Below, one piece after another: positions 1-64,000 of a stretch of 64,000 nucleotides of DNA. The notes beneath the pieces are model-generated. The model worked only from the letters and a program-made list of their open reading frames with translations, was not told the DNA's origin and made no database searches. The position numbers and the translations under genes were made by a program. The stretch lies in NCBI RefSeq assembly GCF_007990265.1, contig NZ_BJWH01000010.1, positions 1-64,000 of the forward strand, read 5' to 3'. Each line of letters starts with the position of its first letter. Position 1 is the first letter of the stretch. This stretch comes from Cellulomonas terrae. Lineage in GTDB: Bacteria; Actinomycetota; Actinomycetes; Actinomycetales; Cellulomonadaceae.

Positions 1-363
1 GACCCGACGGACCCCACGGAACCGACCGACCCGACCGACCCAGCGGGCCCCACCGAGCCGACGGAACCGTCCGAGCCCACGGACCCCTCGGCCCCGACCG
101 ACCCGTCGGGCACCGTCCCGCCCGTCGACCCGACGAGCCCGACGCTCGCGGGCGTGACGGTCGGCGTCCCCGCCGCGCAGGACGAGGTGCTGGCCACGGA
201 CGACACGTTCCAGAGCCAGGTCCTCTCCGCTCCGGACGGCAGGCTCGCGTCGACGGGCGTCGCGACGGAGTCGCTGGTCGTGGCCGCGCTCGCCGCGCTC
301 GTCGCTGGCACGGCGCTCGTGGTGATGGTCGGCCGTCGCGACGACGACGAGACCGAGAGCTGA
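1..363 (+). CDS. C-terminus of a cell-wall-anchored surface protein (partial)
   Basis: The reading frame is open from the first base and ends in TGA at 361-363, so the start lies outside the window. The first ~45 codons encode a low-complexity linker of Asp/Glu-Pro-Thr repeats, typical of extracellular stalks. After a short non-repetitive segment comes LASTG (244-258), then a hydrophobic stretch of about 20 residues and a charged tail (GRRDDDETES). That order matches a sortase signal of the LAXTG type, which class E sortases of high-GC Gram-positives recognise. The protein is therefore probably linked to peptidoglycan with its N-terminus outside the cell. The catalytic or binding domain is not visible, so its job is unknown. 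Confidence 0.8.
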   Translation, partial: DPTDPTEPTDPTDPAGPTEPTEPSEPTDPSAPTDPSGTVPPVDPTSPTLAGVTVGVPAAQDEVLATDDTFQSQVLSAPDGRLASTGVATESLVVAALAALVAGTALVVMVGRRDDDETES

Positions 364-425
364 ACCGCGGCCGGACACGTGACCTGTTCCTCCGGGTCAC
401 GTGCCCGGCCCGCTAGCGTGTGAGC

Positions 426-1346
426 GTGTCCACGACTCTGACCACTCCCCTGCCGACCGGCCGCCAGCACGTCCTCGAGCTGGGGGGTCAGCGCGCGGTC
501 GTCACGGCCGTCGGCGCCAGCCTGCGCGAGTACTCGGTCGACGGCCGGGACGTCGTCCTGCCGTTCGGCGAGGACCAGATCCCGCCGGCGTTCTCCGGCG
601 CGGTGCTCGCCCCCTGGCCGAACCGTCTGCGCGACGGCGTGTACTCCTACGCCGGGACGTCGTTCGAGGTCCCGGTGACCGAGCACCTGCGGCACACCGC
701 TCTGCACGGTCTGGTCGCGAGCACGGCGTTCGAGACGGTCGGCTCCAGCGCGACGTCGGTCACGCTCGAGCACGTCATCGTCCCGACCCACGGGTACCCG
801 TGGCCGGTGCGCGTGCGGCTCACCTACACGCTGACGGAGGCGGGGCTGCACGTGTCGGCGGAGGGCACGAACCTCGGCGCGACGACCGCGCCCTACGGGA
901 TCGGGTTCCACCCGTGGTTGTCCCCCGGCGACGGCCAGGTCGACGACTGCACGCTCCAGATCGACGCGTCGGGGCACGTGACCGTCGACGACCGGCTCCT
1001 GCCGACGGGGACGGAGCCCGTGTCCGGTGACAGCGACCTGCGGACGGCGCGCGTGCTGCGTGGACTCGACCTGGACGACGCGTGGACCGACGTGCTCCGG
1101 GACGCGGACGGGCTGTCGTGGATCCGGCTGGGCTGCCCCGACGGGCGCACGGTCGCGATGTGGGCGGACCGCGCGACGATGGCGTGGCAGGTGTGCACCG
1201 GCGACACGGTGGCGCAGATCGCCCGGCGCGGGGTCGCCGCGGAGCCGATGACGTGCGTGGCCGATGCGTTCCGGACGGGGGACGACCTGGTGCACCTGGC
1301 GCCGGGCGCCGCGCACACGATCACCTGGGGGCTCGCGCTCCTCTGA
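426..1346 (+). CDS. Aldose 1-epimerase family protein
   Basis: This 306-residue protein belongs to the galactose mutarotase-like family, which interconverts alpha and beta anomers of aldoses in the cytoplasm. Visible family features are APWPNRLRDG near residue 65 (sugar-binding Asn/Arg), the TALHGLV histidine near residue 95 and GIGFHPWL near residue 160. A GTG at 420 is also in frame. I prefer GTG 426 because a TAGCGT -10-like hexamer at 414-419 lies exactly 6 nt upstream of it, the spacing seen at many leaderless genes here. It converges with the VanY-like gene, leaving a 20-bp gap. The exact sugar is not predictable, and a glucose-6-phosphate epimerase-like role is possible. Confidence 0.85.
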   Translation: MSTTLTTPLPTGRQHVLELGGQRAVVTAVGASLREYSVDGRDVVLPFGEDQIPPAFSGAVLAPWPNRLRDGVYSYAGTSFEVPVTEHLRHTALHGLVASTAFETVGSSATSVTLEHVIVPTHGYPWPVRVRLTYTLTEAGLHVSAEGTNLGATTAPYGIGFHPWLSPGDGQVDDCTLQIDASGHVTVDDRLLPTGTEPVSGDSDLRTARVLRGLDLDDAWTDVLRDADGLSWIRLGCPDGRTVAMWADRATMAWQVCTGDTVAQIARRGVAAEPMTCVADAFRTGDDLVHLAPGAAHTITWGLALL

Positions 1347-1366
1347 GTGCGGAGCCGCTGCCGGGC

Positions 1367-2842
1367 TCAGCCGTCGTAGTACTCGCCGTCGGCCTGGACG
1401 CCCTTCTTGTACTCCCAGTGCCAGCGCTCGTACGGGCCGCTGCCGCCGGGCTGCGCCCAGGCGGGGTTCTCCCAGCCGTAGGTCGGTGCGTTCTCGGTGA
1501 TCCAGCGCCACTTCGTGCCGGACGTCTGGTCCTGGCAGAGGTCGACGGCCAGGCCCCAGCCGTGGTTGCTCTTGCCGGGGACGGCGGCGAGGCCGCCCTT
1601 CTGCGCCTTGACGGCACGCTGCGCCGCGAGCGTGCGGTAGCCCCCGCTGATGCACAGGTCACCGCCGAACCGTGCGGCGAACGCCTGGTTGAACTCGGCG
1701 AGGGAGACGGCCGCGTCGGCGCGCAGCTGGGTGTGGTTGTCCCAGAGGTTGCACAGGTCGGAGGTCTTGAGGAGGCCGTTCTGGCCGGCGGGACGCATCG
1801 AGCCGTCGCAGCCGGGCAGCGCGGACCGGTCCTCGGCCCGGCTGGCGGTGGCCAGTCCCCGTGCCTGGAGCGCGCCGTCGGTCGCCATCAGCGACGTGGG
1901 CGGCATCGCGGAGAGCGACGACCCGGCGAGCGCCGAGACGGTCGTGGGGAGGGTGGAGTCGGCCAGTGCGTCGGAGCCGAAGGCCACCGAGCTGGGGACG
2001 AGCCCTTGGCTGACCGGGATGACGACAGTGATGCCTGCCAGCACGCCGAGGACGCTGAGCCGTGCGGCGGCGCGCGTGGGCTTGCGGGAGCGGCGCCCGA
2101 TCGTCCCGTGGGGCGTCGCCTCGAGCTCGGGCACCTCCTCGACCGCCGGGAACGGGGCCGCTGCGACGGGCGCGGACGGTCCGGACTCGGCAGGCCCTGC
2201 TTCGAGGGGGATCGCGGTGGTGGCCAGCGCGCGGGGTGAGGTGACCGGCGCCGCGGCCCTGACCGACGTCGGGACGGCGGGAGCTGCGACGGTCCGTCGG
2301 GCCGGGGCGGCGGGCCACTCGATCCGTGCGGGCAGGGTGGGCAGCGGCTCCGGGCTGCGCGACGCACTGAACGGTGCGGTGTCCGCCGACCGTCGCGGGG
2401 GAGCAGCCGGAGCCTCGACGCGAGCCGGCGCGGTGGGCGCAGGAGCGCGAACCGGGGAGGCGGTCGGCGCACCAGGGCGAACCGGTGAGGCGGTCGGAGC
2501 ATCGGGCCGCGACATCGGAGCCGACGGCGCCGCAGGGCGAGCCGGCGACGCGGCCCGGGTGGCTGCACGTGGCTGCGGCGCCGCCGACGGAGCGGAGGTG
2601 TGCGCCTGCGGTCCGGCGGACCACGCGGAGCGGGTCTGCTGCGGGGGCGTGGACCGGACCGGGGCCTCGGTGACCGGGGCGGACGGGTGGGCCCACGACG
2701 GCACGTGGTGCGCTGCCGGGGAGTCGGGATCGGGGCGCGGACCGGTCACGGGGGCGGACCCGGACTCGGACCGGCGCTGGGCCTCGCGGAGCTGGCGACG
2801 GGTGAGGGGTGCCGTCACGGGCTCTTCGCTGTGCGACCCCAC
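1367..2842 (-). CDS. M15 (VanY-type) D-alanyl-D-alanine carboxypeptidase with long Pro/Ala-rich N-terminus
   Basis: The 491-residue protein has three parts. A cytoplasmic-looking Pro/Ala/Arg-rich region covers about residues 1-255. One transmembrane segment lies near 260-283. A C-terminal peptidase M15B domain covers about 360-491. The domain carries the zinc motif SNHGWGLAVD (near 423) and the terminal HWEY (near 475), together with CISGGYRT. The family trims the terminal D-Ala from peptidoglycan stem peptides outside the membrane. The low-complexity N-terminus is unusually long and begins with a basic TRRQLREAQRR segment. The start is GTG, preceded by GGAGG about 4 nt upstream. A good promoter lies 90 bp upstream (2932-2960). 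It is transcribed alone. Confidence 0.85.
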   Translation of the reverse strand: MGSHSEEPVTAPLTRRQLREAQRRSESGSAPVTGPRPDPDSPAAHHVPSWAHPSAPVTEAPVRSTPPQQTRSAWSAGPQAHTSAPSAAPQPRAATRAASPARPAAPSAPMSRPDAPTASPVRPGAPTASPVRAPAPTAPARVEAPAAPPRRSADTAPFSASRSPEPLPTLPARIEWPAAPARRTVAAPAVPTSVRAAAPVTSPRALATTAIPLEAGPAESGPSAPVAAAPFPAVEEVPELEATPHGTIGRRSRKPTRAAARLSVLGVLAGITVVIPVSQGLVPSSVAFGSDALADSTLPTTVSALAGSSLSAMPPTSLMATDGALQARGLATASRAEDRSALPGCDGSMRPAGQNGLLKTSDLCNLWDNHTQLRADAAVSLAEFNQAFAARFGGDLCISGGYRTLAAQRAVKAQKGGLAAVPGKSNHGWGLAVDLCQDQTSGTKWRWITENAPTYGWENPAWAQPGGSGPYERWHWEYKKGVQADGEYYDG

Positions 2843-2931
2843 GACACCTCCAGTCCGTTCACGCGTCTCTGATCTGCCGCGACGTCATCGTCGGGTGCGC
2901 TGCGGGCGACCCGGCGACTTGCGGTCACGAA

Positions 2932-2960
2932 ACCATAACGGCTCGTCGACGTGCGTCCAA
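2932..2960 (-). promoter_or_regulatory. Promoter of the VanY-like peptidase gene
   Basis: On the minus strand TTGGAC (2960-2955) is followed after exactly 17 nt by TATGGT (2937-2932). This is close to the housekeeping sigma consensus. Transcription would start near 2925 and leave an untranslated leader of about 80 nt before GTG 2842. The stretch 2843-3060 holds no gene that I can support. Confidence 0.6.
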
Positions 2961-3060
2961 CCCCCTGGACAGCCGTCCAGTCCGGGAAGTGGACATTCCG
3001 GACGACACGCGGAGCGACACGCCGATGGAGCGCACGCGATCCCCACATCCGGACGAACGA

Positions 3061-4104
3061 TCAGGAGAGCTGGTCCCGCTGCATCGCGTCCCGCACCTCG
3101 CCCACGAGCTCCTCGAGGATGTCCTCGAGGAACACGACGCCGACCGTCCGGCCGTCCTCGTCGACCCGTGCCAGGTGCGCACCGGAGCGCTGCATGGCCG
3201 CCAGCGCGTCCTCGACCTCGTCCTGCGGTCCGACGACCGCGAGCGCCCGCACTCGCCACGGTGGCACCGGCAGGCTGCGCGCGGCCTCGTCGGCGTACAG
3301 GACGTCCTTCAGGTGCAGGTACCCGGTAGGGACTCCGGCGTCGTCGACGACCGGGAACCGGCTGAAACCGGTCCGGGCGACCAGCCGCTCGACGTCCTCC
3401 GGGGTGCTGCCCGCACCGACGGTCACGAGCGAACCGGTCCTGATCATGGTGTCGCGCGCGGTCTTGTCGGAGAACTCCAGGGCGCCGGCCAGCAGCCCCT
3501 GCTCGTCGTCGAGGAGCCCCTCCGCCTGCGACCGCTCGACGATGGACTGGACCTCCTGCGCGGTGAACGCGGAGGCCACCTCGTCCTTGGGCTCGACCCC
3601 GAAGAGCCGCAGCGCGTGGTTGGCGATCCAGTTGAGCGCACCGATGAGCGGGCGCACGGCGCGGGCCACCCAGACCAGCGGGGGTCCGAACAGGAGCACC
3701 GCGCGGTCGGGTCCGGCGACGGCGAGGTTCTTGGGCACCATCTCGCCGAGCACGACGTGCAGGTAGACCACGATCGCGAGGGCGACGACGAACGAGATCG
3801 GGTGCGTGAGGCTGTCGCTGACCCCGAGCGCGTGCAGCGGACCTTCGATCAGGTGGGCGATGGCCGGCTCGGCGACGACACCGAGGCTCGTCGAGCACAC
3901 CGTGATGCCCAGCTGGGCGCACGCGAGCATGAGCGAGACGTTCTCCATCGCCCACAGGACGGTCTTCGCGCGTCGGTCGCCGTCGCGGGCGAGGGGCTCG
4001 ATCGCGCTGCGCCGGGCGGAGATGATGGCGAACTCGGCGCCGACGAAGAACGCGTTCGCGGCGAGCAGGAGGGCACCGAGGACGAGCGCCAGGGTCGAGC
4101 TCAT
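3061..4104 (-). CDS. CNNM-domain (DUF21) membrane protein with CBS pair, short form
   Basis: The 347-residue protein starts with the CNNM/DUF21 membrane domain (about residues 1-190, with hydrophobic segments such as STLALVLGALLLAANAFF) and the family motif LGEMVPKNLA. Two CBS motifs follow to about residue 335, ending in VVFLEDILEELVGEV. Unlike its upstream neighbour it has no C-terminal CorC/HlyC domain. The family is linked to magnesium or other divalent cation transport, and the old name hemolysin is misleading. Its ATG overlaps the stop of the upstream paralogue by 4 bp (ATGA at 4101-4104), so the two are translationally coupled and probably act together in the membrane. Confidence 0.9.
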   Translation of the reverse strand: MSSTLALVLGALLLAANAFFVGAEFAIISARRSAIEPLARDGDRRAKTVLWAMENVSLMLACAQLGITVCSTSLGVVAEPAIAHLIEGPLHALGVSDSLTHPISFVVALAIVVYLHVVLGEMVPKNLAVAGPDRAVLLFGPPLVWVARAVRPLIGALNWIANHALRLFGVEPKDEVASAFTAQEVQSIVERSQAEGLLDDEQGLLAGALEFSDKTARDTMIRTGSLVTVGAGSTPEDVERLVARTGFSRFPVVDDAGVPTGYLHLKDVLYADEAARSLPVPPWRVRALAVVGPQDEVEDALAAMQRSGAHLARVDEDGRTVGVVFLEDILEELVGEVRDAMQRDQLS

Positions 4105-5420
4105 GACGCGTCCTCGTCGTCGGCCTCGACCGCGCGCACGCGAACCCGTTCGACGCGGCGGCCCGCCATGGCCTCGACCTGCAGGAGGACCCCCTCGACG
4201 ACGATCTCGTCACCGGCGGTCGGGATCCGCCCGAGCTCGGACATCAGCAGCCCGCCGAGGGTCTCGTAGGGCCCGTCCGCGGGGACGTGCAGCCCGGTGA
4301 CCTCCGCGAGCTCGTCGGGGCGCAGGACCCCGGGCAGCAGCCACGAGCCGTCGGCGGAGCGGGTGGTGGAGGCGCGTCGGCGGTCGTGCTCGTCGGCGAC
4401 GTCCCCGACGAGCTCCTCGACGACGTCCTCGAGCGTGACCACGCCGGACGTGCCGCCGTACTCGTCGACGACCACGGCCATCTGCAGGCCCAGCTCGCGC
4501 AGCTCGACCAGGAGAGGTCCCAGGTGCACGGTCTCAGGCACGCGCGGCGCCTCGACCATGAGCGCGGCTGCCGGGACGTCCGACCTGCGCTCGTACGGGA
4601 CACCGATCGCGCGCCGCAGGTGCACCAGGCCGACGATGTCGTCGCTCGAGTCACCGATGACGGGGAAGCGGGAGTGCCCGGTGCGGCGGGCCAGGTCGAC
4701 GACGTCGGCCGCCGACTCCTCCCGACGCACGACGACGAGCCGCAACCGGTCGGTCATCACGTCGACGGCCGTCAGCTCGGTGAACTCGATCGAGTTGGTG
4801 AGCAGCGTCGCGGTGGACTCGTCGAGCGTGCCGACCTCCGCGGAGCGCCGCACCAGCGCGGCGAGCTCCTGCGGGGAGCGGCCGCCGGACAGCTCCTCGC
4901 GCGGCTCGACCCCGAAGCTGCGCAGGAGCTTGTTGGCGCTGCCGTTGAACGCGACGATGAGGGGGCGCAGGCCGCTGGTGAAGGCGCGCTGCAGCGGCGC
5001 GACCATCCGGGCCGTCGGCAGCGGCCGGCTGATCGCGAGGTTCTTCGGGATGAGCTCACCGACGACCATCGAGAAGCCGTTCACCAGGATGATCGCCAGG
5101 ATCCCCGCGACGATGCCGCCGACCACCTGCCCGAGGACGGAGTCCTCCAGGGGGATCTGCAGCAGCCGCACGACGGCGGGTTGCGTCGTGTACCCGAGCA
5201 GGACCGTGGTCAGCGTGATCCCGAGCTGGGCGCCGGAGAGCTCGGTCGACAGGCGGCGCAGGGCCTTGAGGACCGACTGGCTGCGGCGGTCGTCGGGCGA
5301 GGTCTGGCTCGCGACCAGGCCGGGGTCGAGGGTCACGAGCGAGAACTCGCTCGCGACGAACACGGCGGTGCCGAGCGTGAGCAGGACGCCCAGCCCGACG
5401 AGGAGCCACTCGATCAGCAC
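4101..5420 (-). CDS. CNNM/CBS/CorC-type membrane protein
   Basis: This 439-residue paralogue has the full family layout. A DUF21 membrane domain covers about residues 1-195 and includes VGELIPKNLA. A CBS pair follows at about 210-335, containing VVVDEYGGTSGVVTLEDVVEELVGDV. The C-terminal CorC/HlyC domain spans about 350-430. It is an integral membrane protein likely to move or sense Mg2+ or a related cation, with the CBS pair binding an adenine nucleotide. It is the first gene of a two-gene operon. The start is GTG at 5420. The approximately 155-nt leader holds hairpins and a pyrimidine-rich tract (5421-5588), which could be regulatory. Confidence 0.9.
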   Translation of the reverse strand: MLIEWLLVGLGVLLTLGTAVFVASEFSLVTLDPGLVASQTSPDDRRSQSVLKALRRLSTELSGAQLGITLTTVLLGYTTQPAVVRLLQIPLEDSVLGQVVGGIVAGILAIILVNGFSMVVGELIPKNLAISRPLPTARMVAPLQRAFTSGLRPLIVAFNGSANKLLRSFGVEPREELSGGRSPQELAALVRRSAEVGTLDESTATLLTNSIEFTELTAVDVMTDRLRLVVVRREESAADVVDLARRTGHSRFPVIGDSSDDIVGLVHLRRAIGVPYERRSDVPAAALMVEAPRVPETVHLGPLLVELRELGLQMAVVVDEYGGTSGVVTLEDVVEELVGDVADEHDRRRASTTRSADGSWLLPGVLRPDELAEVTGLHVPADGPYETLGGLLMSELGRIPTAGDEIVVEGVLLQVEAMAGRRVERVRVRAVEADDEDAS

Positions 5421-5588
5421 GTCGTACCGCCGTGCCTACGACGAGCGCCGACCCGGGGGTCGGCGCTGGTGAGGGCAGAAGAGGAAGATGAGTAAGGGCA
5501 GAGGTGGCCGGCAAGATCTCCCCCGGGCGCGTCGGCCCGGGCGGGACGCCGGCAGCGACTTGAGCTGCTCATGGTGGGGTCGATCATA
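5421..5588 (-). promoter_or_regulatory. Promoter and structured 5' leader of the CNNM operon
   Basis: TATGAT, a near-perfect -10 box, lies at 5588-5583 on the minus strand, with only a weak -35 (TGTGAA) above it. The resulting leader of about 155 nt has a CCCGGGC/GCCCGGG hairpin (about 5522-5541). It then has a run of nearly pure pyrimidines (about 5469-5510) and a 10-bp hairpin AGCGCCGACC/GGTCGGCGCT (5444-5467) about 24 nt before the start codon. I recognise no named riboswitch. A cation-responsive leader is a guess based only on the operon's likely function. Confidence 0.4.
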
Positions 5589-5675
5589 CGGGCGCTCGGC
5601 CGTCTTCACAGGGTCCGCCCACACGCGGGAGCGTCAGCACGGGTTAGACGTGCGTGGCTGTGCCACCCTGGCGAC

Positions 5676-6470
5676 ATGGCGAACGTGAGCGGTGGGCCGA
5701 CGACGGCGCCCGGCGGGGCGGCCGGCACGACGGTCCTGGTGGTGGAGGACGAACCCGCGATCGCGCAGGCGATCGTGCACCGGCTCTCGGCGGAGGGCTG
5801 GACGGTCGAGGCGGTCGGCGACGGGCTGGCGGGCGTCAGCGCGGCGTCGCGGCTGCGGCCGGACGTCGTGGTGCTCGACGTGATGCTGCCCGGCATCGAC
5901 GGGCTCGAGGTCTGCCGCCGGATCCAGGCCGAGCGGCCGGTCCCGGTGCTGATGCTCACCGCGCGCGACGACGAGACGGACATGCTGATCGGTCTCGGCG
6001 TCGGCGCCGACGACTACATGACGAAGCCGTTCTCGATGCGTGAGCTGGTCGCCCGCACCAAGGCGCTGCTCCGCCGCACGGAGCGGGCCACGCGGGCCGC
6101 CGAGATGGCGTCCGCCGAGCAGCCCGACCCGCCGCTCGTCCTGGGCGACGTCACCGTCGACCGCGCCCAGCGGCGGGTGCTGCGCGGGACGAGCGAGGTG
6201 CACCTGACCCCGACGGAGTTCGACCTGCTGCTCGCCCTCGCGGCGACGCCCCGGACGGTGCTGACCCGGGAGCGCCTGCTCGCGGAGGTGTGGGACTGGG
6301 TCGACGCGAGCGGCACCCGTACGGTCGACTCCCACATCAAGGCGCTGCGCCGCAAGCTCGGCCCCGACCTGATCCGCACCGTGCACGGGGTCGGCTACGC
6401 GTTCGAGCCGAGCGACGGCACCGCGGGTGCCGACGGGCCCGGCGGGGCGAGCGTCCCCGAAGGCGCGTGA
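5676..6470 (+). CDS. OmpR/PhoB-family response regulator
   Basis: The 264-residue protein has an N-terminal receiver domain with the acidic pair ED (24-25), the phospho-acceptor Asp68 in VLDVMLPGIDG and the KPF lysine of DDYMTKPFSMREL. A C-terminal winged-helix domain follows (about 160-255, HLTPTEFDLLLALA and TRTVDSHIKALRRKLG). It is a cytoplasmic DNA-binding regulator. I chose ATG 5676 because the receiver homology begins just after it; the frame is open further upstream. Its TGA overlaps the GTG of the histidine kinase, so the two are coupled and form one two-component system. The ABC exporter just downstream is a plausible target. Confidence 0.93.
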   Translation: MANVSGGPTTAPGGAAGTTVLVVEDEPAIAQAIVHRLSAEGWTVEAVGDGLAGVSAASRLRPDVVVLDVMLPGIDGLEVCRRIQAERPVPVLMLTARDDETDMLIGLGVGADDYMTKPFSMRELVARTKALLRRTERATRAAEMASAEQPDPPLVLGDVTVDRAQRRVLRGTSEVHLTPTEFDLLLALAATPRTVLTRERLLAEVWDWVDASGTRTVDSHIKALRRKLGPDLIRTVHGVGYAFEPSDGTAGADGPGGASVPEGA

Positions 6471-7543
6471 ACGCACCCCGGCACGTCCGCGGCGAGTTCG
6501 CCCGCTCGCGGCTCCCGGACGTCCGGCCGCTCGACCGGCTGAGCTCGATCAAGATCAAGCTCGGCGTCCTCGTCGCGGCGACGGTGACCGCGGCGGCCTT
6601 CATCACGTGGCTGGGGCTGTACAACCAGCTGGGTCCGTCCCGGACGCTGCCCATCGCGGTCGCCGGGTCCCTGATCGTCACGCAGCTGCTGGCCCGGGGC
6701 ATGACGTCGCCGCTGCGCGAGATGACGTACGCGGCGCGACGGATGGCCGCCGGCGACTACAGCCGCCGGGTACGGGCGACGAGCCTCGACGAGGTGGGCC
6801 AGCTGGCGGACGCGTTCAACACGATGGCGGACGACCTGGAGCAGGCGGACGTCTTCCGTCGCGAGCTCATCGCGAACGTGTCCCACGAGCTGCGGACCCC
6901 GGTCACCGCGCTCCAGGCCCAGCTGGAGAACATCGTCGACGGCGTCACCAAGGCCGACCCGGCGACCATGCAGGCCGCGCTGGCGCAGACCGAGCGGCTC
7001 GGCCGGCTCGTGACCTACCTGCTGGACCTGTCCCGGCTGGAGGCGGGTGACGTCCCGCTCGAGATCGCCGACGTGCGTCTGCAGGAGTTCCTGCAGGAGG
7101 CCGCCGAGGGCGCGATGCTCGTCGGCGCGACGAAGCGACTGACGTTCCCCGTGGTCGTCGAGCCGGCGGACCTCACCGTCCCGGCCGACCCGGACCGTCT
7201 GCACCAGGTCGTCGCGAACCTCCTGCACAACGCCGTGCGGCACTCCCCCGAGGACGACGAGGTGCGGCTCGAGGCACGGCTGGTGGGCACCGAGGTGCGC
7301 ATCGACGTCGTCGACCACGGTCCCGGGATCTCACGTGAGCAGCGCCCGCACGTGTTCGAGCGGTTCGTCCGGGGCAACAACCCGGCGGTCACCGGGCAGG
7401 TCTCGACGGGCGGGACCGGTCTGGGGCTCGCGATCGTCCGCTGGGCCGTCGAGCTGCACGGCGGGCGCATCGAGGTCGCCGACACCGAGGTCGGCTGCAC
7501 GATGCGGGTGACCCTGCCGGCGGTCAGCCCGACGGTCGCCTGA
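6467..7543 (+). CDS. Membrane sensor histidine kinase
   Basis: The 358-residue kinase has two membrane segments (about residues 31-50 and 61-77) with almost no extracellular loop, so it may sense a signal in or at the membrane. A HAMP linker (about 78-130) is followed by the H-box ANVSHELRTP with phospho-acceptor His140. The ATPase domain has the N-box HNAVRHS, the G1 box DHGPGIS and the G2 box GTGLGLAI. The GTG start overlaps the response regulator stop (GTGA, 6467-6470). It probably phosphorylates that regulator. The stimulus cannot be told from sequence. Confidence 0.93.
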   Translation: MNAPRHVRGEFARSRLPDVRPLDRLSSIKIKLGVLVAATVTAAAFITWLGLYNQLGPSRTLPIAVAGSLIVTQLLARGMTSPLREMTYAARRMAAGDYSRRVRATSLDEVGQLADAFNTMADDLEQADVFRRELIANVSHELRTPVTALQAQLENIVDGVTKADPATMQAALAQTERLGRLVTYLLDLSRLEAGDVPLEIADVRLQEFLQEAAEGAMLVGATKRLTFPVVVEPADLTVPADPDRLHQVVANLLHNAVRHSPEDDEVRLEARLVGTEVRIDVVDHGPGISREQRPHVFERFVRGNNPAVTGQVSTGGTGLGLAIVRWAVELHGGRIEVADTEVGCTMRVTLPAVSPTVA

Positions 7544-7547
7544 CGGT

Positions 7548-7575
7548 TGTTCTACTCGCGCTAGAACACTAGGCT
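7548..7575 (+). promoter_or_regulatory. Palindromic operator and promoter of the ABC exporter
   Basis: A perfect inverted repeat TGTTCTA-N7-TAGAACA occupies 7548-7568, directly before a TAGGCT -10-like hexamer (7570-7575) that lies 8 nt upstream of ATG 7584. The dyad would overlap or abut the promoter, as expected of a repressor site. No cognate repressor gene lies beside it. A GntR-type regulator encoded elsewhere, or the adjacent response regulator, are both possible. Confidence 0.55.
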
Positions 7576-7583
7576 CTGCCGGC

Positions 7584-8504
7584 ATGACGACCGACGGAAC
7601 GATCCGCGTCGAGCACCTCTCCAAGTCCTTCGGCCCGGTCCGCGCGGTGGACGACCTCTCCTTCCAGGTCACCCCGGGGCGCGTCACCGGCTTCCTCGGA
7701 CCCAACGGGGCCGGCAAGACCACCACCCTGCGGATGCTGCTCGGGCTCGTGCGCCCGACGTCGGGCACCGCGACGATCGGTGGGCTCACGTACGGCCAGA
7801 TCCACCGGCCGCTGCGCACCGTGGGCGCCGCGCTGGAGGCGGCGAGCTTCCACCCCGGCCGGACGGCGCTCGACCACCTGCGGCTCTACACCCCACAGGT
7901 CGGCGTCCCCGACACCCGCGCCGGCGAGGTGCTCGAGCTCGTGGGACTGTCCGCGGCGGCCCGTCGACGGGTCGGCGGCTTCTCGCTCGGCATGCGTCAA
8001 CGCCTCGCCCTGGCCACCACCCTGCTGGGCGACCCCCGGGTCCTCCTGCTCGACGAGCCCGCCAACGGCCTCGACCCCGAGGGCATCCGCTGGCTGCGTG
8101 GCTTCCTGCGCATGCTCGCCGCCGAGGGGCGCACCGTGCTCGTGTCGAGCCACGTGCTCTCCGAGGTCGAGCAGACCGTCGACGACGTCGTCATCATCGC
8201 CCGCGGCCGCCTCGCGCACGCGTCCTCGCTCCCCGACCTGGCCCGCATGGCCCGCGTCCGGGTCCGCGCGGTCTCGCCCGACGCCGCCGGTCTCGCCACG
8301 CTCGTCGAACGCGCGTCCTGGACCCGCACCGACGCGGGTGATCCCCGGGTGGCCGAGCTCTGGGACGTCGACGCCGCGACGGTCGGCGCCGCGGCGTTCG
8401 CCGCAGGGGTCGAGCTGCACGAGCTCACCAGCCGGGACGCGGGACTGGAAGGGCTCTTCCTCCAGCTCGTCGGCGCGGTCGAGACCGCGGGGGTGGCTGC
8501 CTGA
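7584..8504 (+). CDS. ABC transporter ATP-binding protein
   Basis: This 306-residue nucleotide-binding subunit has Walker A GPNGAGKTTT (about 36-45), the ABC signature as FSLGMRQRLALA, Walker B VLLLDEPANGLDPEG and the switch His in VSSHVLSEVE. The C-terminal 80 residues are a variable tail of the kind seen in DrrA/bacitracin-type exporters. With the overlapping permease gene it forms an export pump or a membrane-remodelling ABC system. The substrate is unknown; antibiotic or lipid export is the family's usual role. The start is supported by the TAGGCT hexamer 8 nt upstream. Confidence 0.92.
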   Translation: MTTDGTIRVEHLSKSFGPVRAVDDLSFQVTPGRVTGFLGPNGAGKTTTLRMLLGLVRPTSGTATIGGLTYGQIHRPLRTVGAALEAASFHPGRTALDHLRLYTPQVGVPDTRAGEVLELVGLSAAARRRVGGFSLGMRQRLALATTLLGDPRVLLLDEPANGLDPEGIRWLRGFLRMLAAEGRTVLVSSHVLSEVEQTVDDVVIIARGRLAHASSLPDLARMARVRVRAVSPDAAGLATLVERASWTRTDAGDPRVAELWDVDAATVGAAAFAAGVELHELTSRDAGLEGLFLQLVGAVETAGVAA

Positions 8505-9322
8505 TGCGCGCCGCCCTGCTCACCGAGTACCGCAAGCTGGTCACCACCCGGCTGTGGTGGATCCTCCTGCTGTGCATGGCCGTCTACATGGCGTTCCTGG
8601 CCGCCGTCCTCGGCTGGGGCATCACGCAGGGCGGCGGGATGGCGGGCCCCGGCCCCGGCGGCGGCGAGGACGACCTCGTCCTGGCCCCGGACGCCGTCGT
8701 GCGGGCCGTCTACACGATCGCCGTGACGTTCGGCTACGTGTTCCCGCTGCTGGTCGGCGCGCTCGCGGTCGCCTCCGAGTTCCGCCACCAGACCATCACC
8801 CCCACGCTGCTCGCCGAGCCGCGGCGGACGCTGCTGCTGTCCGCCAAGCTGGTCTCGGCCGGGATCGTGGGGCTGGTGTACGGCATCGTCGGCACGCTCG
8901 CCTCCGTCGGCGCGGGCGCCGCCGTGCTGACCCTGCTGGACCAGCCGACGTTCCTGGACCAGGCCTCGACGTGGCGGACGATCGCCCTGTCCGTCCTCGC
9001 GCTCGCGCTGTGGGCGGTCGTCGGTGTCGGGTTCGGCTCCGTGCTCACCAACCAGGTCGCGGTCATCGTGGTGGTGCTCGCGTTCACGCAGTTCGTCGAG
9101 CCGGTCCTGCGGTTCGTCCTGGCCCTGACCAGCTGGGGGGCCGACGTGGCCGCGTACCTCCCGGGCGCTGCCGGCGAGGCCGTCTCGGGCGGCAGCTTCT
9201 ACTCCGAGACCGGCGTCGGGTCGCTGCTCGAGTGGTGGCAGGGCGCCCTGGTGCTGGTGGCGTACGGGGTCGGGCTCGCCGCGATCGGGCGCGTCACGAC
9301 CTTCCGCCGCGACATCACGTGA
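8504..9322 (+). CDS. ABC-2 type transporter permease
   Basis: The 272-residue protein has about six hydrophobic segments, beginning with LWWILLLCMAVYMAFLAAVLG, and an internal GSEF-like EFRHQTITPTLLAEP motif. That motif is characteristic of ABC-2 permeases of the NatB/bacitracin exporter type. Its ATG overlaps the last base of the upstream TGA, so it is the membrane partner of the ATPase. There is no binding protein, which fits export rather than import. No clear terminator follows; 9323-9497 holds nothing I can identify. Confidence 0.88.
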   Translation: MRAALLTEYRKLVTTRLWWILLLCMAVYMAFLAAVLGWGITQGGGMAGPGPGGGEDDLVLAPDAVVRAVYTIAVTFGYVFPLLVGALAVASEFRHQTITPTLLAEPRRTLLLSAKLVSAGIVGLVYGIVGTLASVGAGAAVLTLLDQPTFLDQASTWRTIALSVLALALWAVVGVGFGSVLTNQVAVIVVVLAFTQFVEPVLRFVLALTSWGADVAAYLPGAAGEAVSGGSFYSETGVGSLLEWWQGALVLVAYGVGLAAIGRVTTFRRDIT

Positions 9323-9497
9323 GCCTGCGCGGGCACCAGCACAACCATGACCTCGCAGGGGTGCCGACAACCTCGCCTTGAGGGCGCGCGAACGGGCACG
9401 TTGCCCCCCGTTGACCCGCGTGTGCTGACCAGGTGAAGACGGCTGTGGATCCGTCCCGAACAGGCGTCCTGAGGCCGGTCGGAGTGCGCGGAGGCCG

Positions 9498-9503
9498 TAG
9501 TGT
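9498..9503 (+). promoter_or_regulatory. kgd: -10 element upstream of kgd
   Basis: TAGTGT at 9498-9503 fits the TAnnnT pattern and puts transcription start near 9510. This argues against the in-frame GTG at 9500 as a start codon, because it would lie inside the promoter. No convincing -35 is visible. Confidence 0.4.
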
Positions 9504-9586
9504 TGTCATCAACAGAAGTAGCAGTCGGACTAGCAGAGGCGCGGTCACGAACCGCAGCGGAAGTGGGCGATCCCAGCGTGACCCAG

Positions 9587-12500
9587 ATGGCGGATCCTGA
9601 CTCGACGCGTGCCGTTTTCGGCGCAAACGAGTGGCTCGTGGACGAGCTGTTCGAGCAGTACCAGAAGGACAAGAACTCGGTCGACCCGGCCTGGTGGGAC
9701 TTCTTCGAGGGCTACAAGCCCGAGGAGGCCTCCACGAACGGCTCGGCCCCGGCGCAGGCACCGGCGAACGGCGTCCCGCAGCCGGCCGCGCCGCCCCGCG
9801 GCGCCCATGCGGCTCCGCCGGCACCGCCTGCCGCGCCCGCCGCCGCCGCTGCTCCGGTCGCACCCGCGCCCGCGCCCGCCCCGGCCGCGCCGTTCGTCGA
9901 GCCGCCCGCGGTGACGTCGCCCATCGCGACCGCCCAGCCGGCCACGGCCCCGTACGCGCAGGTCGCCCAGCGGACCTCCACCGCCGACGAGACCGAGTCC
10001 GCGGACGACGTCCAGAAGCTGCGCGGCCCGGCCGCGCGGGTCGTGACGAACATGGAGTCCTCCCTCGAGGTCCCCACGGCCACCTCGGTGCGGGCGATCC
10101 CCGCCAAGCTGATGGTGGACAACCGCATCGTCATCAACAACCACCTCGCGCGCGGCCGCGGCGGGAAGATCTCCTTCACGCACCTCATCGGCTTCGCGAT
10201 GGTCGAGGCGCTGGCCGAGATGCCGGCGATGAACACCTCGTACACGCTGGCCGACGACAAGCCGAGCGTCCTGACCCCCGCGCACGTCAACGTCGGCATC
10301 GCGATCGACATGTCGAAGCCGGACGGCACGCGCCAGCTGCTGGTCCCGTCGATCAAGAAGTGCGAGACGCTCGACTTCGCCGGCTTCTGGTCCGCGTACG
10401 AGGACGTCGTGCGGCGCGCCCGCGCCAACAAGCTGACGGTCGACGACTTCGCGGGCACCACGATCTCGCTGACCAACCCCGGCACCATCGGGACGGTCCA
10501 CTCGGTCCCCCGCCTGATGCAGGGGCAGGGCACGATCATCGGCGTCGGCGCCATGGACTACCCGGCGGAGTTCGCGGGGACGTCCGAGGACGCGCTGAAC
10601 AAGATGGGCGTCTCGAAGGTCCTGACGCTCACCTCGACGTACGACCACCGGATCATCCAGGGCGCGCAGTCCGGGGACTTCCTGCGGATCATCAGCCGCA
10701 AGCTGCTCGGCGAGGACGGCTTCTACGACCGCGTCTTCGCGGCCCTGCGCGTCCCGTACGAGCCGGTCCGGTGGGTGCGGGAGACCGCCGACGCCGATGC
10801 CGACGCGATCAAGCCGGCCCGCATCGCGGAGCTGATCCACTCGTACCGCTCGCGCGGCCACCTCATGGCGGACACGGACCCGCTGGCCTACCGGCAGCGC
10901 AAGCACCCGGACCTGGACGTGCAGACGCACGGCCTGACGCTCTGGGACCTCGACCGGGTGTTCCCCACCGGCGGCTTCGGCGGCAAGCCCCGCGCCAAGC
11001 TCCGTGAGGTGCTCGGCCTGCTGCGCGACTCGTACTGCCGCACGGTCGGCGTCGAGTACATGCACCTGCAGGACCCGCGGCAGCGCAAGTGGCTCCAGGA
11101 GCGGCTCGAGTCGGGCTACGCCCGCACGCCGCGCGAGGACCAGCTGCGCATCCTGCGCCGGCTCAACGCGGCGGAGGCCTTCGAGACCTTCCTGCAGACC
11201 AAGTACGTCGGTCAGAAGAGATTCTCGCTCGAGGGTGGCGAGTCGGTCATCGCCCTGCTCGACGCGATCCTGTCCAAGGCCGCGAACAGCGGGCTCGACG
11301 AGGTCGGCATCGGCATGGCCCACCGTGGCCGGCTGAACATCCTGGCCAACATCGCCGGCAAGTCCTACGCGCAGATCTTCAGCGAGTTCGAGGGCAACCA
11401 GGACCCCAAGTCGGTCCAGGGCTCGGGCGACGTGAAGTACCACCTGGGCACCGAGGGCACGTTCACGGCGGAGTCCGGCGCGACGACCGCGGTGTACCTG
11501 GCCGCCAACCCGTCGCACCTCGAGGCGGTCGACCCGGTGCTCGAGGGCATCGTGCGCGCCAAGCAGGACCGCATCGACCTCGGTGGCGACGGGTTCTCCG
11601 TGCTGCCGATCCTCATCCACGGTGACGCGGCCTTCGCGGGCCAGGGTGTCGTGTTCGAGACGCTCAACCTCGCACAGCTGCGCGGGTACCGCACCGGCGG
11701 CACCATCCACGTCATCATCAACAACCAGGTGGGCTTCACCACGGGCCCGTCGTCGTCGCGCTCGTCGCAGTACGCGACCGACGTCGCCAAGGGCCTGCAG
11801 GTGCCGATCTTCCACGTCAACGGGGACGACCCCGAGGCGTGCGTGCGGGTCGCAGAGCTGGCCTTCGAGTACCGCGAGCAGTTCGACCGCGACGTCATCA
11901 TCGACATGGTCTGCTACCGCCGCCGAGGTCACAACGAGGGCGACGACCCCTCGATGACGCAGCCGCTCATGTACAACCTCATCGAGGCGAAGCGCTCGGT
12001 GCGCAAGCTCTACACCGAGACCCTGGTGGCGCGCGGCGACCTGACGATCGCCGACGCCGAGCAGGCGCTGCAGGACTACCAGCAGCAGCTCGAGCGGGTG
12101 TTCACGGAGACCCGCGAGGACGGCTACACGCCGGCCCCGCCGGAGGCCGAGGCCGTCAAGGGCCTGGAGCGTCCGGAGTCGCAGCTCGAGGACGCGGGCG
12201 TGATGGTCGGCTGGAAGACCGCCGTCGACGCCTCGATCCTGGAGCGGATCGGCCGGGCGCACGTCCGTCCGCCGGAGGGCTTCACGGTCCACCCGAAGCT
12301 GGCGCAGCTGCTGGCCAAGCGCGAGGCGATGACCCGCGAGGGTGGCATCGACTGGGGCTACGGCGAGCTGCTCGCGTTCGGGTCGCTGCTGGTCGAGGGC
12401 ACGCCGGTGCGGCTCGCCGGGCAGGACTCTCGTCGCGGCACCTTCGTCCAGCGGCACGCGGTCATGCACGACCGGGACACCGGTGCGGAGTGGACGCCCC

Positions 12501-13369
12501 TGCTGTACCTGTCGGCCGACCAGGCGAAGTTCTGGGTCTACGACTCGTCGCTGTCGGAGTACGCGGCGCTCGGGTTCGAGTACGGCTACTCGGTCGAGCG
12601 TCCGGACGCCCTGGTGCTCTGGGAGGCGCAGTTCGGCGACTTCGTCAACGGCGCGCAGACGATCATCGACGAGTTCATCTCGTCGGCGGAGCAGAAGTGG
12701 GCGCAGCGCTCGTCGGTGGTCCTCCTGCTCCCCCACGGGTACGAGGGCCAGGGTCCGGACCACTCGTCGGCGCGCATCGAGCGGTTCCTGCAGCTCGCGG
12801 CCGAGGACAACATGACGATCGCGCAGCCGTCGACGCCGGCGTCGCACTTCCACCTGCTGCGCCGCCAGGCCTACGACCGGCCGCGTCGCCCGCTCGTGGT
12901 GTTCACGCCGAAGTCGATGCTGCGCCTGAAGTCGGCGTCGTCGGACGTCGCGGACTTCACGTCCGGGACGTTCCGCACGGTCATCGGCGACGACCTGGCC
13001 GCCGCCAAGGCGGGGCAGGTCACCCGCGTGCTGCTCTGCTCGGGCAAGGTCTACTGGGACCTGCTCGCCCACCGCGTGAAGACGGGCGACGAGCACACCG
13101 CCATCGTGCGGCTGGAGCAGCTCTACCCGCTCGACGCCGAGGCGGCCCGTGCCGCGGTGGCGCCGTTCGACGGTGCCGAGCTGGTGTGGGTGCAGGACGA
13201 GCCGCGCAACCAGGGTCCGTGGACGTTCCTGTCCATGCACCTACCGCAGCTGCTGAACCGCACGCTCCGGGTGGTCTCCCGCAAGGAGTCGGCGTCGCCG
13301 GCCGCGGGGTCCGCCAAGAAGCACCAGGCCCAGCAGGCGAACCTCATCGAGACGGCGTTCGCGCGCTGA
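9587..13369 (+). CDS. kgd: Multifunctional 2-oxoglutarate decarboxylase/dehydrogenase E1 with fused acyltransferase domain
   Basis: The ~1260-residue protein has the actinobacterial Kgd layout. An N-terminal helix ([14 protein letters not shown]) is followed by a Pro/Ala linker (about 45-130). An E2-like acyltransferase domain contains the DHR motif with His354. The thiamine-diphosphate E1 domain has GMAHRGRLN near 578, GDAAFAGQG and NNQVGFTT. The transketolase-like pyrimidine-binding and C-terminal domains complete it. It converts 2-oxoglutarate to succinyl-CoA in the TCA cycle with lipoyl partners encoded elsewhere, and it can also act as a decarboxylase. In other actinobacteria it is inhibited by a GarA/OdhI-type protein. 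The start is ATG 9587 or GTG 9578; neither has a clear ribosome binding site. It is monocistronic and ends at a strong terminator. Confidence 0.93.
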
Positions 13370-13382
13370 CGACCGGCTGACC

Positions 13383-13414
13383 GAGGGCCGCATCCCTGCC
13401 GGGGTGCGGCCCTC
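13383..13414. terminator. Bidirectional terminator between kgd and the GlxA-type gene
   Basis: A 14-bp stem with one G-T pair (13383-13396 with 13401-13414) and a 4-nt loop sits between two convergent genes. There is no U-tract, as is common in high-GC genomes. Confidence 0.75.
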
Positions 13415-13420
13415 TGCGCG

Positions 13421-14380
13421 TCAGGAGACGGGCGTCGGCGCGAACGTCCGCCGGTAGGCCTGCGGGCTGGTGCCGAGCGTGCGGGCGAAGTGGTGGCGCA
13501 GGACCGCGGCCGTGCCGAAGCCGCACAGCCGCGCGATCTCCTCGATGCTCGCGTCGGACCGTTCGAGCATCTCCTGGGCGCGCACGACGCGCTGGCGGGT
13601 GATCCAGGCGGCCGGGGTGGTCCCGGTCTCGGCGCGGAACCGGCGGGCGAACGTCCGCTCGGACACGAACGCGCGAGCCGCCAGGTCGGGCACGCTCAGC
13701 TCCTCCTCGAGGTTCTCGACCATCCACGCGAGCAGGGGCGCCAGGGTGTCCGCGTCGCACGGCAGGGGCGTGTCGACGTACTGCGCCTGGCCGCCGTCGC
13801 GGTGCGGCGGTACGACCATCCGGCGGGCGATGGCCGACGCGGCGGTCGCTCCGAGCTCACGCCGGACGAGGTGCAGGCACGCGTCGATGCCCGCCGCGGT
13901 GCCTGCGCTGGTGATCACGCGGTCGTCGTCGACGTACAGGACGGCAGGGTTCACCCGGGCCTGCGGGAAGGTCCGGCCCAGCTCGTCGGTGTACATCCAG
14001 TGCGTGGTGCACTGCCGGCCGTCGAGGAGCCCTGCCTGACCGAGCGCGAACGAGCCGCTGCAGATGCTCAGCACCCACGCCCCGCGCGCGTGCGCGTCCC
14101 GCAGCGCGTCGAGAACCGCCTCGGGCACCGGTCCGGAGGTGCCGTACGCGGGGATGATGACCAGGTCGACGTCCCGCGTGGCCTCCAGGCCGTGCTCGAC
14201 GACGATCGAGAAGTGCCCGGCGTCCTTGGTCCTGATCACGCCCGGCTCGACGCCGCAGATGGTGAAGTCGAACGCCGGTCCCCCCGTGTCGCGGCGGTCG
14301 ATGCCGAACACCTCGCACGCGACGCCCAGCTCGAAGGGTGCGACGTTCGGCAGGGCGATGACGGCGACGGATCGGAGCAT
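13421..14380 (-). CDS. GlxA-type transcriptional regulator (DJ-1/PfpI domain plus AraC HTH)
   Basis: The 319-residue protein has an N-terminal DJ-1/PfpI-like domain (about 1-190, SVAVIALPNVAPFELG and VLSICSGSFALGQAGLLDGR). An AraC-type DNA-binding domain follows (about 215-315, FVSERTFARRFRAETGTTPAAWITRQRV). Proteins of this build control catabolism of nitrogenous or small organic compounds, with the first domain as ligand sensor. I start at MLRSVAVI (14380), because the open frame upstream to 14461 runs into the promoter region of the divergent small gene. No metabolic partner gene lies beside it, so the regulon is unknown. Confidence 0.88.
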   Translation of the reverse strand: MLRSVAVIALPNVAPFELGVACEVFGIDRRDTGGPAFDFTICGVEPGVIRTKDAGHFSIVVEHGLEATRDVDLVIIPAYGTSGPVPEAVLDALRDAHARGAWVLSICSGSFALGQAGLLDGRQCTTHWMYTDELGRTFPQARVNPAVLYVDDDRVITSAGTAAGIDACLHLVRRELGATAASAIARRMVVPPHRDGGQAQYVDTPLPCDADTLAPLLAWMVENLEEELSVPDLAARAFVSERTFARRFRAETGTTPAAWITRQRVVRAQEMLERSDASIEEIARLCGFGTAAVLRHHFARTLGTSPQAYRRTFAPTPVS

Positions 14381-14460
14381 GCAGCCAGCATCCGAAGTTC
14401 GTGGCGGAATGTCAACGGTCAGCGTCAGTTCTGCCACTCGTGGCGCGTTGTCGACGAGCA

Positions 14461-14635
14461 TAGATTTTCAGCCATGATCACCATCTGGATCGTCCTCGCA
14501 CTGGTTGCCGCAGCCTGGCTGATCGCCCGCCTGGTCGTCACGCTGCGCCACGACGGACTCGGCAGCGCCCAGCCGCCCGCGTCCCACGCCGACTGGTCCT
14601 CGGACCTGCCGAGCCACCCGTACCGCAGCGCCTGA
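14461..14635 (+). CDS. Small single-pass membrane protein, likely leaderless
   Basis: ATG 14474 opens a 53-codon frame. It begins MITIWIVLALVAAAWLIARL, one clear transmembrane helix, followed by a polar tail (to 14635). TAGATT at 14461-14466 lies 7 nt before the ATG, the arrangement of a leaderless gene; the interval given here includes that hexamer. A 15-bp hairpin follows the stop. The independent promoter and terminator make a real gene likely despite the small size. I recognise no family. It is divergent from the GlxA-type regulator and shares its upstream region. Confidence 0.7.
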
Positions 14636-14692
14636 CCGCGCACCCGCGACGCTTCACACGTTCCACCCACGACAGGCCCGTCGATGAACCCG

Positions 14693-14733
14693 CGGCCGTC
14701 GTCGCACCCTGAGAGACTGTGCGACGACGGCCG
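14693..14733 (+). terminator. Terminator after the small membrane protein gene
   Basis: A perfect 15-bp stem (14693-14707 with 14719-14733) with an 11-nt loop lies 58 bp after the stop codon. The rest of 14636-14770 shows nothing else. Confidence 0.75.
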
Positions 14734-14777
14734 TCACCCGGCGGCCCGTCGGGGTCGGACGGCGAGAGGTGACGCGC

Positions 14778-15377
14778 GTGGGAGAGCTGCCGCTGCGACT
14801 GGCGGTGGTCGGTGACGAGCTCGTCGCCGGAGCAGGCGACGCCAAGGGACTGGGCTGGGTGGGTCGCGTGACCGCCCGGACGCCCACCCCGGACCCGCTC
14901 ACCGTCCTGACGCTCGCCGTGCCGGGCGAGACCACGACCGGGCTCGGGGCGCGGTGGGACGACGAGACGTCGCGCCGCTGGTCGCCCGACACCGACAACC
15001 GGCTGGTCATCGCGCTCGGCCGCGCGGACGTCGCCGCCGGCCTCTCCCTGGCCCGCAGCCGGCTCAACCTGGCCAACATCCTCGACGTGGCCGACCAGCG
15101 CCGCATCCCCGCGTTCGTCGTCGGTCCACCGCCGGGTGTCACGGCCGACAACGAGAAGATCGCCGACCTGTCCGCCGCGTTCGCGGACGTGGCCGCCCGG
15201 CGGCGCGTGCCGTTCGTGGACACGTACACCCCGCTCGCCGCGCACGACCAGTGGCTGGGCGACCTGGCGGCAGGCGACGGCGTCCTGCCCGGCCAGGCCG
15301 GGTACGGCCTGATGGCCTGGCTGGTGCTGCACACCGGGTGGCACGCCTGGCTCGGCCTGCCCGACGACGGCGCCTGA
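14778..15377 (+). CDS. SGNH/GDSL-fold protein with replaced catalytic residues
   Basis: The 199-residue protein resembles SGNH hydrolases: block I LRLAVVGDELVAGAG, the predicted beta-alpha alternation and a C-terminal DGVLPGQAGYGLMAWLVL. The block I serine of GDS is Glu (GDE), the block III GxND is GRAD, and the His of DxxHP is Leu (DGVLP). It therefore looks unable to use the normal esterase mechanism and may be a binding or structural protein. I prefer GTG 14778 over GTG 14769 because GAGAGG (14764-14769) is then 8 nt upstream. There is no signal peptide, so it is cytoplasmic. It is monocistronic. Confidence 0.75.
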   Translation: MGELPLRLAVVGDELVAGAGDAKGLGWVGRVTARTPTPDPLTVLTLAVPGETTTGLGARWDDETSRRWSPDTDNRLVIALGRADVAAGLSLARSRLNLANILDVADQRRIPAFVVGPPPGVTADNEKIADLSAAFADVAARRRVPFVDTYTPLAAHDQWLGDLAAGDGVLPGQAGYGLMAWLVLHTGWHAWLGLPDDGA

Positions 15378-15409
15378 CCGCCCGACGACGGGCGAGCGGG
15401 CGGTCAGGC
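15372..15409. terminator. Bidirectional terminator between the SGNH-fold and PadR genes
   Basis: A perfect 13-bp stem (15372-15384 with 15397-15409) with a 12-nt loop sits between convergent genes. The stop codon of the plus-strand gene lies inside its left arm. Confidence 0.75.
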
Positions 15410-15419
15410 CGTCAGTCGG

Positions 15420-16034
15420 TCACCGCAGGGTGCCTCGCACCGCGGTCAGCGCCGAGTCCAGGACGGTGCGCAGCGTGTCGAGCGTGAGCTGCTCGACCTT
15501 CCCGTCGGCGTCCGCCCGACGCAGGTCCGCCCGGAGCTCGTCGCGGAACCGGCCGATCATGGCCTCTGCATCCATGTACCGGACGTGCGACGCGAGCCGC
15601 GGATCGTCCGGCGACATCCCGGACTGGTGCGGGACCGCCGATGCCCGCGCCTGCTGAGCGGCCGCCGCGAGGTCGGCACGGAGCCCGCGCATGGACCCGC
15701 GCACGTCCTCGCGGACCTGGGCGGCGCGCTCCCGGACGGACTCCGCGATGCCCTCCTCGAGATGGCCGAGCTCGGCCCGGCGCGCGTCGAGCTCGGCGTA
15801 GCCGACCTCGGTGAGCGCGTACGTGCTCTTGCGCTCCTCGTCGACCCGCTGCACCAGGCCCTCCTCCTCGAGGCGGGCCAGCCGCGGGTAGACGGTGCCG
15901 GGGCTGGGGCGATAGGTACCTCCGAACCGGTCCGACAGAGCGGTGATGAGCTCGTAGCCGTGCTTGGGGCCGCTCTCCAGCAGCGACAGCAGGTAGAGGC
16001 GCAGCTGTCCGTGCGCGAAGACGGGCGCCATCAT
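15420..16034 (-). CDS. PadR-family transcriptional regulator
   Basis: The 204-residue protein has the PadR winged helix in its first ~85 residues (RLYLLSLLESGPKHGYELITAL, GTVYPRLARLEEEGLV, KSTYALTEVGYAELDARR). A longer helical C-terminal region follows, probably for dimerisation. PadR proteins repress their own operon and are often released by hydrophobic ligands. Its ATG overlaps the stop of the upstream DUF4097 gene (TGATG), so both form one operon. Three palindromes upstream of that operon (16867-16939) are its probable binding sites. Confidence 0.9.
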   Translation of the reverse strand: MMAPVFAHGQLRLYLLSLLESGPKHGYELITALSDRFGGTYRPSPGTVYPRLARLEEEGLVQRVDEERKSTYALTEVGYAELDARRAELGHLEEGIAESVRERAAQVREDVRGSMRGLRADLAAAAQQARASAVPHQSGMSPDDPRLASHVRYMDAEAMIGRFRDELRADLRRADADGKVEQLTLDTLRTVLDSALTAVRGTLR

Positions 16035-16852
16035 CACGCGACCCCGGTCCCGGCGCCGCGCAGCACCGTCAGGTGCCCGGAGACCGTGCTGGACGACACG
16101 AAGCACGCGCCGTCACCGGTGCGCAGGTCGACCTTGCGGTGCCCCGGCGTCGTGCCCTTGTACTCCTCGCCGTCCACGACGAGTCGCCCGGACACCGACT
16201 GTCCCTTGACCTGCACGCCCTTGCCCTCGGGCAGCCGGACGGTGACGTCGCCGGAGACCGTCGTCGCGGTGACGCTCGACGTCCCGGACGTGACGTCGAA
16301 GGTCAGCGAGCCCGAGACCGAGTTCGCCTGCACGAGGCTCAGCTCCCCCGACGCGGCGAGCTCGCCGGAGACCGTGTTGAGCTTGAGGTCGCCGCGGTGG
16401 TCGCGGACCACGATCTCGCCGGAGACCGTGTTGGCGCTGAGCCGGCCGCGAGTGCCGTCGGTGATGAGCGTGCCGGACACCGTGGACACCGACGCGTCCT
16501 GCTCGATCCCGGCCAGCAGGCCGTCTGCCGAGACCGTGCCCACCTTCGCGTGCACCTCGCGCGGGACCGCGAGGTGCACGTCGGCCTTGTCCTTGCCGCT
16601 GAAGTTCCGGAACTTCTCCAGGAACCCGTCCCAGCCGCCCAGCGTGAACTGGTAGCCGACCCGCAGCTCTCCGTCACCGGAGAGGCTGACCTCCAAGGGG
16701 CGGCCGTCGACGGCGTGCACCTCGATGCGCGCACCGGGCCCGTCGTGCGCGACGACGTCCACCCGACCTCCGGCCAGCTGGACGCGCAGGCTGGTGATCG
16801 CCTCGATCTCGATGATCTGCGGGCCGGCGACGACCCAGGACTCGCTTGCCAT
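16034..16852 (-). CDS. DUF4097 repeat protein
   Basis: The 272-residue protein contains seven copies of [TS]VSG spaced about 17-22 residues apart between roughly 110 and 265 (for example NTVSGEIV, NSVSGSLT, STVSGHLT). This pattern is typical of the DUF4097 beta-solenoid family, where each repeat forms one rung. I see no signal peptide or membrane helix. The function of the family is unknown; members often sit next to PadR regulators and are thought to relate to envelope stress. It is the first gene of a two-gene operon with the PadR gene. Confidence 0.85.
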   Translation of the reverse strand: MASESWVVAGPQIIEIEAITSLRVQLAGGRVDVVAHDGPGARIEVHAVDGRPLEVSLSGDGELRVGYQFTLGGWDGFLEKFRNFSGKDKADVHLAVPREVHAKVGTVSADGLLAGIEQDASVSTVSGTLITDGTRGRLSANTVSGEIVVRDHRGDLKLNTVSGELAASGELSLVQANSVSGSLTFDVTSGTSSVTATTVSGDVTVRLPEGKGVQVKGQSVSGRLVVDGEEYKGTTPGHRKVDLRTGDGACFVSSSTVSGHLTVLRGAGTGVA

Positions 16853-16866
16853 GATGCTCTCCCATT

Positions 16867-16939
16867 CGCGATATATCTCGTTCCGGCAAACACGTTATAT
16901 CGCGTATCTCGTCGACGCAAGATCTCGCGACATATCGCG
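16867..16939 (-). promoter_or_regulatory. Three-copy palindromic operator of the DUF4097-PadR operon
   Basis: Three 14-mers match the palindrome CGCGATATATCGCG. They are 16867-16880 (CGCGATATATCTCG, one mismatch), 16891-16904 (CACGTTATATCGCG, two mismatches) and 16926-16939 (CGCGACATATCGCG, one mismatch). They lie 15-87 bp upstream of the operon's start codon in an unusually AT-rich patch, so they should overlap its promoter. PadR autorepression is the simplest reading. Confidence 0.7.
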
Positions 16940-16956
16940 TCTCCTGGAACGAGAAG

Positions 16957-16984
16957 AGCCCGCGACCCGGGAGGGTCGCGGGCT
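16957..16984 (-). terminator. Terminator of pilT
   Basis: A 12-bp perfect stem AGCCCGCGACCC/GGGTCGCGGGCT (16957-16968, 16973-16984) with a GGGA loop lies 16 bp after the pilT stop. It insulates the next operon on the same strand. Confidence 0.8.
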
Positions 16985-16999
16985 CCGCTCGTGGAGGGT

Positions 17000-18088
17000 T
17001 CAGGACACGAGGCCGGCCTGCCGCAGCTCGACGGTGAGGTCGTGCGGGCTGGTCGACGCGGACAGCGCCTCGTCGTAGGTGATGACGTCGTCCCGGACCA
17101 GCTGGAACAGGTGCTGGTCGAACGTCTGCATCTTGTAGAAGTCGCCCTCCTTGATCAGGTCGATCAGCGGAGGGGCGTCCTCGGGGTCCAGGATCGCGTC
17201 GCGCGTCCGGCCCGTGTTGATCATGACCTCGATCGCCGGCCGGCGGCCCGTGCCGTCGGCGAGCCGGACCAGGCGCTGGGAGACGATGCCGCGCAGGGCC
17301 TGGGCCAGCGCGATGCGGACCTGCTTCTGCTCGTGCGGCGGGAAGAAGTCGATGATGCGGTTGATCGTCTCGGCCGCGTCGATCGTGTGCAGCGTCGACA
17401 GGACGAGGTGCCCGGTCTCGGCGGCGGACAGCGCCGCGCGCACCGTCTCGACGTCACGCATCTCGCCGACCAGGATCACGTCCGGGTCCTGGCGCATCGC
17501 GGCCCGGAGCGCGACCGTGAAGTCCGCGGTGTCCTGGCGGACCTCGCGCTGGGACACGATCGACTTCTTGTCCTGGTGCAGGATCTCGATCGGGTCCTCG
17601 ATGGTGACGATGTTGACCTCACGCAGCGTGTTGATGAGGTCGACCATCGACGCCAGCGTCGTCGTCTTGCCCGAGCCGGTCGGGCCGGTCACCAGGACCA
17701 GACCACGGGGCTCCAGGGCGAGCTCGCCGATCACCTCGGGCAGCGCCAGCTCGGCCAGCGCCTGGGCGCCCACGGCGACCCGGCGGAAGACCATGCCGTA
17801 CGTGCCGCGCGCCTGGTAGGCGTTCACGCGGAACCGGCCGACGCCGGAGACCGAGTAGGCGAAGTCCGCCTCGTGGTGCTCGCGGAACTGGTCGACCAGG
17901 TCGTCCGGCAGGACCTCCTCGAGCATCCGCTCGGTGTCCGCGGGCTTGAGGTCGGGCACCTGCAGCTTGCGCAGCCGCCCGTCGACGCGCACGCGCGGGG
18001 CTGACCCGACCTTGCAGTGCAGGTCGGAGCCGCCCGTGCTCGCGAGGGCGTGCAGGAACGGGATGACGGACTGTGTCGGCTGACTCAC
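17000..18088 (-). CDS. pilT: PilT-type hexameric ATPase (type IV pilus retraction family)
   Basis: The 362-residue protein has the small N-terminal domain (SVIPFLHALASTGGSDLHCKVG). The ATPase core has Walker A GPTGSGKTTTLASM, an Asp box with TIEDPIE, Walker B DVILVGEMRD and the His box TGHLVLSTLHT. PilT proteins depolymerise type IV pili from the cytoplasmic side and power twitching. No other pilus gene is nearby, so partners must be encoded elsewhere. The start is GTG 18088, where homology begins; the open frame upstream to 18478 runs through the bL37 gene and is not coding. The gene is monocistronic. Confidence 0.88.
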   Translation of the reverse strand: MSQPTQSVIPFLHALASTGGSDLHCKVGSAPRVRVDGRLRKLQVPDLKPADTERMLEEVLPDDLVDQFREHHEADFAYSVSGVGRFRVNAYQARGTYGMVFRRVAVGAQALAELALPEVIGELALEPRGLVLVTGPTGSGKTTTLASMVDLINTLREVNIVTIEDPIEILHQDKKSIVSQREVRQDTADFTVALRAAMRQDPDVILVGEMRDVETVRAALSAAETGHLVLSTLHTIDAAETINRIIDFFPPHEQKQVRIALAQALRGIVSQRLVRLADGTGRRPAIEVMINTGRTRDAILDPEDAPPLIDLIKEGDFYKMQTFDQHLFQLVRDDVITYDEALSASTSPHDLTVELRQAGLVS

Positions 18089-18194
18089 GCTCTGGATATC
18101 GGACGCCGGCGCCCCGCACTTGAGGGCGCACGATATGTGGGACGATGGAGCGAGTCCGGCGCGCAGCACGGGCGCCAGAACCCGAGGAGATCCC

Positions 18195-18269
18195 ATGAGC
18201 AAGCGAGGCCGCAAGCGCCGTTCCCGCAAGGGCAGCGCCGCGAACCACGGCAACCGTCCCAACGCCTGA
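18195..18269 (+). CDS. Ribosomal protein bL37 (24 residues)
   Basis: A 24-codon gene starts at ATG 18195 with GAGGAGA 5 nt upstream. The product starts MSKRGRKRR, ends ANHGNRPNA, and has about ten Lys/Arg residues. From memory this matches bL37, the small 50S subunit protein found in mycobacterial ribosome structures and restricted to actinobacteria, which binds the 23S rRNA near the peptidyl-transferase side. The gene is too short for most gene callers. It stands alone between pilT and rsrA and ends at a strong terminator. Confidence 0.85.
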   Translation: MSKRGRKRRSRKGSAANHGNRPNA

Positions 18270-18290
18270 GCGTTCAGGGACAGAGTGTCG

Positions 18291-18326
18291 GAAGGCCCGG
18301 AGCAGCGGTTGCTGCACCGGGCCTTC
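18291..18326. terminator. Bidirectional terminator between bL37 and rsrA
   Basis: A 10-bp stem GAAGGCCCGG/CCGGGCCTTC (18291-18300, 18317-18326) continues, after an A-A mismatch, into GCAGC/GCTGC with a GGTT tetraloop. It lies between the convergent bL37 and rsrA genes and can serve both. Confidence 0.8.
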
Positions 18327-18336
18327 GTCGTCCCGC

Positions 18337-18627
18337 TCAGTCCCGGGTGACCCGCATGACGGTCAGCTGCTCGTGGATCTTCAGCCGCAGACCGTCCGGA
18401 GCGGCCTCCTGGCAGCCACGCCGCACGAGGGTCTTCACGACGACGTCGACGTCGTACTCCTCGAGACAGCCCTGACACTCGGCGAGATGCGCACGCACCG
18501 TCTCGGCGTCGACCGCTCCCAGCTCGGCGTCCAGGTACTCCCAGAGCCGGTCGAGCGCGTCGGCGCAGTTGTTGCCGCAGTTGCCGGCCGCAGGGGTCAG
18601 CTGTCCTGCGTCGTCCAGCTCACTCAT
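18337..18627 (-). CDS. rsrA: Mycothiol-system anti-sigma factor RsrA
   Basis: The 96-residue protein is a zinc-binding (ZAS) anti-sigma factor. Cys21, His47, Cys51 and Cys54 reproduce the RsrA metal and redox site (HLAECQGC, with the first Cys 26 residues before the His). In this family, disulphide stress oxidises the cysteines, zinc is lost and SigR is released to activate thioredoxin, mycothiol and protease genes. Its start overlaps the sigR stop (ATGA, 18624-18627), as expected for stoichiometric production. Extra cysteines at 17 and near 71 are also present. Confidence 0.95.
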
Positions 18628-19250
18628 CGTTCGCCCTCCGGTGAGGTGGGGGCCACCCCGACCAGACCACGCCCCCGCGCGTAGTCCGACAGCAGCTCGC
18701 GCAGCTGTGCGCGGCCGCGGTGCAGGCGGGACATCACCGTCCCGATCGGTGTCCCCATGATCTCGGCGATCTCCTTGTACGCGAAGCCCTCGACGTCGGC
18801 GAGGTACACCGCGATCCGGAACTCCTCCGGGAGACGCTGCAGCGCGTCCTTGATGTCGGAGTCCGGGAGGTGGTCGAGCGCCTCGGCCTCGGCGGACCGG
18901 AGACCTCTCGACGTGTGCGACTCGGCGCGGGCCAGCTGCCAGTCCTCGATCTCCTCCGACCGGGACTGCTGGGGCTCGCGCTGCTTCTTGCGGTACGAGT
19001 TGATGTACGTGTTGGTGAGGATGCGGTACAGCCAGGCCTTGAGGTTGGTGCCCGGGCGGTACTGGTGGAACGCGGCGAACGCCTTCGCGAACGTCTCCTG
19101 GACCAAGTCCTCGGCGTCCGCCGGGTTGCGCGTCATCCGCAGGGCAGCGCCGTACAGCTGGTCCAGGTAGACCAGCGCCTCCGCCTCGAACCTCTCGGTC
19201 CGTGCCGCGTCGTCCTCGGTCTCGGGCGCGCGGTTCGTGTCCTCGCTCAT
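18624..19250 (-). CDS. sigR: ECF sigma factor SigR/SigH (thiol-oxidative stress)
   Basis: The 208-residue form has sigma region 2 ([51 protein letters not shown]) and region 4 ([43 protein letters not shown]). Coupling to rsrA identifies it. The short start ATG 19250 has TAGGCT (19264-19259) 8 nt upstream, so it can be leaderless from a housekeeping promoter. The frame stays open upstream to ATG 19427, giving a 267-residue form. Its start lies just after a perfect SigR-type promoter, like the unstable extended isoform known in Streptomyces coelicolor. Confidence 0.95.
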
Positions 19251-19424
19251 CGCGGTCGAGCCTAGTCCCGCAGGCTGGGGACCACCGACCGGCGTGGGCA
19301 GCGCCACATTCACCCGGGTGGGGTGCATCTGCACGGGCACCTGGGGCGGAAGAGCATCCACGGGGACACCGAGCGCCCAGCCGGTCGTGGCAGACGTGGC
19401 GGGTCGCGTCTCGGTGGTGCAGGT

Positions 19425-19463
19425 CATGGAGGGCACAACGGCAGCGGACCTCGGACCATTCCC
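19425..19463 (-). promoter_or_regulatory. SigR-type autoregulatory promoter for an extended sigma isoform
   Basis: On the minus strand GGGAAT (19463-19458) and GTTG (19439-19436) are separated by exactly 18 nt, the SigR consensus GGGAAT-N18-GTT. Transcription would start near 19429. ATG 19427 is in frame with sigR and would add 59 residues. The rest of the divergent gap 19251-19513 holds only the housekeeping -10 of sigR and that of the ferritin gene. Confidence 0.8.
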
Positions 19464-19513
19464 CGCGGCGTCATCTCCGCGCGAACCCCGAGGGTCCGCA
19501 CTAGGTTGGCGGA

Positions 19514-20059
19514 ATGACGAGCACCACGGACGACTCCACGTTCCTGCGCCTGCTCCGCGAGCAGATCGGCCACGAGTTCGACGCCCACCAGCAGTACGTG
19601 GCGATCGCGGTCTGGTTCGACGGGCAGGACCTCCCCCAGCTCGCGCGGCACTACTACCGGCAGGCGATCGAGGAGCGCAACCACGCGCTGATGATCGTGC
19701 AGTACCTGCTCGACCGGGACCTGCCCGTCGCGATCCCCGCGGGCAGCGCGGTGCGCAACGACTTCACCTCCGTCACGGAGCCGATCGGCCTGGCCCTGCA
19801 GCAGGAGAAGCAGGTCACCTCGCAGATCGAGGCGATCTTCGCGGCGGCCCGCGCCGAGGGCGACGCCCTGGGCGAGCAGTTCCTCCTGTGGTTCCTCAAG
19901 GAGCAGGTCGAGGAGGTCGCGTCGGCGACCACCCTGCTCACCGTCGCCACGCGTGCCGGCGACAACCTGTTCGACCTCGAGAACTATGTCGCCCGCGAGC
20001 AGATCGGCGACGGTGGCGAGTCCGCCGACGCGCCGTCCGCCGCCGGTGGCGCCCTGTAG
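19514..20059 (+). CDS. Non-haem ferritin
   Basis: The 181-residue protein is a four-helix ferritin. Iron-site residues can be seen in [13 protein letters not shown] (first Glu), EERNHAL (Glu and His, near 54-60) and the later KEQVEEV helix. Ferritins store iron as ferric mineral inside a 24-mer shell. Length matches the family (165-185). TAGGTT at 19502-19507, 6 nt before the ATG, suggests a leaderless transcript. It is followed closely by a DoxX-family gene whose Shine-Dalgarno overlaps the ferritin stop. It is divergent from sigR, which fits a role in oxidative stress. Confidence 0.92.
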
Positions 20060-20070
20060 GAGGAGCTGTC

Positions 20071-20583
20071 GTGCTGCTGCGTCGTCTCGCGCGTCCCCTG
20101 TTCGCCTCGTGGTTCGTGACCGAGGGTCTCGACGTCGTGCGGCACCCCGCCGCGCACGCCGCCGACGCCCGCGGTGCGCTCACCACGCTGCGCGCCCGGC
20201 TGCCTGAACCCGTCCGCGAGGGACCAGCCGGTGAGGTGCTGGGCCACGAGCTCAGCGACCGTCAGCTGACCACCGTCGTCCAGGCGCACGGTGTCGCGCT
20301 GGCGGGAGCGGGGGTGCTGCTCGCGGTGGGCAAGGCCCCCCGCACGGCCGCGCTGGCGCTGGCGGTCCTCACGGCGCCGCTGATCGTGCTGAACCTGCCG
20401 TTCAAGCGCGTCAAGGGCGAGGACCCGGCCCTCCGCCGGGCCCGCCGTGACCGGTTCGTGCGCGCGCTCGCGTTCACGGGCGGCGCCCTGATCGCGGGGG
20501 TGGACCTCGAGGGGCGCCCCGGGATCAGCTGGCGCGTGCAGAAGGCCCGCTCGGACCACGCCGCGGCGAAGGCCTCGGACTGA
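20071..20583 (+). CDS. DoxX-family membrane protein
   Basis: The 170-residue protein has a DoxX-like start ([25 protein letters not shown]), a hydrophobic helix near residues 74-92, another near 92-108 and a C-terminal helix near 132-145. DoxX relatives take part in membrane redox and oxidative-stress complexes. The GTG start at 20071 has AGGAGGAG centred 9 nt upstream, overlapping the ferritin TAG, so the two genes are one operon. I do not see quinone-binding residues that would fix its reaction. Confidence 0.75.
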
Positions 20584-20627
20584 GACGTCCACCGGGCTCG
20601 ACGGGCACCCCCACTAGCCTGGGTGCC

Positions 20628-21911
20628 ATGGATCTCTGGACGGCACCGCTCGCCCCTGGCCCGCTCGACGCGCTCGTGGACGTGCCCGGCTCGAAGTCCC
20701 TCACCAACCGGTACCTCGTCCTCGCCGCGCTCGCGGACGCACCGGGTCGCCTGCGCGGCGCGCTGCGTTCCCGCGACACGCTCCTGATGGCCGGTGCGCT
20801 CACGAACCTGGGCACGCGGATCGAGGAGGACGGCACCGACTGGCTGGTCACGCCGGGTGCGGTGCAGGGCTCGGCGACGGTCCAGTGCGGCCTGGCAGGG
20901 ACCGTCATGCGCTTCCTGCCGGCCGTCGCCGCGCTCGCCGACGGACCGGTCCGGTTCGACGGCGACGACGCCGCCCTGGCCCGGCCGATGGGTCCCGTGC
21001 TCACCGCGCTGCGCACGCTGGGCGTGCGGGTCGAGGAGCACGGGGAGCCCGGGCACCTCCCGTTCACGGTGCACGGTCGCGGTGCCGTGCTCGGCGGTCA
21101 GGTCGACGTGGACGCGTCGGCGTCGAGCCAGTTCGTCTCGGGCCTGCTGCTCGCCGCCGCGCGGTTCGAGCGCGGCCTGACGCTGCGGCACACCGGACGG
21201 ACGCTGCCGAGCCTGCCCCACATCGAGATGACGGTCGCCCTGCTGCGGGAGGCGGGTGTCGAGGTCGACGACTCGCGGCCCGCGATCTGGCAGGTCGCGC
21301 CCGGCCCGATCGCCGGCCGGGACGTCCGGGTCGAGCCCGACCTGTCCAACGCGGCCCCGTTCCTGTGCGCGGCCCTCGTCGCCGGTGGCACGGTGCGCGT
21401 GCCGGGCTGGCCGACGAGCACGACGCAGCCCGGTGGCCTCCTGCCCGGCATCCTCGAGCGCCTGGGCGCCACGACGCGGCTGGACGGCGACGTGCTGAGC
21501 GTGACGGGGAACGGCACGATCCACGGGCTCGACCTCGATCTGCACGCCGCCGGGGAGATCGCGCCGACGATCGCCGCGCTGGCCGTGCTGGCCGACTCCC
21601 CCACGCGGCTGCGCGGCATCGCCCACCTGCGCGGCCACGAGACCGACCGGCTCGCCGCGCTGGCCGCCGAGATCACGCGGCTCGGCGGGCAGGCGGAGCA
21701 GACGTCGGACGGCCTCGTCATCACGCCCCGACCGCTGAGCGGCGGCACCTGGCACACGTACGAGGACCACCGGATGGCCACCGCGGGTGCGCTGATCGGG
21801 CTCCGGGTGCCGGGTGTCGAGGTGGAGGACGTCGCGACGACCGCCAAGACGCTCCCCGACTTCGTGGGCCTCTGGAGCGGCATGCTCTCCGGATCGGCCG
21901 TGCTGGCCTGA
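20628..21911 (+). CDS. aroA: 3-phosphoshikimate 1-carboxyvinyltransferase (EPSP synthase)
   Basis: The 427-residue enzyme joins shikimate 3-phosphate and phosphoenolpyruvate in the aromatic amino acid pathway. Family motifs are [19 protein letters not shown] (near 20), [14 protein letters not shown] (near 87), [12 protein letters not shown] (near 167), the HETDRLAAL region and [13 protein letters not shown] (near 380). The length fits class I EPSP synthases. TAGCCT (20615-20620) lies 7 nt before the ATG, so it is probably leaderless. Its TGA overlaps the ATG of rsgA. Confidence 0.95.
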
Positions 21912-22996
21912 TGTCCCCACCCCGGGCACGGCGCTACGACGAGCGGGACGTCCGCATCCGTCCTGGTCGTGGCTCGCGCCCCCGGACCAAGCAGCGTCCG
22001 GAGCACGCCGACGCCGAGACCGCGCTTGTCACGGCAGTGGACCGCGGTCGCTACGCGATCCTCGTCGACCCCGACGGACCCGACGAGCGCGTCGCGATCG
22101 CGATGAAGGCACGCGAGCTGGGGCGCGACCGCGTGGTCCCGGGCGACCGCGTGGACATCGTCGGGGACACGTCCGGCGACGAGGGCTCGCTCTCCCGGAT
22201 CGTCCGGATCGGCGAGCGTCGGACCGTGCTGCGGCGGACGGCCGACGACACCGACCCGGTCGAGCGGATCATCGTCGCGAACGCCGACCAGCTGGTGATC
22301 GTCACCGCGCTGGCCGACCCGGAGCCGCGCACCCGCATGATCGACCGGTGCGTCGCCGCGGCCTACGACGCCCGCATGGACGCGCTGCTCGCGCTGACCA
22401 AGGCCGACCTGGCGGACCCGACGGAGCTCGTCGGGATGTACGCCCCGATCGGCGTCGAGGTCGTCGTCACCAGCGCCGAGAAGTCCGTCGGGGGACGGAT
22501 CATCCACGGCCTGGACGACGTGCGGGCCGCGCTGGAGGGCAAGACGTCGGTGCTCGTCGGTCACTCGGGCGTCGGCAAGTCGACGCTCGTGAACGCGCTC
22601 GTGCCCGGGACGTACCGCGCGGTCGGCGTCGTCAACGACGTCACCGGTCGCGGACGGCACACGTCGAGCTCCGCCGTCGCGCTGCGCGTGCCGGGGACGA
22701 GCTCGCCGACGTGGGTCATCGACACCCCCGGGGTGCGGTCGTTCGGTCTCGCGCACGTCGACCCGCAGCACCTGCTGGGTGCCTTCGCGGACCTCGCCGC
22801 GGTGGCCGAGGAGTGCCCCCGCGGCTGCACGCACGCCGACGACGCCCCGGACTGCGCGCTCGACGAGTGGGTCGAGGCGTCCCCCGACGACGGGACCCGG
22901 GCGGCCCGCTCGGCACGGATCGAGTCCTTCCGCCGGCTCCTGGCCAGCCGGCTCGGCAGCGGCGAACCGGACAACCGGGAGCCCGCACGTCCCTGA
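21911..22996 (+). CDS. rsgA: Ribosome small-subunit-dependent GTPase A
   Basis: The 361-residue protein is a circularly permuted GTPase acting in late 30S maturation. Its N-terminal OB-like region is followed by the G4 motif TKADL, G1 GHSGVGKST (near 218), the T-rich switch GRGRHTSS and the G3 DTPGVRSF. A C-terminal zinc knuckle has Cys/His in CPRGCTHADDAPDCAL. The ATG overlaps the aroA stop (TGATG), a pairing seen in many actinobacteria. No further gene is coupled downstream. Confidence 0.95.
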   Translation: MSPPRARRYDERDVRIRPGRGSRPRTKQRPEHADAETALVTAVDRGRYAILVDPDGPDERVAIAMKARELGRDRVVPGDRVDIVGDTSGDEGSLSRIVRIGERRTVLRRTADDTDPVERIIVANADQLVIVTALADPEPRTRMIDRCVAAAYDARMDALLALTKADLADPTELVGMYAPIGVEVVVTSAEKSVGGRIIHGLDDVRAALEGKTSVLVGHSGVGKSTLVNALVPGTYRAVGVVNDVTGRGRHTSSSAVALRVPGTSSPTWVIDTPGVRSFGLAHVDPQHLLGAFADLAAVAEECPRGCTHADDAPDCALDEWVEASPDDGTRAARSARIESFRRLLASRLGSGEPDNREPARP

Positions 22997-23027
22997 CGTG
23001 CGAACTCGACCCACTACGGTGTCGGGC

Positions 23028-23831
23028 ATGAGTCTGCGCCCCGGGTACGACGACGACCTGCGCCTCGCCCACGTGATCGCGGACCAGGTCGACTCGTGGA
23101 CCATGTCCCGGTTCAAGGCGCAGGACCTGCACGTGGAGACCAAGCCGGACCTGACCCCCGTGTCCGACGCCGACAAGACGGCCGAGGAGATCGTGCGCGG
23201 CCAGCTGTCCCGGGCGCGCCCGCGCGACGCCGTGCACGGCGAGGAGATGGGCGACACCGGCCACGGGCCGCGCCGCTGGATCATCGACCCGATCGACGGG
23301 ACCAAGAACTTCGTCCGGGGTGTGCCGGTGTGGGCAACGCTCATCGGGCTCCTGGACGGCGACCAGGTGGTGGTCGGCGTGGTCAGCGCGCCCGCGCTCG
23401 GCCGCCGGTGGTGGGCGGCGCAGGGTTCGGGCGCGTGGACGGGCAAGTCGCTCGCGGCCGCGAGCCAGCTGCACGTGTCCGGCGTCGACCGGTTGGAGGA
23501 CGCCTCGCTCTCGTACTCGTCGCTCAGCGGGTGGGAGGAGCGCGGGCAGCTGGACGCCTTCCTCGACCTGTCCCGACGCACCTGGCGGACGCGGGCGTAC
23601 GGCGACTTCTGGTCGCACGTGCTGGTCGCCGAGGGCGCCGTGGACCTGTCCGCCGAGCCGGAGCTCGCGCTGCACGACATGGCGGCCCTCGTGCCCATCG
23701 TCACGGAGGCCGGCGGGATGTTCACGTCGATCCGGGGCGTGCCGGGCCCGTTCGGCGGTTCGGCGCTCGTGTCCAACGGGAGGCTCCACCAGGCCGCCCT
23801 GGAGTACCTGGACCCGCTCCCCGAGGCGTGA
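23028..23831 (+). CDS. hisN: Inositol monophosphatase family protein, probably histidinol-phosphatase
   Basis: The 267-residue enzyme has the IMPase metal-site motifs GEEMG (near 67), DPIDGTKNFVRG (near 87-98) and a C-terminal HDMAALVPIVTEAGG (near 211). Actinobacterial members of this subfamily, often encoded beside aroA-rsgA, are histidinol-phosphatases of histidine synthesis. The position supports that reading, but inositol or fructose bisphosphate substrates cannot be excluded. TACGGT (23015-23020) is 7 nt upstream of the ATG, so it is probably transcribed from its own promoter. Confidence 0.85.
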   Translation: MSLRPGYDDDLRLAHVIADQVDSWTMSRFKAQDLHVETKPDLTPVSDADKTAEEIVRGQLSRARPRDAVHGEEMGDTGHGPRRWIIDPIDGTKNFVRGVPVWATLIGLLDGDQVVVGVVSAPALGRRWWAAQGSGAWTGKSLAAASQLHVSGVDRLEDASLSYSSLSGWEERGQLDAFLDLSRRTWRTRAYGDFWSHVLVAEGAVDLSAEPELALHDMAALVPIVTEAGGMFTSIRGVPGPFGGSALVSNGRLHQAALEYLDPLPEA

Positions 23832-23858
23832 CGGCGCGGTCCGAGGCACGATCGGTGC

Positions 23859-24599
23859 ATGAGCACCGACGACCGTGACGAGCGCGCCGCGTCGTTCGAC
23901 CGGGCCGCGGCCGTCTACCAGGCCACCCGCCCGAGCTACCCCGACGACGCCGTCCGCTGGTCGGTGCCGGCGGACGCACGCGACGTCCTCGACCTGGCCG
24001 CCGGCACGGGCAAGCTGACGCAGCGGCTCGTCGCGCTCGGCTGGCACGTCGTCGCCGTCGAGCCCTCGGACGCGATGCGCGCGGAGCTGACCGCCGTCCT
24101 GCCCGCCGTCGAGGCCCGCCCGGGGACCGCCGAACGCACCGGCCTGCCGGACGCTTCCGTCGACGCCGTGACCATCGCGCAGGCGTGGCACTGGGTGGAC
24201 CCGCCGCGCGCGTCCGCGGAGATCGCCCGCGTCCTGCGCCCCGGTGGCCAGGTCGCGGCGCTCTGGAACGTGCGCGACCAGGAGACGGACTGGGTGGCCC
24301 GGTGGACGGAGATCGTGCACCGCGGGGACAGCCTGGAGACGAGCTACCGCGACCCGCAGCTCGGCGACGCGTTCACCGCGCCGGAGCACGCCACCTTCCA
24401 CTGGGGTCAGCCACTGCGCACCGCCGACCTGCGCACCCTCGCCGCGAGCCGCAGCCACCTCATCCTGCTGCCGCCCGACGAGCGCGACGCGCTGCTCGAC
24501 GAGATCGACGAGCTCGTCGCCACCCACCCGGACCTGCGGGGCCGCGAGTGGATCGAGGTGCCGTACCGCACGGAGTGCTACCGCGCGCGCCTGCGCTGA
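23859..24599 (+). CDS. Class I SAM-dependent methyltransferase
   Basis: The 246-residue protein has the SAM-binding motif I VLDLAAGTGKLTQRL (near 45), an acidic motif II VVAVEPS and the late motifs IARVLRPGGQVAALWNVRD. The N-terminal RAAAVYQATRPSYP segment is typical of the UbiE/Methyltransf_11 group. No substrate can be assigned from the neighbourhood. It ends beside a long palindromic element shared with the convergent HAD gene. Confidence 0.88.
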   Translation: MSTDDRDERAASFDRAAAVYQATRPSYPDDAVRWSVPADARDVLDLAAGTGKLTQRLVALGWHVVAVEPSDAMRAELTAVLPAVEARPGTAERTGLPDASVDAVTIAQAWHWVDPPRASAEIARVLRPGGQVAALWNVRDQETDWVARWTEIVHRGDSLETSYRDPQLGDAFTAPEHATFHWGQPLRTADLRTLAASRSHLILLPPDERDALLDEIDELVATHPDLRGREWIEVPYRTECYRARLR

Positions 24600-24614
24600 G
24601 CCGTCGTGCACTAC

Positions 24615-24682
24615 CGAGGACGGCAGTCTGCGACGAGGACGGCAGTCTGGACTGCCGCTCTCGTCGCAGACTGCCGTTCTCG
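24615..24682. repeat. 68-nt near-perfect palindrome between convergent genes
   Basis: Outer arms 24615-24637 and 24660-24682 match at 22 of 23 positions, and inner arms 24640-24647 and 24650-24657 are perfect. The element is built from four copies of a unit like CGAGGACGGCAGTCTG: two direct (24615-24630, 24634-24649) and two inverted. It can act as a terminator for both genes. The repeated unit also looks like a REP-type dispersed element. Confidence 0.8.
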
Positions 24683-24702
24683 ACGGGTGGGTCGGACGTC
24701 GC

Positions 24703-25431
24703 TCAGAGGTCGAGTGCCGACGGGAGCTCGTCGAGGGAGTGGATCGTCCTGACGTCCGCCGCGGCGATCTCCGCGTCCGTCAGCGGGAGGCGGCGTCCGC
24801 CGGGGCGGTCGACCCAGATTCCGAGCAGCCCGGCCGCCCGGGCGGCGACCGCGTCGACGTCGAGCTCGTCGCCCACGTACGCCGTGCGCTCCGGAGCGGT
24901 CCCCAGCCGCCGGCACGCCTCGACGAACACCCGAGGGTCCGGCTTGCCGACGCCGAGGGTGTCGACACCCACGAGCATCGGGACACGGGCGAGCAGGGAC
25001 ACCCGCTCGAGCTTCGTCGTCTGCAGCGCGACGGAGGCGTTGGACAGCGCGCCGACCGCCAGGCCTGCCGCGAGGACCTTGTCGACGACGGCGTCGACGT
25101 CCGGGTGCGCGGCCCACGCGTCCGCGAACGCCTGCTGGAACGACTCGTCCCACACGGCGAACGCGTCGTCGTCCAGGACCGGCCCACCGAACTGCTCGTG
25201 CAGCTCGTTGGCACGCGTCATCCGCTGCTCGTCGAAGCCGACCTCGCCGCGGGTGTACGCCGCGTAGTGGCCGCCGACGTCGGCACGCCAGACCGTCACC
25301 AGGTCCGGGTACCGCTCGGGCGGGAGGTCGGGCAGGTAGCGACGGGCGACGTCGGACAGCGCGTGCGCGAACGCACCACGGGTGTCGACGAGGGTGTCGT
25401 CGATGTCGAAGAGGACGCCGTCGACCCGCAT
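24703..25431 (-). CDS. HAD-family hydrolase
   Basis: The 242-residue protein carries HAD motif I DIDDTLVDTRG (near 8), motif II SNAS, the Lys in GVGKPDPRVF and motif III as YVGDELDVD. The cap region is helical, the type seen in phosphoglycolate phosphatase-like and haloacid dehalogenase-like enzymes. The substrate is unknown. I use ATG 25431, which overlaps the gltX stop (TGATG); a GTG one codon earlier is possible. It is the second gene of an operon with gltX. Confidence 0.88.
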   Translation of the reverse strand: MRVDGVLFDIDDTLVDTRGAFAHALSDVARRYLPDLPPERYPDLVTVWRADVGGHYAAYTRGEVGFDEQRMTRANELHEQFGGPVLDDDAFAVWDESFQQAFADAWAAHPDVDAVVDKVLAAGLAVGALSNASVALQTTKLERVSLLARVPMLVGVDTLGVGKPDPRVFVEACRRLGTAPERTAYVGDELDVDAVAARAAGLLGIWVDRPGGRRLPLTDAEIAAADVRTIHSLDELPSALDL

Positions 25432-26930
25432 CACAGCGATGCGCGCAGGGAGGCGATCCGCGCGAGCGTGGACTCCTTGCCCAGGATCTCCATCGACTCG
25501 AACAGCGGCGGCGAGATGCGGCGGCCGCTCAGCGCGACGCGCAGCGGGGTGAACGCGAACCGCGGCTTGATGCCGAGCCCGTCGACGAGCGCGGCCTGGA
25601 GCGCCTCCTGCGTCGCGGCGGTCGTGAAGTCCTCGATGCCGGACAGTGCGGCCGCTGCGGCGTCGAGCACCGCACCGGACTCCTCGCGCAGCGCGCCGCG
25701 GGCGTCGTCAGCGATCTCCAGCGCGTCGTCGGCCACGAACAGGAAGCCGAGCATGCCGACCGCCTCGCCCAGCAGGGTGATGCGCTCCTGGATGAGCGGC
25801 GCACCCGCGTCGAGCAGAGCCCGGTGCTCCGCCGACAGGTCCGCGTACGAGTCGGTAGGGACCAGTCCCCCGCGGTGCAGGTACGGGACCAGCCGGTCGC
25901 GGAAGTCCTCCGGCGCGAGCAGCCGGATGTGCGCCGAGTTGATCGCCTCGGCCTTCTTCACGTCGAAGCGCGCGGGGTTCGGGTTCACGTCGGCGGCGTC
26001 GAACGCGGCCGTCATCTCGTCCATCGTGAAGATGTCCCGGTCCGGCCCGATCGACCAGCCGAGCAGCGCGAGGTAGTTGAGCAGGCCCTCGGGCGTGAAC
26101 CCGTTGTCCCGGTGCAGGAACAGGTTGGACTCGGGGTCCCGCTTCGAGAGCTTCTTGTTGCCGTCGCCCAGCACCGACGGCAGGTGCCCGAACACCGGCT
26201 CGCCCGCTCCGACGCCGATCGCCAGCAGCGCCCGGTACAGCGCGATCTGCCGGGGGGTCGACGACAGCAGGTCCTCGCCGCGCAGCACGTGCGTGATGCC
26301 CATGAGGGCGTCGTCCACGGGGTTGACCAGCGTGTACAGCGGCTGGCCGTTGGCGCGCACGATGACGAAGTCCGGCACCGACCCGGCCTTGAACGTCACC
26401 TCGCCGCGCACCAGGTCCGTGAACGTCAGGTCCTCGTCGGGCATGCGCAGCCGCAGGACCGGCTCGCGGCCCTCCGCGCGGAACGCCGCCTTCTGCTCGT
26501 CGGTCGTGTCGCGGTCGACGCCGTCGTAGCCCAGCTTCGGGTCCCGCCCGGCCGCCTTGTGGCGCGCCTCGATCTCCTCGGGGGTGGAGAACGACTCGTA
26601 CGCGTGCCCGCCCTCGACCAGCCGGCGCACCACGTCCGCGTACAGGTCCATCCGCTGCGACTGCCGGTACGGCTCGTGCGGGCCGCCCACCTCGACGCCC
26701 TCGTCCCAGTCCAGGCCCAGCCAGCGCAGCGCGTCGAGCAGCTGGAGGTACGACTCCTGCGAGTCGCGCGCCGCGTCCGTGTCCTCGATGCGGAAGACGA
26801 ACGTGCCCCCCGTGTGGCGCGCGTACGCCCAGTTGAACAGGGCCGTCCGGATCAGGCCGACGTGCGGCGTACCGGTGGGCGACGGGCAGAAACGAACACG
26901 CACAGCGGAGCCAGCGGCAGAGGAGGTCAC
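25431..26930 (-). CDS. gltX: Glutamate-tRNA ligase
   Basis: The 499-residue class I aminoacyl-tRNA synthetase has [21 protein letters not shown] (HIGH-like motif, near 14-35), RIEDTD, the LRGEDLL region and KLSKRD (KMSKS-like, near 257). Its C-terminal half is the helical anticodon-binding domain. It charges tRNA-Glu, and in many actinobacteria also tRNA-Gln for later amidation. It is the first gene of a short operon with the HAD hydrolase. Confidence 0.95.
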
Positions 26931-26940
26931 GGGCTCCAGG

Positions 26941-27726
26941 TTAGTGGCGGCGCAGGACCGGGTTGCGCAGCGTGCCGATCTCCTCGACCTCGACCTCGAC
27001 GATGTCCCGGTCCACGATCGGGCTCACCCCCGCGGGCGTACCGGTGAGGATGAGGTCACCGGGCAGGAGCGTGAAGACCTCGGACACGTAGGAGACGAGG
27101 TACGCCGCGTCGAAGATCATCTGCGACGTGCGGCCGTCCTGCTTCGTCTCGCCGTTGACGCGGGCGCGGACGTACAGGTCGTCGACGTCGAGGCCCGGGA
27201 CGATCCACGGGCCGACCGGGCAGGAGCCGTCGAACCCCTTGGCGCGGGTCCACTGGGCGTCGGCGCGCTGGGCGTCGCGCGCGGTGACGTCGTTGGCGAC
27301 GGTGTAGCCGAAGACGTAGTCCAGGGCGCGGTCCGGCGGGACGTCCTTGGTGACCTTGCCGATCACGATGGCCAGCTCCGCCTCGTGCTCGACGTGCTCG
27401 GTCCAGTCGGGCAGCACGATCGGGTCGTCGGGGCCGATGACGGACGTGTTCGGCTTGAGGAACAGCAGCGGGGCGGGCGGGAGCTCGTTGCCCATCTCGG
27501 CGGCGTGGTCGGCGTAGTTGCGGCCGACGCCGATGATCTTGGAGCGTGGGATGACCGGTGCCAGCAGACGGACGCTGTCGTCGTCGAGCCGGATCTGCTC
27601 CCCCGTGGGCTGCACGGGGGTGTAGAGCGGGTCCCCGGTGATGACGACGAGCTCCTCGGAACCAGGGGCTCCGTCGACCAGGGCGTAGCGGGGGTCTCCC
27701 CCGGTGGTGAACCTCGCGATGCGCAC
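26941..27726 (-). CDS. Fumarylacetoacetate hydrolase-family protein
   Basis: The 261-residue protein has an N-terminal cap (about 1-60) and the FAH catalytic domain with [14 protein letters not shown], the metal ligands in [20 protein letters not shown] and [10 protein letters not shown]. The family cleaves C-C bonds or decarboxylates acylpyruvates and similar diketo acids. The precise substrate is unclear. GTG 27726 has TAGGGT (27738-27733) 6 nt upstream, pointing to a leaderless transcript, which is also why I reject a start further upstream. It lies 10 bp upstream of gltX on the same strand. Confidence 0.88.
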
Positions 27727-27740
27727 GTCGTCACCCTAGT

Positions 27741-28562
27741 TCAGGCGCGCGCGAGCACCTCGCCGTGCAGCACCGTGAACCAGCCGTCGGGCTGCTTGCC
27801 CCACTCGCGCCACGCGTCGGCGAGGAGCTCGAGGCCGACCTCGTCGGCGAGGCCGTGCGCGATGGCCTGCGCGGCGAAGTTCGAGGCGACCGAGCGGTCC
27901 GCCCACAGGCCCGCCCACCAGGTGCGGTCCTCGGGCGTGGCGTAGCACCACACACCTGCGCTGGGCACGATGCCGTCCGGCTCGAACCCGGCCTCGCGCA
28001 CCCACGAGAGCAGCTTGCGGCCCGCGTTCGCGTCGGCCTCGTTGGCCTGCGTGACCTCGTGGTAGAGCGCGAGCCACTCGTCCAGGCCGTCCGACTGCGG
28101 GAACCAGGTCATGCCCGAGTAGTCGGCGTCGCGCACCGCGACCACCCCGCCCGGCCGGGTGACGCGGCGCATCTCGCGCAGGGCCGCGATGGGGTCGGTG
28201 AGGTGCTGGAGCACCTGGTGGGCGTGCACGACGTCGAAGGCGTCGTCGGGGAACGGGAGCTCGTAGGCGTCGGCCACCTGGAACGTCACGTTGTCCGCCC
28301 CCGCGTCGGCGGCGGCCTTCTGCGCGATCTCCACGACGGCGGCCGAGGTGTCGACGCCGACGACCTCGCCGGGCTCCAGACGGGCTGCCAGGTCGATGGT
28401 GACCGAGCCCGGGCCGCAGCCCACGTCCAGCAGCCGAGTACCCGGGACGAGGGCCGGCAGCAGGTACGCCGCGGAGTTCTCGGCGGTGCGCCAGCGGTGC
28501 GACCGCAGCACGGACTCGTGGTGTCCGTGGGTGTACACGTCGGGGTGCGTCGGGGAGTTCAC
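27741..28562 (-). CDS. SAM-dependent methyltransferase
   Basis: The 273-residue protein has motif I LLDVGCGPGSVTIDLA (near 44-59), motif II VVGVDTS, DAYELPF and VVHAHQVLQHL, all typical of Methyltransf_11 enzymes. The substrate is not evident. GTG 28562 has TACAGT (28573-28568) only 5 nt upstream, so it is likely leaderless. It is divergent from the membrane acyltransferase-like gene, with about 100 bp of shared upstream sequence. Confidence 0.87.
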   Translation of the reverse strand: MNSPTHPDVYTHGHHESVLRSHRWRTAENSAAYLLPALVPGTRLLDVGCGPGSVTIDLAARLEPGEVVGVDTSAAVVEIAQKAAADAGADNVTFQVADAYELPFPDDAFDVVHAHQVLQHLTDPIAALREMRRVTRPGGVVAVRDADYSGMTWFPQSDGLDEWLALYHEVTQANEADANAGRKLLSWVREAGFEPDGIVPSAGVWCYATPEDRTWWAGLWADRSVASNFAAQAIAHGLADEVGLELLADAWREWGKQPDGWFTVLHGEVLARA

Positions 28563-28664
28563 ATCGAACTGTAATCATCGATGCGGCCCGAAGTTCAATA
28601 ACCGGGACGAACCGTTTCGACATGCGAGATCACGCTGCTCAGATCGGCTCGCTAGCATCCGACC

Positions 28665-29723
28665 ATGCGCCGCATCGTGGGGATCGACGTCGCCCGGGGA
28701 CTCGCCGTGCTCGGGATGATGACCGCGCACGTCGGTCCCGACGACGACGGCCCGTTTCCCCCTGGGGGCTTCGCGCAGCTCGCGGACGGTCGGCCGGCGG
28801 CCTTGTTCGTCGTCCTGGCCGGTCTGTCGCTCGCCCTGCTCTCCGGCAGCGCGAACCCGGTGACCGGGACCCGGCTCGTCCAGGCGCGCGTGCGCATCCT
28901 GGTGCGGGCCCTCCTGCTGTTCGCCCTCGGGGCACTCCTGGTCGTCCTGGCGACGCCGGTCGTCGTGATCCTGCCGACCTACGGTCTGCTCTTCGCGCTC
29001 GGCTGCGTCGCGCTGCGCTGGTCGCGGGCGGCGCTCCTGACCGCGGCCGCGGTCGTCGCCGTCGCCGGTCCGCCGATCGGCCAGGGCATCGCGCGCGCGC
29101 TCGAGGACGCCCGGCCCACCGTGCTCACCGAGATCACCGTCGGGCACTACTACCCGGCGATCGTCTGGACGGCGTACCTGCTGGTCGGGCTCGCGATCGG
29201 CCGCAGCGACCTGCGCTCCCCTCGCCTACGAGGCCTCGGCGCGCTGGCCGGTCTCGGGCTGGTGGTCCTCGGCCACGGCGGCTCGTGGGTCGCGCTGCAC
29301 GTGCTGGGGTGGCCCGCGGCGCTGGCGACCACCGAGCCGCACTCGTCGACCACGTTCGAGGTCGTCGGGAACGTCGGCGTCGCGCTGCTGGTGATCTCCG
29401 GGTGCCTCGTCGTCGCCGACCGGTGGCCGCGGGTTCTCGCACCCCTCGCGGCCGTCGGGGCGCTCGCGCTCACCGCGTACAGCGTGCACATCGTCGTGAT
29501 CGCGATCCTCGGACAGGGTGTCGTCTACGACGCGACGGTCGAGGTGTGGCTCGCGTTCCTCCTCACGACGATCGGGCTGTGCTGGCTGTGGGTGGTCTCC
29601 GTCGGGCGCGGGCCGTTCGAGTGGGTCCTGCACCGCGTGTCGACGAAGGCCGCGGACATCGCCCCCGACGTGCTGCCGACGCCGCCGCCCGTCACCGAGA
29701 CCGCGGATCAGGCGCACTCGTAG
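28665..29723 (+). CDS. Heparan-alpha-glucosaminide N-acetyltransferase-like (HGSNAT/DUF1624) membrane protein
   Basis: The 352-residue protein begins IVGIDVARGLAVLGMMTAHV, the signature of the HGSNAT/YeiB group, and has roughly eight to ten hydrophobic helices (for example LLLFALGALLVVLATPVVVI). Such proteins are predicted to move acyl groups across the membrane, but bacterial substrates are mostly unknown. TAGCAT (28653-28658) 6 nt before the ATG suggests a leaderless start. Its last 16 bp overlap the end of the convergent minus-strand gene. Confidence 0.78.
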   Translation: MRRIVGIDVARGLAVLGMMTAHVGPDDDGPFPPGGFAQLADGRPAALFVVLAGLSLALLSGSANPVTGTRLVQARVRILVRALLLFALGALLVVLATPVVVILPTYGLLFALGCVALRWSRAALLTAAAVVAVAGPPIGQGIARALEDARPTVLTEITVGHYYPAIVWTAYLLVGLAIGRSDLRSPRLRGLGALAGLGLVVLGHGGSWVALHVLGWPAALATTEPHSSTTFEVVGNVGVALLVISGCLVVADRWPRVLAPLAAVGALALTAYSVHIVVIAILGQGVVYDATVEVWLAFLLTTIGLCWLWVVSVGRGPFEWVLHRVSTKAADIAPDVLPTPPPVTETADQAHS

Positions 29724-31090
29724 ACGACGTGGAGCGCGTCCGACCGCATCCCGAGCAGCCACTCACCTTGTGGCCCCTGCAGCGCGAACAGCGCGTTCGC
29801 CTCCAGGAACGCGTCGTCGGTCGTGTACGGGTAGCCCGCGGCGGCACCGTGCACCGCGCCGTACTCGTCGCCCTGCACCCCCTCCGGGGCGAGCGTCGAG
29901 GACGCCCCCTCCTGCCAGGCCCGCACCGCCCGGGAGAGCGCGTTGCCTCCCGCGACGGGGACGTAGACCCGGTGACCGCCCGGGGTCGTCCCGGCCGGGC
30001 GCCAGTCACCGGCCACGTGGGACGACGCCTGCGAGAACGACGTCCACGCGCAGGCGGGCCCGCCGGGTGCCACCGTCCGCAGCGCGCGGTCGTCGTCGGG
30101 GTCGGCCGAGGCCGAACGCTCGACGCCGTCGTCCCAGGAGATCGCCGCGAACTCGCCACCGGGCACGTCCTGCGGGTCGAGCCGGACGAACGTGCCGAGC
30201 GGCGTGGCGATCCCGTAGGTGAGGTTCGTCAGCCCCGAGACCTCCGAGGACGTCACCCGCGCGACGACGGCCACCGGCCCGAGCTCGCGCAGCACCCGCT
30301 GCTCGTACTCGGCGTCGACGATCCGGACCGCGTCTCCGTACAGCGCGAACCCGGACTCGGGTGAGCGCGCGGTCCCGGTGGTGGTGACCGTGAAGCCGTC
30401 GCCCAGGTCGACCGCCTCGGGCAGCGTCAGCGTGTCGTAGAACGTGTCCACGTCCCGCACCGCGCCCGGGGGCGGAACGTGGTTCGGCTCCTGGGCGCAC
30501 GCGTCGACGGTCCGCGCGCTGGGGCACGCGATCAGGCGCGCACCCTGCGGGTCCACCTCGAACAACCCGTCGACGTGCCACGAGCCCCCGAACTCCCAGG
30601 CCGTGATGTAGATCGACGCCTCGCCGCGTGTGCCGACGAGGTACGCCGGAGCCGGCTCTCCCTCGATCCGCCGGAGCTCGGGGACGTCCGGGACCAGGGT
30701 CGGCTGCTGCCACACCTCGCCCGTACGCGGAGCGGCGAGGCGCGCGAGCACGGTGGCGTCGTCGATCGACTCCTCCCGCACCACCGGTCCCGTCGGTGCC
30801 GCGTCCTGCGTCGGCGTGGGGGTCGGACTGGTTGACGGGGTCGACGTGACGGTCGGCGTCACGACGGGCGGCACCGGCTCGGGAGCCCGCTCCCCCAGCC
30901 CGAACCAGAGGCCGACGCCGAGCACACCCACCGCCCCGACACCGGCGAAGGACTCCGCCGTCCGCCGCACGATCCGGCGACGACGGGCCGCGGCCCGGAC
31001 CAGGCCCAGCCGGCCCCCGTCGAGCGACGGCACCGACCCCTCGATCTCGTTCGACGCCCGGGAGAGCAGGGCGTGCAGCTCATCGCTCAT
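29708..31090 (-). CDS. Single-pass membrane protein paired with an ECF sigma factor
   Basis: The 460-residue protein has a cytoplasmic N-terminus of about 50 residues and one membrane helix (AGVGAVGVLGVGLWFGL, near 50-66). A Pro/Thr/Ser linker and a large extracellular domain without a family I can name follow. It overlaps the sigma gene's stop by 11 bp, so it may be that sigma factor's anti-sigma or sensor, although the N-terminus lacks a zinc ZAS motif. Four or more Cys residues in the extracellular part could form disulphides. Its end overlaps the convergent HGSNAT-like gene by 16 bp. Confidence 0.7.
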   Translation of the reverse strand: MSDELHALLSRASNEIEGSVPSLDGGRLGLVRAAARRRRIVRRTAESFAGVGAVGVLGVGLWFGLGERAPEPVPPVVTPTVTSTPSTSPTPTPTQDAAPTGPVVREESIDDATVLARLAAPRTGEVWQQPTLVPDVPELRRIEGEPAPAYLVGTRGEASIYITAWEFGGSWHVDGLFEVDPQGARLIACPSARTVDACAQEPNHVPPPGAVRDVDTFYDTLTLPEAVDLGDGFTVTTTGTARSPESGFALYGDAVRIVDAEYEQRVLRELGPVAVVARVTSSEVSGLTNLTYGIATPLGTFVRLDPQDVPGGEFAAISWDDGVERSASADPDDDRALRTVAPGGPACAWTSFSQASSHVAGDWRPAGTTPGGHRVYVPVAGGNALSRAVRAWQEGASSTLAPEGVQGDEYGAVHGAAAGYPYTTDDAFLEANALFALQGPQGEWLLGMRSDALHVVYECA

Positions 31091-31634
31091 GGCGCACCTC
31101 CGTCGTGTCCAGGGTCCGCACGGCGATCCGCTCACCGGCATCGGTCGTGCTGCCGAGCTGCGCGTTCAGGCGCGTGAGCCCGTCGGACGTGTACCGCTTG
31201 ACGGCGCCCTCGGACAGACCGAGGACGGAGGCGGTCTCGACGACGGAGAGGTCCTCCATCTGCCGGAGCACGACGCACGCGCGCTCCCGTGGGCTGAGGG
31301 TCGCGAGCGCCCGGACCACGTCCGCGCCGGGGAGCCGGTCGGTGTCGAGCACGGTGTGCGGCGTCTGCGCGGCGGCCCGCGCGAGGAGGCGTGCCTCGCG
31401 CGTCCTGCGCCGCCCGGCGTCGACCGCGCGGGTCGCGATGGCTCGGCGGACGTACGCCTCGGCCTGCTCGACGGACCCGAACCGTGCCCGTCCGGAGAAC
31501 GCCGCGATCAGCGACTCCTGCACGAGGTCCTGCGCGTCGGACGGCGACGCCGACACGAGCGTCGCGTGCGCCACCAGCCGTTGGTAGCGCTCACGAGCGA
31601 CCTGCTCCAGCAGGTCCTCCCAGCGTCTGCTCAC
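31080..31634 (-). CDS. ECF RNA polymerase sigma factor, SigE-like
   Basis: The 184-residue protein has region 2 (ATLVSASPSDAQDLVQESLIAAFSG, AEAYVRRAIATRAVDAGRR) and region 4 (LATLSPRERACVVLRQMEDLSVVETASVLGLSEGAVKRYTSDGL). Two in-frame starts are possible. I use GTG 31634, which has AAGGGG upstream and places region 2 at the usual distance; the frame is open to 31673. An imperfect inverted repeat (CAACGC 31671-31676, GCGTTG 31692-31697) lies upstream and could be a terminator of the DUF1304 gene or an operator. The target regulon is unknown. Confidence 0.85.
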   Translation of the reverse strand: MSRRWEDLLEQVARERYQRLVAHATLVSASPSDAQDLVQESLIAAFSGRARFGSVEQAEAYVRRAIATRAVDAGRRRTREARLLARAAAQTPHTVLDTDRLPGADVVRALATLSPRERACVVLRQMEDLSVVETASVLGLSEGAVKRYTSDGLTRLNAQLGSTTDAGERIAVRTLDTTEVRHER

Positions 31635-31701
31635 CCCACGCACCCCTTCGACGACGACGTCCTGAACCCACAACGCCTGTCGCCCGCTGTCGCGTTGGGG
31701 T

Positions 31702-32088
31702 CTACGCGAGGAGGGCGACCACCGAGAAGACGACGGCGAGCAACGGGAAGGTGCCCTGGGTCGCCGCGGCGCGGGCCATGGCGCGGTTCGTCGCGACGAG
31801 CACGACGGCGGCTGCGAGCATCGACCCGCACGCCAGCAGGACCAGCGCGAGGCCGACCGTCTCCTCCTCGGCCAGCGCGAGCGCGACGCCGACCAGCGCC
31901 CCGATCGCGAGGAACAGGTTGTAGAAGCCCTGGTTGTAGGCCCACGGCTGCACCGCCGGGACGTCCTCGGTGCGTGTGCGGAACCGCGCGTGCACCTCGG
32001 GGCGCTCGAACATCACCGACTCGTACACGAAGAAGAGGACGTGCAGCAGGGCGGCGAGGACGGCGAAGACCGACGCGAGGATGACCAC
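31702..32088 (-). CDS. DUF1304 membrane protein
   Basis: The 128-residue protein has four hydrophobic helices and the conserved central segment YNQGFYNLFLAIGALVG, the DUF1304 signature. The N-terminus LHVLFFVYESVMF is also typical. The family has no known function. It is divergent from the gene at 32124, with only 35 bp between the starts. Confidence 0.85.
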   Translation of the reverse strand: MVILASVFAVLAALLHVLFFVYESVMFERPEVHARFRTRTEDVPAVQPWAYNQGFYNLFLAIGALVGVALALAEEETVGLALVLLACGSMLAAAVVLVATNRAMARAAATQGTFPLLAVVFSVVALLA

Positions 32089-32123
32089 GGAGGCAGTCTG
32101 TCAGCCTCGCCTACCCTGGTGAC

Positions 32124-32990
32124 ATGCACGTGACCGCTGCACCCGTGCTCGACGCCGCGACCTGGCAGTCGCTATCCGCCGCGCACGCGGAGCGGGCCGA
32201 CGCGTTCACCGCCGGACGCCGCGAGCGCCGGTCCCGTCAGCAGAAGCACGCGATCGAGGACTTCCTCTTCGAGTACTACCCGGTGACGCCCGCCGCCCTG
32301 CGCCGCTGGCACCCCGGCGTCGGCGTCGCGCTGGAGCTGCCCGCCCCGCACACCCGGTGGCGCTGGTACCGGGCCGACGAGGACGCCGTGGCGCTCGACG
32401 CCGAGGCCTTCCTCGCGGACCGCGGCGACGCCGTGCGGTTCATCCACGGCCTGCTGACCGCGACCCTCGGCCGGCCCGCCCAGACCGGCTGCTTCGGGCT
32501 GCACGAGTGGGCGATGGTGTACCGGGAGACCGACGAGCACCGCCACCCGCTCCCGCTGCGCCTCGGCCCGGCGGGCACGGACGCCGTCGTCGAGACCCAC
32601 CGGATCCGCTGCACCCACTTCGACGCCTACCGGTTCTTCACCTCCGACGCGGTCGAGCTCAACACGCTGCGACCCACCCGCGGGTCGATGACCACGATGG
32701 AGCAGCCGGGCTGTCTGCACGCCGGGATGGACGTCTACAAGTGGGCGACCAAGCTGGGTCCCGCCGTGCCCGGGACCCTGCTGCTCGACTGCTTCGAGCT
32801 CGCGCGGGACATCCGCACGCTCGACATGCGGGCCTCCCCGTACGACGTGACCTCCTACGGCCTCGACCCGGTCGCGATCGAGACCTCCGAGGGCAAGGCC
32901 GAGTACGTCGCGCGGCAGCGCGTGTTCGCCTCCCGGGGGAACGTGCTGCGCGAGCGGCTGGTCGTGGTGTGCGAGGCGCTGCTCGGCTGA
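32124..32990 (+). CDS. Conserved actinobacterial protein, often labelled 3-methyladenine DNA glycosylase
   Basis: The 288-residue protein has conserved blocks RRSRQQKHAIEDFLFEYYPVTPAALRRWHPG near 33-62, CFGLHEWAMVYR near 126 and a C-terminal YDVTSYGLDPVAIETSEGKAEYV. As I recall, homologues are annotated as 3-methyladenine DNA glycosylase. I do not see a helix-hairpin-helix or any known glycosylase active site, so I would not accept that name without tests. It is soluble and monocistronic. TACCCT (32112-32117) is 6 nt before the ATG, suggesting a leaderless transcript. Confidence 0.7.
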   Translation: MHVTAAPVLDAATWQSLSAAHAERADAFTAGRRERRSRQQKHAIEDFLFEYYPVTPAALRRWHPGVGVALELPAPHTRWRWYRADEDAVALDAEAFLADRGDAVRFIHGLLTATLGRPAQTGCFGLHEWAMVYRETDEHRHPLPLRLGPAGTDAVVETHRIRCTHFDAYRFFTSDAVELNTLRPTRGSMTTMEQPGCLHAGMDVYKWATKLGPAVPGTLLLDCFELARDIRTLDMRASPYDVTSYGLDPVAIETSEGKAEYVARQRVFASRGNVLRERLVVVCEALLG

Positions 32991-32996
32991 CGAGGG

Positions 32997-33629
32997 TCAG
33001 CCGTCGTGCCGGACGTCCACCACCACGCGGGTCGGGTCGGTGAGCCCGAAGACCCGGAACGGGTGGTCCGCGGTCGCGGCGCCGAGGAACGCGAGGTGCT
33101 GCCCCTCGAACTGGCCACGCACGTCGACCGCGCGCAGCACCGCGTAGTCCGGCGTCAGGATCGGGTTCGGCCCGTCCCACTCCTCGATGCCTGTCGTGTA
33201 CGGCAGCTGCACCCCGAGCACGACCACCTGCAGGGTGCCGTCGCCCGGGACGTCCAGGACGGTGTCGGCGGGGTCGTCGGTCGCGGCCTCGACGTACCGG
33301 ACCATCCACCCGGGTGAGCCCGTCCCGTCGAACCGGAAGACCACCCGGTCGTACCCCGGGTGCCGGCCTGTCGTCACGTCGGTGAGGGTCAGCGCGGCGT
33401 CCGCGGAGGCGGCCTGCTCGTCCGGTGCGGTGTCCGCCGGGAACGGGACCGGCTCGTCCGTCGTCGCGTCCTGCGTGGGGCTCGGCGTCACCGCCTCCGA
33501 GGCGCTCGGCGCGGGCGACGTCGTGGGCGGGGTGGTCGTCGACGACGTCGCGGGAGGTGCCTGGTCCGCGCACGACGCGAGCAGCAGCGTCGCGCCGACG
33601 GCGACCAGCGCTGCCAGGGGTCGGATCAT
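32997..33629 (-). CDS. Lipoprotein with AMIN-like domain
   Basis: The 210-residue protein has a lipoprotein signal peptide ending LLLASC, with the modified Cys at position 20. A Thr/Ser/Pro linker and a C-terminal beta-rich domain (HPGYDRVVFRF, DPTRVVVDV) follow. The domain resembles the AMIN-like domain found in actinobacterial envelope proteins, where it is thought to bind cell-wall or carbohydrate material. GAGGAGG lies before the ATG and a TACGGT -10-like box lies at 33661-33656. It follows the amidotransferase gene on the same strand but probably has its own promoter. Confidence 0.82.
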   Translation of the reverse strand: MIRPLAALVAVGATLLLASCADQAPPATSSTTTPPTTSPAPSASEAVTPSPTQDATTDEPVPFPADTAPDEQAASADAALTLTDVTTGRHPGYDRVVFRFDGTGSPGWMVRYVEAATDDPADTVLDVPGDGTLQVVVLGVQLPYTTGIEEWDGPNPILTPDYAVLRAVDVRGQFEGQHLAFLGAATADHPFRVFGLTDPTRVVVDVRHDG

Positions 33630-33655
33630 GGGTCCTCCTCGGATGGCCTCCCTGA

Positions 33656-33661
33656 ACCGTA
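33656..33661 (-). promoter_or_regulatory. -10 element of the AMIN-like lipoprotein gene
   Basis: TACGGT on the minus strand would start transcription near 33649 and give a 20-nt leader that contains the GAGGAGG ribosome binding site. No -35 is obvious. Confidence 0.4.
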
Positions 33662-33706
33662 GGGCTCGGGACCTCCCGGTGCGGGCAAGACGCGACGACG
33701 CCCGGC

Positions 33707-34441
33707 TCAACGCGACCCGTACCGGCGCACGAACGCCTCCAGGATCCGCGAGGGCGCCCAGACGTCCGCGCCGCGCACCCCAGCGACCACCTCGTCGTGC
33801 TCCTTCGGCTGGAAGTAGCCGTAGTCGCGGTAGACGCCGATGCGCGTGATGATGCCGGGCAGGTCGAGCTCGGGGTGGAACTGTGTCGCGTAGAGGTTCT
33901 GGCGCACGCGGAACATCTGCACGGGACACGTCGGGGACGACGCGAGCAGGACCGCGTCGGGCGGGAGCACGCTGCACGCCTCCTTGTGCCCGACGAACGC
34001 GTCGAACGACTCCGGCAGCGACGCGAGCAGCGGGTCCTGCCGCCCGGCGTCCGTGAGCGTGATCGTGACGGCGCTGATCGGCTCGGCGTACGTCCGGTCG
34101 ATGACCCCGCCCTGGTGCACCCCGAGCGTGCCGACGCCGTAGCAGGCGCCGAGGAACGGGAGGTCCCGGTCGACGATCTCGTCGAGGAGGCTCGACATCT
34201 CGGCCTCGACGCGACGCTGCGCAGCCGACTTCCTGTCCTCGGGGGTGCTCGCGTCGTACGGGCTGCCACCCACCAGCACACCGTCGTAGTCGTCGAGCGC
34301 GACGGGCAGGAACGACGCCTGCTCCATGCGCACCCGCTCCAGCTCGTCGGAGCGCAGACCACTGAACCTCAGGAAGGCCGCGTACTCGCCGTCGGCCGCG
34401 ACGTCCTGCGCACGCGAGCTGAGCAGCAGGAAGCGGCTCAT
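33707..34441 (-). CDS. Class I glutamine amidotransferase domain protein
   Basis: The 244-residue protein has the triad-type motifs of GMP synthase-like amidotransferases: the nucleophile elbow FLGACYGVGTLG (Cys near 112) and the His in TQFHPELD. These stand-alone proteins hydrolyse glutamine, or in related cases gamma-glutamyl compounds, and the acceptor is unknown. ATG 34441 overlaps the stop of the upstream MpaB-like gene (ATGA). The two are one operon, but I see no functional link. Confidence 0.85.
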   Translation of the reverse strand: MSRFLLLSSRAQDVAADGEYAAFLRFSGLRSDELERVRMEQASFLPVALDDYDGVLVGGSPYDASTPEDRKSAAQRRVEAEMSSLLDEIVDRDLPFLGACYGVGTLGVHQGGVIDRTYAEPISAVTITLTDAGRQDPLLASLPESFDAFVGHKEACSVLPPDAVLLASSPTCPVQMFRVRQNLYATQFHPELDLPGIITRIGVYRDYGYFQPKEHDEVVAGVRGADVWAPSRILEAFVRRYGSR

Positions 34442-35313
34442 CCGACGCCCGCCACCCGGCTGGCGTCGTCGGGTCCGAGCATCCACCGGATGGACCGGGT
34501 CGCGACCGCGCCGGCGGTGCGGGCCGCGCGCAGACCGACCGGGCCGGGGCGCCCCAGTCCCAGCAGGTCGAACGACCAGGCCGGCATCGACGCGACGGCC
34601 GCCCGGGCGAGCAGGCTGTAGCCCGGCCGTAGGGAGCGCGGCACCGGCGGCTCGTGCAGGAGGAAGTCGGCGGCGTCACGCGCGGCCGCGGACGGGCCGA
34701 GGACCGGCCGGAACTCGTCGAGGGCCTTCTCCAGCTCGGCCACCGACTCCGGCACCCGCTCGGCACCGAGCGCGACCGCCACCCGCGCCGCCTGCGCGAG
34801 GTACTCGTCGGCACCGGCCAGGTCGAGCGGACGCTGGCCGTACACGCGGTGCGCCCGCAGGAAGCTGTCGACCTCGGCGACGTGGACCCAGCGCAGCAGC
34901 GTCGGGTCTCCGGCCGCGTACTCGATCCCCTCGGGCGTGACCCCGCGGATGCGGTCGTGCACGCTGCGGACGCGGTCGATCATGGCGGTGGCGTCGTCGA
35001 TGGTGGCGAACGTGGTCGTGGCGATGAACGTGCTCGTCCGGGCGAGCCGGCCCCACGGGTCGCCGCGGTAGCCGGAGTGCGCCGCGACCGCCGCCATCGC
35101 GGCCGGGTGCAGGGACTGCAGGAGCAGGGCCCGCATCCCGCCGACGAACATCGACGCGTCGCCGTGCACGGTCCGGATCGGGGACCCCGGAGGGAACCAG
35201 CGCGGTCCGGGCGTGCCGTGGATGCGCTCGCGGCTGGCCAGACCATCCGGTCCGGCGACGCGCAGGAACAGGGACGTGCCGGCGCGGTCGCGCATCAACT
35301 TCAGGGGGCTCAC
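34438..35313 (-). CDS. DUF2236 protein of the oxygenase MpaB/latex-clearing family
   Basis: The 291-residue protein shows family blocks DASMFVGGMRALLLQSLHPAAMAAVAAHSGYR and DPTLLRWVHVAEVDSFLRAHRVYG. These include the His residues thought to bind haem b in latex-clearing oxygenase relatives. It is probably a soluble or membrane-associated haem oxygenase acting on an unknown hydrophobic compound. It is short for a rubber oxygenase (about 400) but the normal size for this clade. It lies 18 bp downstream of rnhA on the same strand. Confidence 0.85.
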   Translation of the reverse strand: MSPLKLMRDRAGTSLFLRVAGPDGLASRERIHGTPGPRWFPPGSPIRTVHGDASMFVGGMRALLLQSLHPAAMAAVAAHSGYRGDPWGRLARTSTFIATTTFATIDDATAMIDRVRSVHDRIRGVTPEGIEYAAGDPTLLRWVHVAEVDSFLRAHRVYGQRPLDLAGADEYLAQAARVAVALGAERVPESVAELEKALDEFRPVLGPSAAARDAADFLLHEPPVPRSLRPGYSLLARAAVASMPAWSFDLLGLGRPGPVGLRAARTAGAVATRSIRWMLGPDDASRVAGVG

Positions 35314-35331
35314 GTCCCCATCCTGCGGCCG

Positions 35332-35784
35332 TCAGGCCCGGGCCCGCACCTGCTCGACGCCGCGGTTGGCCAGCTCGTCGGCGCGCTCGTTGCCCGGGTC
35401 GCCCGCGTGGCCCTTGACCCACACCCAGCTGACCGTGTGCCGGGCGACCTCGGCGTCGAGGGCCTCCCACAGCTCCTGGTTCTTCACGGGCTTCTTGTCA
35501 CCGGTCCGCCAGCCGTTGCGCTTCCAGCCCGCGAGCCACTTCGTGACGCCGTTCATCACGTACTGCGAGTCGACGTGCAGGACCACGTCGCACGGCTTGG
35601 TCAGTGCCCGGAGGCCCTCGATCACCGCGGTGAGCTCCATGCGGTTGTTGGTGGTGAGGGGCTCGCCGCCGAACAGCTCGCGCTCGTGCACGCCGTACCG
35701 CATCCAGGCGCCCCAGCCGCCGACGCCCGGGTTGCCCTTGCAGGCCCCGTCGGTCCACATCTCCACGGTCGGTCGCTCGCTCAC
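35332..35784 (-). CDS. rnhA: Ribonuclease HI
   Basis: The 150-residue enzyme cleaves the RNA strand of RNA-DNA hybrids. The acidic catalytic residues are visible in [13 protein letters not shown] (Asp near 9), [13 protein letters not shown] (Glu near 47) and [12 protein letters not shown] (Asp near 68), and [14 protein letters not shown] carries the catalytic His and last Asp. I chose GTG 35784 because TAGGGT (35797-35792) lies 7 nt upstream. It is divergent from the helicase gene, with 44 bp between starts. Confidence 0.93.
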
Positions 35785-35828
35785 GGCCCACACCCTAGAC
35801 GCGGCGCGCGTGGGACCATCGACGCAAC

Positions 35829-38396
35829 ATGACAAGCCCTGCCAGCCTCGCCGATCGCATCCCCGCCGACCCCACCGACCCCGACGCGCTGTACGAGGCG
35901 TTCACCGACTGGGCGACCGACCAGGGGCTCACGCTGTACCCGCACCAGGACGAGGCGCTGCTCGAGCTGGTCACGGGCGCGCACGTGATCCTGTCGACGC
36001 CGACCGGCTCGGGGAAGTCGCTCGTCGCGGTCGCCGCGCACTTCGTCGCGCTGGCCCAGGGCCGACGGACGTACTACACCGCCCCGCTCAAGGCGCTGGT
36101 CAGCGAGAAGTTCTTCGCGCTCGTCGAGGCGTTCGGGTCGGCGAACGTCGGGATGATGACGGGCGACTCCGCGGTCAACCCGGGGGCCCCGATCATCTGC
36201 TGCACGGCCGAGATCCTCGCCAACGTGGCCCTGCGGGACGGCGACGGCGCGGACGTCGGCCAGGTCGTCATGGACGAGTTCCACTTCTACGCCGACCCGC
36301 AGCGCGGCTGGGCGTGGCAGGTGCCGCTGCTGGAGCTGACGAAGGTCCAGTTCGTGCTCATGTCCGCCACCCTCGGCGACGTCGGGTTCTTCGCCGAGGA
36401 CCTGACGCGGCGCACGCACCAGCCGGTCGCGGTCATCGCGAACGCCGAACGGCCCGTCCCCCTGACGTTCTCCTACGCGGTCGAGCCGCTGCACGAGCTC
36501 CTCGACGAGCTGGTGAAGACCCGTCGCGCCCCGGTCTACGTCGTGCACTTCACGCAGAAGGAGGCCGTCGAGCGGGCGCAGTCGCTCATGTCGACGCCGC
36601 TGGCCAGCCGGGAGCAGCGGGACCGGATCGCCGACGAGATCGCGGGGTTCCGCTTCGGGCCGGGCTTCGGCAAGACGCTGAACCGGCTGCTCCGGCACGG
36701 GGTCGGCGTGCACCACGCGGGGATGCTGCCGAAGTACCGCCGGGTGGTCGAGCGCCTCACCCAGCGCGGGCTGCTGCCGGTGGTCTGCGGCACGGACACG
36801 CTCGGCGTCGGCATCAACGTCCCCATCCGGACCGTGCTGCTGACCAGCCTGGTCAAGTACGACGGCGTCCGCATGCGGCACCTGTCCGCGCGCGAGTTCC
36901 ACCAGATCTCCGGCCGCGCCGGGCGGGCGGGCTTCGACACCGTCGGTGAGGTCATCATCCTGGCGCCGGAGCACGTGATCGAGAACCGCAAGCTGCTGGA
37001 GAAGGCCGGCGACGACCCCCGCAAGCTGAAGAAGATCATCCGGAAGAGGGCGCCGGAGGGTCACGTCAACTGGACCGACAAGACGTTCGAGCGCCTCCGC
37101 GACGCCCCGCCCGAACCGCTGACCAGCAGCTTCGCGGTGTCGCACGCGATGGTGCTGCACGTGCTGGCGCGCGAGGGCGACCCCGTGGCGGCGATGACGA
37201 AGCTGCTGACCGACAACCACGAGCCGGTCGGCGCCCAGGGTCGGCACGTCCGGCGGGCGATCGCGGTCTACCGGTCGCTACGCGCGGCCGGCGTGATCGA
37301 GCGCCCCTGGGTCGAGGACCCGACCGCGCCGCACGGGCGTCGCCGGGCCGTGCAGCTCACGGCGGAGCTGGCGCCGAACTTCGCGCTCAACCAGGCGCTG
37401 TCGCCGTTCGCGTACGCGGCGCTCGACCTGCTCGACCGTGACGACCCGGCCTACGCGCACGACGTCGTGTCCGTCATCGAGGCCACCCTCGACGACCCCC
37501 GGCAGGTTCTGTCCGCACAGGAGAACAAGGCCCGCGGCGAAGCCGTCGCCCAGATGAAGTCGGACGGGCTCGAGTACGACCAGCGCATGGCCCTGCTCGA
37601 GGACGTCGGCTACCCCAAGCCGCTCGCCGAGCTGCTGGAGGCCATGTTCGTCACCTACCGGCAGACCAACCCGTGGGTCGCGGACCTCGCCCTGTCCCCC
37701 AAGTCCGTGGTCCGGGACATGCACGAGCGGGCGATGAGCTTCGCGGAGTACGTCGCGTTCTACCAGCTGGACCGCACCGAGGGCGTCCTGCTGCGCTACC
37801 TCGCGGACGCCTACCGGGCACTGCGGCAGACGGTCCCGGAGGAGGCCCGCACCGAGGAGCTCTGGGAGATCATCGAGTGGCTGGGCGACCTGGTCCGCCG
37901 CACCGACTCGAGCCTCCTCGACGAGTGGGAGCGGCTGAGCAACCCGCTGGACGAGCACGGCGCCGACGCCCCCGGCGGGATCGACGAGGACGTCCCCGAG
38001 CCGATCACGGCCAACCCGCGCGTGTTCCGGGCGCTCGTGCGCGGGGCGCTGTTCCGTCGCGTCGAGCTGGCCGCACGCGAGTTCTACGGAGGGCTCGCGC
38101 AGCTCGGTGACCTCGACGCGGACGGGAACGCCTGGGACGCCGACCGCTGGCGGACCGCGCTGGACCCGTTCTACGACGAGCACGACGAGATCCTCACCGG
38201 CGCCCCGGCCCGCGGTCCGGCGCTGTTCCAGGTGACGCCCGGTCGAGGGACCTGGCAGGTGCGCCAGCTGCTCGACGACCCCGAGGGCGACCACGACTGG
38301 CGCATCGACGCGGCCGTCGACCTGGCGGGCTCCGACGAGACCGGCGAGGTGCAGCTGCGGATCGTGGCCGTGGGACCCCTGGGCGACCTGTCGTAG
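35829..38396 (+). CDS. DUF3516 DEAD/DEAH-box helicase
   Basis: The 855-residue protein has superfamily 2 helicase motifs in its first 400 residues: Walker [12 protein letters not shown], motif Ia [11 protein letters not shown], motif II DEFH, motif III SATLGD, then GVGINVP and [12 protein letters not shown]. The remaining half is DUF3516, specific to actinobacteria. It probably unwinds RNA or DNA; no pathway is known. Its stop codon TAG (38394-38396) doubles as the start of the TAGGTT hexamer of the next gene. Its divergent arrangement with rnhA hints at a shared nucleic-acid role but does not prove one. Confidence 0.9.
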
Positions 38397-38406
38397 GTTG
38401 GCCGTC

Positions 38407-38799
38407 ATGGCCACGTGGGACGACGTGCGAGCAGCCGTGGCGGCCCTGCCCGAGACCTCGGAGCAGCCCGAGCGCAGCTGGCGCGTCGGGAAGAAGCCAC
38501 TCGTCTGGGACCGTCCGCTGCGTGCGGTGCACCACCAGGCGCTGGGCTCGGCGGCCCCCGAGGGTCCGATCCTCGGTGCTCGCGTTCCCGACCTCGACGC
38601 CAAGGAGGAGCTCCTCGCGCGGCTCCCCGACGTGTACTTCGTGACGCCGCACTTCGACGGGTACCCGGCGATCCTCGCGCGGCTCGACGCGATCGACACC
38701 GACGAGCTCCGGGACCTGGTCGTCGAGGCGTGGCTGACGCAGGCGCCGAAGCGCGTCGCGAAGGCGTGGCTGGCGAGCCACCCGGACGGACCGGCCTGA
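38407..38799 (+). CDS. MmcQ/YjbR-family protein
   Basis: The 130-residue protein matches the MmcQ/YjbR fold (EQPERSWRVGKKPLVWDRPL, LPDVYFVTPHFDGYPAILARLDAID, WLTQAPKRVAKAW). Members are small DNA-binding-like proteins of unclear role. TAGGTT (38394-38399), which overlaps the helicase stop, is 7 nt before ATG 38407. The gene is therefore probably transcribed from its own leaderless promoter. Confidence 0.85.
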   Translation: MATWDDVRAAVAALPETSEQPERSWRVGKKPLVWDRPLRAVHHQALGSAAPEGPILGARVPDLDAKEELLARLPDVYFVTPHFDGYPAILARLDAIDTDELRDLVVEAWLTQAPKRVAKAWLASHPDGPA

Positions 38800-38827
38800 C
38801 GCGGTCCCGCCGGGTTACGGTTCGCGC

Positions 38828-39079
38828 ATGCCCACAGACGCCCCCGCGCGCCGCACGCGGTCGCCGCGCTTCGTGTTCCTCGTCTGCCTGGTCGCAGCGC
38901 TCGTGTCCGCGATCTGGGTGCTCGGCATCCTCACGATCGTCGCTGCCATCGCGCTCGTGGTCACCGGCATGGTGCTCCAGGCCCGCAACAAGAACCCGGC
39001 CACCTGGTACGCGGCGAGCACCGGCGTCGCCGCCGGGACGCTGATCTACCTGCTGATCGTGCTCGTCACCGGCCGGTAG
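38828..39079 (+). CDS. Small membrane protein, two to three helices
   Basis: The 83-residue protein has a basic N-terminus and hydrophobic segments at about 14-33, 33-50 and 66-80. I recognise no family. TACGGT (38816-38821) lies 6 nt before the ATG. It converges with the YccF gene, leaving a gap of only 3 bp and no terminator. Confidence 0.65.
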   Translation: MPTDAPARRTRSPRFVFLVCLVAALVSAIWVLGILTIVAAIALVVTGMVLQARNKNPATWYAASTGVAAGTLIYLLIVLVTGR

Positions 39080-39082
39080 GCG

Positions 39083-39481
39083 TCACTGCCCGTAGGCCGC
39101 CATCAGCCGGTCGGACGGGACGATCTGCTTGCCCAGCGGGAACAGCGAGATGGGCACCATCTTCCAGTTGGCCAGGGCCAGCGGGATGCCGATGATCGTG
39201 ATCGCCTCCGCGATGCCGGTGATGATGTGCATCAGCGCCAGCCACCACCCGGCGACGATCACCCAGATGATGTTGCCGATGACCGAGAACGCGCCCGCGG
39301 TCGGCTTGTCCACCACGGTCCGGCCGAACGGCCACAGCGCGTAGCTGGCCATCCGGAACGACGCGATGCCGAACGGGATCGTGATGATGAGGATGCAGCA
39401 GATGATGCCGGCGAGGACGTAGCCGACGGCCAGCCAGAAGCCGGCGAGCACGAGCCAGATGATGTTGAGCAGGGTCTTCAC
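39083..39481 (-). CDS. YccF-family inner membrane protein
   Basis: The 132-residue protein has the YccF repeat: two copies of a unit like NIIWLVLAGFWLAVGYVLAGI and NIIWVIVAGWWLALMHIITGI, each followed by ITIPFG or TIIGIPLA. It has about four membrane helices. The function is unknown. I start at GTG 39481 (MKTLLNIIW); five further upstream codons are open. Confidence 0.85.
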   Translation of the reverse strand: MKTLLNIIWLVLAGFWLAVGYVLAGIICCILIITIPFGIASFRMASYALWPFGRTVVDKPTAGAFSVIGNIIWVIVAGWWLALMHIITGIAEAITIIGIPLALANWKMVPISLFPLGKQIVPSDRLMAAYGQ

Positions 39482-39554
39482 GGGCCCAGCCTGCACCCGA
39501 CGCGGCTGCGGACGGTATCCGGGGAGGACCCTGATCCGCCCCTATCGTGGCTCC

Positions 39555-40058
39555 GTGGTGAAGAAGGAGCATGCCCCCACGGGGACTCCCGCGCTGGTCG
39601 CGCTGACGGCGGCGGGCGTCGCGCACACGGCGCACACGTACTCGCACGACCCGGCCAGCACCCTCGGGTACGGCCTGGAGGCGGCGGCCGCGCTCGGTGT
39701 CCCGGCGGAGCAGGTGTTTAAGACGCTCATGACGGTCGTGGACGGCACCCTCACGGTCGCCGTCGTGCCGGTGACCGGGCAGCTCGACCTCAAGGCGCTC
39801 GCGCAGGCCGTCGGGGGCAAGCGCGCCTCCATGGCGCCCAAGCAGGACGCCGAGCGCGCCACCGGCTACGTCGTCGGCGGCATCTCTCCGCTCGGCCAGC
39901 GCTCGCCGCATCCCACCGTGCTCGACGAGACCGTGTGGCTCTTCGACACCGTCCTGGTCTCCGGTGGCCGGCGGGGCCTCGACGTCGAGCTCTCCCCCGA
40001 CGACCTGGTCCGGCTCACGTCGGCGACCGTCGCCGACATCGCACGGTCCGACCCGTGA
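39555..40058 (+). CDS. ybaK: Cys-tRNA(Pro)/Cys-tRNA(Cys) deacylase YbaK
   Basis: The 167-residue protein has the YbaK/EbsC editing fold with HTYSHDP, EQVFKTLMTVVDG (catalytic Lys), VVPVTGQLDLKALAQAVGGKRASMA and YVVGGISPLGQ. It removes Cys mischarged on tRNA-Pro. The start is GTG 39555 or the adjacent GTG 39558; TATCGT (39543-39548) is 6 nt before the first. Its stop overlaps the yggS start (GTGA, 40055-40058). Confidence 0.92.
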   Translation: MVKKEHAPTGTPALVALTAAGVAHTAHTYSHDPASTLGYGLEAAAALGVPAEQVFKTLMTVVDGTLTVAVVPVTGQLDLKALAQAVGGKRASMAPKQDAERATGYVVGGISPLGQRSPHPTVLDETVWLFDTVLVSGGRRGLDVELSPDDLVRLTSATVADIARSDP

Positions 40059-40759
40059 TCGCCGACCGGCTCGCCGACGTCCGACGACGGGTCGCGCAGG
40101 CCGCCCTCGACGCCGGCCGGGACCCCGCGGACGTCCGCCTGCTGCTGGCGACCAAGACCCAGCCCGTCGACCTCGTCCTCGAGGCCCTCGCGGCCGACGC
40201 CCGGGCGCGTGCAGCCGACCCCACGCTCAGCGCCGTGCTGGTCGGCGAGAACCGCGTGCAGGAGCTCGTCGCCAAGGGGCCGTCGCTGGACGGGCTGGCG
40301 TCGCTGCACCTGATCGGGCCGTTGCAGTCCAACAAGGTCAACGCCGCCCTGCGCTGGGCGTCGTGCATCGAGTCGGTCGAGTCGCTGGACCTCGCGGAGC
40401 GCCTCTCCGCACGCACGAGCAGCACCCTGGACGTCTACCTGCAGGTCAACGTGTCGGGCGAGGAGTCCAAGCACGGCGTGGCGCCGTCCGAGGCCGTCGC
40501 ACTGGCCGGGGCCGTCGCCGCACTGCCCCACGTGCGGGTGGCTGGGCTCATGACGGTGGGTGCCCGCTCGGACGACGCCGCCGCCGTGAGGGCGGGCTAC
40601 GCGCTCCTGCGGTCGTTGCGGGACGAGGTCGTGGCCGCGGGGACTCAGACCGCGACGGAGCTGTCCATGGGCATGAGCGGGGACCTGGAGCTGGCGGTCG
40701 CGGAGGGTGCGACCCTGGTCCGCGTCGGCAGCGCGGTCTTCGGCGCCCGACCCAGGTAG
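40055..40759 (+). CDS. yggS: YggS-family pyridoxal-phosphate homeostasis protein
   Basis: The 234-residue protein carries the PLP-binding Lys in LLATKTQP, GENRVQELVAK, HLIGPLQSNKVNA and the C-terminal LSMGMSGDLELAVAEGATLVRVGSAVFG. The family binds PLP and controls its cellular pool, with no known catalysis. Here it is coupled to ybaK rather than to sepF or ftsZ. Confidence 0.93.
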   Translation: MIADRLADVRRRVAQAALDAGRDPADVRLLLATKTQPVDLVLEALAADARARAADPTLSAVLVGENRVQELVAKGPSLDGLASLHLIGPLQSNKVNAALRWASCIESVESLDLAERLSARTSSTLDVYLQVNVSGEESKHGVAPSEAVALAGAVAALPHVRVAGLMTVGARSDDAAAVRAGYALLRSLRDEVVAAGTQTATELSMGMSGDLELAVAEGATLVRVGSAVFGARPR

Positions 40760-40924
40760 CCCCCGCGCAGCAGCACGACCTGCGCGGTGCGGACCGCGGA
40801 GGCGGGTGCGCGCCGGCGCACGACGGCGCGCTCGCGGGCGTGCAGCACGGTGAGGCGGCGCAGCTCTCGGTCGAGGTCCATGCAGGTCAAGAGGGCTGAC
40901 CACACCTTCTGATACGCGCGTCCA

Positions 40925-40988
40925 TGACAAGCGGGCTTGACAGCGGGAAGGCTGTCAAGCACGCTTGTCATGTCAAGCACGCTTGTCA
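40925..40988 (+). promoter_or_regulatory. Three tandem palindromic operators and promoter of the HTH operon
   Basis: Three 18-bp sites share TGWCAAGC-NN-GCTTGWCA. They are 40925-40942 (TGACAAGCGGGCTTGACA, inverted relative to the rest) and two identical abutting copies of TGTCAAGCACGCTTGTCA at 40953-40970 and 40971-40988. TTGACA inside the first site (40937-40942) can be a -35, with a weak -10 CACGCT 17 nt on (40960-40965), so binding would block the promoter. The remainder of 40760-40924 shows nothing I can support. Confidence 0.75.
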
Positions 40989-41001
40989 ACGGAGGCCCTT
41001 C

Positions 41002-41061
41002 GTGAACACCCCCGACCCCCGGGACGCCCCCGCGGTCACGACGCCCGCGAGCGCCCGATGA
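41002..41061 (+). CDS. 19-residue leader ORF coupled to the HTH regulator
   Basis: GTG 41002 has GGAGG (40991-40995) at an ideal 6-nt spacing and opens a 19-codon frame (MNTPDPRDAPAVTTPASAR). Its TGA overlaps the ATG of the HTH gene (ATGA, 41058-41061). The HTH gene has no ribosome binding site of its own, so this frame probably serves to load ribosomes onto it. The product is Pro/Ala-rich and unlikely to have a function of its own. Confidence 0.6.
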   Translation: MNTPDPRDAPAVTTPASAR

Positions 41062-41252
41062 AGAACGACATCCGCCGACTGCGCGAGGAGGCCGGACTCT
41101 CGCAGGCGGCCCTCGCCGAGGCGCTGTCGGTCTCCCGCCAGACCGTGAACTCGCTGGAGAACGGTCGCTACGACCCCTCGCTGCCGCTCGCGTTCGCGGT
41201 GGCCCGCTACTTCCGCACGACGATCGAGGAGATCTTCCATGTCGACGCCTGA
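41058..41252 (+). CDS. Small XRE-type helix-turn-helix regulator
   Basis: The 64-residue protein is a bare HTH domain (IRRLREEAGLSQAALAEALSVSRQTVNSLENGRYDPSLPLAFAVARYF) of the YozG/Cro class, with no sensor domain. It is translationally coupled to a leader ORF upstream and overlaps the membrane protein gene by 14 bp downstream. This small-regulator plus membrane-protein pairing is common in Gram-positives. It is the likely ligand of the three palindromes upstream, making an autoregulated unit. Confidence 0.9.
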   Translation: MKNDIRRLREEAGLSQAALAEALSVSRQTVNSLENGRYDPSLPLAFAVARYFRTTIEEIFHVDA

Positions 41253-41673
41253 GACCAAGCGCTCCCTGTCCGACGCACGATTCCTCGTCGCCTTCGGCTG
41301 CGGGCTCGTGGCCGTGGGCGTCATGTGGCTCGTGTTCACGTTGGCGGGCCAGCCCGACACGGCCGCCGGCGCCCTCGTCGGCGGGCTCGCGGTGACCGCC
41401 CTCGCCGTCGTCGTCCGCTGGCGCGCCAAGCGTCGTGGCCCGTCCGCGGACGGCGAGTTCGGCCGCATCCTGCTGGGCACCGCCGACGAGCGCGACAGTG
41501 CGATCCTCACCGCGTCGCTGGCCTGGGTCGGGCTCGCCGCGTTCCTCGCCAACGCGATCGGCCTCGTCGCGGTCGCGCTGGGTGCGGACGGGTCGACCGT
41601 CATCGGTGCCATCGAGGCCTTCCTGATCGCCGTGCTCGTCGCAGCCTTCGTCCTGCTGTCGCGGCGGACCTGA
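41239..41673 (+). CDS. Four-helix membrane protein partnered with the HTH regulator
   Basis: The 144-residue protein has four hydrophobic helices (near 14-34, 41-58, 87-108 and 121-140) and a conserved-looking central loop with DERDSAILTASLAW. I recognise it only as the usual partner of small HTH regulators, of unknown function. Its ATG lies inside the HTH gene. It might hold or release the regulator at the membrane. Confidence 0.75.
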   Translation: MSTPETKRSLSDARFLVAFGCGLVAVGVMWLVFTLAGQPDTAAGALVGGLAVTALAVVVRWRAKRRGPSADGEFGRILLGTADERDSAILTASLAWVGLAAFLANAIGLVAVALGADGSTVIGAIEAFLIAVLVAAFVLLSRRT

Positions 41674-41698
41674 CCGCCCGCACGGCAGGATGGGCACC

Positions 41699-42064
41699 AT
41701 GAGCGACGAGCGCCGGTTCCCCCGCTGGGTGTACGGCACGGGGACCGACCCGGACGCACGGTTCTCGCTGGCCAACGAGCGGACGTTCCTCGCGTGGATC
41801 CGCACCTCGCTCGCGCTGCTGGCCGGCGGCGTGGCGCTGGAGGCGCTCGCTCTGCCCGTGCAGCCGGACCTGCGGTTCGCCGCCGCGCTCGTCCTGGTCG
41901 CCCTCGGCGTCCTCGCCCCGGCCCTGGCCTGGCTCGGCTGGGCCCGTGCCGAGCGCGCCGTCCGGCTGGGCACGTCGCTCCCGGCGCCGTCCGCGTTCGG
42001 CCTGCTCGTCATCGGCGTCGTCGTGGCCGGTGTCCTCGTGCTCGCAGGACTGGCGACGGCGTGA
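41699..42064 (+). CDS. DUF202 (YidH-type) membrane protein
   Basis: The 121-residue protein has the DUF202 signature DARFSLANERTFLAWIRTSLALLAGGVALEAL and three membrane helices. The family is of unknown function. GTG 42061 of the next gene overlaps its stop, so it is the first of a coupled pair of DUF202 proteins. I use ATG 41699; ATG 41690 is in frame. Confidence 0.88.
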   Translation: MSDERRFPRWVYGTGTDPDARFSLANERTFLAWIRTSLALLAGGVALEALALPVQPDLRFAAALVLVALGVLAPALAWLGWARAERAVRLGTSLPAPSAFGLLVIGVVVAGVLVLAGLATA

Positions 42065-42366
42065 CCGAGCCCCCTCCCACGCTCGCCGCCGAGCGCACGC
42101 ACCTGGCGTGGCGCCGCACCGCCATCGGGCTGACGGGGGGCGGGCTCGCGGCGTCCCACCTCCTGCAGGAGTTCGTCGGGCCGGCCTCCTGGAGCCTCGC
42201 CGCGGTCGCCGTCGTCGTGGCCGTGGCGCTGGCCTCGGTCTCGCACCGTCGGCACCTCGTCAGCGGCGCCCTGCCCCCGGGTGGGCGGCTCGTCGCGGCG
42301 AGCACCGCGGGGGTCCTCGTCATCGGCGTCGCCGCCCTGGCGTTCGTGGTGCTCCACGGTCCCTGA
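42061..42366 (+). CDS. Second DUF202 membrane protein
   Basis: The 101-residue paralogue has LAAERTHLAWRRTAIGLTGGGLAASHLL, the divergent form of the DUF202 motif, and three helices. The GTG start overlaps the upstream stop (GTGA). Tandem unlike DUF202 genes suggest a heteromeric membrane complex. It converges with the lipoate ligase gene, leaving a gap of 2 bp. Confidence 0.87.
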   Translation: MTEPPPTLAAERTHLAWRRTAIGLTGGGLAASHLLQEFVGPASWSLAAVAVVVAVALASVSHRRHLVSGALPPGGRLVAASTAGVLVIGVAALAFVVLHGP

Positions 42367-42368
42367 CG

Positions 42369-43427
42369 TCAGGGCACGCGGGCGGTCCAGGACGGGTCGG
42401 TGAACTTGGTCCGCATCAGGTCGGTCGCGCGGGCCAGCTCCTCGGGCCGCAGCTCGCCGTCGACCGACGGGTAGCGCGCCCGGAAGTGCGCGGCGAACGC
42501 GCCGATCACCTCGTCGCGGGGCAGCTGCGTCTGCGAGCGCACGGGGTCGACCCGCTTGTTCGCGCTCGCCGTCCCCTTGTCCGACAGCTTCTCGCGGCCG
42601 ATCCTGAGCACCTCGAGCATCTTGTCGGCGTCGATGTCGTAGGCCATGGTCACGTGGTGCAGCACGGCGCCACCGACGACCCGCTTCTGCGCCGAGCCGG
42701 CGAGCTTGCCCGCCACCGACGCGATGTCGTTCAGACCGCTGGTGTACGCCTGCACGCCGACGTCCGCGAGCGCGCCCAGCACCCATTCGTTGAGGAACGC
42801 GTAGGAGTCCTCGAACGACATCCCGTCGACCAGAGAGGCCGGCACCACCAGCGAGAACGTGATGCAGTTCCCCGCCTCCATGAACATCGCCCCGCCGCCG
42901 GAGATCCGCCGGACCACCGTGATGCCGTGGCGCTCCGCCGCCTCGAGGTCCACCTCGTTGCGCAACGACTGGAACGACCCGATGATCACCGCGGGATCGA
43001 CCCACTCCCAGAACCGCAGGGTCGGGCCACGCCGCCCCGCCGCGAGCTCCTCGGTGAGCACCTGGTCGAGCGCCGTGTGCAGGGCCGGGGGCAGCGGCCC
43101 GGGGTGGAGGATCTCGAACGTGTGGTCGCCCCAGCCGGTCGACCAGCCGAGCGCCCGCCGGACCGCGACCGCGACCGCGTGGGCGTCGAAGCCGACCATC
43201 GTGATCGGCTGCTCCTGCCGCACGAGCGCTGCGGTGACGGCCTCGGCGAGCCGGCTCACCGGGGTGTCCCGGGGCAGCCCGTCGAGGGCCGACGAGAGCA
43301 CCGGGAGCGCCTCGTCGGGCTCGAGGAAGAAGTCGCCGCTGACGCTCACCCCGGCCAGGAGGCCGTCCACCACGTCGAGGTCGACCGCGACGAGCTTGCC
43401 GCCGGGGACCTTGTACTCACCGTGCAC
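42369..43427 (-). CDS. Lipoate-protein ligase family protein with N-terminal accessory domain
   Basis: The 352-residue protein has an accessory domain first (about 1-95, HGEYKVPGGKLVAVDLDV and the GDFFLEPDEAL motif). The ligase domain follows (about 100-350) with RRISGGGAMF and the catalytic Lys region GLNDIASVAGKLAGSAQKR. It would attach lipoate or octanoate to E2 or GcvH, which fits the presence of kgd. In E. coli LplA the accessory domain is C-terminal; here it is N-terminal. TACGCT (43440-43435) lies 7 nt before GTG 43427. Confidence 0.85.
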   Translation of the reverse strand: MHGEYKVPGGKLVAVDLDVVDGLLAGVSVSGDFFLEPDEALPVLSSALDGLPRDTPVSRLAEAVTAALVRQEQPITMVGFDAHAVAVAVRRALGWSTGWGDHTFEILHPGPLPPALHTALDQVLTEELAAGRRGPTLRFWEWVDPAVIIGSFQSLRNEVDLEAAERHGITVVRRISGGGAMFMEAGNCITFSLVVPASLVDGMSFEDSYAFLNEWVLGALADVGVQAYTSGLNDIASVAGKLAGSAQKRVVGGAVLHHVTMAYDIDADKMLEVLRIGREKLSDKGTASANKRVDPVRSQTQLPRDEVIGAFAAHFRARYPSVDGELRPEELARATDLMRTKFTDPSWTARVP

Positions 43428-43450
43428 GCCGCCCAGCGTAGGCGCCCCGG

Positions 43451-44290
43451 TCAGCCGAGCGACCGCACGGCCGACTGGGCCTGGTCCTGGACCATCGCGG
43501 ACAGGCTCGCCGCGTCGCCGAGGGTCGCGCGCGCCTCGTCCGCGTCGCCCGCGGTGAGCGCCTCGGCGGTCCACGTGACGATGGCGTTGCCGACGAGCAT
43601 GTGGCCTCGGAACCCGGGCACCTCGGAGCCCTCGGCGAGGTGCACGATCTCCTGCACGATGGACGGGTAGACCGCCTGTCCCTCGATCGCGGGCTCGGCC
43701 GTCCAGGTGGCACCGTCGATGTCGGGGTTGAGCTGGCTGTACTCGGGGCACGCGTCGACGGCGGTCACGAGGGCGCGGAACGCCTCACGCGCCGCGGCCG
43801 GGTCGGGCAGCAGGAGGACCTCCTGCTCGAACGACATCGCGTCGTTGCCCCACATGAGAGCGTCGAACCAGGGGGGCGGCGTGGTCACGACGGTCACCGC
43901 GATCGTGCACTCCGGCGGCTCGACGGTCGAACCCGCGGGCAGGCCCCACGGCAGCTGGCCCGACGTGATCAGCGGCTGCACCTCGGGCTCGGCCGCCGGG
44001 ACGTCCGCGAGCAGCTCCGCCGAGGTGACGAACAGCCGCGGTGCCGACGTCCCGTCGAACATCGCGTCCGACCCGGGGGGCGGGACGGACGGCGACTGCG
44101 TGGTCGGTTCCGCGTCCGGCTCGGTGGCGGTGACCGTGACCGTCGGCGTCGGCTCGGTCTCCACGGGCGCCCACGGCTGGGCGACGAGCGCGGTGACCAG
44201 GGCGATCGCGAGGACGGCGACGAGCAGCCACCACCAGCCGGCACGAGACCGCCCAGGTCCGGCGTCGGGCGGCGGCGTACTGCCGGACAC
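43451..44290 (-). CDS. Membrane-anchored extracellular protein of unknown function
   Basis: The 279-residue protein has a short cytoplasmic N-terminus, one membrane helix (GWWWLLVAVLAIALVTALVA, near 18-37), a Thr/Pro/Glu linker and a folded extracellular domain of about 200 residues with at least two Cys. The domain resembles the PknH-like sensor or lipoprotein group, but I cannot confirm it. It is 23 bp upstream of the ligase gene on the same strand. Confidence 0.7.
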   Translation of the reverse strand: MSGSTPPPDAGPGRSRAGWWWLLVAVLAIALVTALVAQPWAPVETEPTPTVTVTATEPDAEPTTQSPSVPPPGSDAMFDGTSAPRLFVTSAELLADVPAAEPEVQPLITSGQLPWGLPAGSTVEPPECTIAVTVVTTPPPWFDALMWGNDAMSFEQEVLLLPDPAAAREAFRALVTAVDACPEYSQLNPDIDGATWTAEPAIEGQAVYPSIVQEIVHLAEGSEVPGFRGHMLVGNAIVTWTAEALTAGDADEARATLGDAASLSAMVQDQAQSAVRSLG

Positions 44291-44312
44291 GACCGCTCCT
44301 TCCGCACGTCGG

Positions 44313-44332
44313 CGGCCGCGCTGCAGCGGCCG
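44313..44332 (-). terminator. Possible terminator after cimA
   Basis: A 7-bp stem CGGCCGC/GCGGCCG with a 6-nt loop lies in the 88-bp gap after the cimA stop. It has no U-tract and is a weak candidate. Confidence 0.35.
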
Positions 44333-44378
44333 GTCCTCCGAGGCTAAGCCGCGACGGCCGACAGCGCAGGGATGAAGT

Positions 44379-46001
44379 TCAGCGAGGTGTCACGCCGTTG
44401 TGGCGCAGGCCCCAGATGGCGGAGTCGGTGAGCGCCTCCCACGACGCCTCCAGGAGGTTCGGACCGACACCCACCGTGCTCCACGAGCTCTGCCCGTCGG
44501 TCATCTCGATCAGCACGCGCGTGACCGCGTCGGTGCCGTGCATCGAGTCGAGGATGCGGACCTTGAAGTCGATGAGCTCGAACGTCTCGAGCTCGGGGTA
44601 GACCCGGACGAGGGCGTGCCGCAGGGCGTGGTCGAGTGCGTTGACGGGCCCGTTGCCCTCACCCGTGCTCACGACACGCTCCCCGCCGGCGTGCAGCTTG
44701 ACGGTCGCCTCGGCCGTCGCGGGCGTCCCGCGGCCGCCGCTGCGCTCGACGATGGTCCGCCACGACTCGACCCGGAAGTACTGCGGGCGGTGGCCGTCGA
44801 TCTCCTCGAGCAGGAGCAGCTCGAACGACGCGTCGGCCGCCTCGTAGGTGTACCCGTTGGCCTCGGCGTCCTTGACGCGGTCCGTGACCCTGCCGAGCAG
44901 CTCGGGGCGGCCGCTCAGGTCGAAGCCCAGCTCGCGGCCCTTCAGCTCGATCGACGCGCGGCCCGCCATGTCGGAGATCAGCATCCGCATGTCGTTGCCG
45001 ACGTCCGCGGGGTCGATGTGCTGGTAGAGGTCGGGGTCCACCTTGATGGCGGACGCGTGGATGCCGGCCTTGTGCGCGAACGCGCTGGCGCCGACGTACG
45101 GCGAGCGGGCGAACGGCGAGATGTTCGTGATCTCGCTGATGGCGTGCGCGATCCGGGTCAGCTCCGGCAGCCCGCCCGGCAGGTCGTCCGTCACCTTGAG
45201 CACGGGCAGCCCGTACTTGAGCTGGAGGTTGGCGACGACGGCGAGCAGGTCGGCGTTGCCGGTGCGCTCGCCGTACCCGTTGACGGTGCCCTGGACGTGC
45301 GTGCACCCGGCCTCGACCGCGGCGAGCGTGTTGGCGACGGCGCAGCCGGAGTCGTTGTGCGCGTGGATGCCGAGCACGGCGTCGGGACCGACGGCCCCGC
45401 GGATCTCGTGCACGATCTCCGCGACCCACGTGGGGACCATGCCCCCGTTCGTGTCGCAGAGCGCCACGACCTCGGCTCCCGCCTCGAACCCGGCGAGCAC
45501 CGCGGCGCGCGAGTACGCGGGGTCGAACCGGTAGCCGTCGAAGAAGTGCTCGGCGTCGACGACCACCCGGCGCCCCTCGCGCACGAGGAACGCGACGGTG
45601 TCCGCGATCATCGCGATGTTCTCGTCGCCGGTGGTCCGCAGCGCGCGCTCCGCGTGCCGCAGGTCGTGCTTGGCGACGAGCGCGACGACCGGGGCCTCGG
45701 AGTCGACGAGCGCACGGACCTGCGGGTCGTCGACCGCCCGCGTCCCCGCCTTGCGGGTGCTGCCGAACGCGGCCAGCTCCGCGTTGCGGAAGTCCAGCTC
45801 CTTGGCGGCCCGCTTGAAGAACTCGGTGTCCTTGGGCACCGCGCCCGGCCAGCCACCCTCGATGAAGCCGACACCGAGCTCGTCGAGCAGGGGTGCGATC
45901 GCCAGCTTGTCGGCGACGGAGAGGTTCATCCCCTCCTGCTGGGCGCCGTCGCGCAGGGTCGTGTCGTAGACCTGGAACGGGGTGCTGCTGGGGACGGACA
46001 C
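44379..46001 (-). CDS. cimA: (R)-citramalate synthase
   Basis: The 540-residue enzyme condenses pyruvate and acetyl-CoA to citramalate, the first step of threonine-independent isoleucine synthesis. It has the DRE-TIM N-terminus VYDTTLRDGAQQEGM, ALCDTNGGMVP, the HxH metal motif IHAHNDSGCAVAN, NGYGERTGN and a C-terminal regulatory domain (about 400-535) of the LeuA allosteric type. The combination of this motif set and length fits CimA rather than LeuA. Start GTG 46001 has AGAGAG upstream. It is preceded by an approximately 200-nt leader with a candidate attenuator, so isoleucine may control transcription as well as activity. Confidence 0.93.
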   Translation of the reverse strand: MSVPSSTPFQVYDTTLRDGAQQEGMNLSVADKLAIAPLLDELGVGFIEGGWPGAVPKDTEFFKRAAKELDFRNAELAAFGSTRKAGTRAVDDPQVRALVDSEAPVVALVAKHDLRHAERALRTTGDENIAMIADTVAFLVREGRRVVVDAEHFFDGYRFDPAYSRAAVLAGFEAGAEVVALCDTNGGMVPTWVAEIVHEIRGAVGPDAVLGIHAHNDSGCAVANTLAAVEAGCTHVQGTVNGYGERTGNADLLAVVANLQLKYGLPVLKVTDDLPGGLPELTRIAHAISEITNISPFARSPYVGASAFAHKAGIHASAIKVDPDLYQHIDPADVGNDMRMLISDMAGRASIELKGRELGFDLSGRPELLGRVTDRVKDAEANGYTYEAADASFELLLLEEIDGHRPQYFRVESWRTIVERSGGRGTPATAEATVKLHAGGERVVSTGEGNGPVNALDHALRHALVRVYPELETFELIDFKVRILDSMHGTDAVTRVLIEMTDGQSSWSTVGVGPNLLEASWEALTDSAIWGLRHNGVTPR

Positions 46002-46117
46002 GATGTGCTCTCTTCGGTGCGGGACGGGCGACGTCGTTGCTGCTGTTCGGGAGGAGCCGGCGGGGGTGTGCCGGTGCAGTCGACGGTAGCCGGGGCGGGG
46101 GTGGTGCTCCGACCAAC

Positions 46118-46146
46118 AAAAAGACCCCCCGGGGTACGGGAGGTCT
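46118..46146 (-). terminator. Intrinsic terminator inside the cimA leader
   Basis: On the minus strand AGACCTCCCG (46146-46137) pairs with CGGGGGGTCT (46131-46122), ten pairs including one wobble, with a 5-nt loop and five T residues (46122-46118) after it. Real U-tracts are rare in this window. It lies about 115 bp before the cimA start and no minus-strand gene precedes it, so it is probably an attenuator. Confidence 0.8.
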
Positions 46147-46171
46147 GCGCGTCAGCTGGTGGGCCGACGCG

Positions 46172-46201
46172 CTACTCGATAATGAGGGAGGAGCGGGTCA
46201 C
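46172..46201 (-). CDS. Candidate leader peptide of cimA (MTRSSLIIE)
   Basis: GTG 46201 opens a nine-codon frame ending in TAG (46174-46172) with consecutive Leu-Ile-Ile codons (CTC ATT ATC); ATT is a rare codon here. A weak promoter (GTGACC 46237-46232, 18 nt, CACCAT 46213-46208) would make it leaderless. Its stop begins a 7-bp arm GCGCGTC (46172-46166) that pairs with GACGCGC (46153-46147), which abuts the terminator. The same layout is seen before ilvB. An upstream in-frame GTG would give a 15-residue form. The rest of 46002-46357 is leader and the divergent promoter. Confidence 0.5.
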   Translation of the reverse strand: MTRSSLIIE

Positions 46202-46357
46202 CCGTGCATGGTGGCACACGTCACCATCCGCGGTCACGTGTTCCATCCCTTGGACGCCCAGGTCAGGCGCGTCCGCGCGAGCGGATGTCCGATTCGCTAG
46301 CGTTGGCCCGTGTCGTCACCGGCGGCGCGCAGGTCGGTCGACCTCCAGGAGGCAGCG

Positions 46358-46963
46358 ATGTCCACCCCCACTCCCCCGCCGGAGCGCCAGTCCGCCTACC
46401 CGCACCAGACACCGCCGACGCCGCCGCCCGCACCGGCGCCGGTCGCGGACCCGACGATGGTCTACCCCGCGGCGGTGCAGCCGGCTCCTGTGCAGCCCGT
46501 GCCCGTCGCCGCCGCCCCGGTGGCTGCCGTCCCGACCGGACCGTCGATCGACGCCGGGAGGTTCTGGGCCGGCGTCGTGGCCACCGCGCTGGTGACGGCC
46601 CTGATCGGGCTGGTCGGGGTGCTGATCGTCGACCAGATCCTCGACATCGAGCTCGTCGTCAAGGACGTCTTCGGGACGGAGTCCACGGGTGCCGCGTACG
46701 TCGTCGGAGGCGTGCTCTGCTCGGTCCTCGCCGGCGGCCTGCTGCACGTGCTGGTGCTGTCCACCCCCAAGCCGCGCGCGTTCTTCGGCTGGATCATGTT
46801 CCTGGGCACCCTGACCGCGGCGCTGCTGCCCCTGACGTGGACCGACGTGCTCGAGTCGGCGATCGCGTCCGGGCTGGTCAACGCCGTCATCGGGATCGCG
46901 ATCTGGACGCTCCTGCTGGGCGTCCTCAGCCGCACCCTGCGCCCCGGGACCCTCGTCGACTGA
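46358..46963 (+). CDS. Pro-rich membrane protein with about four helices
   Basis: The 201-residue protein has a Pro/Ala-rich cytoplasmic N-terminus (about 1-65) and four hydrophobic helices (near 70-92, 113-132, 138-160 and 165-190). I recognise no family. ATG 46358 has AGGAGG 5 nt upstream. A TAGCGT box at 46298-46303 would start transcription near GTG 46310, which is also in frame and would give a leaderless form 16 residues longer. It is divergent from cimA. Confidence 0.7.
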   Translation: MSTPTPPPERQSAYPHQTPPTPPPAPAPVADPTMVYPAAVQPAPVQPVPVAAAPVAAVPTGPSIDAGRFWAGVVATALVTALIGLVGVLIVDQILDIELVVKDVFGTESTGAAYVVGGVLCSVLAGGLLHVLVLSTPKPRAFFGWIMFLGTLTAALLPLTWTDVLESAIASGLVNAVIGIAIWTLLLGVLSRTLRPGTLVD

Positions 46964-46979
46964 TCAGCTGATCGCCCGC

Positions 46980-47011
46980 GCCCGCGACCCCGCAGGAACG
47001 GGGTCGCGGGC
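46980..47011. terminator. Bidirectional terminator between the membrane protein gene and ilvE
   Basis: A perfect 12-bp stem (46980-46991 with 47000-47011) with an 8-nt loop lies between convergent genes. Confidence 0.8.
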
Positions 47012-47047
47012 TCGTGGCGAGGCCGTACGCGGCCAGGCCGGCGGCCA

Positions 47048-48166
47048 CTACGCCAGGCGGTGCAGCCAGCCGTGCCGGTCGGTCGCGCGCCCGTACTGGA
47101 TGTCCGTGAGCTCGGCGCGGATGCGCGTCGTCACCGGGCCGGCCGCACCGTCCCCGACGGTGAGGTCGAAGTCGTCGCTGGCCAGCCGGCCGATGGGAGT
47201 CATGACGGCGGCGGTCCCGCACGCGAACACCTCGCGCACCGACCCGTCGGCGAGGCCCTCGCGCAGCTCCGTCAGCGGGATCTGCCGCTCGGACACCTCG
47301 TGGCCCGCGTCCGTGAGGAGCCGCAGGATGGAGGACCGCGTCACGCCTTCGAGGATCGAGCCCGACACCGGGGGCGTGGCCACGCTGCCGTCGGCGTGCA
47401 CGACGAACACGTTCATCCCGCCCAGCTCCTCGAGCTGCGTGTTGGTCGACGCGTCGAGGAAGCACACCTGCTCGAAGCCCTTGGCGTAGGCCAGCTGCTG
47501 CGGGAGGAGGCTCGCGGCGTAGTTGCCGCCGCACTTGGCGGCACCCGTCCCGCCGGCGCCGGCGCGGTGGTACTCCTGGTCCACCCAGATGGACACCGGT
47601 CGCACACCACCGGCGAAGTACGGCCCGACCGGCGACGCGATGACGAGGAACTCCGCCTCCAGCGTCGGCCGCACGCCCAGGAACGTCTCGGAGGCGTACA
47701 TGAACGGGCGCAGGTACAGGCTCGTCTCCTCGCCCGACGGCACCCAGGCCAGGTCGGTCGCGACGAGCGCCTCGATCGCGCCGAGGAAGTCCTCCTCGGG
47801 CAGCTCGGGCAGCGCCAGCCGGCGGGCGGAACGCGTGAACCTGGCGGCGTTGTCGCGCGGCCGGAACGTCCACACCGAGCCGTCGGCGTGGCGGTACGCC
47901 TTCATGCCCTCGAAGATCTCCTGGCCGTAGTGCAGCACGGCCGTCGCCGGGTCCATCAGCAGCGGCCCGTACTTCTCGACGCGACGACCGGTCCAGCCGG
48001 ACTCGTTCGAGTACGTGATGCGGGCCATGTGCTCGGTGAACACGGTGCCGAACTTCGGCGACGCGAGCGCTGCCTCGCGCTGCTCGTCGGGGACGGGGGC
48101 GTCGGTCCGGGTGATCTCGAAGAGGTCGACAGAGGACGGAGTCGTGGGGTTCGTGAGAGTGCTCAT
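47048..48166 (-). CDS. ilvE: Branched-chain amino acid aminotransferase
   Basis: The 372-residue PLP enzyme carries out the last step of isoleucine, valine and leucine synthesis. Motifs include VLHYGQEIFEGMKAYR, RFTRSARRLALPELP, KCGGNYAASLLPQ (the Lys region) and the fold IV signature with VFACGTAAVMTPIG. The length fits class IV enzymes of actinobacteria. ATG 48166 has GAAAGG upstream. It follows leuB on the same strand after 95 bp without an obvious terminator, so it may be cotranscribed. Confidence 0.94.
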   Translation of the reverse strand: MSTLTNPTTPSSVDLFEITRTDAPVPDEQREAALASPKFGTVFTEHMARITYSNESGWTGRRVEKYGPLLMDPATAVLHYGQEIFEGMKAYRHADGSVWTFRPRDNAARFTRSARRLALPELPEEDFLGAIEALVATDLAWVPSGEETSLYLRPFMYASETFLGVRPTLEAEFLVIASPVGPYFAGGVRPVSIWVDQEYHRAGAGGTGAAKCGGNYAASLLPQQLAYAKGFEQVCFLDASTNTQLEELGGMNVFVVHADGSVATPPVSGSILEGVTRSSILRLLTDAGHEVSERQIPLTELREGLADGSVREVFACGTAAVMTPIGRLASDDFDLTVGDGAAGPVTTRIRAELTDIQYGRATDRHGWLHRLA

Positions 48167-48261
48167 GTGCGGGGGCCTTTCACCAGAGTCAGGTTTGACG
48201 GTACCGGTGGGGACGGCCGGGTGACAGGCGGAACGTTGCGCTCCGCCGACGAGGACGCGGC

Positions 48262-49323
48262 TCAGCCGGCGATGCGCGCGGCGAGGTCCTTGCCCACCTC
48301 GGCCGTCGACCGTACTCGGTCGGTCCCGCGCTCGGCGATGTCGTCGGCGACGGCCTTCTCGACGCGCGCCGCGGCCTCCGGCAGCCCGAGGTGCTCGAGC
48401 AGCAGCGCGACGGACAGCACGGTGGCCGTCGGGTCCGCCTTGCCCTGGCCCGCGATGTCCGGCGCCGAGCCGTGCACGGGCTCGAACATGCTGGGCGCGG
48501 TGCGGTCCGGGTTGATGTTGGCCGACGCCGCCAGCCCGATGCCGCCGGTGATGGCTGCGGCGAGGTCGGTGAGGATGTCGCCGAACAGGTTGTCGGTGAC
48601 GATGACGTCGAACCGCGCGGGGTTGGTGACCAGGAAGATGGTCGCCGCGTCCACGTGCAGGTAGTCGACCGTCACGTCGGGGAACTCGGCGTTCACGGCC
48701 TCGACCGTGCGGCGCCACAGGTGGCCGGCGTGCACGAGCACGTTGTGCTTGTGCACGAGCGTGAGCTTCTTGCGCGGACGGGCCGCGGCGCGCGCGAAGG
48801 CGTCCCGGACCACGCGCTCGACGCCGAACGCGGTGTTCACGCTGACCTCGTTGGCCACCTCGTGCGGGGTGCCCACACGGATGGCGCCGCCGTTGCCCAC
48901 GTACGGGCCCTCGGTACCCTCGCGGACCACGACGAAGTCGATCTCGCCGGGATTGCCCAGCGGGGAGGTCACGCCCGGGTACAGGCGGCTCGGGCGCAGG
49001 TTGACGTAGTGGTCCAGCGCGAAGCGCAGCTTGAGCAGCAGCCCCCGCTCGAGCACGCCGGACGGGACGCTCGGGTCACCGATGGCGCCCAGCAGGATGG
49101 CGTCGTGCGCGCGGATGGCCGCGAGGTCGGTGTCCGTGAGGGTCTCGCCGGTCGCGTGGTAGCGGCGGGCGCCCAGGTCGAAGTCCGTCGTCGAGACCGT
49201 GACCCCGCTGCCGTGCAGCGCCGTGTCCAGCGCGAGCAGGCCCTGCTCGACGACCTCCGTGCCGATGCCGTCACCAGCGACGACGGCGAGGCGGATGTCC
49301 CGGGCAGCAGTGGTGTCGACCAT
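48262..49323 (-). CDS. leuB: 3-isopropylmalate dehydrogenase
   Basis: The 353-residue NAD-dependent decarboxylating dehydrogenase of leucine synthesis also oxidises beta-methylmalate in the citramalate route. Motifs include [62 protein letters not shown] and the metal site in [20 protein letters not shown]. The C-terminus has [18 protein letters not shown]. Its presence together with cimA supports use of the threonine-independent route. Confidence 0.95.
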
Positions 49324-49382
49324 GGAGCGAGCCTAGACCCCGTCCCACCGCTCGGGACGGATGTCTCATCCTGCGGAACTGC

Positions 49383-49937
49383 TCAGTCGACGGCCGGGGT
49401 CGGGCCGGTCGTCGGGTAGATCAGCTCGAACCGTTCGAGCATCACGTCGAGCGACGGGGAGAACGCCTCCCCCAGCACCCGGCGCCACGACTCCTCGTGC
49501 TGCGCCCGCCACGACTCCAGCGAGCCGTCGCCCTCGGCCTCCGCCGCCGCGTGCTCCGCCGACACCTGGTCGAACGGGACCACCTCGACCTCGGTGGTGC
49601 GCAGCAGCGCGCGGGGGTCCCCCGCACCGTCCACGACGATCGACAGGTCCCCCACGCGCGGGACCTCGAGGCCCACCTGCGTCAGCTCGGCGACCGCGAG
49701 CGCCGTCGCGGTCTTGCGCCCGTCGAGCACCCGGGCCAGCAGGTCGTCTGCCTCGGCGTCGTCGCCGTACGACCAGGACGGGGGCGGCACGACGTCGTCG
49801 GCGGTCCCCCCGAGCACCTGGTCCAGCTTGCCCATCCCGACGTGCCCACGTGCCGCCTGCCAGAACGCCGCGATGCGCAGGTCCTCGACCGCTCCCTCGG
49901 CTGCGTGCTCGGCCGGCTCTACCTGCTCGTCGGTCAT
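49383..49937 (-). CDS. ASCH-domain protein
   Basis: The 184-residue protein has the ASCH fold pattern LLARVLDGRKTATALAVAEL, VPRVGDLSIVVDGAGDPRALLRTTEVEVVPFDQVS and a terminal FELIYP. ASCH proteins are PUA-like and are thought to bind RNA or modified nucleosides. It has no link to the surrounding amino acid genes. It lies 59 bp upstream of leuB on the same strand. The 265-bp gap 49938-50202 behind it contains only the ilvC terminator. Confidence 0.85.
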   Translation of the reverse strand: MTDEQVEPAEHAAEGAVEDLRIAAFWQAARGHVGMGKLDQVLGGTADDVVPPPSWSYGDDAEADDLLARVLDGRKTATALAVAELTQVGLEVPRVGDLSIVVDGAGDPRALLRTTEVEVVPFDQVSAEHAAAEAEGDGSLESWRAQHEESWRRVLGEAFSPSLDVMLERFELIYPTTGPTPAVD

Positions 49938-50154
49938 CGTCGTCCCTCCGTCGTGGTCTGCTCATCCTTGCGTACCCGCAGCCCAGCGGCACATCGCGGA
50001 CCGCGGGTGGCGTCGGCCGACGACCAGTCCGCCGGATCCAGCCGCTCTCGTCACGCGTGGGACAGGGAGAACGCCCGGACCGCCGCACCGGTCACACCCG
50101 TACCAGGTGCGGCAGGTCCGGACGCACGTCCCCGCGCGCCGGTGGGGTGACGAA

Positions 50155-50188
50155 GGACGGCACCCCGACCGGAGCCGGGGTGCCGTCC
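50155..50188 (-). terminator. Terminator of the ilvB-ilvN-ilvC operon
   Basis: A perfect 12-bp stem GGACGGCACCCC/GGGGTGCCGTCC (50155-50166, 50177-50188) with a 10-nt loop lies 15 bp after the ilvC stop. Confidence 0.8.
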
Positions 50189-50202
50189 GTGGAGCGGAGA
50201 GG

Positions 50203-51811
<1,609 letters not shown>

Positions 51812-51814
51812 GGC

Positions 51815-53659
51815 TCAGTCCTCCCGGTCCCACGCGGGGCTGATCCCGCGCGCGTACTGGATGTCGTCGTTGCTGACACCGGCGGCGACCATCGGCCACA
51901 CCATCGCGTCACGCGAGACGGTGAAGTCGATGACGACCGGCTGGTCGTTGATCTCGAGGGCGCGCTTGATGGTCGCGTCGACGTCGCCGACGGTCTCGCA
52001 GCGCAGCCCGGCGCAGCCGTACGCGTCCGCCATCTTGACGAAGTCGGGGATGCGCACCGTGCCGTGGCCGGTGTTCAGGTCGGTGTTGGAGTAGCGGGAC
52101 TCGTAGAACAGGGTCTGCCACTGCCGCACCATGCCGAGCGACGAGTTGTTGATGATCGCGACCTTGATCGGGATCTCGTTGATCGTGCAGGTGGCCAGCT
52201 CCTGGTTGGTCATCTGGAAGCAGCCGTCGCCGTCGATGGCCCACACGGTCCGCGACGGGTCCCCGACCTTGGCGCCCATCGCGGCGGGCACCGCGTAGCC
52301 CATGGTGCCCAGGCCGCCGGAGTTCAGCCACGAGTTGGGGCGCTGGTACTTGATGAACTGCGCAGCCCACATCTGGTGCTGGCCGACGCCCGCGGCGAAG
52401 ATCGACTCCGGCCCGGACAGCTCGCCGATCCGCTGGATGACGTGCTGCGGGGCGAGGTGGCCGTCGGCGGGCTCGTCGAACCCGAGCGGGAACGTCGAGC
52501 GCCAGTCGTCCAGCTGGCGCCACCACTCCTCGAGGTCCGGCTGGCCGTGCTGCGTGTGCTCGCGGGCGAGCTCGGGCAGCAGGTCCGCCATGACCTCCTT
52601 GAGGTCGCCGACGATCGGCACGTCGACCGTGCGGTTCTTGCCGATCTCGGCGGGGTCGATGTCCGCGTGCACGATGGTCGCGTTGGGCGCGAAGCTCGAC
52701 AGCAGGCCGGTGACGCGGTCGTCGAAGCGTGCACCGAGGGCGACGACGAGGTCGGCCTTCTGCAGCGCGGCGACGGCGGCGACGGTGCCGTGCATGCCGG
52801 GCATGCCGAGGTGCTGCGGGTGCGAGTCGGGCAGTGCGCCGCGGGCCATCAGGGTGGTCACGACGGGCGCACCGGACGCCTCGGTCAGCGCCTTCAGCTC
52901 GGCGGACGCGCGGGCGCGGATGACGCCGCCACCGACGTAGAACACGGGGCGGCGCGAGGTCGCGATGAGGCGGGCGGCCTCGCGGATCTGCTTGGCGTGC
53001 GGCTTGGTGACCGGGTGGTACCCGGGCAGGTTCAGGTCCTGCGGCCACGAGAACGTGGTGCGGGAGACCATCGCGGACTTGGCGATGTCCACGAGCACGG
53101 GTCCGGGGCGGCCCGTCGAGGCGATGTGGAACGCCTCGGCGATGACGCGCGGGATGTCGTCGGGGTCGGTGACCAGGTAGTTGTGCTTGGTCACCGGCAG
53201 GGTGATGCCGACGATGTCGGCCTCCTGGAACGCGTCCGTGCCGATGAGGGACGCGCCCACCTGCCCGGTGATCGCGACCAGCGGCACGGAGTCCATGTGC
53301 GCGTCGGCGATCGGCGTGACGAGGTTCGTCGCACCCGGGCCCGAGGTCGCCATGCACACGCCCACCCGGCCCGTCGCGGCGGCGTAGCCGGCGGCCGCGT
53401 GGCCCCCGCCCTGCTCGTGCCGGACGAGGATGTGGCGGACCTTGGTCGAGTCCATCAGCGGGTCGTACGTGGGGAGGATCGCGCCGCCGGGGATGCCGAA
53501 GACGACCTCGACGCCCGCCTCCTCGAGCGAGCGGACGATCGACTGCGCGCCGGTGACCTGCTCCGGACCGATCGCGCTCGTCGTCGTGCTGGGGACCGAG
53601 ACGCGCGCGGCGGTAGGCGTGGGCGTTCGCGGCGGTGCCGGGTGAGGGCCCTGGACCAT
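51815..53659 (-). CDS. ilvB: Acetolactate synthase large subunit
   Basis: The 614-residue thiamine-diphosphate enzyme has [17 protein letters not shown] with the catalytic Glu in [14 protein letters not shown]. It also has the FAD-binding region and the thiamine motif [15 protein letters not shown]. It makes acetolactate or acetohydroxybutyrate. I chose ATG 53659, which has AGGGAGA upstream; the frame is open a little further. The N-terminus is a Pro/Thr-rich extension of about 35 residues. It is the first gene of ilvB-ilvN-ilvC, controlled by the leader at 53660-53869. Confidence 0.96.
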
Positions 53660-53718
53660 CGATGTCTCCCTGGGTCGTGCTGCTGGGTACTGCGTGTGGC
53701 GTGCGGGGCTGAACACAG

Positions 53719-53756
53719 AAAAGCCCCTCGAGCCACGTACGGGCTGGACGAGGGGC
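53719..53756 (-). terminator. Attenuator terminator of the ilvB leader
   Basis: On the minus strand GCCCCTCG (53756-53749) pairs with CGAGGGGC (53730-53723), with an inner AGCC/GGCT stem in the loop, followed by TTTT (53722-53719). It lies 60 bp before the ilvB start. Just upstream is GCGCGCTC (53764-53757), which pairs perfectly with GAGCGCGC (53803-53796) in the leader ORF. Confidence 0.85.
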
Positions 53757-53788
53757 GAGCGCGCTGACGGGGCCTGTGCGGGAGGCCT

Positions 53789-53833
53789 CTAGCCGGCGCG
53801 CTCAGGAAGTACTACGAGAAGGATCGTCTGCAC
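53789..53833 (-). CDS. ilvB leader peptide (MQTILLVVLPERAG)
   Basis: GTG 53833 opens a 14-codon frame ending in TAG, with the run Ile-Leu-Leu-Val-Val-Leu encoded by ATC CTT CTC GTA GTA CTT. CTT and GTA are rare in this GC-rich sequence. A ribosome starved of branched-chain aminoacyl-tRNA would stall here and change the folding of the downstream terminator. The start codon is 7 nt from a strong -10, so the leader is itself leaderless. Attenuation of ilvB is known in other actinobacteria. Confidence 0.88.
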   Translation of the reverse strand: MQTILLVVLPERAG

Positions 53834-53840
53834 CCGTTGG

Positions 53841-53869
53841 ACACTACGCCCACGTCTCCGATGTGTCAC
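53841..53869 (-). promoter_or_regulatory. Promoter of the ilvB-ilvN-ilvC operon
   Basis: GTGACA (53869-53864), a 17-nt spacer and TAGTGT (53846-53841) form a good housekeeping promoter. Start would be near 53834, directly at the leader peptide GTG. Confidence 0.75.
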
Positions 53870-53910
53870 GCCACCACTCGCTCGTCTCACATCGTGGTTC
53901 ACGGGATCAC

Positions 53911-54477
53911 CTAGTGGACGCGATCCGGGTCCATGTCGAAGGCGGGCAGCCCGTCGATGCTCGTCCGGTTCTTCAGCCGGCGGTAGTCCGCCTGCCCGTC
54001 GACACCCTTGCGCTCCATGTACGGCGGCAGCAGGTCCCGCTCCCCCTCCAGCGACATCAGGGGGACGCCGTACCCGCAGGAGTCGGAGACACGGTCGACC
54101 GCGACGACGATGACCGCGCGAGCGCCCCGCGTCTCCGGGAACAGCGCGGCGAGCTCGTCGAAGCCCTCGTCGTACAGCGTGACGAACCGGCCGCGGCCGT
54201 ACAGCCGGACGATGTTCGGCGGCCCCTCGAACGCGCAGAACATGAGCGTGATCCGGCCGTTGTCGCGCAGGTGCGCGATGGTCTCGGCGCCGCTCGCGGT
54301 CAGGTCGAGGTAGGCGACCGTGTGCTCGTCGAGCACCACGAACGAGCCGGCGATGCCCTTGGGCGAGACGTTGACGTGCCCGTCGGGGCCGCTCGGGGCC
54401 GTCGCGACGAAGAACATCGGCTGCGCCTCGACGAACGCACGCAGCCGACCGTCGATCTTCTCGTGCACCTTGCCCAT
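53911..54477 (-). CDS. Pyridoxamine 5'-phosphate oxidase-family flavoprotein
   Basis: The 188-residue protein has the PNPOx-like split barrel (MFFVATAPSGPDGHVNVSPKG, VAYLDLTASGAETIAHLRDNGRITLMFCAF and RLYGRGR). Members bind FMN or F420 and reduce various compounds. The C-terminal part (DSCGYGVPLMSLEGERDLL) is typical of an actinobacterial subgroup. The start ATG 54477 is followed directly by the barrel; further upstream codons are not convincing. It lies upstream of the ilvB leader on the same strand. Confidence 0.87.
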   Translation of the reverse strand: MGKVHEKIDGRLRAFVEAQPMFFVATAPSGPDGHVNVSPKGIAGSFVVLDEHTVAYLDLTASGAETIAHLRDNGRITLMFCAFEGPPNIVRLYGRGRFVTLYDEGFDELAALFPETRGARAVIVVAVDRVSDSCGYGVPLMSLEGERDLLPPYMERKGVDGQADYRRLKNRTSIDGLPAFDMDPDRVH

Positions 54478-54627
54478 CGCCGCACCACCTCTCCCGACGA
54501 CCCTAGCCACCGGGCCGGCCGAGGCCTGCGCTGGTCTCGCCCTCCGGTCGTCGTGGGCGCTCCACCGTGCGGACAGGTGGGCAGGCCCGACCGACACGGC
54601 CGAGGGACATACCTACCGTTGACGGAC

Positions 54628-55410
54628 ATGACGTCCCTCTCGACCGACGCGCCGCCGAGCACCCCTGCGCGTCCGCCCCGAGCATCCCGCTCCGCCCGGC
54701 GACGACGCCGGGCCGTCGGCCGGGTCGGCTGGGTCGCGGTCCTGCTCACGTCGCTCACGATCGTCGCGTACTCGGCGGTGCCGTACCTCATGGGGTCGCT
54801 CGAGCAGCTCGACCCGGAGCGGGCGCCGCTCGCACCCGCGTACTCCCAGACCCCGGCCGTCGTGCAGGTCGCGTTCGTCGTGCACATCGTCGGGGCGGCC
54901 GTCGCGCTGTTCGTCGGCCCCTTCCAGTTCTGGGCCGCGGCGCGCCGCCGGTTCCCGGGCCTGCACCGGTGGCTCGGCCGCAGCTACCTCGTGGGCGTCT
55001 GGGTGGGCGGGGCCGCGTCGCTGGTCATGGCACCGTACAACACCGCCGGCATGATCGGGTTCCTCGGGTTCGGGACGCTCGGCGCGCTCTGGGTCTGGAC
55101 TGGCTGGCGCGCCTACCGGGCGATCCGGTCGGGCGACGTGCGGTCGCACCAGGCGTGGATGATCCGCAGCTTCTCGCTGACGTTCGGGGCGGTCATGCTG
55201 CGTATCTGGACGGGGACCCTCGTCGCAGCGCAGGCGTTCGCCGCCGGTGACGCGTTCGACTTCGACGCCGCGTTCGAGAACGCGTACGACGCGGTCACGT
55301 TCCTGGCGTGGGTGCCGAACTTCGTGATCGCCGAGTGGATGATCCGGCGGCGCGGGCTGCCGGGGCTGCGGATCGTCGACCCGGTTCAGCTGGTCGAGCG
55401 GCCACGGTAG
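54628..55410 (+). CDS. DUF2306 membrane protein
   Basis: The 260-residue protein has a basic N-terminus and about six to seven helices. The DUF2306 markers are HIVGAAVALFVGPFQFW, HRWLGRSYLVGV and RSHQAWMIRSFSLTFGAVMLR. The conserved His residues suggest haem or metal binding in the membrane. TACCGT (54614-54619) is 8 nt before the ATG. Its end overlaps the convergent GH13 gene by 25 bp (55386-55410). Confidence 0.85.
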   Translation: MTSLSTDAPPSTPARPPRASRSARRRRRAVGRVGWVAVLLTSLTIVAYSAVPYLMGSLEQLDPERAPLAPAYSQTPAVVQVAFVVHIVGAAVALFVGPFQFWAAARRRFPGLHRWLGRSYLVGVWVGGAASLVMAPYNTAGMIGFLGFGTLGALWVWTGWRAYRAIRSGDVRSHQAWMIRSFSLTFGAVMLRIWTGTLVAAQAFAAGDAFDFDAAFENAYDAVTFLAWVPNFVIAEWMIRRRGLPGLRIVDPVQLVERPR

Positions 55411-57086
55411 ACGCGCGCCTCCCACGGCCGCAGTGCCGGTGCGACCGGGCCGGCGTAGTTGCCCAGCACCAGGTCGCCGAGGTCACCGTCGAGCGCCGCG
55501 TCCTGGACCTCGCCCGAGAAGTTGCCGAGGACCGTGAGCGTCTCGTCGCCGAGCCGGCGCGTGAACGCGTACACGTGCTCGTGGTCGGGCAGCAGCATCG
55601 TGAAGTCGCCGAGGGCGACGACCGGGTCCTCGTGCCGGAGCGCGATCAGGGCGCGGTAGTGGTGGAAGACCGATCCCGGATCGGCCCGCTCCGCCGCGGC
55701 GTTCACCGACGGGTAGTTCGCGTTCACCTCGAGCCACGGGGTGCCCGTGGTGAACCCGGCGTGCGGGGAGTCGTCCCACTGCATCGGGGTGCGGGCGTTG
55801 TCCCGGCCCATCGCGGCGATCCCCGCCAGCAGGTCCTCGTCGGATCCCGTCCCGACGGACCGCGCGACCGCGACGTGGTTGAGCGTCTCGATGTCCCGGT
55901 ACTGGTCGAACCGCGTGAAGTGCGCGTTCGTCATCCCGAGCTCCTCGCCCTGGTAGACGTAGGGCGTGCCGCGGTGCAGGTGCAGGACCGTGGCCAGCAT
56001 CGTCGCCGACTCGCGTCGGTACCGGCCGTCGTCCCCGAACCGCGACACGATCCGCGGCTGGTCGTGGTTGTCCCAGTAGAGGCTGTTCCAGCCGACGTCG
56101 GCCAGGCCCGCCTGCCAGCGGCCGAACGACGCCTTCAGGTCGAGCAGCCGCAGCGGGCGGACGTCGAACTTGCCGCCCGGACCGTGGTCGAGGCCGACGT
56201 GCTCGAACTGGAACACCATGTCGACCTCCGCCCGGGCCGGGTCGGTGAAGTCGCGCGCCTGCTCGACCGTGACGCCGGGCATCTCCCCGACCGTGAGCAG
56301 CCGCTCGGGGCGGCCCGCGAACACCTCCTGGTGCATCTCCGCGAGGAACTCGTGGATGCGCGGGCCGCACACGTAGGACGCCGAGCCGTCCGCGAGCAGG
56401 CCGCCGGTGACCACCCCGTCGGGCAGCGTCGTGTCCTTGGAGATGAGGTTGATGACGTCCATCCGGAAGCCGTCGACGCCGCGGTCCAGCCACCAGCGCA
56501 TCATGTCGTAGACCGCGTTCCTGACCTGCGGGTTCTCCCAGTTCAGGTCCGGCTGCTTGCGGCTGAACAGGTGCAGGAAGTACTCGCCGGAGCGCTCGTC
56601 GAGCTCCCAGACGGAGCCACCGAAGAACGAGCCCCAGTTCGTCGGCTCCGCGCCCGGCGCGCCCGCGGCCATGCCGTCGCGCGCGGGACGCCACCAGTAC
56701 CAGTCGCGCCGGGGGCTCGCGGGGTCCCGGGACTCGAGGAACCACGGGTGCTCGTCGGACGTGTGGTTGACCACGAGGTCCATGACCAGCTTCATGCCGC
56801 GAGCGTGCAGCGCCGCGATCAGGTCGTCGAGGTCCTCCAGGGTGCCGAACACGGGGTCGACCACCTGGTAGTCGCTGATGTCGTACCCGTTGTCGTCCTG
56901 CGGCGAGGCGTAGATCGGCGACAGCCACACCACGTCCACCCCCAGCTCGGCCAGGTGGTCGAGCCGCCCGAGGATCCCCCGCAGGTCACCGACGCCGTCG
57001 CCGTCGGAGTCCGCGAACGAGCGCGGGTACACCTGGTACACGACGGCACGCGTCCACCAGGGCGCGTCCTGTGTCGTCCACGTCAT
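55386..57086 (-). CDS. GH13 alpha-glucosidase / oligo-1,6-glucosidase family
   Basis: The 566-residue enzyme has the four GH13 regions: DLVVNHTSDEHPWF, GFRMDVINLI with the nucleophile Asp, the acid/base Glu in LTVGEMPG and NHDQPRI with the transition-state stabiliser. It has no signal peptide, so it acts in the cytoplasm on imported oligosaccharides such as isomaltose, maltose or the sucrose moiety of raffinose. ATG 57086 overlaps the ROK regulator stop (57083-57086). Substrate choice within GH13 is not certain. Confidence 0.92.
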   Translation of the reverse strand: MTWTTQDAPWWTRAVVYQVYPRSFADSDGDGVGDLRGILGRLDHLAELGVDVVWLSPIYASPQDDNGYDISDYQVVDPVFGTLEDLDDLIAALHARGMKLVMDLVVNHTSDEHPWFLESRDPASPRRDWYWWRPARDGMAAGAPGAEPTNWGSFFGGSVWELDERSGEYFLHLFSRKQPDLNWENPQVRNAVYDMMRWWLDRGVDGFRMDVINLISKDTTLPDGVVTGGLLADGSASYVCGPRIHEFLAEMHQEVFAGRPERLLTVGEMPGVTVEQARDFTDPARAEVDMVFQFEHVGLDHGPGGKFDVRPLRLLDLKASFGRWQAGLADVGWNSLYWDNHDQPRIVSRFGDDGRYRRESATMLATVLHLHRGTPYVYQGEELGMTNAHFTRFDQYRDIETLNHVAVARSVGTGSDEDLLAGIAAMGRDNARTPMQWDDSPHAGFTTGTPWLEVNANYPSVNAAAERADPGSVFHHYRALIALRHEDPVVALGDFTMLLPDHEHVYAFTRRLGDETLTVLGNFSGEVQDAALDGDLGDLVLGNYAGPVAPALRPWEARVYRGRSTS

Positions 57087-58240
57087 GCGAGGGCTCCTCT
57101 CATGGGCAGCGGATCCTGCTCCTCACCATGGAGGTCGATGCGGTCGACGGCATCCTGGATCGCGATGGTGGCTGCCCCCCGGGCCCAGGCGGAGAAGCCG
57201 GAGTCGTCGACGTAGAGCCGGACGGGCTCGGCGCGCGGGTCGCGATCGGCGGCGATGGCGGCCCGCACCTTCCCCTCCGCGAGGGCGAACAGCGCGATGC
57301 CTTCGCCGGCGAGGACGACGGCAGGTTGCAGGGTCAGGTTGACGGCCAGGGCGACGAAGCGGCCCAGCGCAGCCGCGGCCTCGTCGACGACGGTGGTCGC
57401 GGCCGGGTGACCCTCGCGCGCGAGGCGCAGCACGTCGTCGTAGTCGAGGGGGCGCTGCAGCGCGCCCGACACCTGGGCGGCGATGGACCCGGAGGTGAGC
57501 ATCGCTTCGGCGCACCCGCGGTGGCCGACGTGGCAGACGGGGCCGGTGGTGCTCAGCGGGAGGTGCCCACCGAGACCGACCCCCGCCTCGCGGGAGTGGA
57601 CCACGGAGCCGTTGACCACGAGCGCGTAGCCGATCCCGGCGCCGATCGTGATGACGGCGAACCCGGGGATCCCGCGACCGAGACCGAACCAGCGCTCGGC
57701 CTCCGCGAGCGCGACGAGGTCGTTCTCGAGGGAGACCGGGATGTCCAGCCGGTCCTCGACGAGCTGCGCGAACGGCACCTCCGTCCACTCGAGGAACGGG
57801 GCGAACTCGACGCGGCCGTCGCGGACCTCGCCACCGAGCGAGACACCCACCCCGGCGATGCGGTCGACGCCCAGCGCACGGACCGCGCGCGCGATCTCGT
57901 CCGCGACGACCTCGGGCTCGTGGCCGCGCAGCGGCACCTCCACGTAGACCAGCAGCGCGGCGCGCACGTCGGTGGCGACGACGTGGAGCGACTCCCCCGT
58001 GATCTTGACGCCGGCGAAGTGTGCGAGCCCTGGCCGGACGTCGAGTGGCCGCACCGGGCGCCCGACGGACCCGTCGGAACGGTCGTCGAGCTCGACCAGC
58101 AGCCCGCGGTCGAGGAACGGCTTGGCCAGGCGCGTGAGGCTCGGCGGCGAGAGCCCCAGCCGGCTCGTCAGCTCGCTGCGCGAGATCGGCCCGTGGATGA
58201 GGACGGCGCGCGCGAGGGCCCGTTCGCTGTCGCTCAGCAC
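57083..58240 (-). CDS. ROK-family transcriptional regulator
   Basis: The 385-residue protein has an N-terminal winged helix (ALARAVLIHGPISRSELTSRLGLSPPSLTRLAKPFL, about 8-42). The ROK sugar-binding domain contains GVGVSLGG, ITIGAGIGYALV, a zinc-type motif CHVGHRGCAEA and an ATPase-like C-terminus. ROK repressors release DNA on binding a sugar or sugar phosphate. It is divergent from the GH36 gene and overlaps the GH13 gene, so it probably controls the whole locus through the dyads at 58294-58303 and 58328-58351. The start is GTG 58240. Confidence 0.92.
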   Translation of the reverse strand: MLSDSERALARAVLIHGPISRSELTSRLGLSPPSLTRLAKPFLDRGLLVELDDRSDGSVGRPVRPLDVRPGLAHFAGVKITGESLHVVATDVRAALLVYVEVPLRGHEPEVVADEIARAVRALGVDRIAGVGVSLGGEVRDGRVEFAPFLEWTEVPFAQLVEDRLDIPVSLENDLVALAEAERWFGLGRGIPGFAVITIGAGIGYALVVNGSVVHSREAGVGLGGHLPLSTTGPVCHVGHRGCAEAMLTSGSIAAQVSGALQRPLDYDDVLRLAREGHPAATTVVDEAAAALGRFVALAVNLTLQPAVVLAGEGIALFALAEGKVRAAIAADRDPRAEPVRLYVDDSGFSAWARGAATIAIQDAVDRIDLHGEEQDPLPMRGALA

Positions 58241-58293
58241 GCCCGTGACCTGTTCATTGATTCCATCCTGGCATGAACCTCGCTCCCTCGGGG

Positions 58294-58351
58294 CGAATAT
58301 TCGGCAATCTCCCGTCTTGTGGGACTTGTTTCTTTCGTGTTAGAACTAAAC
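58294..58351 (+). promoter_or_regulatory. Operator-promoter of the alpha-galactoside operon
   Basis: A 24-bp dyad GTTT-N2-TTC-N6-GAA-N2-AAAC occupies 58328-58351, ending 1 bp before ATG 58353. It covers the -10-like TAGAAC (58341-58346); TTGTGG (58317-58322) is a possible -35. A second, perfect 10-bp palindrome CGAATATTCG lies at 58294-58303. Both are in the only AT-rich stretch of the divergent gap. Confidence 0.65.
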
Positions 58352-58352
58352 C

Positions 58353-60539
58353 ATGCTCTCCCCCGACGATGTGATGGAGATGTCTCCCAACCTCTCCGGC
58401 CGCGTGCTGCACCTGAGCCGCGGCGGCACGAGCGTCGTCATCGATCTCGACGCAGTCCCGCACCCCGCGATCGTGCACTGGGGCGAGGAGCTCGCCGGCT
58501 CCACCGACGAGACGCTGCGGGGCCTGGCCGTGGCGGCCCGGCCGCAGCGCGTCTCGGGCGGTCTGGACGCGCCGGCGCGCGCCACGCTCGTCGCCACACC
58601 CGCTGGGGGCTGGCTCGGCACGCCGGGTCTCGAAGGGCACCGCGACGGCGCCTCGTTCAGCGTCCGGCTGGAGCTCGTCGACGTCGAGGCCGACGGCCAC
58701 CGCGCCCGGCTCTCCCTCGTCGATCCCGAGGCCCGGCTCAGCGCGCAGCTGGAGCTCGACGTCGGCACCGCCGGCCTCCTGCGGCAGCGGATCACGCTGC
58801 GCAACGACGGCGACTCGCGCTACACCCTCCAGCACCTGCACCTGGCCTTCCCGGTGCCGTGGGACGCGACCGAGCTGCTCGACACCACCGGTCGTCACCT
58901 GCGCGAGCGGACGCCGCAGCGGCACCCCTTCGGCTACGGGACGTACCTGCGGGAGAGCCGTCGCGGCCGCCCGGGCGCGGACGCCACGCTCCTGCTCGCG
59001 GCAGGTCGGCCGGGGTTCGGGTTCGAGCGCGGTCGCGTGCACGCCGTCCACGTCGCGTGGAGCGGGAACCACCGGCTCGTCGCGGAACGGTCCGTGTCCG
59101 GCGAGGCGTTCCTCGCCGGCGGCGAGCTGTTCGCGCCGGGCGAGGTCGTGCTCGCGCCCGGCGAGTCGCTCACGTCGCCGGAGGTCATCGGGTCCTGGGG
59201 CGACGGGCTGAACGAGCTCGCGCACCGCTTCCACGACGAGTGGCGCAGCCGCCCGGAGCACCCCCGCCGGCCGCGCCCGGTCACGCTCAACACGTGGGAG
59301 GCGGTCTACTTCGACCACACGCTCGACCGGCTCACGGCCCTGGCCGACGCCGCCGCCTCCGTCGGGGTCGAGAGGTTCGTCCTCGACGACGGCTGGTTCC
59401 TCGGTCGTCGCGACGACACCGCGGGCCTGGGCGACTGGTACGTCGACCCGACGGTCTGGCCCGAGGGCCTGCACCCGCTGGTGGACCACGTCCGCGCGCG
59501 CGGCATGGAGTTCGGGCTGTGGGTGGAGCCCGAGATGGTCAACCCGGACAGCGACCTCGCGCGACGGCACCCGGACTGGGTCCTGCGCGGGCGGACGACC
59601 CTGCCGCCGTCGGCCCGCCAGCAGCAGGTCCTCGACCTCGCGCACCCCGACGCGTACGCGTACGTGGCGGAGCGTCTGCACTCCCTGGTGGCCGAGTACC
59701 CGATCGCCTACCTGAAGTGGGACCACAACCGCGACCTGCTGGACGCGGGCAGCGGTCCGGAGGGCATCGCCCGGGTGCGCGAGCACACCCTGGCCCTCTA
59801 CCGCCTCCTCGACGAGCTCAAGGCGGCGCACCCCGACCTGGAGATCGAGAGCTGCGCCTCCGGGGGTGCGCGCGTCGACCTCGGCATCCTCGCCCGCACC
59901 GACCGGATCTGGACCAGCGACAACCTCGACCCGCTCGAGCGCCTGGTCAACCAGCGGTACACGGCGCTCGTGGTGCCGCCCGAGATGATGGGCATGCACC
60001 TGACCAGCCCCGTCGTGCACTCGACCGGCCGGACGGTCGACCTCGACCTCAGTGCCGCGGTCGCGCTGCTCGGGCACGTCGGGATCGAGTGGGACCTCAC
60101 GGGGACCGACGACGAGACCCGCCGTCGCATCGCCGCGTGGGTGGACTACGCCAAGCGCGTCCGCCCGATCGTCGCGACCGGTCGCACGGTCGACGTCGAC
60201 GGCACCGAGCCCGGCATCGACGTGCGCGGCGTCGTCGCGCGCGACCGCTCGTCGGCGGTGTTCACCCTCACCCAGACCGACACGACGGTCTCCTACCCGC
60301 CCGGACGGGTCCGGGTCCCCGGGCTCGACCCCGGTACGCAGTACCGCATCCGGGTCGTCGGCGGCTCGACGCACGCCGCCGCACAGTCGGGGCTCCCCTG
60401 GCAGGAGCACGACATCAGGCTGACGGGTCGCGAGCTCGATGTCGTCGGCCTCCGCCCTCCCGTCCAGTACCCCCAGAGATCCACCGTCATCGAGCTGGTC
60501 GCCCAGAGCGACACCCAGGCGCAAGGAGGCGCACGATGA
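58353..60539 (+). CDS. GH36 alpha-galactosidase
   Basis: The 728-residue enzyme has the N-terminal beta-sandwich (about 1-300), the (beta/alpha)8 domain with RFVLDDGWF, YLKWDHNRDL (nucleophile Asp) and SCASGGARVDLGILARTDRIWTSDNLD (acid/base Asp), and a C-terminal beta domain. It hydrolyses terminal alpha-galactosyl residues of melibiose or raffinose-type sugars in the cytoplasm; there is no signal peptide. Its stop overlaps the start of the binding-protein gene. A nearby start at Met8 is possible. Confidence 0.94.
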   Translation: MLSPDDVMEMSPNLSGRVLHLSRGGTSVVIDLDAVPHPAIVHWGEELAGSTDETLRGLAVAARPQRVSGGLDAPARATLVATPAGGWLGTPGLEGHRDGASFSVRLELVDVEADGHRARLSLVDPEARLSAQLELDVGTAGLLRQRITLRNDGDSRYTLQHLHLAFPVPWDATELLDTTGRHLRERTPQRHPFGYGTYLRESRRGRPGADATLLLAAGRPGFGFERGRVHAVHVAWSGNHRLVAERSVSGEAFLAGGELFAPGEVVLAPGESLTSPEVIGSWGDGLNELAHRFHDEWRSRPEHPRRPRPVTLNTWEAVYFDHTLDRLTALADAAASVGVERFVLDDGWFLGRRDDTAGLGDWYVDPTVWPEGLHPLVDHVRARGMEFGLWVEPEMVNPDSDLARRHPDWVLRGRTTLPPSARQQQVLDLAHPDAYAYVAERLHSLVAEYPIAYLKWDHNRDLLDAGSGPEGIARVREHTLALYRLLDELKAAHPDLEIESCASGGARVDLGILARTDRIWTSDNLDPLERLVNQRYTALVVPPEMMGMHLTSPVVHSTGRTVDLDLSAAVALLGHVGIEWDLTGTDDETRRRIAAWVDYAKRVRPIVATGRTVDVDGTEPGIDVRGVVARDRSSAVFTLTQTDTTVSYPPGRVRVPGLDPGTQYRIRVVGGSTHAAAQSGLPWQEHDIRLTGRELDVVGLRPPVQYPQRSTVIELVAQSDTQAQGGAR

Positions 60540-61822
60540 GACACCGGACGACGCGACGAGGTCGCGTGGCAGCGGTCGGGGTGGTCGCCCTGCTGGCGGC
60601 CGTCAGCGGCTGTGCGAACGAACCGTCCGACGGCGTGACCACCCTGAACTTCTTCCAGTTCAAGGGTGAGGCGCTCGAGGACTTCGACCAGATCATCGCC
60701 GACTTCGAGGCGGAGAACCCGGACATCCGGGTCGTGCAGAACCAGGTCGCCGACGCCGACACGGCCATCCGGACGCTCCTGGTCAAGGACAAGGCGCCGG
60801 ACGTCATCACCCTCAACGCGAGCGGGAACTTCGGGCGCCTCGCGCAGGCCGGTGTGTTCTACGACTTCGCCGGCGACCCGCTGCTGGACACCATCAACCC
60901 GGCGGTCCAGGAGATCATCGCCGACCTCGGTACCTACGGCGACGAGGTGAGCGGCCTCGGCTACGTCAACAACGCCAACGGGATCATCTACAACCAGGAG
61001 ATCTTCGCCGCGCAGGGTCTCGAGGTCCCCGAGACGTGGGACGACCTGATCGCCGTCTGCGACGCGCTCGAGGCCGCGGGGATCACGCCGTTCTACGGCA
61101 CGCTCGCGGACTCGTGGACCGCCATGCCGTCGTGGAACGGGCTCGGCGCCTACCCGGCGATGGACGGCTTCTTCGACACGATGCGCGAGCAGGGCGAGGA
61201 CACCGGTCCGGACTCGGAGGTGTCGTTCCAGAAGAACTTCGCCGAGGCGATGGACCAGCAGTACGAGCTCTACGGGTACATGCAGGACGGCTACCGCGGC
61301 GCGACCTACGACGACGGCAACGCCGCGTTCGCAGGCGGCGAGGTGGCCATGCTCCTGCAGGGCATCTGGGCGCTGAGCCCGATCAAGGGGATCAACCCGG
61401 ACGTCCAGGCCGCGATCTTCCCGTACCCGGCCCCGGAGGACCCCGCCGACAGGGTGCTGGTCTCCGGCGTCGACGTCGTCGTCACGATGGCGAAGGACTC
61501 GCCGCGTCAGGAGGAGGCGCTGCGGTTCATCGAGTACCTGTTCCAGAAGGACGTGATCGAGGAGTTCGCCGCCTCGCAGAACATGGTCCCCTCCGTGCAG
61601 GGTGCCGAGCTCAGCGAGGACCCCGCGCTCCAGTCGGTCAAGCCGTACTTCGACGAGGGCCGCATCGCGGGCTTCATCGACCACCAGGTGCCGCCGAGCA
61701 TCCCGCTGCCCGCGATCGACCAGCAGTTCCTGTTCAGCGGTGACGCCGAGGCGGCGCTCGCCACCCTCGACAGCGAGTGGAGCAAGGTCGCCGCTCGCAC
61801 CATCCCCGTGACGGGAGAATGA
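60536..61822 (+). CDS. Sugar ABC transporter substrate-binding lipoprotein
   Basis: The 428-residue family 1 solute-binding protein has a lipoprotein signal (VGVVALLAAVSGC, Cys near 22) and the typical start LNFFQFKGEALEDFDQIIADFEAENPDIRV. It captures oligosaccharides at the outer membrane face for the permeases downstream. Linkage to GH36 and GH13 suggests raffinose, melibiose or related alpha-galactosides. AAGGAGG lies before the ATG. The gene overlaps its neighbours on both sides, so the operon is tight. Confidence 0.92.
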   Translation: MRHRTTRRGRVAAVGVVALLAAVSGCANEPSDGVTTLNFFQFKGEALEDFDQIIADFEAENPDIRVVQNQVADADTAIRTLLVKDKAPDVITLNASGNFGRLAQAGVFYDFAGDPLLDTINPAVQEIIADLGTYGDEVSGLGYVNNANGIIYNQEIFAAQGLEVPETWDDLIAVCDALEAAGITPFYGTLADSWTAMPSWNGLGAYPAMDGFFDTMREQGEDTGPDSEVSFQKNFAEAMDQQYELYGYMQDGYRGATYDDGNAAFAGGEVAMLLQGIWALSPIKGINPDVQAAIFPYPAPEDPADRVLVSGVDVVVTMAKDSPRQEEALRFIEYLFQKDVIEEFAASQNMVPSVQGAELSEDPALQSVKPYFDEGRIAGFIDHQVPPSIPLPAIDQQFLFSGDAEAALATLDSEWSKVAARTIPVTGE

Positions 61823-61824
61823 CG

Positions 61825-62760
61825 ATGACGTCCTCGACGCAAGCCCTGCCCGCGGCCCGCGGCGCCGGCAGTGCCGGCCCGACCCCGACGCCGCGCCGCC
61901 CGAAGGACCGCGCACAGACCACGTTCTACTGGATGGTCTGGCCGGCGGTCATCGCGTTCTTCCTGTTCCACACCGTCCCGGTGCTCGTCGGCATCTTCTT
62001 CAGCCTGACGAACTACGCCGGGTACGGGGCCTGGAACTTCGTCGGCCTGTCGAACTACGTCAACCTGTTCAAGGACGACCGGGTCCTGCAGGCGTACGGG
62101 TTCTCGTTCCTGTTCGCCATCGCCGCGACCGTGCTGACCAACCTGATCTCGCTGTCCATCGCGATGGGCCTCAACGCCAAGATCATGGCGCGCAACTTCT
62201 GGCGCGGCGTGTACTTCGTGCCCTACGTCCTGGCGATCCTCGTCATCGGCTACGTGTTCCAGTTCTTCTTCTCGAGCTCGCTGCCGAAGATCCTGTCGAA
62301 CATCCCGCTCTTCGCCGACAACATCCTCACCAACGAGACGTGGGCGTGGACGGCGATCGTGGCCCTGGCCGTCTGGCAGTCCTGCGCCTTCGCGATCATC
62401 ATCTACCTGTCCGGGCTGCAGACGATCCCCCGCGAGCTCTACGAGGCGGCGTCGCTCGACGGGGCGAAGGCGTGGCGCCAGTTCCGGTCGATCACGTTCC
62501 CGCTGATCAGCGCCTTCTTCACGATCAACGTCGTGCTCAGCCTCAAGGGCTTCCTCCAGGTCTTCGACCCGATCGTCGCCCTGACCAACGGCGGGCCCGG
62601 CACGGCGACGGAGTCCGTCACCCTGCTCATCTTCCGCGGCGGGTTCTCCGGCGGGGAGTTCGCTTACCAGACCGCGAACGCGGTGGTCTTCTTCATCGTG
62701 ATCACCATCGTCTCCCTCTTCCAGTTCCGGGTCCTTCAGCGCAGAGAGGCGGACTTCTGA
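61825..62760 (+). CDS. Sugar ABC transporter permease (MalF-like)
   Basis: The 311-residue protein has six membrane helices and the EAA loop ELYEAASLDGAKAWRQFRSITFPLI that contacts the ATPase. The start is ATG 61825, with GGGAG 7 nt upstream; ATG 61819, which overlaps the binding-protein stop, is also in frame. With the next permease it forms the membrane channel. No ATPase gene is present in the operon. Confidence 0.92.
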   Translation: MTSSTQALPAARGAGSAGPTPTPRRPKDRAQTTFYWMVWPAVIAFFLFHTVPVLVGIFFSLTNYAGYGAWNFVGLSNYVNLFKDDRVLQAYGFSFLFAIAATVLTNLISLSIAMGLNAKIMARNFWRGVYFVPYVLAILVIGYVFQFFFSSSLPKILSNIPLFADNILTNETWAWTAIVALAVWQSCAFAIIIYLSGLQTIPRELYEAASLDGAKAWRQFRSITFPLISAFFTINVVLSLKGFLQVFDPIVALTNGGPGTATESVTLLIFRGGFSGGEFAYQTANAVVFFIVITIVSLFQFRVLQRREADF

Positions 62761-63668
62761 TGACCACCGCCGGAACCATGCTCGGTCAGGCCGAGCCCGT
62801 CCTTCCCGAGCCTCGGCGGCGACGCACGAAGAACGTCGCCGACGACGACACCCGCAAGATCAACTGGTGGGTGACCGCGCTGATCGCGGTGTGCTCGCTG
62901 ACGATCCTCGTCCCGCTCTACCTGGCCGTGGTCGTGGCGCTCAAGACGCCCGCCCAGCTCGCGGCCGGCACCGGCTTCGAGTGGCCGAACCCCGTGAGCT
63001 GGGGGAACTTCGCCGAGGCGTGGGAGCGGACCAGCTTCCCGCAGGCGCTCATGAACACGGCGATCATCACCGTCGGGTCGGTCGTCTTCACGCTGCTGAC
63101 CAGCTCGGTCGTCGCCTACGGCATCGCGCGGAACATCCACCGGCCGTTCTTCAAGGGCGTGTTCTTCTACCTGCTGGCGGCCCTCTTCATCCCGTTCCCG
63201 ATCATCATGCTGCCGCTCGTGAAGCAGACCTCGCTCCTGGGCCTCGACAACCAGGCGGGGATGATCGTGCTCTACACGATCTACGGGCTGTCGCTGAACA
63301 TCTTCATCTACACCGCCTACATCCGATCGATCCCGATCGAGCTGGAGGAGGCGGCGCGGGTCGACGGTGCGTCGACCTGGCGGGTGTTCCGGCAGATCAT
63401 CTTCCCGCTGCTGACCCCGATGAACGCGACCGTCGGCATCCTCACCTGCGTCTGGGCGTGGAACGACTTCATCATGCCGCTCGTGGTGCTGACCGATCCC
63501 GGGGCGCGGACCCTGCCGCTCGCGCAGTACGTGTTCCAGGGACAGTTCAACACCGACTACACGGTGGCGTTCGCGTCCTACCTCATGGCGATGGCACCTC
63601 TGCTGGTCGTCTACATCTTCAGCCAGCGCTGGGTCATCTCCGGGGTCACGCGGGGATCGATCAAGTAG
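62760..63668 (+). CDS. Sugar ABC transporter permease (MalG-like)
   Basis: The 302-residue second permease has six helices and the EAA loop ELEEAARVDGASTWRVFRQIIFPLL. Its ATG overlaps the stop of the first permease (TGATG). It is the last gene of the operon and is followed by a strong terminator. The missing ATPase is probably a shared MsiK-type protein encoded elsewhere, as is common in actinobacteria. Confidence 0.92.
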   Translation: MTTAGTMLGQAEPVLPEPRRRRTKNVADDDTRKINWWVTALIAVCSLTILVPLYLAVVVALKTPAQLAAGTGFEWPNPVSWGNFAEAWERTSFPQALMNTAIITVGSVVFTLLTSSVVAYGIARNIHRPFFKGVFFYLLAALFIPFPIIMLPLVKQTSLLGLDNQAGMIVLYTIYGLSLNIFIYTAYIRSIPIELEEAARVDGASTWRVFRQIIFPLLTPMNATVGILTCVWAWNDFIMPLVVLTDPGARTLPLAQYVFQGQFNTDYTVAFASYLMAMAPLLVVYIFSQRWVISGVTRGSIK

Positions 63669-63676
63669 GCACCGAG

Positions 63677-63720
63677 ACGACGACGGGCCCGCTCCCCCTC
63701 GGGGGCGGGCCCGTCGTCGT
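63677..63720. terminator. Bidirectional terminator between the sugar operon and ilvD
   Basis: A perfect 16-bp stem (63677-63692 with 63705-63720) encloses a loop that can add a short CCCC/GGGG helix. It lies between convergent genes. Confidence 0.85.
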
Positions 63721-63725
63721 GCCGA

Positions 63726-64000
63726 TCAGATCAGCACGGCGCCCTTCGACGCCGACTGCACCAGCTTCGCGTACTTGGCCAGCACCCCGCGCGTGTACGT
63801 GGGGGGCAGCGGCGCCCAGCCCGCCGTGCGGGCCTCGAGCTCCTCGGCGCCGACCAGCAGGTCGAGCGTCCCGTTCGCCACATCGAGCTGGATCCGGTCG
63901 CCGTCCCGGACGAACGCGATCGGACCGCCGTCGACGGCCTCGGGTGCCACGTGCCCGACGCACAGGCCGGTGGTGCCCCCGGAGAAGCGGCCGTCGGTGA
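63726..64000 (-). CDS. ilvD: Dihydroxy-acid dehydratase, C-terminal part (partial)
   Basis: The frame is open to the right edge of the window, so the N-terminal part is missing. The visible 91 residues include [37 protein letters not shown] and [12 protein letters not shown], which match the C-terminus of IlvD. The enzyme is an iron-sulphur dehydratase that makes the keto acids of valine and isoleucine. It is separated from ilvBNC by the sugar locus and is convergent to it. Confidence 0.9.

Follow-up and report, generated by a model that had tools for sequence, protein, structure and literature searches.

The closest described counterparts of the leader analysed here lie before ilvB genes. 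In Corynebacterium ilvBNC (the ilvB-II motif), an ORF with branched-chain amino acid codons begins about one base from the transcript end and is followed by a hairpin and an adjacent terminator (PMC11857589; PMC10272879). The C. glutamicum hairpin, which comes after the control codons, is presented as an antiterminator that has three bases in common with the terminator (PMC11857589); alternatively, the antiterminator is drawn from the P1 loop. In the Mycobacterium tuberculosis ilvB1 leader, in which the control codons encode LVVI, stalling is said to let an upstream antiterminator structure form and a ribosome at the stop codon to prevent this, the structures being described as mutually exclusive; when LVVI was replaced by AAAA, expression was low and independent of the inhibitor, and induction was abolished (PMC13236596). 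The Streptomyces leader peptides ilvL, leuL, and trpL are short ORFs rich in the product amino acid, and most such ORFs of S. lividans are reported to be leaderless, with TAnnnT as the -10 and nTGACn as the -35 element; the main text of that study does not mention cimA or citramalate (PMC8079986). The Escherichia coli trp attenuator combines a leader peptide with cognate codons and an intrinsic terminator with a 2:3 antiterminator and control codons that lie inside arm 1. In the E. coli pyrBI leader, a ribosome close behind the polymerase is described as reducing termination without an antiterminator; the signal there is UTP, acting through polymerase pausing, the ribosome is translating rather than starved, and no hairpin brings it close (PMC10135430). 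For other amino acid pathways, a 2005 survey by Seliverstov and colleagues reports no conserved structures (PMC1262725), and among the literature matches listed, a scope that mostly leaves subscription papers aside, we found no description of an attenuator or leader peptide for cimA.

The window, i.e. the 64,000-nucleotide stretch of Cellulomonas terrae DNA that was analysed, contains a cimA gene preceded by the elements collected in Table 1, which an earlier note had read as a candidate attenuator. The nine-codon minus-strand ORF that it had placed in the leader is present, with every coordinate correct. The codons CTC, ATT, and ATC are also as described; they do not, however, run directly into the stop codon because GAG intervenes between ATC and TAG. 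The hairpin formed by arms 1 and 2 (hairpin 1:2), for which a 7-bp core had been given (GACGCGC, 46153-46147), extends to 10 bp, and its partner arm does begin in the leader stop codon. Both sequence reading and a terminator scan bore out that it abuts a terminator with a T-tract; over positions 45500-47500, the scan gave a single terminator place with three overlapping hits, compared with 0.2 expected in shuffles. The ilvB leader of the window indeed shares this layout, its hairpin and terminator being directly adjacent (0 nt). We note, as a point against the attenuator, that a threonine ammonia-lyase above the family cut-off is encoded in the same genome, so that CimA is not the sole route but one of two likely entries to isoleucine.

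Table 1. Features of the cimA and ilvB leaders, numbered by position in the window
Feature	Position	Strand	Basis or remark
cimA, citramalate synthase	44379..46001	-	TIGR00977, 598 bits vs cut-off 450
Intrinsic terminator and T-tract (cimA)	46118..46146	-	Stem-loop 46146-46122, 10 pairs, loop of 5
Hairpin 1:2, second arm	46147..46156	-	Adjoins terminator
Hairpin 1:2, first arm	46163..46172	-	Starts at G of leader stop codon
Leader ORF, VTRSSLIIE and TAG	46172..46201	-	GTG ACC CGC TCC TCC CTC ATT ATC GAG TAG
Leader Ile codons	ATT 46183-46181; ATC 46180-46178	-	Sequence reading
Extended -10, TGC-CACCAT	46208..46216	-	6 nt before leader GTG
-35-like element, GTGACC	46232..46237	-	18-nt spacer to -10
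Inverted repeat TCCA-N5-TGGA, possible regulator site	46242..46254	-	Just upstream of -35
Upstream neighbour of cimA, divergent gene	46310..46963	+	
ilvB leader, cimA-leader layout	53719..53846	-	-10 TAGTGT; ORF VQTILLVVLPERAG 53833-53789
ilvB leader, hairpin arms	53803-53796 and 53764-53757	-	Sequence reading
ilvB leader, terminator stem	53756-53723, then T-tract	-	Sequence reading; ilvB itself identified

Searching proteins with CimA yielded 80 loci, mainly from Cellulomonas, Cellulosimicrobium, Isoptericola, Sanguibacter, and Oerskovia, from which L035, L038, and L054 were left out for too little upstream sequence. The terminator is kept in 76 of the 77 remaining relatives, L069 being the only one with no terminator upstream of cimA. 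The contig of L068 ends too early to include the leader ORF, which leaves 75 relatives assessable for hairpin and Ile codons; all 75 have the hairpin and at least one Ile among the last four leader codons and, having been chosen by protein, give Ile counts free of model bias. L113 and L076, which lie on contigs of equal length and carry an identical leader, are probably a single genome counted twice. Their leader peptides end in LIIE, SIID, LIIV, IVIA, LILT, RIS, and similar sequences. The check that had been proposed, a search of relatives for a short ORF that is conserved and whose Ile codons precede a terminator, thus succeeded in the Cellulomonadaceae and, as described below, far beyond them.

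The two helices also covary. In an alignment of 59 distinct segments (A1; L063 was excluded, its arm 1 lying inside the ORF), 96.7% of cells were paired when both helices were taken together (98.1% for hairpin 1:2 and 95.2% for the terminator stem), compared with 40-58% when the partners were slid by 1-3 columns. Eight of the 20 pairs change on both sides, six of them among the 10 pairs of hairpin 1:2 and two in the terminator stem, and there were 77 double-change cells in A1 compared with 24.7 in shuffles. The count of further pair types (18) is a weaker sign, being reached by 40 of 500 shuffles. At the sixth pair of the hairpin, 16 of the 76 assessable leaders, a total that counts the window, have a mismatch or G-U. 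Because a conserved structured RNA stands here before an amino acid gene, and because unusual T-boxes exist before actinobacterial ileS (PMC1262725), we considered whether the element might sense isoleucine or tRNA-Ile by direct binding, as a riboswitch or T-box would. The Rfam search of the window gave no match at the gathering score, and the two sub-threshold matches in the cimA leader (ar14 and a virus element) are not T-boxes. Further, the loop length is not conserved, and the conserved unpaired stretch is the in-frame end of the ORF, which makes direct binding a most improbable explanation.

The control codons were located relative to the hairpin in 158 of 159 rows, 148 of them cimA leaders; the remaining row is gapped where the hairpin begins, and six further loci were not included. 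The codons at -11 and -8 from the first hairpin base encode Ile in 115 and 126 of the 148, respectively, and at least one of the two does so in 135 leaders when read in frame, compared with 4 and 7 for the two alternative frames; the Ile counts among class-wide matches lean upward, since these were picked with a covariance model of the cimA leader (R1) that includes the Ile codon positions. Among the 13 leaders without an in-register Ile, 12 carry Ile codons that are shifted by one or two bases, and the last, L183, is a misplaced match. The earlier note had described a Leu-Ile-Ile leader peptide. The Ile part is conserved, but the Leu part is not, as position -14, where the window has Leu, is occupied by Leu in 68, Ile in 38, and Val in 14 of the 148. 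As judged from the aligned leaders, the conserved signal is isoleucine, not leucine.

The codons follow the gene downstream. At -11 and -8, 241 of 296 codons are Ile in the 148 cimA leaders compared with 11 of 46 in 23 ilvB leaders. Outside the class, 20 loci were examined, comprising 16 ilvB leaders with mixed Val/Leu/Ile codons, two leuA leaders (L245 and L260; NLLLT and GLLLR), one cimA leader (FIIIP), and one leuB leader (VIIIE); the model trained on Ile thus still finds non-Ile codons where the downstream gene differs. The leuS leaders of the order (L175 and L179; MASTLLLP and MSHQELLTG) carry Leu codons, as the leuA leaders do. The leader ending in VIIIE (L258:371-448) lies before leuB, which encodes 3-isopropylmalate dehydrogenase. 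This is an unexpected gene for Ile codons, which would make sense there if LeuB serves the citramalate route in L258.

The choice among Ile codons is also unusual. ATT accounts for 39 of 108 Ile codons in the leaders compared with 4 of 1649 in cimA coding sequences (77 loci, same clade; the Fisher test on ATT ignores relatedness) and for none of the 137 Ile codons in seven ORFs of the window taken as genes. Being read by wobble, ATT could heighten the sensitivity of the leader to a shortage of charged tRNA-Ile. The codon data also speak to a rival reading, in which the ORF arose by chance and the locus is an ordinary terminator or a stand-alone small RNA. A spacing of ~85 nt from promoter to terminator, as in the window, would in itself yield a short RNA. 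Yet in-frame Ile codons matched to the downstream gene and the enrichment of a rare codon are not expected of a chance ORF and, because the upstream gene is divergent, no nearby minus-strand gene in the window needs a terminator; we consider this explanation very unlikely. Overall, the conserved ORF, Ile codons, hairpin, and terminator favour the attenuator reading, and we conclude that the element is, with high probability, an isoleucine-responsive, ribosome-mediated transcription attenuator of cimA.

The promoter of the leader had been called weak. This agrees with a strict sigma-70 promoter scan, which found none at the cimA leader, but not with the extended -10 element, which is conserved. 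Upstream of the ORF, 133 of 148 leaders carry the motif T-G/A-N-C/T-A-NNN-T, and an in-frame start codon follows it by 6 or 7 nt in 115 of these 133; the other two frames show no start-codon peak at 6-7 nt, one of them having 22 start codons directly after the motif. The distance from start codon to hairpin varies from 7 to 16 codons, with one of 22. The -35-like element of the window resembles the nTGACn of S. lividans (PMC8079986). This arrangement suggests an extended -10 element with transcription starting at the start codon, so that the ORF would probably be read from a leaderless RNA. Further upstream, TCC-N7-GGA is found in 33 of the 53 leaders with enough upstream sequence, 26 of which have it at a single fixed distance, compared with 0.016 per locus expected by shuffling. 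The strict form TCCA-N5-TGGA, which in the window lies ~38 nt upstream of the extended -10, is found in 16 of the 53. A regulator may thus act on cimA too via this inverted repeat.

We then compared the geometry of the leaders with what a ribosome would cover. The front edge of the ribosome lies ~15 nt downstream of the first P-site base (+15). Using this value, a ribosome with the first Ile codon in its A site has its front edge on the first hairpin base, and a ribosome at the stop codon covers the entire first hairpin arm. In 29 of 148 leaders, the TAG lies elsewhere (e.g. IIGRRAG, where the ORF takes in the first arm), and in 28 of them ATT or ATC starts 7-15 nt before the hairpin. We then used constrained folding, in which the ribosome-covered bases were blocked (the folds start 15 nt before the stop codon and are blind to pseudoknots). 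Over the 148 leaders, hairpin 1:2 had a median probability of 0.89 for a ribosome whose A site holds the first Ile codon and 0.59 for one that holds the second, falling to 0.00 for a ribosome that has reached the stop codon. The full terminator had a median probability of 0.99-1.00 in each state, with some rows down to 0.00, and two leaders fail or nearly fail to give this picture. The first arm of the terminator (arm 3) is free as long as the second has yet to be transcribed (median pairing, 0.04); its pairing exceeded 0.5 in 1 of 148 leaders when the first Ile codon occupied the A site and in 19 of 148 once the ribosome had reached the stop codon. The two failing leaders and these 19 count against the attenuator. 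As the control, the same folding of E. coli trpL recovered its known antiterminator (0.64 stalled compared with 0.16 at the stop codon).

These results set the cimA leader apart from the trp scheme. It has the cognate-codon ORF, read here from sequence, and the intrinsic terminator before the gene that mark leader-peptide attenuators of the trp/his type. However, neither a 2:3 antiterminator nor control codons inside arm 1 are found in the cimA leaders, and a ribosome stalled on Ile does not mask arm 1 in the folds but leaves the hairpin free. With no antiterminator predicted and a free hairpin during the Ile stall, the trp scheme does not apply, and because the leader resembles a leader-peptide attenuator and lacks two defining trp/his traits, we class it as a variant. 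Several other pairings were considered and rejected. First, a loop-to-terminator antiterminator in the style of ilvB-II would require a C-rich loop, which many leaders have but L093, L107, L208, and others do not. Second, constrained folding predicted no pairing between arms 2 and 3. Third, pairing with upstream ORF bases was judged by eye; the C-rich stretch of the window ORF is not conserved. Fourth, a conserved GTTG that follows the T-tract could pair with the loop of the hairpin in some leaders but not in others (also by eye).

The order of parts in the cimA leader is that of the C. glutamicum ilvBNC and M. tuberculosis ilvB1 leaders, in which the hairpin is the proposed antiterminator, and as in C. 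glutamicum, the control codons stand directly before it. The cimA leader differs from both in its gene and in its signal, isoleucine rather than mixed Val/Leu/Ile codons or LVVI. Hairpin 1:2 might likewise act as a hidden or kinetic antiterminator that competes with the terminator via border bases or a pseudoknot. Yet the hairpin and the second terminator pair are separated by 1 nt in 140 of 148 leaders and by 0-2 nt in all 148, with no border bases shared in any of them and an unconserved loop. Further, the two hairpins coexist in 142 of 148 complete-RNA folds, and arm 3 is unpaired in the stalled state, although the folds do not see pseudoknots. We regard such competition as possible but short of probable.

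Alternatively, hairpin 1:2 could be mainly a pause hairpin that holds the polymerase for the ribosome, the timing of pause release deciding termination. The terminator arm has a conserved C-G step ~9-11 nt downstream of the hairpin, an arrangement that resembles hairpin-stabilised pauses. Constrained folding has the hairpin melted by a ribosome at the stop codon, and a pause at the first hairpin has been proposed for C. glutamicum (PMC11857589). A pause alone gives no reason, however, for higher readthrough on starvation, and we consider a role mainly in pausing unlikely.

For the attenuator, we instead propose, as possible though likewise short of probable, a physical effect of the stalled ribosome on the terminator. 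The length of the hairpin varies from 22 to 77 nt (the wider rows are fitted to the model), and the codon-hairpin and hairpin-terminator contacts are nearly constant, which leads us to propose a chain without slack. Transcription would start at or next to the GTG, and the nine-codon leader would probably be translated from the leaderless RNA. With ample charged tRNA-Ile, the ribosome would reach the TAG, cover the first arm, and depart, and the terminator would stop RNA polymerase; with the hairpin melted by a ribosome at the stop codon, the freed bases would provide the slack for the terminator to fold, as it would also do with no ribosome on the leader. When charged tRNA-Ile is scarce, the ribosome would wait at ATT or ATC with its front edge at the base of hairpin 1:2, which would then fold abutting the terminator. 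The resulting ribosome-hairpin-terminator chain would hinder closing of the terminator hairpin, and the polymerase would read into cimA. As in pyrBI, a ribosome near the terminator would block termination without an antiterminator. Against all models of this kind stands the S. coelicolor ilvB leader, in which changed control codons were without effect, as recounted in the 2005 survey (PMC1262725).

In the genome of the window, R1 matches only the cimA leader itself, up to an E value of 1, so that the ilvB leader is evidently too different for this model. Matches were found in 138 of 297 genomes and 55 of 94 genera of the order (E 0.01), in 229 of 394 genomes and 93 of 138 genera of the class (E 0.001), and in 50 of the 246 genomes of a phylum draw, 39 of the 50 lying outside the class. 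Of 106 matches that were placed in their surrounding DNA, 94 lie before cimA, 9 before ilvB, 2 before leuS, and 1 before a gene that could not be named; L170 is a weak match of this last kind. In the class, where 310 of 394 genomes have cimA, 222 have leader and cimA, 7 a leader match only, 88 cimA only, and 77 neither (Fisher p 5.5e-27, relatedness ignored). The 88 cimA-bearing genomes without a match count against the attenuator. Among 20 of them that were examined, three (L238, L240, and L241) carry two Ile codons in a leader that has diverged, and no leader was visible upstream of cimA in the other 17. We conclude that the element is widespread, not universal. We also noted two peculiar groups. 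L181, L182, L238, and L240 belong to one genus (g111, genomes of 6-11 Mb); their hairpin encloses long inserts, with the stop codon within it, and a separate model would find more leaders of this type. L223, L226, and L239, all of family f45, have no leader and, by eye, a TAGACT box ~7 nt before the cimA GTG, where cimA itself may be leaderless.

It is conceivable, though rather doubtful, that actinobacteria share one modular leader before cimA, ilvB, leuA, and leuS, in which the codons are exchanged and no antiterminator is needed because a stalled ribosome and the hairpin physically prevent terminator folding. With their codons matched to the downstream gene, these leaders amount to a codon swap made by nature, and the lack of a predicted antiterminator is relevant to how actinobacterial ilvB leaders switch, a question that dates from 2005 (PMC1262725). 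If the attenuator reading is true, cimA, whose product opens the citramalate route to isoleucine, would have a specific switch across large parts of a phylum with antibiotic producers among its members.
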